Part shown: positions 1-30,276 of the stretch, piece after piece
Layout: each line of letters starts with the position of its first letter
Position numbering within the stretch: the stretch's first letter is position 1
Virus record (IMG/VR): IMGVR_UViG_3300040751_001206
Coordinates: 1-30,276 of that record
Direction: 5' to 3' (one strand)
DNA: 30,276 nt
From: a virus
Notes under the pieces: generated by a model
Told to the model about the DNA's origin: nothing
What the model saw: the letters and a program-made list of their open reading frames with translations, nothing else
The model's database searches: none
Position numbers and translations under genes: made by a program

Positions 1-599
1 TCGATCACACGTTCGTGGCCCCCGTGGCGGGCGGTGACTGGATGGATTTGATTCCTGCCGAACCTGCGCCTGCTGAAACGGCTCGCCTGATGCTGATGTT
101 TGAGGAGGAGCAGCGGACTCAACGTCTGACACCTGTTGAGATCAGAGAGTCGGCTCATCGGGCGAAGGACGTTCATGGTGTTGCGAGCACCATGTATCGG
201 TTGCTTCAGACGTTGGACGAAGGTCTCGGTGGTCTGCGCATGAACATCAGTTACGTGAGCCTGCCAGATGAGCCGCAGTTCCGTCTCGCCTTTCATCCTT
301 CCGATGTTGTCCGAACGGGAGAGGTGCACGACCTGATGATGGTGCAGCAGAAACGGGCGGAGGTCATGAAGTGCATCGAACGTGCTCAGACTGCGGCTCA
401 CTGCCTGTTCTTTGACATCAACCCGATCCTGTGGGTGTTGGAGAAAGCGTTGTATGAGCATGGTGTGAACAGCGACATGTTCCGTCGGATCAAGGAGTAC
501 GTGTTCGTTACGTGGCGGGCGATCCCGAAGGATGCCGAACCGAAGGTTCTGTACGAGCAGATCGTGGAGGTTGTGAGCGCATCCGCTGACAACGATTGA
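1..599 (+). CDS. Hypothetical phage protein, 5' end probably outside window
   Basis: The reading frame is open from the left edge. The first possible start inside the window is a GTG at base 15, but no ribosome site precedes it, so the gene probably begins upstream. About 194 residues are visible. The protein is mostly helical and acidic at the end, with no signal peptide, membrane segment or motif that I recognise. It contains a Cys/His-bearing stretch (IERAQTAAHCLFF) but no paired CxxC. It is followed by a noncoding leader of about 150 bases and then a run of small overlapping genes. Function is unknown; context suggests an accessory phage gene. Confidence 0.6.
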   Translation, partial: DHTFVAPVAGGDWMDLIPAEPAPAETARLMLMFEEEQRTQRLTPVEIRESAHRAKDVHGVASTMYRLLQTLDEGLGGLRMNISYVSLPDEPQFRLAFHPSDVVRTGEVHDLMMVQQKRAEVMKCIERAQTAAHCLFFDINPILWVLEKALYEHGVNSDMFRRIKEYVFVTWRAIPKDAEPKVLYEQIVEVVSASADND

Positions 600-751
600 C
601 ATATCAAGGGTAGACGGGAGTCACCCGCTACACTGGACGTGTGGCGGGTGCTCCGCCCGCATCTCATCGTCGTGTCTCCGTTCGACGGTGGGGTGCGGGG
701 GGAGCCATCCCCAACACAACAACAGCAACAGCAACAGAAGGAGAAGCAGAC
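600..751 (+). promoter_or_regulatory. Leader with -10-like TACACT and small GC hairpins
   Basis: This is the noncoding stretch before the first small zinc gene. A -10-like TACACT sits at 629-634, identical to the -10 of the integrase promoter. No -35 lies at normal spacing; a TTGACA at 596-601 is 27 bases away, which is too far. Downstream, GCGGG and CCCGC at about 644-660 can form a small hairpin, as can GGGG and CCCC near 700. A promoter is plausible but weakly supported. Confidence 0.25.
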
Positions 752-1150
752 ATGAGCGTTTCGCTGGAGACTTTCAGCAACGTCGGGAAACAGATTGAGT
801 TCTTGTGCTTGGTGCAGGCACGTAATCGTGGGCTGAAGCACACGTCCTCGTCCGATCGTCGGGTGTTGCCCACCATCACGAACGGCGAGTTCGTGATGGA
901 GTTCTGCCCTGAGTCGTTGGCATCGACGGTGCGGTTCCGTGGCGAGGAGATCACGGATCGTTTCTCTCAGGCGGCTGACCTTGTGACCCATGCGAGGGCG
1001 TTCACGATGAACGCTGAGTGGGTGTGGAATCTGTACCACGGTCTCGGCATGTGCGACGTGTGCGAGGGCACCTACGTGCTCGGCGGGGATGAGCACAACG
1101 ACGAGACGGGCATCCACTGGGGGTGCGAGACGGCTCAGGTGGGTGTCTGA
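752..1150 (+). CDS. Small hypothetical protein with C-terminal zinc-knuckle-like cysteines
   Basis: The frame extends upstream to a GTG at 641. I chose the ATG because AGGAGA lies at a good distance before it and because the upstream extension is low-complexity (TTTATATEGEAD). The 132-residue product ends with CDVC and a later Cys (HWGCETAQ), a pattern able to bind a metal. No enzymatic motif is visible. It starts a chain of short, tightly packed genes typical of phage accessory regions, several of them with paired cysteines, which suggests regulators or host-takeover factors. The function is not known. Confidence 0.6.
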   Translation: MSVSLETFSNVGKQIEFLCLVQARNRGLKHTSSSDRRVLPTITNGEFVMEFCPESLASTVRFRGEEITDRFSQAADLVTHARAFTMNAEWVWNLYHGLGMCDVCEGTYVLGGDEHNDETGIHWGCETAQVGV

Positions 1151-1151
1151 C

Positions 1152-1346
1152 ATGGGGCGACGATTCGGTGTGATCCGCACACCGCACGACGCTGATCGTG
1201 CCCGTGATGCGTGGCTGGACCCGCCCAACGACATGTTCCGAGACGGCGACGATGGTGAGGACGACGACTATGAACCCGACTACGAGCCTGACGACTCGTA
1301 TTGGGATGACCGTTGGGATGGGGCTGATGATGAACCATTCGTATGA
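1152..1346 (+). CDS. Small, very acidic hypothetical protein
   Basis: The start codon lies one base after the stop of the previous gene. The product has 64 residues: a basic N-terminal third (MGRRFGVIRTPHDADRARDA) followed by a tail dominated by Asp and Glu (DDGEDDDYEPDYEPDDSYWD). The acidic tail could mimic DNA or bind a basic partner, but that is speculation. Its 3' end overlaps the next gene by 20 bases, which supports coupled translation. No family is recognised. Confidence 0.5.
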   Translation: MGRRFGVIRTPHDADRARDAWLDPPNDMFRDGDDGEDDDYEPDYEPDDSYWDDRWDGADDEPFV

Positions 1347-1494
1347 CCATTACTGCGAAATCTGTGGTCGTTTGATCGACCCGATGCAGGACATCCATCT
1401 GTCATCAGAGGGTCAGGATTGTCACGCTGAGTGCTGCCCTGAACCTGAGTGTGTCGCCAATCGTGTTCCGTCAAGGGGAGACGAAAGACAGTGA
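1327..1494 (+). CDS. Small zinc-finger protein
   Basis: The frame is longer upstream, but that part is a shadow of the acidic gene. I chose the ATG pair at 1327/1330, which overlaps the end of that gene. The 55-residue product has CEICG, then C-H-x3-CC and a further Cys (CHAECCPEPEC), resembling a LIM/FYVE-like or treble-clef zinc module. Such modules bind nucleic acid or protein. Its TGA overlaps the GTG of the next gene (GTGA), so the two are probably translationally coupled. Confidence 0.55.
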   Translation: MMNHSYDHYCEICGRLIDPMQDIHLSSEGQDCHAECCPEPECVANRVPSRGDERQ

Positions 1495-1625
1495 AACAAG
1501 AGGGTGTTCGGTGGGTGTGCCCACGGTGCGGCGCAAGCGTCGTGCTGCTGGTGACACCTGCCGCACCGCCGACCTGCTCTCGCCACACGGGTGGTGGAGC
1601 GCTCATGAAACGAGGAGAGAAATGA
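1491..1625 (+). CDS. Tiny zinc-ribbon protein (44 aa)
   Basis: This short gene has a GTG start that overlaps the previous stop (GTGA) and a TGA that overlaps the next ATG (ATGA). That double overlap is the main reason for calling it. The product begins MKQEGVRWVCPRCGASVVLL and contains CPRC followed by C-x3-H (TCSRH). This fits a minimal zinc ribbon of the sort common in phage genomes of actinobacteria. Function is unknown; a protein or nucleic-acid-binding role is an inference. Confidence 0.6.
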   Translation: MKQEGVRWVCPRCGASVVLLVTPAAPPTCSRHTGGGALMKRGEK

Positions 1626-1831
1626 AACGAATCGCACGGCTGGTGGGGTGTGCTGCGCTCCCGACTGGTCTCTGGTACTGGACGTGGTGGGCACCGTTCG
1701 CCCCTGAACCGTTCCAATACCTGCCGATCACAGCAGGGGACATCATGGTGGGTGGCTCCTACGTGGTGCTCATAACCGCAGTGTTTCTTCGCCTTACCCG
1801 ACCCGAACCCCCACGTAGGAGAATGCAATGA
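1622..1831 (+). CDS. Small two-helix membrane protein
   Basis: The frame continues upstream, but AGGAG lies just before this ATG, which also forms an ATGA overlap with the tiny zinc-ribbon gene. The 69-residue product has a basic start (MKRIARL) and a hydrophobic stretch (GCAALPTGLWYWTWWAPF). A second membrane segment (ITAGDIMVGGSYVVLITAVFL) follows, with a basic tail (RPEPPRRR). The shape is compatible with a small inner-membrane protein such as a holin or an exclusion factor. There is no family match I can name. Confidence 0.55.
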   Translation: MKRIARLVGCAALPTGLWYWTWWAPFAPEPFQYLPITAGDIMVGGSYVVLITAVFLRLTRPEPPRRRMQ

Positions 1832-2067
1832 CCTTTACAAATGACACCGATCTGCCCGAGTTCGATCTCGGCATCACGTCGACAGAACTGTTTGCCATCA
1901 AGGCTGCGCTGACTCACAGCGACAACTACTACACCCGACGGCAGATGATTCTGGACGACAACCATCCGAAGAAAGCAACCGCAATGAAAGAGCATCGTGC
2001 GGTCAAATCTGCGCTCCGACAGGTGGACGAACTGCTGAACGAAATCATCGGTATGTCAGATGTATAG
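1828..2067 (+). CDS. Hypothetical small helical protein
   Basis: The ATG overlaps the stop of the membrane gene (ATGA) and is preceded by AGGAGA. The product has 79 residues, is charged and is predicted helical throughout (KEHRAVKSALRQVDELLNEI). It has no cysteines and no membrane segment. It is the last member of the overlapping chain before a spacer. Function is unknown. Confidence 0.55.
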   Translation: MTFTNDTDLPEFDLGITSTELFAIKAALTHSDNYYTRRQMILDDNHPKKATAMKEHRAVKSALRQVDELLNEIIGMSDV

Positions 2068-2075
2068 ACAGATGT
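2057..2075 (+). repeat. Direct repeat CAGATGT, two copies 12 bp apart
   Basis: CAGATGT occurs at 2057-2063 and again at 2069-2075, just ahead of the HTH gene. Twelve-base periodicity is close to one DNA turn, so the pair could be a binding site for the downstream regulator. The repeats are short and could be chance. Confidence 0.25.
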
Positions 2076-2094
2076 TTCGTCTAGGGTGTCGACC

Positions 2095-2382
2095 ATGACA
2101 GACGATCAAACGAACGGGTTGGTAAGCGACGTATTGGCCGCTTGCCAACCCGTTCTCCGTCAACTGGAAACCCTGCCCGCAATGGAACGAATCACCGCTA
2201 CTGAACCGATCCGTGAAGCGTTGCTTTCGGTTGTCGGTGAACTGGCAACACAACGTCGGGCCGCTGTGCGAGAGGTTAGGTCGACTGGCTTGACGCTGAG
2301 GGAGATCGGGGCTGAGGTGGGGATGAGCGCCCAACGTCTGCATCAGATCGAATCGGGTTACTCAAGGAAGCATGACAAGTGA
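2095..2382 (+). CDS. Helix-turn-helix DNA-binding protein
   Basis: A GTG at 2086 and this ATG are both possible starts; the ATG has a TAGGG sequence at suitable distance. The 95-residue product has a helical N-terminal two-thirds and a C-terminal HTH (TLREIGAEVGMSAQRLHQIE). This resembles sigma-70 region 4 and small sigma-like or repressor proteins found in actinobacterial phages. It lies immediately upstream of the integrase promoter and attP region, so it may control integration or lysogeny. It could equally be an accessory regulator. Confidence 0.65.
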   Translation: MTDDQTNGLVSDVLAACQPVLRQLETLPAMERITATEPIREALLSVVGELATQRRAAVREVRSTGLTLREIGAEVGMSAQRLHQIESGYSRKHDK

Positions 2383-2396
2383 ATGTGTGGGGGTAC

Positions 2397-2426
2397 TTGA
2401 CGCAAGTATCGACTACGCATTACACT
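2397..2426 (+). promoter_or_regulatory. Sigma-70-type promoter for the integrase transcript
   Basis: TTGACG at 2397-2402 and TACACT at 2421-2426 are separated by 18 bases. The -35 lies in a short dyad (ACTTG-acg-CAAGT) that could hold a regulator. Transcription from here would give a leader of roughly 155 bases that includes the attP core and two hairpins before the integrase start. Confidence 0.5.
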
Positions 2427-2473
2427 GCTCTGCAATGACAAACGTCCTGCGTGACAGACGGGCGGTCGGAGAC

Positions 2474-2499
2474 CGAGATGTAACTTCAGTTACGTCTCG
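2474..2499. other. Hairpin / dyad with 11-bp stem
   Basis: CGAGATGTAAC pairs with GTTACGTCTCG around a TTCA loop, with one G-T wobble. It abuts the attP core and has no T-run after it. It may be a recombinase or excisionase binding site or a transcript hairpin; I cannot tell which. Confidence 0.5.
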
Positions 2500-2502
2500 T
2501 AG

Positions 2503-2537
2503 AGCGGATGACGGGAATCGAACCCGCGTCCCTCGTC
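2503..2537 (-). other. attP: attP core: 3' part of a tRNA-Gly gene
   Basis: Read on the minus strand, this is the 3' end of a tRNA. It has the T stem-loop GCGGG-TTCGATT-CCCGT, then acceptor strand CATCCGC and a T discriminator. CATCCGC plus U73 is characteristic of bacterial tRNA-Gly. The 5' half is absent: no GCGGATG acceptor strand lies about 70 bases away. It is therefore a fragment rather than a tRNA gene. Lying next to a tyrosine integrase and between phage genes, it fits an attP core that rebuilds the host tRNA on integration. Exact core limits are uncertain. Confidence 0.75.
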
Positions 2538-2543
2538 TGACGT

Positions 2544-2578
2544 GTTTCCGTCTGTTGTCAACGGGCAACAACGGAAAC
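2544..2578. other. Long imperfect hairpin ahead of integrase
   Basis: GTTTCCGT pairs with ACGGAAAC, continued by TGTTG with CAACA around an eight-base loop. This gives 13 pairs with one bulged C. It ends 10 bases before the integrase ATG, so it could hide the ribosome site, act as an arm site for the integrase, or both. Confidence 0.5.
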
Positions 2579-2588
2579 GGAGACATGT

Positions 2589-3542
2589 ATGAATCGGGGT
2601 TCTTTACGCGCGTGTACTGACACGTACTTGTCGTGGCTTGTGAATGTCAGGAAGGTTCAGGGGTCGACTGCCTACAGGTACGGGAAGATTCTTGACGAGT
2701 TCGTCGGGGCGATCGGTGACGTTGACCCATCCACAGTGACGGGTGAGCAGATCGAACAGTGGATGACTCGGGTGCGTCCTAAGGGGCGGGTTGGGGCTGC
2801 TGGTACTCAACGGTTGGATCGTTCGGTGGTGTCGTCACTGTTTGAGTTTCTGTTGCGTACCGAGGTGGTGTCGAAGGACCCGACTTTGCTTGTTGGTGTG
2901 CCGAAGGTGCGGAATGTTCAGTCGAAAGCGCTCAGTGATGAGGACTTCGTTTCGTTCTGGAATGCGGACCTGTATCTGGATGAGCGGGTCATGTTCGGGT
3001 TGGGTTTATTTGCGGGTTTGCGGCGGGCTGAGATCATGTCTGTTGCGCCTTCGTCGTTTGATGTGGGGCGTGAACGGATTGACTTTATGGTTCGTAAGGG
3101 TGGCTCGCAGTTTGGGGTTGAGTACGGGGCTGCTGTGCGGTCGATCGCTAGGCATCTTCCGCATTTGTTGTCGGAGGATCAGGCACAGCGGTGGTTAGAT
3201 CAGGTGTCTGAGATGGTGTTGTATCGGTGGAACGAGAAGGTGTTGACACCGTGGGACCTGCCCGCATCGGAAGCGGTCCGTCAGCGTTACAGCCTGACGG
3301 ACCCGTGGATGCCTGACCCTGTTGTGATGAACAAGCGTTTGTCGAAGTGTCTGAGACGTATCGACTGGCCTAGACATAGGATGTTTCATCCGCACGCGTT
3401 TCGCCATACGGCGGCGACCAATCTTGCGAGATGTGGTGTCCCGTTGGATGTGTTGGCGGATGTTCTGTCTCATGCGAGCACCGATACGACACGTCGTTAT
3501 CTGCGTGGCGGTCGGCTCGGGGAGTGGCTGACAGGCGTCTAA
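2589..3542 (+). CDS. int: Tyrosine recombinase (phage integrase)
   Basis: The 317-residue product catalyses site-specific recombination between attP and the host attB. The N-terminal SAM-like core-binding domain is at about residues 5-95. The catalytic domain carries Arg145 (GLRRAEI), a probable Lys170, His269-x-x-Arg272 (HAFRHT), His295 (LSHAS) and the nucleophile Tyr304 (TRRYLRG). All catalytic residues are present. Length is normal for compact integrases; an extra N-terminal arm-binding domain is short or missing. The gene follows the tRNA-Gly fragment directly, which gives the likely target. The start has a GGAGA motif very close upstream (GGAGACATGT), and a hairpin may limit translation. 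Confidence 0.93.
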   Translation: MNRGSLRACTDTYLSWLVNVRKVQGSTAYRYGKILDEFVGAIGDVDPSTVTGEQIEQWMTRVRPKGRVGAAGTQRLDRSVVSSLFEFLLRTEVVSKDPTLLVGVPKVRNVQSKALSDEDFVSFWNADLYLDERVMFGLGLFAGLRRAEIMSVAPSSFDVGRERIDFMVRKGGSQFGVEYGAAVRSIARHLPHLLSEDQAQRWLDQVSEMVLYRWNEKVLTPWDLPASEAVRQRYSLTDPWMPDPVVMNKRLSKCLRRIDWPRHRMFHPHAFRHTAATNLARCGVPLDVLADVLSHASTDTTRRYLRGGRLGEWLTGV

Positions 3543-3604
3543 CGGGCGGGAACATCGACAAGGTGTGCTGGTTGCACAGCATGGGAAAGGTACATTTGTT
3601 TCCT

Positions 3605-3692
3605 AGCGTCATCACTGATGATGATGTAGCATGAGTCATCCATTGGCGAGGCATGTTGCACGCATCTACGAAAGCGTCATCACTGTTGATGA
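3605..3692. promoter_or_regulatory. Pair of dyad operators
   Basis: Two 20-base blocks at 3605-3624 and 3673-3692 differ at one position. Each contains TCATCA facing TGATGA: one-base centre in the first, four-base centre in the second, where the arms extend to GTCATCA/TGATGAC. They lie between integrase and the HTH gene, the usual place for immunity operators. A weak promoter (TTGTTT, 18 bases, GATGAT) overlaps the first block. The rest of the 218-base spacer shows no gene. Confidence 0.55.
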
Positions 3693-3723
3693 CAGGTTCT
3701 ATCGTAATTCGGTACGTTTGCGT

Positions 3724-3754
3724 TTGTGTGGAGTGAGAATGTCAAGTCTAAGAT
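3724..3754 (+). promoter_or_regulatory. Possible promoter of a leaderless HTH transcript
   Basis: TAAGAT at 3749-3754 is a good -10 placed so that transcription would begin at about 3761, the A of the HTH gene's ATG. The best -35 is a weak TTGTGT with a 19-base spacer. No Shine-Dalgarno precedes the ATG. Leaderless mRNA is common in actinobacteria and for phage repressors. Confidence 0.35.
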
Positions 3755-3760
3755 TGCGTC

Positions 3761-4087
3761 ATGAACACAACACGGAAGGGTCGGCTGGTCCCAGAGGACA
3801 CAGCGGCAGAGGCCGTTGCCCGCTACCTGAAGGGCGACAGGGTGAACTCAATCGCATCCGATCTCGGCATCCCGAGATCGACGCTGTATTGGATTCTGGA
3901 GAAGAACGGTGTCGCCCCGTCTCGGGCGCAACGCAAGGTGCGTTTCTCCACGGACGGCGAAACAGTCGAAGCGTTGTATGCGTTGATTCTGGAGCAAGAG
4001 GAATACATCAGTTCGCTAGAGGAAGAAGTCGCGTCTCTGCGGGTCAGACTGAAAGACATGCGTTCCGTATCCAAAAAACTGTCGTAG
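3761..4087 (+). CDS. HTH regulator with C-terminal coiled coil; candidate immunity regulator
   Basis: The 108-residue product has an N-terminal HTH (AVARYLKGDRVNSIASDLGI and then PRSTLYWILEKNG) of the homeodomain-like/resolvase type. A leucine/glutamate-rich coiled coil follows at about residues 70-100 (LEEEVASLRVRLKDM), probably for dimerisation. It sits downstream of two dyad operators and of the integrase, the usual place of a lysogeny regulator. It is not a classic Cro/CI fold by eye. It could also be an excisionase-like or accessory DNA-binding factor. The ATG lacks a ribosome site and may be leaderless. Confidence 0.65.
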   Translation: MNTTRKGRLVPEDTAAEAVARYLKGDRVNSIASDLGIPRSTLYWILEKNGVAPSRAQRKVRFSTDGETVEALYALILEQEEYISSLEEEVASLRVRLKDMRSVSKKLS

Positions 4088-4112
4088 CCGAAGGTCCTTG
4101 ATCGTCGTCGTT

Positions 4113-4187
4113 GACGCTCGTTGACACCCCTGTCACCACCCCTCGTATGTTGGGGGGGGTAAGGGGGGGGTCGCAAGAACGAGCGTC
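4113..4187. repeat. Inverted repeat enclosing twin G8 runs
   Basis: GACGCTCGTT at 4113-4122 and AACGAGCGTC at 4178-4187 are perfect reverse complements. Between them lies a C-rich part and then G8-TAA-G8 at 4152-4170. The runs could fold as a G-quadruplex or pair with the C-rich part. The element is noncoding and lies ahead of the replication operon. Role unknown: origin, terminator or control site. Confidence 0.5.
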
Positions 4188-4195
4188 GTCCCCCG

Positions 4196-4226
4196 ATCGG
4201 CTCCACGCCTCAGGGCGTGGGCCGAT
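4196..4226. other. Strong GC-rich hairpin
   Basis: ATCGGC and CCACGCC on the left pair with GGCGTGG and GCCGAT on the right: 13 pairs, one bulged T, TCAG loop. No T-run follows, so it is not a standard terminator. It lies in the leader of the replication operon and may be an origin or RNA control structure. Confidence 0.5.
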
Positions 4227-4261
4227 ACCCCACCACAGCGCACGCCGCATGTGTAGGGGAC

Positions 4262-4298
4262 ACGAGGAACACGAATAACGACTAACGAACGAGGAACA
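4262..4298 (+). repeat. Direct repeat ACGAGGAACA flanking the operon start
   Basis: ACGAGGAACA occurs at 4262-4271 and 4289-4298. The second copy supplies the ribosome site (GAGGAA) for the TTG-started gene at 4300. The first copy lacks a start codon. A duplicated ribosome-site-like block may be a regulator binding site or chance. Confidence 0.35.
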
Positions 4299-4299
4299 A

Positions 4300-5028
4300 T
4301 TGGACACGAACGAAACGACTCCAGCGGAGGAGACTCCGACTACCCCGATCCGAGTGGAACGGATCACCGATTACGCATTGGGCGAAGCGATCGCTAACAG
4401 GTTCGGCTTGTGGGGACCGCTGCAAGGCGAACGGCTGCTTGACTTCTTTGAGCACCTAGTTACCGCCCACGACGCTTACCACGAGGCGTTGACCGATCCC
4501 GTCAGAATACTGCGGGACATTCACCGTCCGCCGATCGGACCTGATGGTCCTGCGTTAGCGCACGATGCTTGCGTAACCCTGCTGCGCCAGCACCGCAGCG
4601 TCGATGCGGTGATGGCTGCGACCGAGTTGACGTGGGACGAGTTCCAACGTGCCTTCGCTGGGACGGTTCGCACCGACTCATTGTTCTTCCAACTGTCCTA
4701 CGACGGTTGGCGGGCCATCGAATCATGGCTGCTGTCGCATCCAGCGTGCAGCATGGCGCAGTTGGCCCGCGAGTTCGGGCTGACCGATTACTACTCGGCA
4801 CAGTTCTTCCATCTGTATGCCGTGTCAGATCATCGCCCCGAACCCGCGTCCCGCATGGGTGGCAACAAGTTGACACCTGAACAGCGTGACGCCATGCGTG
4901 AGATGATTCGTGAAGGATTAGGAGGCACCGAGATCGCCTCCCGACTGAAGCAGGAGTTCGGCGTCACGATCTCTCGTGCACTGGTCACCAAGACACGACA
5001 GCGGATGGACGCTAAGGGGGAACTGTGA
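4300..5028 (+). CDS. Tandem helix-turn-helix DNA-binding protein, possible origin binder
   Basis: The gene uses a TTG start with GAGGAA just upstream. The 242-residue product appears to contain three HTH-like units. They lie at about residues 88-120 (VDAVMAATELTWDEFQRAF), 136-173 (MAQLAREFGLTDYYSAQFF) and 190-237 (GLGGTEIASRLKQEFGV then TISRALVTK). It heads the DNA metabolism operon and directly follows the repeat-rich noncoding element, so binding there as an initiator or regulator is an attractive inference. A small-terminase role cannot be excluded because none is seen elsewhere. Its TGA overlaps the next GTG start (GTGA). Confidence 0.6.
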   Translation: MDTNETTPAEETPTTPIRVERITDYALGEAIANRFGLWGPLQGERLLDFFEHLVTAHDAYHEALTDPVRILRDIHRPPIGPDGPALAHDACVTLLRQHRSVDAVMAATELTWDEFQRAFAGTVRTDSLFFQLSYDGWRAIESWLLSHPACSMAQLAREFGLTDYYSAQFFHLYAVSDHRPEPASRMGGNKLTPEQRDAMREMIREGLGGTEIASRLKQEFGVTISRALVTKTRQRMDAKGEL

Positions 5029-5870
5029 GATTCCGATACGACAACGACAACAACTTGACGATCGGTGTTCGACAGTCATGGGTGAACGATGCCCTGATGT
5101 GTCTAGAACGTGGACGTTTGTCGTTCGTGAAGCCAGAGTTCCGACGTGGCTCGGACGCCACCGTCCTCGGCACCGCAATGCACTCTGCGATCGAACAGGT
5201 ACTGCTCGGCAAGTGTGATGCTGCGGACATTGGTGATGCTGCGATCTTCGGGTTGCAGCAAGCAATGAACAGCGACGAGAAATGGTCGTACACGTCGATC
5301 TCTCCTGATGAGATGCGCCCGCTTGCTATCTCAATGAGTCAAGCGTGGGCGAGAGACGTGATGCCACACGTTGAGTTCGGCGGCTCAGTGGAGCACCGTT
5401 TCTATGTGCCGATCGGCACCGTCGATGTGAATGGGCAAACGGTGAACGTGCAACTGGAAGGCACGATGGACTACGTGTCACCCAATGGTGAACTGTGGGA
5501 CTGGAAGTCTGCGAAACGGAAGTACAACCAGCGTGACCTTCAGAAGTCGAACATCCAGTCTCAGGTCTACGCTCTCGCTGCTGTCAAGGGTGGGCTTGTG
5601 TCAGATTGGCCCGTGAGATTCACTTTCGGCGTCATGATCCGCAAACCGAAATCAGAAGGATCAACGACATCAGTGATCCGCACCGCCCGCCACGGGCGGT
5701 GGATCGAAACGCAGATCAAGAACCTTGTGTCCGCAGCACTGCGGATGGGTTCCGAACATCCGTGGCCACAAGTCGATCAGGGATTCCTGTGTAACAGCAC
5801 ATGGTGTCCGTGGTGGAGCGTCTGCAAAGGCGCAGCAGTAACAGACGACGACATGTACGTGCCGTCATGA
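5025..5870 (+). CDS. Cas4/RecB-like PD-(D/E)XK exonuclease with probable Fe-S cluster
   Basis: The 281-residue product matches the Cas4/AddB-like exonuclease plan. It has His53 (GTAMHSAIE), Asp149 (LEGTMDYV), Asp159-x-Lys161 (WDWKSAKRK) and a QxxxY-type motif (QSQVYALA, about 178-182). Cys26 near the N-terminus and Cys256, Cys261 and Cys267 at the C-terminus (LCNSTWCPWWSVCKG) are placed to hold a 4Fe-4S cluster. Such enzymes resect DNA ends for phage recombination or replication. There is no Cas1/Cas2 or CRISPR array nearby, so this is a phage recombination nuclease rather than CRISPR adaptation. The GTG start overlaps the previous stop. Confidence 0.85.
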   Translation: MRFRYDNDNNLTIGVRQSWVNDALMCLERGRLSFVKPEFRRGSDATVLGTAMHSAIEQVLLGKCDAADIGDAAIFGLQQAMNSDEKWSYTSISPDEMRPLAISMSQAWARDVMPHVEFGGSVEHRFYVPIGTVDVNGQTVNVQLEGTMDYVSPNGELWDWKSAKRKYNQRDLQKSNIQSQVYALAAVKGGLVSDWPVRFTFGVMIRKPKSEGSTTSVIRTARHGRWIETQIKNLVSAALRMGSEHPWPQVDQGFLCNSTWCPWWSVCKGAAVTDDDMYVPS

Positions 5871-5890
5871 CCCTTACAGGGAGAACAGCA

Positions 5891-6352
5891 ATGACTATCA
5901 GCAAGGATGAGTCGATCATCACTCAGGTGGCGGCGAAGATCGCCGCTGATCTGATCCCGTCGACCGACAACGTGGACCTGAACGTCGGAAACTGGGCGTC
6001 AGCATTCGTCACGGTCCGTGACGTGATGTTCGACGCACACGGTTCGACCCCTGCCGCCAACGTCTCACCTGTGGAGATGGTGCAGCAGGTGTTCCCCGAC
6101 ACGCAGGTCGTTCAGACCCCGCAGCCCGCTGTCGCCCCCGCCCATCTGACATCGGTTCCCGCTGTCCAGATCGGCGTCCAAGTCAAGGGCAAGACCCACG
6201 GACCGATTCCCGACTGGCTCGCCTCAGAGGCAGCGAAGAAGGGTGTCACGTCCGTGTGGGACGAGCGAGACAAGTTGTCCATCAACCCGAAGCGTCCGTG
6301 GTTCCGTTCCACAGAGGACAAAGACATCTGTCTCTGGCCACCCCGAGACTGA
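5891..6352 (+). CDS. Conserved-looking hypothetical protein of the replication operon
   Basis: An ATG at 5867 overlaps the nuclease stop, but AGGGAGA lies before the ATG at 5891, which I prefer. The 153-residue product has an N-terminal helical part (SIITQVAAKIAADLI) and a Pro/Val/Gln-rich linker at about residues 75-100. It ends in a basic and aromatic region (NPKRPWFRSTEDKDICLWPP). Sandwiched between a Cas4-like nuclease and a DnaB-like helicase, it might be a DNA-binding accessory or helicase loader. No motif proves this. Confidence 0.6.
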   Translation: MTISKDESIITQVAAKIAADLIPSTDNVDLNVGNWASAFVTVRDVMFDAHGSTPAANVSPVEMVQQVFPDTQVVQTPQPAVAPAHLTSVPAVQIGVQVKGKTHGPIPDWLASEAAKKGVTSVWDERDKLSINPKRPWFRSTEDKDICLWPPRD

Positions 6353-6363
6353 CCCAGAGACCA

Positions 6364-7443
6364 ATGGCTCGCATCTCACTGGAAGATGCGGCAGCAGCGT
6401 GGACGGCGGGGGACATCGGTGTCCCAACAACTCCCCCCACCTCAATGGCACCGATCGAACCTGCCGTCCACGCCGAATCTGCCCGCTACTACAAGCCGTT
6501 GTCGGACGCCGCTCTGGAATACGAGCGGTGGGCCACGACGCCAAACGAACGAATCCTGTTGGGTATTGACCCGATCGACGCCGCCACAGGCGGCATCGCA
6601 CGAGGCCATCTCGCACTGCTCATCGGGCACTCGCACAACGGAAAGACACAGGTTCTTCTGCACTGTCTGAGGAACATCTGTGTCGCACAGGCAAACGACG
6701 TTCTCTATTTCTGCCCAGACGAACCTCGCACCCTGACACTTTCCAAACTGGTGGCGATCCACCACAACATCCCGACGTGGCGACTGGAAGAAGCCATCTC
6801 GCACGGCGACAAAGACATGATCGGGATGCTGCACTCCACAGCGGAGAACGACTTCGCCAACCTGACGGTGTACGACATGCCTCTCGTACCGTCAGACCTA
6901 GAGGCCGCCTACAACGAGTGGTGCCAGATCAACGGTCGGGAACCATCACTGGTCGTCATCGACTATCTGGACCTTGTGGAAGCAGGGGAGACGATCCCCG
7001 ACAAGGCGAACTACATCAAAGCATTTGGTCGCCGTCACGACATCCCACTGCTGTGCCTGCACCAAACGAGTCGATCCGCAGGATCAGACGGCAAAGCACT
7101 CACCATCTCGTCAGGCGCATACGGCGGCGAACAGCAAGCAACCGTGATGCTGGCGGTACGGCGCAAACGGTACGAGATCGCTGCCCGCATCAAGGAACTG
7201 CAAGAGAAGAACGACCGTCACCACTCCGAACGGATCGCCGACGAGATTGCGTTCTGGGAACGGGAACAAGCCGTCCACCAGTACACGCTGACGATCTCTC
7301 TCGTAAAGAACAAACTCAGGTCCAACACGCTGGTCCCTGAAACCGACTTTGAGATCGACACCGACACGGGCCGCCTGTACCCGATGCGACAAGACGAACT
7401 CCCCGCCCAATACCTGCGGGAAATTGGACGGGAACAGTTCTGA
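6364..7443 (+). CDS. DnaB/RecA-fold replicative helicase-like ATPase
   Basis: A 359-residue ATPase. The N-terminal about 60 residues are low-complexity linker, followed by the RecA-like core. It has Walker A GHSHNGKT (88-95), Walker B LVVIDYLDL (196-204) and a DnaB-type motif 3/H region CLHQTSRSAGSDG (231-243). A glycine-containing segment (SGAYGGEQQA, 250-259) and basic residues (RRKRYE; VKNKLRSN) could contact DNA or be an arginine finger. The DnaB N-terminal primase-interacting domain is missing. It likely unwinds the phage replication fork as a hexamer, paired with the primase two genes on. The upstream frame extension to 6256 is a shadow of the preceding gene. Confidence 0.85.
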   Translation: MARISLEDAAAAWTAGDIGVPTTPPTSMAPIEPAVHAESARYYKPLSDAALEYERWATTPNERILLGIDPIDAATGGIARGHLALLIGHSHNGKTQVLLHCLRNICVAQANDVLYFCPDEPRTLTLSKLVAIHHNIPTWRLEEAISHGDKDMIGMLHSTAENDFANLTVYDMPLVPSDLEAAYNEWCQINGREPSLVVIDYLDLVEAGETIPDKANYIKAFGRRHDIPLLCLHQTSRSAGSDGKALTISSGAYGGEQQATVMLAVRRKRYEIAARIKELQEKNDRHHSERIADEIAFWEREQAVHQYTLTISLVKNKLRSNTLVPETDFEIDTDTGRLYPMRQDELPAQYLREIGREQF

Positions 7444-7646
7444 TGGCGCTCGGTTCCGCCCCCGAGATCGGACGCACCTTTGTGGTGGGGTCAAACGTGA
7501 ACTTCTACCCGTGGGTGCGCGACGACGGAACCACCGAACAACTGATGTTCGGTGACAGCGAACTGGTGTTCATCTGCGGACGCCCCGACAACATTCTTCC
7601 CCCTCCACAGCACACGTGGCGATGCCACAAGAGGTGCCACCCATGA
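7443..7646 (+). CDS. Small hypothetical protein
   Basis: The ATG shares a base with the helicase stop (TGATG) and the gene's own stop overlaps the primase ATG (ATGA), so it is embedded in the operon. The 67-residue product is beta-like at first (IGRTFVVGSNVNFYPWV) and ends with C-x3-C and a second Cys (WRCHKRC), possibly binding metal. No family recognised. It may help the helicase or primase, which is an inference from position only. Confidence 0.55.
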   Translation: MALGSAPEIGRTFVVGSNVNFYPWVRDDGTTEQLMFGDSELVFICGRPDNILPPPQHTWRCHKRCHP

Positions 7647-8551
7647 CACCGTTGGAACAGTTTGTCGACCTGTTCCGTGGACGTGGCGACTGCTACGGAT
7701 CATGGGACGGAGGGTGCGTACGCAACCCGTTGACGGTCGACACCTTCAAGCGTCACCTAGATGGGACAGAGAAGATCGGTGTGTACCCGATCGTCACCAC
7801 AGCATCAGGGGACCTGTGCATCTGGGGCTGCATCGACATCGACACCGATGATCTGGACGGGGCACGGAACCTCCAAACAATCCTGAAGGCACGCAACATC
7901 ACCACGTTTGTGGAACGGACACGCAAGGGCTACCACGTGTGGTGTTTCGCGGAGTCGTTAGTGCTCGCATCAACAATGCGTCGGGCGCTGCTGGCCGCAC
8001 ACCAAACGCTGAACTATCCAGCGAAAGAAGTCAACCCGAAACAGGAACGCCTAGCGAGAGGGCAGGTCGGCAACTACGTCCGACTGCCGTACTACGGGCC
8101 TCAAGAGGGTGTCCCAGTCGACCGTTTCGTTATGGACGACAACGACAACCCGCTTGATCTCGGCGGGTTCCTTGCAACCGTGAGAAAAACAAGCGTCGCA
8201 GCACTAGAGGAAACCGCATCACTGTGGGTAGCGCCGCCCGTCACCCAGTACACAGGCGGCGAAGCCGTGTGGGGCCAAGACACACATGACTTGATCGCAC
8301 CGCTGATGCGCAGCGACGACGTGAACGGGACGGTCTACTCCATATGGAGACACGGGCCGATGCCAGATCATCCCGACAGATCAGGGGCGCTCGTCCGACT
8401 CGCGTTTCATTTGTGCGAATGCCACATCCCGATCGAACAAGCGTGGCTTGTTCTGATCGACGCAGATCGACGGTGGGGGAAGTTCCACGCACGGACCGAC
8501 GGCGAATACCAACTCCGTCGAATCCTTGAACACGGATACCGAGGCTCATGA
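7643..8551 (+). CDS. Archaeo-eukaryotic-type primase-polymerase
   Basis: I chose the ATG that overlaps the previous stop (ATGA) and follows AAGAGGTG; a start 27 bases upstream is possible. The 302-residue protein has the AEP core. It shows the metal-binding DxD at Asp65/Asp67 (CIDIDTDD), the RTRKGYHVW strand with His98, and GNYVRLPYYG (about 143-152). A C-terminal helical PriCT-like region lies at about 240-300 (ALVRLAFHLCECHIP, RRWGKFHA). It should make primers, and perhaps extend them, for the phage fork. No separate DNA polymerase gene is in this window. Confidence 0.82.
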   Translation: MTPLEQFVDLFRGRGDCYGSWDGGCVRNPLTVDTFKRHLDGTEKIGVYPIVTTASGDLCIWGCIDIDTDDLDGARNLQTILKARNITTFVERTRKGYHVWCFAESLVLASTMRRALLAAHQTLNYPAKEVNPKQERLARGQVGNYVRLPYYGPQEGVPVDRFVMDDNDNPLDLGGFLATVRKTSVAALEETASLWVAPPVTQYTGGEAVWGQDTHDLIAPLMRSDDVNGTVYSIWRHGPMPDHPDRSGALVRLAFHLCECHIPIEQAWLVLIDADRRWGKFHARTDGEYQLRRILEHGYRGS

Positions 8552-8886
8552 AGCACCACGTCCACATCCCCATGCGACCCAAACCGAAACAACGGCCACG
8601 CATGTCGAAAAGGTCACGGCGGGCCTACACCCCGCAAGAAACGAAAGACTACGAGGACGCTCTCGCCTCCTACTGGGACGGGCCGACCTTCACAGGACCT
8701 GTGCAAGTCGACGTGACCTTCGCCAAAGAAGGGATGGACGTGACCGTTCAGGACGCCACGGACGGGTCAATGTCGCTGAGGGCAGACATCGACAACTACA
8801 TCAAGTCGTTACTTGACGGCCTTCAGAAAGGCGGGGCGTTCCCGAACGACCGACAGGTCGTGTCCGTATCGGCGGTGAAACGATGA
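8548..8886 (+). CDS. rusA: RusA-family Holliday junction resolvase
   Basis: 112 residues, the normal size for RusA. The active-site acidic residues and lysine are visible: Asp80-x-Asp82-Asn83 (RADIDNYIKSLLDGL), Lys86, Asp90 and Asp101 (FPNDRQV). The N-terminus is very basic (PMRPKPKQRPRMSKRSRR), suited to four-way DNA. It resolves recombination or replication intermediates before packaging. Start and stop both overlap neighbours by four bases (ATGA), showing tight coupling with primase and lysozyme genes. Confidence 0.9.
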   Translation: MKHHVHIPMRPKPKQRPRMSKRSRRAYTPQETKDYEDALASYWDGPTFTGPVQVDVTFAKEGMDVTVQDATDGSMSLRADIDNYIKSLLDGLQKGGAFPNDRQVVSVSAVKR

Positions 8887-9284
8887 CCGCCACAATCAAA
8901 CTGCTGCTCCAAGCACTGATATGGGCGTGGTTCGCAGTTGTCCCCTCCACCGCACCAGATAACGACAACCAGTCGTGCCCCAACTATGAACTCGCACTTG
9001 CGATACACGGACTGCCAGTTGACACATTCACATACGTTGCGTGGAGAGAGTCAAGATGTGACGAGAGTCAGATCAACAGCGACGACCCGAATGGCGGATC
9101 GTTCGGGCTGCTCCAGATCAACGCCATCCACCTAAGAGACATTGAGGTGCGCCCCCAACTGTGGAGGGGTGTCGAACGATGCGACGTTGAAACAACGGAC
9201 GACCTGCTGGTCGCATGGAAGAACATCTGCATCGCAGGGTTCTTACACGCCCACGCTGGCGGAGAACCGTGGGGTGTTCGATGA
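8883..9284 (+). CDS. Exported lysozyme / lytic-transglycosylase-like protein
   Basis: 133 residues. An N-terminal hydrophobic segment (LLLQALIWAWFAVVPSTA) looks like a signal peptide or signal anchor. The mature part has the lysozyme-fold signature with a probable catalytic Glu56 (YVAWRESRCDESQIN) followed by GGSFGLLQIN, as in SLT/transglycosylase and resuscitation-factor proteins. Four cysteines (Cys32, 59 and two later) may form disulfides outside the cell. It would cut peptidoglycan glycan strands. It could serve lysis alongside the endolysin. Confidence 0.75.
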   Translation: MTATIKLLLQALIWAWFAVVPSTAPDNDNQSCPNYELALAIHGLPVDTFTYVAWRESRCDESQINSDDPNGGSFGLLQINAIHLRDIEVRPQLWRGVERCDVETTDDLLVAWKNICIAGFLHAHAGGEPWGVR

Positions 9285-9733
9285 GTTACCACGAGCAGTC
9301 ATTCATGGCCCGTTTCGGAACGATGGGGGACGCCGCCGAGAAACAGTTTGAGACGATCTTTCCGCAGCACCACAGGTTCGGCATCAACAGGCCGAACATG
9401 CACGTGCCGTCAATCCCGCCGATGCTCAGGTACGCCCCCGACTACATGATTGTTTCGGGACTGGTCGAATGTATGGGGATCGGCAGGGACGGAACCCTGA
9501 AGTTGAAGTTCGACAAACTGTCGGCCCTTCAACGATGGGAACTGATCGCAGAAGTCTCACTGTTCGTGTGGGACTCGCATCGTTCCCGTTACTGGATCGC
9601 CCCGATCTCCGACTGGCATCGGTCATGCGTTGAACACGGAGACGTGGACGAGTTCAACGACAACAACAAACCGTACATCCGTCTGAAGTCATCAAACTTC
9701 CCGACCGCCTCCGTGAAGTTCCATGCCGAGTGA
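9281..9733 (+). CDS. PD-(D/E)XK-like nuclease with altered active site
   Basis: The ATG overlaps the previous stop (ATGA); a longer frame upstream is a shadow. The 150-residue product has a possible nuclease core. It shows Glu20 (DAAEKQFE), Pro53-Asp54 (RYAPDYMIVSG), Glu63-x-Met65 where Lys is expected, then a lysine-rich strand (GTLKLKFDKLSALQRWE). The lysine may have moved to position 74-79, or the enzyme may be inactive. Aromatic strands (FVWDSHRSRYWIAPI) complete an alpha/beta fold. A Holliday-junction or repair-type nuclease is my best guess. Confidence 0.5.
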   Translation: MSYHEQSFMARFGTMGDAAEKQFETIFPQHHRFGINRPNMHVPSIPPMLRYAPDYMIVSGLVECMGIGRDGTLKLKFDKLSALQRWELIAEVSLFVWDSHRSRYWIAPISDWHRSCVEHGDVDEFNDNNKPYIRLKSSNFPTASVKFHAE

Positions 9734-10625
9734 ACGCGAACTCCCCTTCGCCAACCCCCACATCGACTACCGACAGGCACAACTGAGGAAGCGAGCATCG
9801 AACGTCCGCTCGTATGTGACCCCACAGATCGAACAACTGTGGGACACCCGCAAACCAGAGTCATTGACGGAAGCACTCATGGTGGCGTCACCTTCCGACA
9901 ACATCAGTGACTGGCCAGACCTGCAACCAACCATCGACGCCGTGGCCTCGTGCGTCGACCAGTTACAGGAAGAACACCGTTACGTCATCGAAGCAATCTT
10001 CTACGAACGTGCCGCTTATTCGGAACTGGGAGAACGGCTCGGTTGCAGCAAGACGCACGCATGGCGAATCACGCAGGCAGCAATGCGTGAACTGGGAACC
10101 CTGCTGCGAAACGACCCGACCATAAGGAGCAGATACATGGCACCCGTCCCTGAAACGTGGGAACAAGCAGCAGCCGAATGGGTTACCGAACTGTCAAACG
10201 GACAGCAAGAACCAAACCCGATCGACATTCATAGCCCGATCCGTTTACGCGACATGATTGTCCGCACCTACGACAAGTCAGGAAAAGTCTCCCCGATCGC
10301 AGCGTTCAAGGGAATCGCATATGACGCCATCGGCCACCTGCGGACAATGGGACCCGACGGCTGGGACGAAGCACAGATGATCGACCTGTTGACATCGAAG
10401 CAACGCGACTACGGGCATGGCAACATCAACGCTTTCGGCATGTACGGGATTCTCGTCAGGTTGTCCGACAAGATCGAACGCCTCAAGAACCTGATGTCAA
10501 ACAACCGTGAGCCAGCGAATGAATCGTTCCGAGACACGCTGCTGGACATGGTGGGCTACTGCGTTATCGCACACATGTTGGACGAAGAAACATTCGGACT
10601 GCCACTAGGGAGCAACAATGAGTGA
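9723..10625 (+). CDS. Fusion: sigma-70 region-4-like HTH plus Nmad1 (DUF1599-like) domain
   Basis: A 300-residue protein with two unrelated halves. Residues about 72-128 look like sigma factor region 4 (LQEEHRYVIEAIFYERAAY, then ELGERLGCSKTHAWRITQAA). Residues about 217-285 match the nucleotide-modification-associated/DUF1599 pattern (KQRDYGHGNINAFGMYG, RLSDKIERLKNL, ESFRDTLLDMVGYCVIAHM). The join at about 130-140 contains a perfect internal ribosome site and an in-frame ATG (Met139). The second domain could therefore also be made alone (162 aa), or the gene arose by stop-codon loss between two genes. Nmad1 proteins are associated with modified-nucleotide metabolism in phages; the reaction is not established. 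The gene overlaps the previous gene by 11 bases. Confidence 0.7.
   Translation: MPSERELPFANPHIDYRQAQLRKRASNVRSYVTPQIEQLWDTRKPESLTEALMVASPSDNISDWPDLQPTIDAVASCVDQLQEEHRYVIEAIFYERAAYSELGERLGCSKTHAWRITQAAMRELGTLLRNDPTIRSRYMAPVPETWEQAAAEWVTELSNGQQEPNPIDIHSPIRLRDMIVRTYDKSGKVSPIAAFKGIAYDAIGHLRTMGPDGWDEAQMIDLLTSKQRDYGHGNINAFGMYGILVRLSDKIERLKNLMSNNREPANESFRDTLLDMVGYCVIAHMLDEETFGLPLGSNNE
10124..10139 (+). promoter_or_regulatory. Internal ribosome binding site and in-frame start
   Basis: AAGGAG at 10124-10129 is followed after seven bases by ATG at 10137, in the frame of the fusion gene (codon 139). The match and spacing are better than for most annotated starts in this operon. It falls exactly at the boundary between the sigma-like and Nmad1 domains. 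Confidence 0.55.
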
Positions 10626-10773
10626 GTCAACTGTAGACGAAAGTCAAATCGCAACGATTGAAGATGTGTTGCAACTACTGGTCGCAGCAGTCGCTCAACA
10701 CAGACGTGAAATAGATGACCTGACAGCGATCATCGAAATGATGGTGTCCCCACCCGATGAGGGCGGGGAGTGA
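10618..10773 (+). CDS. Tiny acidic helical protein (51 aa)
   Basis: The ATG overlaps the end of the Nmad1 fusion by eight bases and the TGA overlaps the next GTG (GTGA). The product is acidic and probably one long helix or coiled coil (QIATIEDVLQLLVAAVAQHR, then REIDDLTAIIEMM). Overlap at both ends and the coiled-coil pattern support it as real. Function is unknown. Confidence 0.55.
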   Translation: MSESTVDESQIATIEDVLQLLVAAVAQHRREIDDLTAIIEMMVSPPDEGGE

Positions 10774-10943
10774 CCCGAGAGATACGTGTCGCCTTCAACT
10801 TCGACGCATCAACAGACGCTCTTGCCGCAGTCATCAGGACCGTTGTCCCACCGACAACCGATGTGGTTGTCGGGCACGGCGAACACGTCAATGGCATCCC
10901 CCTCCACACCATCGCAGTCTTGAAACGGAACGAAACGGGCTAA
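10770..10943 (+). CDS. Small hypothetical protein (57 aa)
   Basis: The GTG start overlaps the preceding stop (GTGA). The product is an alpha/beta-looking peptide (MTREIRVAFNFDASTDALAA; VVVGHGEHVNGIPLHTIAVL). It has no cysteines or membrane segment. Its TAA lies inside the recurrent leader motif just before the endolysin gene. Function is unknown. Confidence 0.5.
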   Translation: MTREIRVAFNFDASTDALAAVIRTVVPPTTDVVVGHGEHVNGIPLHTIAVLKRNETG

Positions 10944-10948
10944 TAGGT
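10930..10948 (+). promoter_or_regulatory. Recurrent leader motif, copy A
   Basis: ACGAAACGGGCTAATAGGT directly abuts the endolysin ATG. The same block precedes three late genes on the other strand, near 19330, 22050 and 26380. It spans the upstream stop codon (TAA). Confidence 0.5.
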
Positions 10949-11668
10949 ATGGCACGCAAGTACACAGGTTTCGACGGCTATGCCTCAGGCAAGCGCAAAG
11001 GCACCGAACAGTTCGTCCGAGAGTTCATCAAGCACACAGGTGGGGCGTTCTTCCACAACGGTTCGTATGGCCGCAGACCCGTCAGAGGGGGCAGCAAGCC
11101 GTCCGTCCACGGGACGGGTAGGGCGGTTGACCTTTCGTACCGTGGAGCACCGTACTCAGGATGCGGTGATCGTTCTGTCGCTGAGAAGTGGATCAACTGG
11201 CTTGCCGACCACGCCGACGACCTGCACATCGAAATGATTGTCGACTACTCACCGAAACCGTTCGGCAGGGGATGGCGATGCGACCGTCAACAGTGGAAGC
11301 GTTACGTCAAGCCGACCGTCAGCGGCGGCGGAAAAACATGGGCCGATTGGATTCATGTTGAGATCGCACCCGATGTGGCGGACGACGCCGACTATTTCAA
11401 GATCGTGTTCCGAGAACTCGGTGACGCCCCCGCCAACAGCACCCCACCGAAAGCAGAGTACAAACCGTACCGTGGCCGACCGATCCGCAGAGGCGAGAAA
11501 GACCGAGAACTGGTCAAACAAATCCAGCGTGTCGTTGGGGCAACTGTGGATGGGGCGTTCGGACCTAAGACCGAGCGGGCTGTCATGAAATGGCAGGCCG
11601 CCAACGGCTGCTACCCAGACGGATGGATTGGCCCCAAAACGTGGGCAGCAATGGCACCGTTCCTGTGA
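10949..11668 (+). CDS. Endolysin: M15-type peptidase plus peptidoglycan-binding domain
   Basis: A 239-residue modular enzyme. The N-terminal peptidase has the M15/VanY-like metal site: His54 and Asp61 (SVHGTGRAVDLSY) and His136 (DWIHVEI) with a nearby Glu138. A linker at about 160-182 leads to a PG_binding_1 domain (IQRVVGATVDGAFGPKTERA, then VMKWQ; YPDGWIGPKTWAAM). It should cut peptide cross-links of the host wall. No signal peptide is visible, so release needs a holin; the holin-like gene lies in the late operon about 14 kb away. The frame extends upstream, but the chosen ATG excludes overlap with the 57-aa gene. Confidence 0.85.
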   Translation: MARKYTGFDGYASGKRKGTEQFVREFIKHTGGAFFHNGSYGRRPVRGGSKPSVHGTGRAVDLSYRGAPYSGCGDRSVAEKWINWLADHADDLHIEMIVDYSPKPFGRGWRCDRQQWKRYVKPTVSGGGKTWADWIHVEIAPDVADDADYFKIVFRELGDAPANSTPPKAEYKPYRGRPIRRGEKDRELVKQIQRVVGATVDGAFGPKTERAVMKWQAANGCYPDGWIGPKTWAAMAPFL

Positions 11669-11925
11669 GCAGCGACTGGATCAGCGAGTTCATCAGCCCC
11701 GAAGATCGCGGGGAGATCGAATCGACAGCAGAAGCAATAGTCAGAGACGACGGCATGTGGCTAGAAGTGTCCCTGATGACACCCGCCGAAGGCGCGAGAG
11801 ACTTTCTAGACACTTACGACAGAGCGCAAGAGGGTGACATCATGGCGATGTTTTCCCTGTTGACGTTTCTCGGCACGATCGCAGACACCCTCCAGCACGG
11901 GCTGGATATGGAACCAGACGACTGA
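11665..11925 (+). CDS. Hypothetical protein, last gene of the rightward operon
   Basis: I chose the GTG that overlaps the endolysin stop (GTGA); an upstream extension would overlap the endolysin. The 86-residue product is acidic with a hydrophobic segment (GDIMAMFSLLTFLGTIADTL) that might be membrane-associated. Following the endolysin directly, it might be a lysis accessory protein. Its stop codon is two bases from the stop of the giant opposite-strand gene. Confidence 0.55.
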   Translation: MSSDWISEFISPEDRGEIESTAEAIVRDDGMWLEVSLMTPAEGARDFLDTYDRAQEGDIMAMFSLLTFLGTIADTLQHGLDMEPDD

Positions 11926-11927
11926 AC

Positions 11928-14900
11928 TCAACGACGCTCGGCTAAGCCACGCCGATACAACTCGTTCTCAATGTCCTTCTGCGTAACCTGCCTGACAGGC
12001 GAACCCGTCAAGAACCCGAGCACGTTCGACACGCGACGCTGCTGGTTCTTCTCCTCCTGCGGGAACAACCGTTCCAACTGGCCCAACGTCGGCACCAACG
12101 ACTCGGTGGCATAGTTCGCGAAATCGGTGTACGCCAAACGGCCAGCAGAATCCTCGGTGACACCACCGAGCAGCGCCATCAACGGCAACAACGCAGCCTT
12201 CGGCCCCGACACTGGAACGACACGATCATCACGGAACGGCTGATCGTTATACAACCGTTTCCCAGCAAGCCCTTCGATCGCCAACCGCAACGGTGCGATC
12301 GTGTCGGAAGCCAAACGAGGGAACCCTTCAGGTGACAACTTCGCAAGGTCCTCGCGCAAACGGTTGAACCCGATATCTGGTGCCAAATACAAGTTGTCCC
12401 CGAAGGGCAGTTTCACCGCCCCCTGATCCCGAAGATACGACGGGACAACATCACCTTCCTCAGAGTCGTCAATGTTCCGCATCGCACTGCTGTACAGGTT
12501 GTACATGCGTGGACGTGTCCACATCGTCTGAACCTGCATCGGAACATTCCGAGAGAAGAACGTCCAGAACGGGATCAGACGGCGAGCCGCCTGATCCAAC
12601 TTCGATGAGTCGCTGTAGATGAAATGCACAAACTCGATTCGTGCAATCGCCTCATCCAAACCGTTGCCCTGACGGACCACCGAATCCCACGCCATCCCAG
12701 CGCGAACCCACCCCTCCACATACTGACCAGCCTTGTATGACGCATTTGTCACACGGTTCTGTGTAAGGGCACTACCGACAGCGGCGCGGCCCAGTTCATC
12801 AAACTGGCCAGCGCCCGACGCCAACACGGCTTCGATCACCTGCTGCTCGGTCGGACTCAACGACCTATAGATCGCAGGGTCCGCCATGTAACGGTTCCAC
12901 AACTTGAACCCAGCGTTCATCGAATCAACACTGACACCGTGCGTCGCGTTCATAAACACCGCTGACATCAGGTTGCGGGCATGGAACCGAGGGGACAGAG
13001 TGGCATACGTCTTGAAGAACTGGATGTACCTGTCCCACATCTTCCACAGGGCATTCATCTCACGTTGCGTCTTAGGCAACTGTTCCAACATGCCAAGCAT
13101 CCGATCAGGCACTGCGATCCCGAGACGTTCGCTGATCTCCTTCCAGCCGTCCTCCAGCATCGTGCGATACACGACATGGAACTGGCCGTCAGCCACCATC
13201 TCCAGAATCTGATTCGCAGATTCCCAGTCTCCAGCCTTCGCAGCACGTTTGCCCTCAGCCAAACGGACACGATCCAAACGGACAGCATCGACCTGTTGCG
13301 TCAACTCCAACAGTTCAGATTCCAACCTGTAGTAGTCGGCAAGAATGCCGTACGTCAGGTCACCCTCAGGGGTGCCAACACCCGCACGCACAGCCGCAGA
13401 CAACGCAGCGTTCGATGACTCACCAAAACCGAACGAGAACACAACCGAGTCACGTGTCTGCTCCCCAGCGAAACGGTACGACGCCCCCTCAGGAAGCAAC
13501 GCACCAGTGCTCGGGTAGTACAACGCCTCGCCAACAGTCCTGCCCGATGACTCGGGAGGAGCAACAATGTCGCCCTTGCGGACATGCAAACGGACAACCC
13601 TGCCACCCTCACCCGCATACATCGCCGCATCCTCTGGCGTCGCAGCCAGATAGATGCCACGGCCACGAGTCACCCCCGACACATCGTCGGCACGAGGAAC
13701 AAACCCAGCGACATCACCCGCAGCGATCCCCGCAGCGTTATCCGCTGTGGTGCCGTGATAAACCACAACCCAACTGGTGTCGGGCAAACTGTCGAACAGT
13801 TCCATCTCTGCACGAACCTGTGCTGGTCTCGCCATCGCCGTCGAACCACGCAACCCAGACGCAGTAGCAGCGTTATTCGGATCAAGAAGGCGAATGACCG
13901 ACTCAACGAACGCCTCACGTTCACGCTGCGACTGGGCAGCCCTACGTGCCTTCGGGACCGCCTTCTCCTCATCAACGAACCGACGGGCTGTCTCCGTGAT
14001 CCGCTGAAGATTGTCACGAACCTCCGTCCACTGGTTCAAGTCAGACACCGCTTGACGCAAACGAGAATCAACAACCTGACCCGATTGGCGGATCAACTCC
14101 AACTCAATGTCACGAACCTCAGCACCGTTGATAATCACACGGCCCGCATCCAGACGCGCCTGCCGATCAAGATTCCGTGGCAACACCTCATACAGCGGTG
14201 CCTGCCCCTCGGGGACAGGACCCTCAAGGCGTCTCGCCGCACCCATCTCCTCCAACTGTGCCAACAAATCAGCACGACGGCCCTGAGCACGCGCCACCGT
14301 CTCAGGGGTTGCAGGCGGCAACACCCGTTCAGTCGTCGCAGTTTCCTCTACACCAGCCGCAGCACGACGCACACCGTACGGTGTGTACCTCCCGTCCTGT
14401 GTAGGGGGCAACTCGTCCAACGTGCGCTGCGTTGCGGCACGACGATCCCGCATCCTTGCGGGGTCGTCGGCCAACGGAGCCAACACCGTCGGCTCGGCAG
14501 ACAACGCCAAATCGTTTTCAACAACCCTCAGTTCACCCAGCACCGACGACAACTCGTCACGCTCAGACTGCAACACCCTCTGACGGGCAACCAGCCTCCG
14601 ACGATTGTTCCGCCGCCCAGCACGCGCCGCAGCAGTCGCTTCAACAACCTCGCGCTCAATATCACCGAGCACCGCATCCAGATCAGCAACAGACTTCTCC
14701 AAAGTTGCAAGCGCACCCTCGCGGCGAGACGGATCACGCAACCTTTCAGTCACATTGTTCAGTTCGATCCCGACACGATCCGCTTCATCAGCCGCAGCAT
14801 CACCAAGCGCAGCCAGACGTGCAGCATTCCGCTTCCGATAACGACTGACAACACCGTCAATCTTCTGATTGACTCTCGCCTCCGCTTGACGCTGCCTTGC

Positions 14901-16463
14901 AGCCAGCGGATTCAGACGGGAAACCAAACCCCTGTCAGCATCCCTGAAAGCACCAACCGTGTCCTTCTTAGCAACCTCGGCAACCATGCGGTTCGCCGTC
15001 GAATCAGCAACACCAAGATCAACCAGCCGCTTCTTGACCGTTGCCTCACGAACCGCCTGACCAGCAAACCCGACGTACCTGTCCAAGATGACAGCAAGAT
15101 CAGACTCCAACACATCGGCGTCACCGATCACATCGCCAAACACGCGACGCATCTCCATGTTGATCTCACCGATCGTGCCCCGACCAAAATCAACCTGACG
15201 GCCAGCAAGCCTGTGCTTGCCACCCACCAACACGCGTCCCTCCGCAATCTGCGAACCACGAACCCTGTCCGTCGTAATCCCCAACACACGACGGAGATCG
15301 GCACCCAACTCGTCACCAGCGTCGATCACGCCACGACCCTCATCGGTCCACACGTGAGGCACATAGTTCTCGCGGTACGCGATGTTCGCCCCGAACTCGT
15401 CGTTCAACACCCCCGACCCGTTCGGCCCAACCAACCCATCGAACCACTGGCGTACACGGGCCAACACGGGAGAGTTCGCCTGCCCCTCCTCCAACGCGAC
15501 AACACCCAAACGGCGTGTCTCGTCATCCATCTCGTCAACAATTTGCTTCGCCTCTCGGCCCGCCTCGTTCGCCACACGGCCAGCCGCCGCATCACCACGA
15601 CGCACACTGCCGATAAACGCCGCCGCCTCCGTCGCCGTCTGCGGACCACGACCAGTCGTCAACTTCGTGACAGCCTCAACCAAATTTTCGTCAACACGAG
15701 CATCACGAATACGGGAACCAACACGTGACTGGTTGTAGCCAGCGCGAATCCCAGAAAGCCTGCCACCGACAGCATCAGCCAAACCTTGAGTACCAGCAAT
15801 CCGCTGCCCCATAAAACGCACACCAGAACGCGGCAAGTTGTTCGCCACCCGCTCCGCATCAGTCAAACCAGCCAACCCGCGTGCACCAGCCCGCTGAACA
15901 ATCTCCTCCGCAACACCATCAGCAGCCAACCGTTGCGCCAACGCCACACGGCCAGCACGCGACGCGAACGGGGCAGTGCCCAACGTCATATACGTCAACG
16001 GGTCCGTCGCAACATCACCAGCGAAACCAATCAAACGGTCAGCCCACTTGCTGCCAGTGATCTTCCCGTCCTCACCAGCCAACGCGGTGCCAACCCCGTA
16101 CGTCGGGTCCTTCACCTTGTCCAACCAATCCGCAAACGGATTGGTGCCGATCTCGCCACTGTCACTAAGGACAGCATCAGCCGTAGCAACAATCGCCCGC
16201 TGCGGGACACTGAGAAGATTCAACGGTGCCAACACCGTCTGAACCACACGGTTCCCCAGCACAGGCGCAGCAATGCGGGTCAACAAATTCGGCTTGACCC
16301 CACCAGACGACTCTGAACGCTGCCGCAACAACTCAGCGGCCTGAACGCCCAGATCATCCAGCCGTGTCACCCCTGGCCGTCCCGCCGCACCAGCGGTCGG
16401 ACGACTCAGATTCGTGGAACGCGTAGACCTGATCGCATCAAGAACATCGTTCGATACAGCCAT
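11928..16463 (-). CDS. Giant ejection-type virion protein with embedded PARP-like ADP-ribosyltransferase domain
   Basis: At 1511 residues it is the largest gene and the last of the late operon. It follows the nozzle and three Ala/Gln-rich helical proteins, the place where podoviruses encode proteins ejected with DNA. Residues about 560-860 are long charged coiled coils. At about 898-1000 lies an ART signature: VVYHGTTADNAAGI (His903), GRGIYLAATPEDAAMYA (Tyr938) and LLPEGASY (Glu992). This resembles the H-Y-E layout of PARPs (HGS...GKGIYFA...A.YC), with the same His-Tyr spacing. Later, RFHARNLMSAVFMNATHG and LIPFWTFFSRNVPMQ resemble C-terminal parts of large phage polyvalent or ejection proteins and may contact membrane. 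No lysozyme motif seen. The ATG follows GGTAATAGGC, part of the recurrent leader motif. Confidence 0.75.
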   Translation of the reverse strand: MAVSNDVLDAIRSTRSTNLSRPTAGAAGRPGVTRLDDLGVQAAELLRQRSESSGGVKPNLLTRIAAPVLGNRVVQTVLAPLNLLSVPQRAIVATADAVLSDSGEIGTNPFADWLDKVKDPTYGVGTALAGEDGKITGSKWADRLIGFAGDVATDPLTYMTLGTAPFASRAGRVALAQRLAADGVAEEIVQRAGARGLAGLTDAERVANNLPRSGVRFMGQRIAGTQGLADAVGGRLSGIRAGYNQSRVGSRIRDARVDENLVEAVTKLTTGRGPQTATEAAAFIGSVRRGDAAAGRVANEAGREAKQIVDEMDDETRRLGVVALEEGQANSPVLARVRQWFDGLVGPNGSGVLNDEFGANIAYRENYVPHVWTDEGRGVIDAGDELGADLRRVLGITTDRVRGSQIAEGRVLVGGKHRLAGRQVDFGRGTIGEINMEMRRVFGDVIGDADVLESDLAVILDRYVGFAGQAVREATVKKRLVDLGVADSTANRMVAEVAKKDTVGAFRDADRGLVSRLNPLAARQRQAEARVNQKIDGVVSRYRKRNAARLAALGDAAADEADRVGIELNNVTERLRDPSRREGALATLEKSVADLDAVLGDIEREVVEATAAARAGRRNNRRRLVARQRVLQSERDELSSVLGELRVVENDLALSAEPTVLAPLADDPARMRDRRAATQRTLDELPPTQDGRYTPYGVRRAAAGVEETATTERVLPPATPETVARAQGRRADLLAQLEEMGAARRLEGPVPEGQAPLYEVLPRNLDRQARLDAGRVIINGAEVRDIELELIRQSGQVVDSRLRQAVSDLNQWTEVRDNLQRITETARRFVDEEKAVPKARRAAQSQREREAFVESVIRLLDPNNAATASGLRGSTAMARPAQVRAEMELFDSLPDTSWVVVYHGTTADNAAGIAAGDVAGFVPRADDVSGVTRGRGIYLAATPEDAAMYAGEGGRVVRLHVRKGDIVAPPESSGRTVGEALYYPSTGALLPEGASYRFAGEQTRDSVVFSFGFGESSNAALSAAVRAGVGTPEGDLTYGILADYYRLESELLELTQQVDAVRLDRVRLAEGKRAAKAGDWESANQILEMVADGQFHVVYRTMLEDGWKEISERLGIAVPDRMLGMLEQLPKTQREMNALWKMWDRYIQFFKTYATLSPRFHARNLMSAVFMNATHGVSVDSMNAGFKLWNRYMADPAIYRSLSPTEQQVIEAVLASGAGQFDELGRAAVGSALTQNRVTNASYKAGQYVEGWVRAGMAWDSVVRQGNGLDEAIARIEFVHFIYSDSSKLDQAARRLIPFWTFFSRNVPMQVQTMWTRPRMYNLYSSAMRNIDDSEEGDVVPSYLRDQGAVKLPFGDNLYLAPDIGFNRLREDLAKLSPEGFPRLASDTIAPLRLAIEGLAGKRLYNDQPFRDDRVVPVSGPKAALLPLMALLGGVTEDSAGRLAYTDFANYATESLVPTLGQLERLFPQEEKNQQRRVSNVLGFLTGSPVRQVTQKDIENELYRRGLAERR

Positions 16464-16468
16464 GCCTA

Positions 16469-17707
16469 TTACCGAGTGATCGCCCCAACGATCGACGCAA
16501 TCTGATCGCTAGACAAACGAACCTTCGGGCGGGCAACCGCCGTCGACGCCGACTGCTTCTCTGTCGGTGTTGCCACCGCCGCCAGCAACGCCCGCTGATT
16601 ATCCAGATACTTCTCGGCAGCCGTCGTTCCACGCGTGTTCCGAGCCACATCTAGGCGACGGTCACGTTCAGCCTGATCGGCCTCACGCTGACGGGCAATC
16701 GCCGCCTGCTCCGAACGGGTCCCCTGCACAAAGTTTCGTTCCTTCTTGTCCGCAGCAGAAATGCCCGCCATCGCCCTGATCGTCGTGTCATCCAACACGG
16801 TCCGCTTCATCGACGGAGCAACCTTCGGTGCGTTCGGGGCAGACACAGCGTCAACTGTGCGGGCAACATACGGTCGCTCAGGATCAAACTCAAAGTTCGA
16901 CCGAGACTCTCCCGCATACTGGCGTGAACCAGAACGCATCTCATTCGCCATACGAAGCGCAGCAGCCAAATCTTTCCGATCGCCAGCCGTCTCACGCATC
17001 GCCTCAACCTGACGCCCCGTGTAATCACGAGACATTTGAGACGACTTCGACTCCTTCGACATCCAATCGTTGGCAGCCTTCAACGCTTCCTCACGGGCCG
17101 TATCCCGATACATTTCGGGATCGGCCAGCACACCAGTGATCCCCAGTTCACCCAACGCCTTGCGACGATCTGCGTCAGAGACAACCTCATACAGTTGCCC
17201 ATCCACACTCTTGATCTCACCCAACGCCTGACGGCGAGATAAGTCCTGCGCAGCGTTGTACTGCTGCTGAAACACCTTCGCCACAGCCTTGATGCCGTCG
17301 ATCTCAAACCCGCGAGCAGTCCTCGCATCAGACGACAACGACGAATCGTCATACAACGCAGCCTTCTGCTGGGCGGCCCACTGCTCGGGATCAACCCCAG
17401 CCATCACAGACTCGAAAGCCAACTGCGCCACAGGATCAGACGCATACGCAGCCTGCGTCGCCTCATAGTCAATGTTTGCCAACTGGTCCGCAGCCAACGG
17501 ACGCAACATCGAATCCTCAACCGCCTGCTGCAACGCGTCAAACGGCATCGTCCCCAACGACACCGACAACGGCAAACCCATCGACTGGGGCGAGAACAAA
17601 TCCTGCAACGTGTTCAGATTCGTGCCACCAGAATTGCTGTTCAACAACGCCAGCAACGCCGACACCGTGGTGATATCACCAATCGACTGGGCGTCCTCCC
17701 CAGCCAT
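16469..17707 (-). CDS. Ejection-type structural protein
   Basis: 412 residues, rich in Ala, Gln, Asp and Arg and mostly helical, with no signal peptide or enzyme motif. The N-terminus is Asn/Leu-rich (ALLALLNSNSGGTNLNTLQD); the C-terminal third is charged (EQAAIARQREADQAERDRRL). It lies between the other Ala-rich protein and the giant ART-bearing protein. By position and composition it resembles the internal core/ejection proteins of T7 and P22 type phages. The start overlaps the previous stop (TGATG). Confidence 0.6.
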   Translation of the reverse strand: MAGEDAQSIGDITTVSALLALLNSNSGGTNLNTLQDLFSPQSMGLPLSVSLGTMPFDALQQAVEDSMLRPLAADQLANIDYEATQAAYASDPVAQLAFESVMAGVDPEQWAAQQKAALYDDSSLSSDARTARGFEIDGIKAVAKVFQQQYNAAQDLSRRQALGEIKSVDGQLYEVVSDADRRKALGELGITGVLADPEMYRDTAREEALKAANDWMSKESKSSQMSRDYTGRQVEAMRETAGDRKDLAAALRMANEMRSGSRQYAGESRSNFEFDPERPYVARTVDAVSAPNAPKVAPSMKRTVLDDTTIRAMAGISAADKKERNFVQGTRSEQAAIARQREADQAERDRRLDVARNTRGTTAAEKYLDNQRALLAAVATPTEKQSASTAVARPKVRLSSDQIASIVGAITR

Positions 17708-18885
17708 CAGGAAGCACCCGCCAACACACTTGACGCAGGCACACCCAACGCCTGAGCAAACGCCGTCACCAACTCAACGACCGACGCAGGATCAAGGTCG
17801 CCGCCATAAGCATTCAGAATGTTGTTCAACAGATTCACCTGAGTGTTCTGCTGATTGGTGTCATACGCCTGCGTGGCCGTCGCCTCCTGCAACATCGCAT
17901 CCGCAACCGACCCCGCCTGATCGTTCTGGAAACCAATCAGATCACCAGTCAACCCGTACTGCTGACCCAACTGTGTCAACGTCATGTTCGTGATCTGGTC
18001 ACGAATCGCCTGCTCCTCAGCCGACTGCTGAGACAGCATCCCAGCACGAACCGCGTTCTCCTGACCAGCAAGATCGCTCGCAAACCCAGCCCGCATCAAC
18101 GCCAAATCAGCCAAACGAGAATCGTTCGCCTGCTGGTAACTCGCCCCCAACGTCCCCAACGAGTTAGCCAACGCCGCGTCATACGCGGCGTTGTTCGCCG
18201 CCTCCAAATCAACCAGCGCCTGAGACTGCGACGGATCAACACCAGTCGCCTCAAGATATGCGGCCAACGGGTTACCTGCCGACGCAGATGTGGATGGGGT
18301 CATCGACGCATACGGGTTGACAGCGTTCTGCAACACCAACGCCGCGTTGTCCATGTTCTGGTTGCCCAACGACTGCTGCTCTGCGACACGGTTGGCCAGA
18401 TTGGCCAACTGGTCGCCCCAGAACGTGCCACGTTCATCCAGTCGTCCCTGCAACCCACCCACAGCGTCGCCATAGGCAGTACCGATCTGAGAGATCAGAT
18501 CGTTGTACCGAGACACACCGTCAGCGGTGTTGCTATTCAGCGATCCATACAGGTTCTGGTAGATGGCAGCCAGCGGATTCGGCTTCGCCGTCTCCATCAA
18601 CGGCGCAGACCCTCCCGCCACAGATGTCGCAGCCGCAGGCTTCTTGATCGGAGGCTTGTTCAGGTTGAACGGCTTCATAGTGGCCGAATCAACACCGATC
18701 GCACCCAGTTCCGCTGAGGCGTAACCACTGGTGTCGGCGGGCACCGTTGGCTTCGGCTTCGTCGTCGGCTTCGGTGTTGCGTACGACCATCCAGAACCGT
18801 CATAGCCGACGCCAGAAGGCGTGCCAGCAAGATTCTTTCTTCCCAAACGGATCAACGCGCCAGAAGTAGGACTCATCTTGACCAT
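17707..18885 (-). CDS. Ejection-type structural protein
   Basis: A TTG three bases after the previous start region (18891) and ATG codons at 18885 and 18876 are candidates; GGGGAG/GAGG upstream favours 18885. About 392 residues: a Pro/Lys/Thr-rich N-terminal part (PKPTTKPKPTVPAD), then a long Ala/Gln/Asn/Leu helical body (QSQALVDLEAANNAAYDAAL). It lacks cysteines and membrane segments. Composition and position between nozzle and giant protein suggest an ejected core protein. Confidence 0.6.
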   Translation of the reverse strand: MVKMSPTSGALIRLGRKNLAGTPSGVGYDGSGWSYATPKPTTKPKPTVPADTSGYASAELGAIGVDSATMKPFNLNKPPIKKPAAATSVAGGSAPLMETAKPNPLAAIYQNLYGSLNSNTADGVSRYNDLISQIGTAYGDAVGGLQGRLDERGTFWGDQLANLANRVAEQQSLGNQNMDNAALVLQNAVNPYASMTPSTSASAGNPLAAYLEATGVDPSQSQALVDLEAANNAAYDAALANSLGTLGASYQQANDSRLADLALMRAGFASDLAGQENAVRAGMLSQQSAEEQAIRDQITNMTLTQLGQQYGLTGDLIGFQNDQAGSVADAMLQEATATQAYDTNQQNTQVNLLNNILNAYGGDLDPASVVELVTAFAQALGVPASSVLAGAS

Positions 18886-18887
18886 CC

Positions 18888-19322
18888 TCAACTCCCCAGA
18901 AACGGGTAATACTGCGACAACTGGGCGAACAAAGAGTTGATGGAGTTCGTCTTGTCCAACTCCAACTCTTTCAGCAACGTGTCGTACGCCGCCTGAGCAT
19001 TCACCTTCTCCAAATCCAACTGCGTCGTCTCATCACGCGTCTGATTCATGATGTCCTGACGGCCCTGAGCGGACTGCGTAGCGAAATCAGACACCCCGCT
19101 TTTCCGCACTCCACTGTTACGCAAACCCCGCTGCGAATAAGCAGACGCCAACTTCGACAAACTCTTCGACGTAACCGTGTCAAAGTCCCGCAAATTGCGC
19201 TGCCCACGCTGCTGCGACAAACGGCGCGCAAAGTCGTTCATGGCAGTAGTAGCGCCGTACTCCAGCGCCCCAGAACGCAAGCGCTTTGCCGCGTCCAATC
19301 CGAGATTCGTGAAATCTGCCAT
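18888..19322 (-). CDS. Small ejection-type / internal virion protein
   Basis: I use the ATG rather than the GTG one codon upstream. The 144-residue product is helical and rich in Gln, Ser, Arg and Ala (MNDFARRLSQQRGQRNLRDF). It has a C-terminal coiled region (QLDLEKVNAQAAYDTLLKEL). It is the first of four consecutive genes downstream of the tail-nozzle gene, resembling the small first member of the T7 gp14-15-16 or P22 gp7-20-16 sets in size order. This is an analogy in layout, not sequence homology that I can show. Confidence 0.55.
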   Translation of the reverse strand: MADFTNLGLDAAKRLRSGALEYGATTAMNDFARRLSQQRGQRNLRDFDTVTSKSLSKLASAYSQRGLRNSGVRKSGVSDFATQSAQGRQDIMNQTRDETTQLDLEKVNAQAAYDTLLKELELDKTNSINSLFAQLSQYYPFLGS

Positions 19323-19343
19323 CACCTATTACCCGTTTCGTTA
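19323..19343 (-). promoter_or_regulatory. Recurrent leader motif, copy B
   Basis: On the minus strand: TAACGAAACG-GGTAATAGGTG, then ATG. It begins with the TAA stop of the 45-aa gene and ends at the start of the next gene. It is the fullest copy of the motif. Confidence 0.5.
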
Positions 19344-19478
19344 CAGGCCGCCCGCATCCAAACGGGCACGCAACCGCTCAATCTCCTGAGACAAAGCGAG
19401 AATGATCTGACGCAACACCACCGCATCGGCCCCCTTCAGGCGGGCCAGATTCGGCGGCACCGTGAACTTGTTCGCCAT
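19341..19478 (-). CDS. Tiny coiled-coil protein (45 aa)
   Basis: A short gene fitting exactly between the nozzle and ejection genes. Its ATG shares a base with the nozzle stop (TGATG) and its TAA starts leader motif B. The product (MANKFTVPPNLARLKGADAV...) continues as an amphipathic helix with leucines in heptad order (LRQIILALSQEIERLRARLD). It may be a small virion or chaperone protein; function unknown. Confidence 0.6.
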   Translation of the reverse strand: MANKFTVPPNLARLKGADAVVLRQIILALSQEIERLRARLDAGGL

Positions 19479-21133
19479 CAGATACGGCTCCTACGAGGGT
19501 TGAACTTGTAGGTAATGCCGTTCACACCCCACGGTTTCCCCGACGGTCCAGACACCTTCAACTGGACAGCGCTCGCCAACCCCAGATTCGACCCCTTCAC
19601 AAGATCGGAACCCAAATCGGGCTGCACCCATGACTCGTAACCGCCAGAGAACTCCGCTCCCGTGAAATCCAACGTGAACGTGCGTGCCGTAACCGTCCGA
19701 TCCCAGTCATGGAAAACGTCGACCGTCAACTGGGTGTCCGCACCCAACTGTCGGACAAGGAACTGTGGACGCCGCCAGAACTTCCGCAACGAAGTCGTCC
19801 CCGCATCCTGCCATTTCGTCACGTAATACGACTCCATGTCGGCAGCAACACCACCGATCGTGTCCTGATAGGCGTCGCGTTCTGCTCGCAACACCCACGG
19901 TTTCACAGGATGCAGAAACACGGGGATGTTCAACCCGCTCGCATCAACCCAGTCAGCACCGCCAGCGAACCCGTATCCGTCAGCCAACTTGTAACGAACC
20001 CATGCGCCGCCAGAACCAACCGTCTCGTCCCACACAAACGTCGACGTGGGCACATCGGCACGAACCGCACCGTCATACTTCAACTCGTCGTCGTCAAAAG
20101 AGAACCCTGACTGGTCGTAATCCTCCACGCTGTCAGGATCAACACCGACAGGGAGACTCAGATGAACCTTGCGACCCACATACGACAGGTACACGCCGTC
20201 CAATGACGTGTCATTGAAATCACCGCTGTCCAACACGGGACGCATCGGAGTGAACAGATCAGTGAACGACGACCCGTCCCACGTGAACAAACCTTGCGGC
20301 CAACTGAAAAAGAACACGTTGCGTTCCGTCGCAGCGACAGCCTGCGGCGACACCGCCCCAGCCTGATTCGTCAACTGCACCAACTGGAACGTGTCCTCGT
20401 CATAGCCAAGCACAGCGAACACCGCACGAGGCTTGAACACGAGCAACTGGTCGCCGAACGACACAATCGACGTGATTCCACGGCCACCGCCAACAACGTC
20501 GATGTAATCCAACTCTCGCCACGACTCAGGCAAACCAGCCTGCGAGAAACGAATCCGATCGGGATACGACGTGTACGCCGCCCCATCCCACTCGTGCACA
20601 TAGCCAGCCCACACCCGATCCGCATGAGTAGTGATGTGCTCACACCTCGGCGCGTGAGTACCCGCAGCATTCGTCGCCTGCCAACGTCCCGTGCCGCTAG
20701 AGGTCAACAGATTCAGAATCGTGCCGTTCCACTTGAACACAGCGTTCGACTCACCCGCAGACCCGTACACGTACGACACGTTGCTGTTATGCCACGGTGC
20801 GAACTGGGCACCATGCGTCGCATTCACCGTCACACCAATGTCAGTGAACGTGCCATCCTCAGTCCAGAACACCTTGTTGTTTGCCGACAGCAACAACTGG
20901 CGTGCGTTCCCATCCCACGCAAACGCACGAGACGGCGCAAACGCATCGGCACCAATCCCACCGATCGCCGCCGAGTTGTAATCCGAGAAACCTGTGCGTT
21001 GAGAGAAACCACCACGAGGGTCCACATCCACGTTCAACAAATCAGGCGACTCGTTATCAGCCAACTGGTAGGCGTCAGCCCGATAGTTCAAGCCGCCCGT
21101 GAAATCGTTGATCTGGATGCCCTCGGTAGCCAT
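19478..21133 (-). CDS. Tail-nozzle-like beta-rich protein
   Basis: 551 residues, almost all beta strand with many Trp/Tyr/Asp-Gly turns (FKWNGTILNLLTSSGTGRW; SFGDQLLVFKPRAVFAVLGY). The N-terminal INDFTGGLNYRADAYQLADNE is the typical opening of podoviral tail nozzle proteins (T7 gp12 / P22 gp10 type beta-propellers). It probably forms the distal tube to which fibres or spikes attach. Located right after the connector-like gene and overlapping its stop, as in other podoviruses. Confidence 0.75.
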   Translation of the reverse strand: MATEGIQINDFTGGLNYRADAYQLADNESPDLLNVDVDPRGGFSQRTGFSDYNSAAIGGIGADAFAPSRAFAWDGNARQLLLSANNKVFWTEDGTFTDIGVTVNATHGAQFAPWHNSNVSYVYGSAGESNAVFKWNGTILNLLTSSGTGRWQATNAAGTHAPRCEHITTHADRVWAGYVHEWDGAAYTSYPDRIRFSQAGLPESWRELDYIDVVGGGRGITSIVSFGDQLLVFKPRAVFAVLGYDEDTFQLVQLTNQAGAVSPQAVAATERNVFFFSWPQGLFTWDGSSFTDLFTPMRPVLDSGDFNDTSLDGVYLSYVGRKVHLSLPVGVDPDSVEDYDQSGFSFDDDELKYDGAVRADVPTSTFVWDETVGSGGAWVRYKLADGYGFAGGADWVDASGLNIPVFLHPVKPWVLRAERDAYQDTIGGVAADMESYYVTKWQDAGTTSLRKFWRRPQFLVRQLGADTQLTVDVFHDWDRTVTARTFTLDFTGAEFSGGYESWVQPDLGSDLVKGSNLGLASAVQLKVSGPSGKPWGVNGITYKFNPRRSRI

Positions 21134-21813
21134 CAGTAGTACATCGGTTGCTGGTGACCAGTAGACGAATCATGGAAACGCGACCCAGAGAACACCAACG
21201 GTCTGTGGGAGGGGACACGCAGAACGTCGGCAGCAGCCAAACGAACCGACTCGTCAAACGACTGACGGTAAAACGATGACACCTCCAGTTCCTCCTGCAA
21301 CTGGTACACCTGAGCAATCGCGTAATACACAAGCGACTGGTGGAGCCGATCATCGGCATCCACCTCGGTGGCATCAGACTGATACCACGCTGTTGGTTTG
21401 CGGTAACCCCGCAAACTCAACTGCTCCGCACTGTCGGGTTTCGGCCACAGATACAACTGCTGCTGCCACACAGAGAAATGTCGTGGCACCCCAGCAATGT
21501 CATTCGCCCCCAACCACAGGGCCTCGCCATCCGCATGGTCAATCATCGTGAGACGAGAACCACCAGACGTGTTGTCGACAATCGACGTGATCTCACGAAC
21601 ATCGCCAGTGCCGATGTCTGCGATCGGATAAGCAGCCTGATCCGCAACCGTGGTCAACGTCCACGACTTCTCCAGAAACGGCCAGCGACGATCCAACGCA
21701 ATGATCCGCTCAAAGCCGTCAACCACATACATGCTCAACAAGGCGTCAGAAAGATCGGTGGAATCCATGTCCACCACCTCGCGCACCTTCGCACGAATCT
21801 CACTCAGATTCAT
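21133..21813 (-). CDS. Head-tail connector / adaptor protein
   Basis: 226 residues. The helical N-terminus (LSEIRAKVREVVDMDSTDLS, DALLSMYVVDGFERI) followed by a beta part (FSVWQQQLYLWPKPDSAEQL) and C-terminal helices is the pattern of podoviral adaptor proteins (T7 gp11 / P22 gp4 class). It sits between capsid and nozzle genes, as expected for a ring joining portal and nozzle. Start overlaps the upstream gene by 14 bases. Confidence 0.7.
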   Translation of the reverse strand: MNLSEIRAKVREVVDMDSTDLSDALLSMYVVDGFERIIALDRRWPFLEKSWTLTTVADQAAYPIADIGTGDVREITSIVDNTSGGSRLTMIDHADGEALWLGANDIAGVPRHFSVWQQQLYLWPKPDSAEQLSLRGYRKPTAWYQSDATEVDADDRLHQSLVYYAIAQVYQLQEELEVSSFYRQSFDESVRLAAADVLRVPSHRPLVFSGSRFHDSSTGHQQPMYY

Positions 21814-22042
21814 CCGACCCCACCTTCGCCTTCGCTACCGACCTGAGGTGCCCCATGCAGTAATCGGTCCCCTTCGCCTTGAAGCCCTGACATGGGTTGC
21901 CGCCCGTCGGATACGCACAATGGCGGTCATCGAACGGCATCCCCCCAGCAGGAGCAGGACGTGACCCCTCTGGAGCAGCGGCAAAACGCGAACCACGAGA
22001 AGCAGGTTCGCCGTAAAGAGAGTGAGCAGGCACAGCAGTCAT
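21800..22042 (-). CDS. Small zinc-binding-type protein
   Basis: I use the ATG one codon inside the possible GTG. The 80-residue product has a disordered Pro/Gly/Ala-rich N-terminus and a Cys/His cluster C-x9-C-x10-C-x2-H (HCAYPTGGNPCQGF, YCMGH). This compact motif is seen in small proteins beside phage head genes, but their job is not known to me. Leader motif C precedes it. Confidence 0.6.
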   Translation of the reverse strand: MTAVPAHSLYGEPASRGSRFAAAPEGSRPAPAGGMPFDDRHCAYPTGGNPCQGFKAKGTDYCMGHLRSVAKAKVGSDESE

Positions 22043-22063
22043 CACTTAGTACCTGTTTCGTTA
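22043..22063 (-). promoter_or_regulatory. Recurrent leader motif, copy C
   Basis: On the minus strand: TAACGAAACA-GGTACTAAGTG, then ATG. It differs from copy B at three positions. Here it lies in noncoding DNA rather than at a stop codon, downstream of the capsid-gene hairpin. Confidence 0.5.
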
Positions 22064-22071
22064 CGTCGAAC

Positions 22072-22095
22072 GGGGCGGGGGTTGCCCCCCGCCCC
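22072..22095 (-). terminator. GC hairpin after the capsid gene
   Basis: GGGGCGGGGG pairs with CCCCCGCCCC, ten pairs, around a four-base loop. It lies 25 bases past the major capsid stop. No T-run follows on the minus strand, so it may weaken rather than stop transcription, or protect the capsid mRNA. Confidence 0.55.
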
Positions 22096-22119
22096 GCTTG
22101 ACGACGTGCTGACGGACTA

Positions 22120-23064
22120 TCAGGCGGTACGGCCCGTCAACTTGCCCTGCTTCTTGCGGTTACGGACCGTGAGGTTGCCGTAGCAGAAGATCAGCGCATA
22201 GCGAGCGTCCATGTTCTCAGGACGGACAAACTCGGTCTGCGAGAACCACTTGTCGGAGTGGCCAACAAGGGTCAGGTACTTGCTGTTGATGAAGTACATG
22301 GTTCCCGACGGTGCATCCACGTCGTAGACGACGGGAGCGGCCTTGAACAGCAGGTTCTGGAACCCACTGTCTGCGGTCTTGGTGTCGGTGTACCGAAGTT
22401 GCGGCGTGAGCAGCGACTCGTACTTCTCAAACAGGGTCTGAGTGGTCAGGATCATGTCGGGATGGTCGTTGCCAACCGAGCAGGTGTTGTAGGCGGTGGT
22501 CATGTCGGCCTGAGTCAAAGCACCAGCGGTGCCCTCCTCGTAGGAGGCCCAGAAGCCGTTGCCCGCACCAGTCGGGTCAATGCCGCCGACAGCAGCGGTG
22601 GAGTCAACGAGGGCTTCCAGACCCAGCCAGTCCTTGCCGCCGTTGCCCGTGCCGTCTCCGAAGAACATGGCGTTGAAGCCTTCCTTCATCGACTCCTCGG
22701 CCTGCATCACCTTCGCTTCAAGCAGGTTCACGAGAGCCTGCTCACCGTTGTTCTTCGCCTCCTCAATGCCCGAGATCGCGATGGAAACGGCGTACTGCTT
22801 CCAGTCAAACTCGGCAGCAGAGATGCCTGACTGCGGCGTGAGTGAGATGGTGTCGTAACCCGAGAACGAGCCAACAGTGCTGTTCTCACCGTAAATCAGC
22901 GGCTCCACAATCTTGGTGCCGCCGTTCAGCATACGGATACGGCCCTTGTCCATCAGGTGGGCCGTGAGAGGACGTGCCTGAAACACGTTGTCGGTCAGTT
23001 GGTCGCGGTAGTTCGCGACAGTGGTTGCAAGAAGTTCTTGCAGGGAATCGCCGTGAATGGCCAT
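22120..23064 (-). CDS. Major capsid protein
   Basis: 314 residues, directly downstream of a scaffold-like gene and the portal. The N-terminus (SLQELLATTVANYRDQLTDN), the central WKQYAVSIAISGIEEAKNNG with EAKVMQAEESMKEGFNAMFF, and the later PDMILTTQTLFEKYESLL read like the spine helix and A-domain of an HK97-fold capsid protein. An AGGAG sits six bases before the ATG, a strong ribosome site fitting high expression, and a GC hairpin follows the gene. The other main candidate in the cluster (portal) is clearly distinct. Confidence 0.85.
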   Translation of the reverse strand: MAIHGDSLQELLATTVANYRDQLTDNVFQARPLTAHLMDKGRIRMLNGGTKIVEPLIYGENSTVGSFSGYDTISLTPQSGISAAEFDWKQYAVSIAISGIEEAKNNGEQALVNLLEAKVMQAEESMKEGFNAMFFGDGTGNGGKDWLGLEALVDSTAAVGGIDPTGAGNGFWASYEEGTAGALTQADMTTAYNTCSVGNDHPDMILTTQTLFEKYESLLTPQLRYTDTKTADSGFQNLLFKAAPVVYDVDAPSGTMYFINSKYLTLVGHSDKWFSQTEFVRPENMDARYALIFCYGNLTVRNRKKQGKLTGRTA

Positions 23065-23081
23065 TGTGTGCTCCTAGTGGA

Positions 23082-23900
23082 TCAAGCGATGCCATAAGAC
23101 CGCTTCGCAGCAGCCCAAGCATCAGAAACAGTACGGATCGGCCCCGAATCAACCGCCGTCTCACCAGCCGCAGACGACCCGCCAGCAACCACGCCCCCCG
23201 ACCGCTTCGCTTCCAGAATGGCTGCCTCCTCGGCGGCCTTGCTCTGGCTGTACTGCTCAGTGGCTGAAAGTCGTGCCCGCAACTTGTCGAACGCGATCTG
23301 CTTGAACACGGCCTCCAAGTTCGTATTGCCCGTCGCAAGCGCTTGAGCAATCACCTCTTGGGGGTCGAAATCGTCGCCGTATGTGCCTTGCAGACGCTGA
23401 ACCTCACGCTCCAGACGCTCGTACTCGCGCTGTTCCTCAAACTGGCGGATACGAGAATCAAGGTCCTTCACACGTGCTTCGACTGGATCAACCCACGCAT
23501 CTGACCCATCAGCCTGCTCCACCGCATTGTCCGCGATCCGCTGCGCCTCGGCGGCGCTGACCCCGTAATGCTGCTGAAGCAGTTTGATTGTCTCGCTCGG
23601 GTTGTTGTCCAGTGCCTGCGCGATTGCGTTGGCCCACTGAAGTTGCTGCCTCTGCTCTGCCAACTCCTGCGTCTTACGGGTGTAATCCGATTGACGCTGA
23701 TAGCCAGCAGTTACCTCGGACAAAGGAACCCGAACATCCTGACCGTCAACCTTGACAACCACATGATGGTCGGCAAAGTCATCGACATTCAGAACAGGTG
23801 CCTCTGGCTCTGGTGTTGCTCCGCTGTCTGCTTCGACTTGTCCACCACCCGCATCAACGGGAGTGGGGTCTACTGCTGCGGTATCTGTGGTGTCGGTCAC
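23082..23900 (-). CDS. Capsid scaffold protein
   Basis: 272 residues with a GTG start preceded by GAGAGGA. The protein is acidic and almost all helix/coiled coil (LAEQRQQLQWANAIAQALDN, RIRQFEEQREYERLEREVQR). It has a Pro/Glu/Ala-rich N-terminus and a short basic end (WAAAKRSYGIA) of the kind that contacts capsid subunits. Position between portal and major capsid is classic for a scaffold. Confidence 0.8.
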   Translation of the reverse strand: MTDTTDTAAVDPTPVDAGGGQVEADSGATPEPEAPVLNVDDFADHHVVVKVDGQDVRVPLSEVTAGYQRQSDYTRKTQELAEQRQQLQWANAIAQALDNNPSETIKLLQQHYGVSAAEAQRIADNAVEQADGSDAWVDPVEARVKDLDSRIRQFEEQREYERLEREVQRLQGTYGDDFDPQEVIAQALATGNTNLEAVFKQIAFDKLRARLSATEQYSQSKAAEEAAILEAKRSGGVVAGGSSAAGETAVDSGPIRTVSDAWAAAKRSYGIA

Positions 23901-23945
23901 AGGAGTCCTCTCGGTTATTCCCTCAACACCCCATAGGAAAGATCG

Positions 23946-25748
23946 TTACATCGTGTTGTTCAGATCAAGACCCAAACGGCTCGTCAACGCCGCCAACACC
24001 GACGGGTCCACCCCCGACAAAGCCATCGGATTCGTCGGCGGCGGCGCAACCATCGCCTGCGGCCCAGCAGGCGCAGGCTCAGGCGGAGGGGCGGGCAACT
24101 CCCCAGTCATCGCCTGTGGAGGGGGGACCTGAGACTCTGGTGCCTGTGGTTCCATCAAGAACTCGGCAGGGTTCTTGATGCCAAACCCGAACTGAAGCAC
24201 GTGCGCCGCCAACCGCTGAATGTTCACCACACCAGCCGACGCAAACGGAGCCATCGCATCCACCATCTGGAGAGCCATCTGGCGGCGGAACGACTCGTTA
24301 TTCGGCGCAGTAGAACCAGCCTCAACCTCGAAATCAAACTCGCCCTTGATGTAGTCACGGTCATACGTGATCCACATAGGAACCCCGTCCTTGCCGACCA
24401 CACGAGCAACCTGCTCACCCGTCATGTATTGCTGCGCCAACGCAACCAGACGCTGCGCCACCTCTTGGATCGCGCCCTCAATGGTCGCCAACTTGTCAGC
24501 AGCCCGAGCATTCGCAGCGTCCTGCATGATCGCAGCCTCGGTGGCGGTGCGCCTGATCTCAGGCAAACCGCCACGCTGATACTCCGACACCCCAGTCACA
24601 TACTCCACATCGCCAGCAATCATTTCCGACTGGTTGTAAAACTCGGGTGGAGTAATCACCGCAGGGAACGGGGCAACCACATTCGCCAACGGCTCATCTG
24701 CCGCCACAGGGACCATCACATTGTCGTAATCGGACTCCAACGCGTTACGCCCGTCAGCGTCAAACGCCGACTCCTTGTACAGATATTTGCGTGAGAACCG
24801 TTTGCGATGGTTCATCATCTGCGTGCGCGTCTCGTTCAGTTCACGCTGCAACGGCTCCACCGCTTCCAGATCACCGATCGGATAGAAGTGATCGGGCACG
24901 TCATAGTTGCGGATCATCACAAACGGATGCCCAAACGAGTACGGCATCTTGTGAGGCTTCACGAGGAACTGGTCGCCACCGTCTGCGAACACGCTCATCG
25001 TCTGTGATGTCAAACAGTAGAACTCGTACACGTCGACGTATGACTGTGAGTCATCCTGCACCCGCTTCTGATGCGGCTCATCAGTGCTGTATCGCGAACG
25101 GCTCGTCCCTTGAACTGCCTCCCGTGCCGCCTTCACATACCGCTTATCAGCCTGCACCTCTTTCAGAGGGCGGCGGATGCGTTGCGCAATCCACTTGATG
25201 TCACGCATCGACGTGGCATCAGGATCAACAAACACGTCGAACGGGGACACCCGTTCCACAAACGGACGATCCTCCGTGACAACCGTGATCGTCGTCATGT
25301 GATCCAGTTCGGCGTCGGAATACTCGTCGGCCTCACCGACTCGTTCCTCCTCAACGTACTTGTAGCCAACCTTCAGCCAGCCGTGGCCGCACACAAGGAA
25401 GTCCTTGACGGCCCGACGGAACTCGGGCTTCACCTTGTAGTGACGCCACCAATAGTTCACGACCGCCTCAGTGATGATCCCCTTCGGAGCATCCTCAGGC
25501 TTTGTCGCGTTCACCGCAATCTTCGGGTAGTTCACCGAGATCGACGGGGCAATCACGTTGATCGTCGCAAACGAGATGTTCACCAGCAGACGATCCTCGT
25601 CAGTGGCGAACTCGTAGTGGCGGCCCCGATACAAGTCGATCAGGCGACGCCACGTCCCGTCATAATCCTCATCGCGACGCCACCGTTTCGATGTCGCCAA
25701 CTGCTTACGGAAACGCGACAGTTTGTCTGCATTCGACGGACGTGCCAT
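23946..25748 (-). CDS. Portal protein
   Basis: 600 residues, the size of T7/P22-type portals. Portal-like segments include RRLIDLYRGRHYEFATDEDR, RVSPFDVFVDPDATSMRDIK, PIGDLEAVEPLQRELNETR and a long stem helix region (AADKLATIEGAIQEVAQRLV). The C-terminus is a Pro/Ala-rich tail. It forms the dodecameric DNA entry ring. Neighbours: terminase upstream, scaffold and capsid downstream. The ATG shares a base with the previous stop (TGATG). Confidence 0.85.
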   Translation of the reverse strand: MARPSNADKLSRFRKQLATSKRWRRDEDYDGTWRRLIDLYRGRHYEFATDEDRLLVNISFATINVIAPSISVNYPKIAVNATKPEDAPKGIITEAVVNYWWRHYKVKPEFRRAVKDFLVCGHGWLKVGYKYVEEERVGEADEYSDAELDHMTTITVVTEDRPFVERVSPFDVFVDPDATSMRDIKWIAQRIRRPLKEVQADKRYVKAAREAVQGTSRSRYSTDEPHQKRVQDDSQSYVDVYEFYCLTSQTMSVFADGGDQFLVKPHKMPYSFGHPFVMIRNYDVPDHFYPIGDLEAVEPLQRELNETRTQMMNHRKRFSRKYLYKESAFDADGRNALESDYDNVMVPVAADEPLANVVAPFPAVITPPEFYNQSEMIAGDVEYVTGVSEYQRGGLPEIRRTATEAAIMQDAANARAADKLATIEGAIQEVAQRLVALAQQYMTGEQVARVVGKDGVPMWITYDRDYIKGEFDFEVEAGSTAPNNESFRRQMALQMVDAMAPFASAGVVNIQRLAAHVLQFGFGIKNPAEFLMEPQAPESQVPPPQAMTGELPAPPPEPAPAGPQAMVAPPPTNPMALSGVDPSVLAALTSRLGLDLNNTM

Positions 25749-25939
25749 CAGAGATCACTCGGCTCAGTCGTCAACCACGTCTGGGCGGCACGTCCCACCC
25801 AGTTCCACACGGCAACAATGCCAGCGATCGCCGCAGCCTTGAAGAAAGAAATATCGACTAACGCCGATGTGAGGGGGGCAGCCGTCGCTCCCGCCACGAA
25901 AGTGGCGGCAGCCCGTCGGGCGGCATCACGATAATCCAT
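25748..25939 (-). CDS. Holin-like membrane protein
   Basis: Starts at 25942 and 25966 are also possible; AAGGAG is best spaced (five bases) for the ATG at 25939. The 63-residue product has an amphipathic N-terminus (YRDAARRAAATFVAGATAA) and a hydrophobic stretch (FFKAAAIAGIVAVWNWVG). This looks like r1t-type holins of actinobacterial phages. It would permeabilise the membrane so that the signal-less endolysin can reach the wall. It lies in the head operon, far from the endolysin, on the other strand. Confidence 0.55.
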   Translation of the reverse strand: MDYRDAARRAAATFVAGATAAPLTSALVDISFFKAAAIAGIVAVWNWVGRAAQTWLTTEPSDL

Positions 25940-26142
25940 CATCGCTCCTTGTGGTCCAAATGCCATTCGATGTGATCGTCCACACGTTCAGAAACGTGAT
26001 CGACCTTGCGGTCAATACTCCGCAGCAAATCCGAGTTGCGTGCATGATCTCGGTTGTTTTCTCGGCGGGTCCGTTCGATAAGCGCAACCAGAACCCCTGA
26101 GGGTGCGGCCAACGCCACGACGATCTGCGCCCACGTCGGCAC
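25939..26142 (-). CDS. Small membrane protein with charged coiled-coil tail
   Basis: I chose the GTG after AGGTGGG, two bases beyond the previous stop; a longer frame would overlap the zinc-ribbon gene. The 67-residue product has one N-terminal membrane helix (WAQIVVALAAPSGVLVALI) then a charged helix (RKVDHVSERVDDHIEWHLDH). The layout resembles a second lysis protein or antiholin placed beside a holin. It could also be a head-associated membrane anchor. Confidence 0.5.
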   Translation of the reverse strand: MPTWAQIVVALAAPSGVLVALIERTRRENNRDHARNSDLLRSIDRKVDHVSERVDDHIEWHLDHKER

Positions 26143-26143
26143 G

Positions 26144-26371
26144 TCACACCCACCTGTTTCCGACGTGCTCAATCTCGCGGCCATCCCTCTTAGCGGAGTC
26201 GATGATCTCCCGCTCCTGCTCACGGATCGTCTTGTCGTGGAACATCTGCTGTCCTTGCTGGAAGCCGAAACGGACCCCCTTCACATGGCAGGCGAAACAC
26301 ACCGCTCCACGTCTCGGAATCACGTCAAACGTGAATACGCGGCCACATTCGCTGCAAGTAAGAGAACCCAT
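26144..26371 (-). CDS. Small zinc-ribbon protein next to terminase
   Basis: 75 residues from the ATG (a GTG lies one codon upstream). CSEC and CFAC (LTCSECGRVF; GAVCFACHVKGV) form a clear two-knuckle zinc ribbon, followed by a charged helix (DKTIREQEREIIDSAKRDGR). Leader motif D lies just before it. Proteins like this often sit beside phage terminase genes; a DNA-binding or packaging-accessory role is possible but unproven. Confidence 0.65.
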   Translation of the reverse strand: MGSLTCSECGRVFTFDVIPRRGAVCFACHVKGVRFGFQQGQQMFHDKTIREQEREIIDSAKRDGREIEHVGNRWV

Positions 26372-26393
26372 CACCCCTTAGGGGGGTTCGTTA
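26372..26393 (-). promoter_or_regulatory. Recurrent leader motif, copy D
   Basis: On the minus strand: TAACGAACCC-CCCTAAGGGGTG, then ATG. It starts at the TAA stop of the terminase gene. It keeps the TAACGAA start and the GGTG-ATG end but has a C/G-rich centre able to form a small hairpin. Confidence 0.4.
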
Positions 26394-27971
26394 CCTGTCG
26401 AAACGTGCGTTGTGTGAACCGATTGGCACCCGTTGGAACGGCAAATCCTCGTGAATCTGAAACTTCTCAAACCACGACAACGAAAACTTGGGTGCCTTCA
26501 CGTCGGTGCGGTACTCAGGAAGCCACACGTACTTCAACATCTGGTAGGCGATCGCCAACGACATCACACGGTCATCGTGCGGCGAGCCACGCATCCGACC
26601 GTTGTGATCCCGCACAAACGTCCGCAACTCTGCCAACGTCAAACCGCATCGTAAATCCAACTCGCCGTCCCTGATAGACGCCGACAACTCGTCAATCGCT
26701 AACGGCTTCGTTGCCGTTGTCGTACGCCACCCCAACACCTCGGTCGCCTGCGGGTTCCGCTGCTGCAAACGACGAGTCCGATACAGATTCCTGTACCCGT
26801 ACCGTTGCGCCGCTTTCAACGTGGTCAACCCGTGGTTGTTGTTCTCAACACCCAACAGCGCCGTGTTGTACCACCAGCCAATCTCACACAACAAGTCGCC
26901 ATACATGTCGGGTTCGATATGCCCATGCCAGTGGGCAACCACCGTTTGAGTTCGCGCTTCGATCACATGCGCCGACGACCAGTCCCCGTGCCCCAACCCT
27001 TCGGCAACGTCAGCACCAATCACATACACGCCGTCAGGACGGGGAAACTCCCACACCTGAAACTCACCTTCCTGTGACGGGCGGAACTCCATGTTCTTCT
27101 GCGTGATGACATGCACATAGCCACGATCAGGCTCAGATGCCTCGCACGCGTCCAACGCCTCAATCTCAAACACGGGGTTACCAGATTTGATAAATGCTTC
27201 GTCTGGGTTCCTCGGATACTCCTGATGCAACTGCCATGACGGCATCGTCTTGATCTTCGACTCGTACCAGTCGTCGTCACGGTCACTGGCAGACCACGGG
27301 AAGAACAAACCAGAGAACCCGTTCGTTCCGTTCTGCGAACCAGTCCACATGTGGTGGAAGAAGTTCCCTGACCCGTTCGCCGTACTCAAACAGATGACAC
27401 GTCCACCAACGTCAGCGACAGGTTCGATCGACGCCCACGCCTCCTCGGGGTTCGGCAAGAACGCCATCTCGTCCACAATCACCAGATACACCGACTCGCC
27501 ACGGGCAGGGTCGTTGCCGCTAGGTAACGACTCAATCGCAGATTCGTTCGCGAACGTCATCTTCAACTGGTTGTCAGACACCAGTTCGGGGCCACGCACC
27601 TTCATCCACTGGGGAAGAAACTTGTAGCCGTACTTTGACTTCTGCAACAACTTTGCTGCTTCACGCTCGGTACGGGAAAGCATCACCACGAAACGGTCGG
27701 GCCAGAAGAACGTCAACCAGAACGCGTACGCCGCAGCCAGCGTAGAGAACCCGATCTGACGGGCCTTGAGAACAACCGAGTAACGGTTGTTCATCCAATG
27801 TCGGATCGTTTCGACCTGTGCGTCCCTGAGATCAAACTTGATGCGCCCAGACTGCGGATGTTTGATGTGCCAGTAGTTCTCACAGAAATAGACGAACCCA
27901 TCCACAGGGTCATCGTCGGAGCCACGGCAACGCCGCCACTCCTTCTCGTTCAACAGTTCAGTCAGGTCCAA
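26391..27971 (-). CDS. terL: Terminase large subunit
   Basis: 526 residues with both motor and nuclease. ATPase: Walker A-like KARQIGFST (69-77), Walker B VIVDEMAFL (164-172), coupling motif LSTANG (195-200). Nuclease: Asp321 (GADVAEG), Glu376 (LLGVENNNHG) and Asp466/467 (SPHDDRVMSLAIA). It packages DNA through the portal. The TTG start follows the stop of the repeat protein directly. No small terminase gene is adjacent, which is unusual. Confidence 0.93.
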   Translation of the reverse strand: MDLTELLNEKEWRRCRGSDDDPVDGFVYFCENYWHIKHPQSGRIKFDLRDAQVETIRHWMNNRYSVVLKARQIGFSTLAAAYAFWLTFFWPDRFVVMLSRTEREAAKLLQKSKYGYKFLPQWMKVRGPELVSDNQLKMTFANESAIESLPSGNDPARGESVYLVIVDEMAFLPNPEEAWASIEPVADVGGRVICLSTANGSGNFFHHMWTGSQNGTNGFSGLFFPWSASDRDDDWYESKIKTMPSWQLHQEYPRNPDEAFIKSGNPVFEIEALDACEASEPDRGYVHVITQKNMEFRPSQEGEFQVWEFPRPDGVYVIGADVAEGLGHGDWSSAHVIEARTQTVVAHWHGHIEPDMYGDLLCEIGWWYNTALLGVENNNHGLTTLKAAQRYGYRNLYRTRRLQQRNPQATEVLGWRTTTATKPLAIDELSASIRDGELDLRCGLTLAELRTFVRDHNGRMRGSPHDDRVMSLAIAYQMLKYVWLPEYRTDVKAPKFSLSWFEKFQIHEDLPFQRVPIGSHNARFDR

Positions 27972-28754
27972 CTATCGACGCCTCACCGAATAGTTCACAT
28001 GCTTCCTGAACGGCACACGAACATGCACAGGTTTCATACGGATCACCGCATCCCACGGCTGACCACGATTCACACGGAACACAAACAGGTTCCCCGAAAC
28101 ACCAGCAGACGGGAACCCAACAGCGAACGTCGTTCGCACATATCGGGCTTCCGAATAAGACAAACCAGCAGCCACCGACGACCGTTTCGACACAACCAGA
28201 CGAACCGCCGACTGGTCTGCAACACCAGCACCGTCAGCGACACTGAACGTGGTTCTCAACCCAGTGGCGTTATCGGCGGCGGTAGCGCCACCCGTGCCCG
28301 TCGCAGACCTGATGGCCTGATACAAGTCGACAACACCTTCGGTGCTGGAACCGTCACCCGTCGCAGACGTGAACGTCGTCCTGACCCGAACCGAAACGCT
28401 TGTACCAACGCCGACACCGACACCAGCGGACACCGAGGTCCGCAATGTTGCGGTCGACTCGCCACCAACAGCAGTGCCGACGGCGGAACGCAACTGGGCA
28501 GTCGCAGAAATAATCGAACTGCCGCTCGTACCGTCACCCTGACAGACCCGTAGAACGCTGCGGACACCAACCGCATTGTCTCCAGCGGTAGCACCACCAC
28601 CACCCGTAGCCGACCGAATACCGTTGTACACGTCGACAACACCAGCAGTGCTGAAACCAGCACCAGTAGCGGTCGCTGTGAATGTCAACGAACCGTCGTT
28701 GTATGTGGCCCCGCTACGGGAATACGAGATCGGTGAACTGTAGGTCGCAGCCAT
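27972..28754 (-). CDS. Repeat-containing beta-rich structural protein
   Basis: 260 residues of Thr/Ser/Ala/Gly/Val. Residues 35-70 (STAGVVDVYNGIRSATGGGG) recur at 136-171 (SSTEGVVDLYQAIRSATGTG), with further weaker RTTF-type units between and after. The C-terminus is basic (VPFRKHVNYSVRRR). Repeats of this sort suggest a beta-structured fibre or capsid decoration protein. It lies between the adhesin module and terminase. The start has AGGG upstream; the stop abuts the terminase TTG. Confidence 0.55.
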   Translation of the reverse strand: MAATYSSPISYSRSGATYNDGSLTFTATATGAGFSTAGVVDVYNGIRSATGGGGATAGDNAVGVRSVLRVCQGDGTSGSSIISATAQLRSAVGTAVGGESTATLRTSVSAGVGVGVGTSVSVRVRTTFTSATGDGSSTEGVVDLYQAIRSATGTGGATAADNATGLRTTFSVADGAGVADQSAVRLVVSKRSSVAAGLSYSEARYVRTTFAVGFPSAGVSGNLFVFRVNRGQPWDAVIRMKPVHVRVPFRKHVNYSVRRR

Positions 28755-28762
28755 CAGCCACC

Positions 28763-28993
28763 CTAGTTTTCGACAGGAGGATCAACCTCAGAATAGTCAG
28801 ATGCAGAGCGGGCCGAAGGATTGATGAATGTTCCGTCTAAGTAAGACCAACCAATACCTGCTATTTGACCATCTTCGTCATCTTCGTCGCGTACAAACAC
28901 GGCTCTATCAGACATTGGAATTGGCGTTTGCCCATCCCAAATAATCAGGTTTTCGACAACGGATTTATCTTCATCAAGAATTGCCCAAATCAT
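28763..28993 (-). CDS. Probable tail fibre assembly/chaperone-type protein
   Basis: 76 residues, acidic, with the pattern seen in small genes after tail fibres. It opens with a strand (IWAILDEDKSVVENLIIWDG), has a central Asp/Glu run, and ends with a GWSYLDGTFINP motif. Its ATG shares a base with the fibre stop (TGATG). The DNA is AT-richer than the window: 80 of 180 bases are G or C in 28801-28980. This suggests the fibre module was acquired separately. Confidence 0.5.
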   Translation of the reverse strand: MIWAILDEDKSVVENLIIWDGQTPIPMSDRAVFVRDEDDEDGQIAGIGWSYLDGTFINPSARSASDYSEVDPPVEN

Positions 28994-29943
28994 CAGATAA
29001 TCTCCACAAAAACTGTTCCCTTACCACCATTTCCACCCTTGTAACCAGCAGTGACGACCTCAGTGCCTACCGCAATAGCACCGCCGCCGCCAGCGCCTAA
29101 TTGGTAGTTATTAGCGGAATAACCATCACCAGCAGCAGAGGCGGCATACGCCTCTTTGCCAGCGGCACCGCCACCCCAATAAGATGCTCCACCGTGACCA
29201 CCAGGAGCCAGATCTGCACTGGCACCACCACGACCAGCCCCACCGTGACCACCTTGCAGAAAAAAGTAACCATAACGGTTGACGGAGGGGTCGGTAAACA
29301 ATGAAGTCATAGACCAAACAGGACCATTGGTTGCAGGTTGCGCAGAGTTAAAAGCGGTGCCAATTCCACCAGTAGCACCGCCAGCAACAAACATATACCC
29401 ACTCGGTGACGCATCCACCCGACTAGTCCCGCCCGAACTGCCTAGCCCTAGGTTTTGGGCGCTGGCACCGAGTCCACCAGAACCCACCGTTATTAGGAAT
29501 GATGTAATTCCCTCATCGTCAATTGCGCTCTTAGGAATCCAACGTGAGAACAAGGTGGAGCCTCCACTACCGCCTGCACCAGCAAACCTATAACTAGTGG
29601 ATGAAAACCCGCCCCAAGCCCCGCCGCCAGAACCGCCACCACCTGTAACGGTAAACCTAATTGCCTGCCAGCCGCTAGGCAGGTCAGACACATAAATCGT
29701 TCGCGTGTCATAATACCAGAAAGCGAGGGGGCGAATTGGCCCGCTAGGTGCGCCCTCCAACTGGCTGACACGGTAATCCAACGAAGTAGTGACAGCCGAA
29801 CCATCAACACCAACCTTCGCCTGTAATGCCTCAATAGCATCATTAGCGTCAGCGTGCTGCCCAGCATGATCTGGGCTATCCAGCGTGTCACCCGAAGTCG
29901 GGTTCGTGAACGCATCCAAACCGTCAGGGAAATTGGTCGCCAT
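28993..29943 (-). CDS. Tail fibre/adhesin with glycine-rich receptor-binding region
   Basis: 316 residues. The N-terminus (SPDHAGQHADANDAIEALQA then KVG) is a typical fibre attachment/coiled-coil opening. After a beta segment (FWYYDTRTIYVSDLPSGWQA), residues about 100-316 contain many glycine-rich runs (GGGGSGGGAWGG, GAGGSGGS, GGHGGAGRGG, GGHGGASYWGGG, GAGGGG, GGNGGKG). Variable aromatic loops lie between them. This matches the polyglycine-II sandwich design of T-even gp38-type adhesins, where loops between glycine strands read the host receptor. Likely the host-range determinant of this phage. Confidence 0.7.
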   Translation of the reverse strand: MATNFPDGLDAFTNPTSGDTLDSPDHAGQHADANDAIEALQAKVGVDGSAVTTSLDYRVSQLEGAPSGPIRPLAFWYYDTRTIYVSDLPSGWQAIRFTVTGGGGSGGGAWGGFSSTSYRFAGAGGSGGSTLFSRWIPKSAIDDEGITSFLITVGSGGLGASAQNLGLGSSGGTSRVDASPSGYMFVAGGATGGIGTAFNSAQPATNGPVWSMTSLFTDPSVNRYGYFFLQGGHGGAGRGGASADLAPGGHGGASYWGGGAAGKEAYAASAAGDGYSANNYQLGAGGGGAIAVGTEVVTAGYKGGNGGKGTVFVEII

Positions 29944-30276
29944 CAGTTACCTTCCAACTCTGAGACACGGGCTTCCAGCACAGCAATGCGGGCGTTCGCC
30001 TCCTGCAGACCAGCAACAGTGAGCGCCAAAAGATGCGCAATGTTCAATGTCGGTGTTTCGCCCGTATCGTCCACAGCGATCGGGAACACCGTTGCAACAT
30101 CCTCGGCAATGAAGCCGAGATGTTGAACATCGGGTTCGTTGTTGTACCTGAACGTGACAGGTTCCAACCCGTCAACAATCGAAGTCGCATCACCATCAAA
30201 CGCTGCGATGTCATGCTTGATCGTTCGAGACGAGTTCAATGCAGGACTACTGGACTGAATCTTGTTGACATTGAAA
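29943..30276 (-). CDS. Tail spike/fibre C-terminus with S74 intramolecular chaperone (partial)
   Basis: The frame is open to the right edge (FNVNKIQSSSPALNSSRTIK at the edge), so only the C-terminal about 110 residues are seen. The pattern SSRTIKHDIAAF, then VTFRYNN, HLGFIAEDVATVFP, and a final coiled coil (LQEANARIAVLEARVSELEG) is the endosialidase-type chaperone (peptidase S74). This domain trimerises the fibre and then cuts itself off near the Ser-Ser. The stop overlaps the adhesin ATG (TGATG). Confidence 0.8.
   Translation of the reverse strand, partial: FNVNKIQSSSPALNSSRTIKHDIAAFDGDATSIVDGLEPVTFRYNNEPDVQHLGFIAEDVATVFPIAVDDTGETPTLNIAHLLALTVAGLQEANARIAVLEARVSELEGN

Follow-up and report, generated by a model that had tools for sequence, protein, structure and literature searches.

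The 30,276-nucleotide viral stretch analysed here (the window; the whole of an IMG/VR record of 30,276 bases) carries on its minus strand a very long gene (11928..16463) at the end of a block of late genes. The question that it raises is whether the 1511-aa product brings an ADP-ribosyltransferase (ART) into the host cell, and if so, of which kind. A preliminary description had recognized a PARP-type domain with an H-Y-E triad inside a candidate ejected virion protein. The 1511-aa reading frame, H903, Y938 and E992 were all found at the positions given there, and an ART-fold domain in such a protein is supported by family, fold and gene-context evidence; the assignment to the PARP type probably has to be revised.

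Based on the open reading frame and its syntenic homologs, the giant protein is a candidate internal virion or ejection protein. Its N-module (residues ~1-580; 14724..16463, minus strand) is kept among relatives, with 24-48% identity to about 20 of them in blastp, and matches phrog_36598 (function unknown; E 4.8e-5). The C-module (residues ~1019-1511; 11931..13409, minus strand) is the best-conserved region (32-51% identity, alignment A1). It matched no Pfam family; phrog_19395 was matched by 8 of 12 C-module members. The annotation of a PHROG that members match, tail fibre/host specificity, is not used as evidence. Residues 581-875 between them (13839..14723, minus strand) are charged, vary strongly in sequence and length across relatives, and are probably helical. 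The coiled coils previously proposed to flank the ART domain are plausible from the composition of residues 510-875, rich in A, R, L and E, and composition is all that points to them. The "membrane-like" C-terminal parts fared worse: the highest 19-residue hydropathy is just 1.5 (residues 1415-1433), and hydropathy gave no strong membrane segment in the giant protein. A 714-aa open frame rich in R, T and L lies antisense to the gene (13584-15728, plus strand), probably as a side effect of codon bias.

The carrier is widespread. IMG/VR contains at least 600 relatives of the SU10/Mx8-type major capsid protein of the window, and a giant protein with homologous ends lies at the same place in those loci that have enough downstream sequence; a syntenic protein of this kind is encoded downstream in many uncultured phages whose capsid genes are related. 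A C-module profile collected 80 loci, mostly new. Among the 83 distinct giant proteins compared (953-3798 aa, some shortened by contig or flank ends), the ends are conserved and the middle ranges from <300 to ~2,000 aa. In L113, the closest relative available (48% identity across the N-module), the ART domain is absent: the protein aligns gap-free to window residue ~872 and resumes at ~1019, with ~13 residues between these flanks. Because the flanks align on both sides, the alignment indicates that the ART domain is an insertion of ~140 aa (residues ~876-1018; 13410..13838, minus strand). The insert and the part of the gene before it have the same GC3 (0.60), so a recent arrival of the insert is not obvious. 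No ART-bearing ortholog of the giant protein was found among the relatives compared. PF18760 (ART-PolyVal) matched none of the relatives searched and PF00644 (PARP) none of 50; since the PF00644 search was made without a positive control, the absence of the ART from relatives rests on the regular-expression and profile results.

Other middles carry other domains. That of L114 includes a ParB-like domain (phrog_4715, 3.4e-8), and a GNAT domain over the Pfam cut-off lies in the middle of a 2160-aa giant protein (L176, ~residues 1085-1148; also L334). ART, ParB-like and GNAT domains are all in the published list of polyvalent-protein domains (PMC5512222). A recognizable effector domain was not found in most relatives, so the notion of a "cargo bay" rests on three cases. 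The giant proteins of L114 (L114:1160-5479) and L115 (L115:988-4650) are nearly identical, and a block of ~220 residues with the ParB-like domain is present in L114 only.

The ART motif itself is real. The ART signature H-G-[ST]...G-x-G-I-Y...A-x-x-Y occurs once in the protein and in none of 20,000 shuffles of it (a loose version occurs in 19); the strict pattern was found in 0 of the 83 homologous giant proteins and 0 of 1,206 ORFs (>=300 aa) of related loci. The first triad residue, H903 (WVVVYHGT; 13755..13757, minus strand), sits on the conserved His of ART-PolyVal in all of 24 alignments, built from random subsets in three MAFFT modes, and in a strand of the model described below. Y938 (GRGIYLA; 13650..13652, minus strand) occupies an invariant Tyr column of alignment A9 and likewise a model strand. 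The His-Tyr spacing is 35, as claimed. A strand-1 His and a strand-2 Tyr in HG[ST] and GxGxY contexts, the feature of HY-[EDQ] ARTs, are thus both present. The domain had been delimited too short: it reaches to about residue 1018 (13410).

The tests at the level of sequence families are each weak, yet they agree with one another on an ART. PF00644 matched the trimmed domain with E 5.8e-4 (19.9 bits, under the curated cut-off of 26.7), a value that includes some selection, as trimming was centred on the motif already described; against the full protein it gave E 0.016 (15.2 bits), and in a PARP-only search of the record E 2.0e-5. The exotoxin A catalytic family was sub-threshold on the trimmed domain (E 1.3e-3), as was ART-PolyVal (E 0.055; 14.7 bits against a cut-off of 31.2, and 12.4 bits in the genome search). 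An unrelated family, LAL_C2 (E 0.014), ranks between these ART families in Pfam, and no curated family cut-off was passed by the domain. NCBIfam gave no match. The ART-PolyVal signatures GYDG[VI] and (R)EIVVFxPxQI were not found; TRDSVVF alone resembles either.

With a self-made profile of 66 ART-PolyVal sequences, its domains gathered from viral contigs, the window protein (E 3.9e-4) outscored all of 1,000 shuffles and the 83 homologs, and the runner-up was a shuffle (E 0.76). In hhalign the domain matched the ART-PolyVal profile with 95.6% probability over 58 columns. Good alignment is limited to the first half (strands 1-3), and the strand with which ART-PolyVal typically ends is either absent or difficult to align. 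An earlier profile, dominated by DC33-type phages, had not separated the window protein from shuffles and was replaced by the broader one. Limnohabitans phage DC33 (L222; PQ492659.1) itself has a giant protein of >2,000 aa with an ART-PolyVal-like domain, which has ART counterparts of 74-96% identity in 29 IMG/VR loci (L231-L259); the record of DC33 is classed as Inoviridae with a 39 kb genome, a classification that looks wrong. Direct searches with the window ART gave little: the best tblastn match in the phage collection (E 0.6) was a stand-alone Kuttervirus protein that is a true ART-PolyVal, plasmids gave weak matches (E 0.3 or worse), and the PDB sequence search gave exotoxin A (E 0.19), PARP1 (1.1) and nothing better. 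No relative was found in IMG/VR pattern scans with the whole protein or the ART alone, nor in two genome-contig pattern scans with ART alignments, all of an insensitive type.

Comparison of a predicted structure with known folds had been proposed as a check. A single-sequence AF2 model of the domain gave no usable fold (pLDDT 39). With A9, in which the domain is aligned with 14 ART-PolyVal sequences, pLDDT was 64 and pTM 0.60, with 76-88 over the best strands, low confidence in the second half and <50 over model residues 92-120, which include E992. The modelled fold is partly inherited from ARTs, because the input alignment consisted of ARTs. In a Foldseek search against PDB nearly all of the top 20 were ART-fold proteins; the ARTs retrieved were RES, MbcT, diphtheria toxin, AcrIF11, tankyrases, PARP13/4/15 and Tpt1. 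ARTs also fill almost all 50 rows of VIA-align, where the best Z of 5.2 is reached by unrelated models as well and carries little weight alone. A search of viral models returned mostly ART-PolyVal and polyvalent proteins, together with a MuF fusion protein of Microbacterium phage Schubert (24% identity). The check retrieved mainly ARTs, and against this stand the pLDDT of 64, Z scores no higher than 5.2 and an input of ARTs only; on the whole, the domain very probably has an ART fold.

The third catalytic residue is likely to be another than was first supposed. Over all 15 sequences of A9 the invariant columns are Y902, H903, Y938 and D1005. D1005 (TRDSVVF; 13449..13451, minus strand) falls on the conserved Asp of GYDG in 11 of the 24 alignments and on the conserved Glu of REIVVF in the other 13, and in the AF2 model it directly precedes a strand (confidence ~60). 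The Glu previously named, E992 (13488..13490, minus strand), lies in a low-confidence loop; four of the 24 alignments put it on the Asp column and the other 20 on neither acid column, and it is probably not the catalytic acid. E1015 was also considered and was rejected, as it reached the Glu column in just one alignment. In polyvalent-protein ARTs the H, Y and D lie in strands 1, 2 and 5 (Iyer et al., 2017; PMC5512222), and AcrIF11 is active with His, Tyr and an acidic residue (D115; D146/E147) (PMC12421852). Based on the alignment counts and on these two precedents, we propose H903-Y938-D1005 as the likely triad, of the published H-Y-D type instead of the H-Y-E of PARP; among its relatives, the H-Y-D ARTs of polyvalent proteins are the best described.

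The poor second half also bears on whether the domain is an enzyme at all. It could be a non-catalytic ART-like fold, decayed or structural, kept as a spacer where the protein changes fast: no family matches the second half, the last ART-PolyVal strand cannot be placed with ease, and relatives do without the domain. Against decay, the domain retains the His, the Tyr, the glycine-rich turn and an in-register acid, the frame is intact, and the codon composition is that of the surrounding gene. We regard a non-catalytic fold as unlikely, and catalytic activity as reasonably probable.

If it is an enzyme, it may act on NAD+ without modifying any macromolecule, as a NADase or NAD+ phosphorylase of the RES/MbcT kind. 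The best PDB match of the model in Foldseek is indeed the RES toxin 6gw6 (E 4.6e-3, prob 0.99, 12% identity), with MbcT near. The order of matches in VIA-align has no meaning, however, as RES, ParT, SAIP, AcrIF11, cholix and PARP differ by <1 Z unit, and an injected destroyer of NAD+ could also hurt the replication of the phage itself; this reading is doubtful. Somewhat less probable still, and a special case of the explanation preferred below, is an anti-defence role, in which the domain would ADP-ribosylate an immune protein of the host in the way that AcrIF11 modifies Csy1. Delivery at entry would fit, and AcrIF11 (6kyf) is second in VIA-align (Z 4.8) and shares the use of His, Tyr and an acid (PMC12421852), but it is structurally no closer than other ARTs. 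A chance HG...GIY motif in a non-ART domain would agree with curated-library scores that are all under their cut-offs, and is very improbable given the shuffle and homolog controls and the agreement of several ART families with the fold search.

The late block runs on the minus strand in the order terminase, portal, major capsid protein, tail genes, a 145-aa, a 394-aa and a 412-aa protein, with the giant gene last. The capsid protein (22120..23064, minus strand) was identified by phrog_9953 (E 2.1e-79) and SU10_MCP and is 34% identical to that of Mx8. The 145-aa protein (18888..19325, minus strand) has a weak "DNA ejection" match (phrog_21132, E 0.0018). The 394-aa neighbor (17707..18891, minus strand; rich in Ala, Asn and Gln) is a candidate ejection protein by position and a weak match to phrog_37501, and the 412-aa neighbor (16469..17707, minus strand), which matched no family, by its place between the tail genes and the giant gene. 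A similar arrangement of ejection proteins is known from P22- and T7-like phages. Like the genes of polyvalent proteins, the giant gene is located with late virion genes, on the same strand as the block. The ART is the sole domain recognized in the window protein, where relatives have ParB-like or GNAT domains; LPD38 was not detected in it, in a search in which the positive control was equally silent. Position and neighbors suggest that the giant protein is an ejected virion protein; it would be packaged and injected, and its presence in the virion is probable.

The remainder of the window adds several observations. A tyrosine recombinase gene (2589-3542, plus strand; Phage_integrase, 2.5e-13) suggests a temperate phage. 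The gene at 7616-8551 (plus strand) matches AEP-TOTE (4.5e-20), an archaeo-eukaryotic primase domain that takes its name from TOTE conflict systems, and adjoins a DnaB-like helicase gene (6256-7443). A single ORF (9723-10625, plus strand) unusually pairs Sigma70_r4 (5.5e-6) with DUF1599 (2e-6), the "nucleotide modification associated domain 1".

The explanation that we prefer, at slightly better than even probability overall, is that a divergent ART, delivered to the host, has been inserted into the variable middle of a virion ejection protein. The giant protein would have conserved ends and a middle that receives effector-domain inserts, here a small HY-[EDQ] ART with the predicted triad. Together with the neighboring ejection proteins it would be packed into the head, and it would enter the host along with the phage DNA; the ART would then bind NAD+ and ADP-ribosylate a host macromolecule, most likely a protein, early in infection. 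If the enzyme is active, virion-delivered H-Y-D ARTs would extend to widespread uncultured phages with SU10/Mx8-type capsids. The carrier shows gain and loss of domains between relatives (ART in the window, ParB-like in L114 and not in L115, GNAT in L176) and is a natural place to search for anti-defence or early host-takeover enzymes. A bolder version is doubtful: a delivery chassis, its conserved ends doing packaging and ejection, with a cargo bay that swaps ART, ParB-like nuclease and acetyltransferase, and a new H-Y-D subgroup that disarms host defence at entry.

Among known systems, PARP (PF00644) shares HG[ST], GxGIY and the His-Tyr spacing with the window domain and is its top single Pfam match; it differs in that the domain remains under the cut-off, its second half, including the strand of the PARP Glu, is unmatched, and its third residue is most likely Asp. 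RES and MbcT resemble the model most closely in Foldseek, and unlike the window domain they are toxin-antitoxin enzymes acting on NAD+, at low identity. AcrIF11 is also a small phage ART with His, Tyr and an acid that may be Asp, and it is among the top structural matches; it is a stand-alone protein, whereas the window ART lies inside a giant protein, and the likeness is structural and by model. T4 Alt transfers ADP-ribose to RNA polymerase. Delivery of an ART with phage DNA is the accepted model for Alt and would apply to the window protein if it is ejected, but Alt is of the R-S-E class, and its carrier and phage are unrelated to those of the window. Its earlier use as the contrasting precedent overlooks the virion-delivered H-Y-D ARTs already predicted by Iyer et al. 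(2017; PMC5512222). The closest known kind is the ART-PolyVal/Tox-ART-HYD2 clade (e.g., the vRNAP of Roseovarius Plymouth podovirus 1, CBX87992). The window domain differs from it in its score, its longer His-Tyr stretch, the lack of the full GYDG and (R)EIVVFxPxQI signatures, and a carrier from a different, unnamed family. Like the polyvalent-protein ARTs, it has the H and Y motifs and, at an active-site column, an acid, which here is Asp; it too lies within a multi-part giant protein whose gene stands among late virion genes. The best reading is a divergent ART effector of a virion polyvalent-like protein, a concept that is already published (PMC5512222, PMC9503650).
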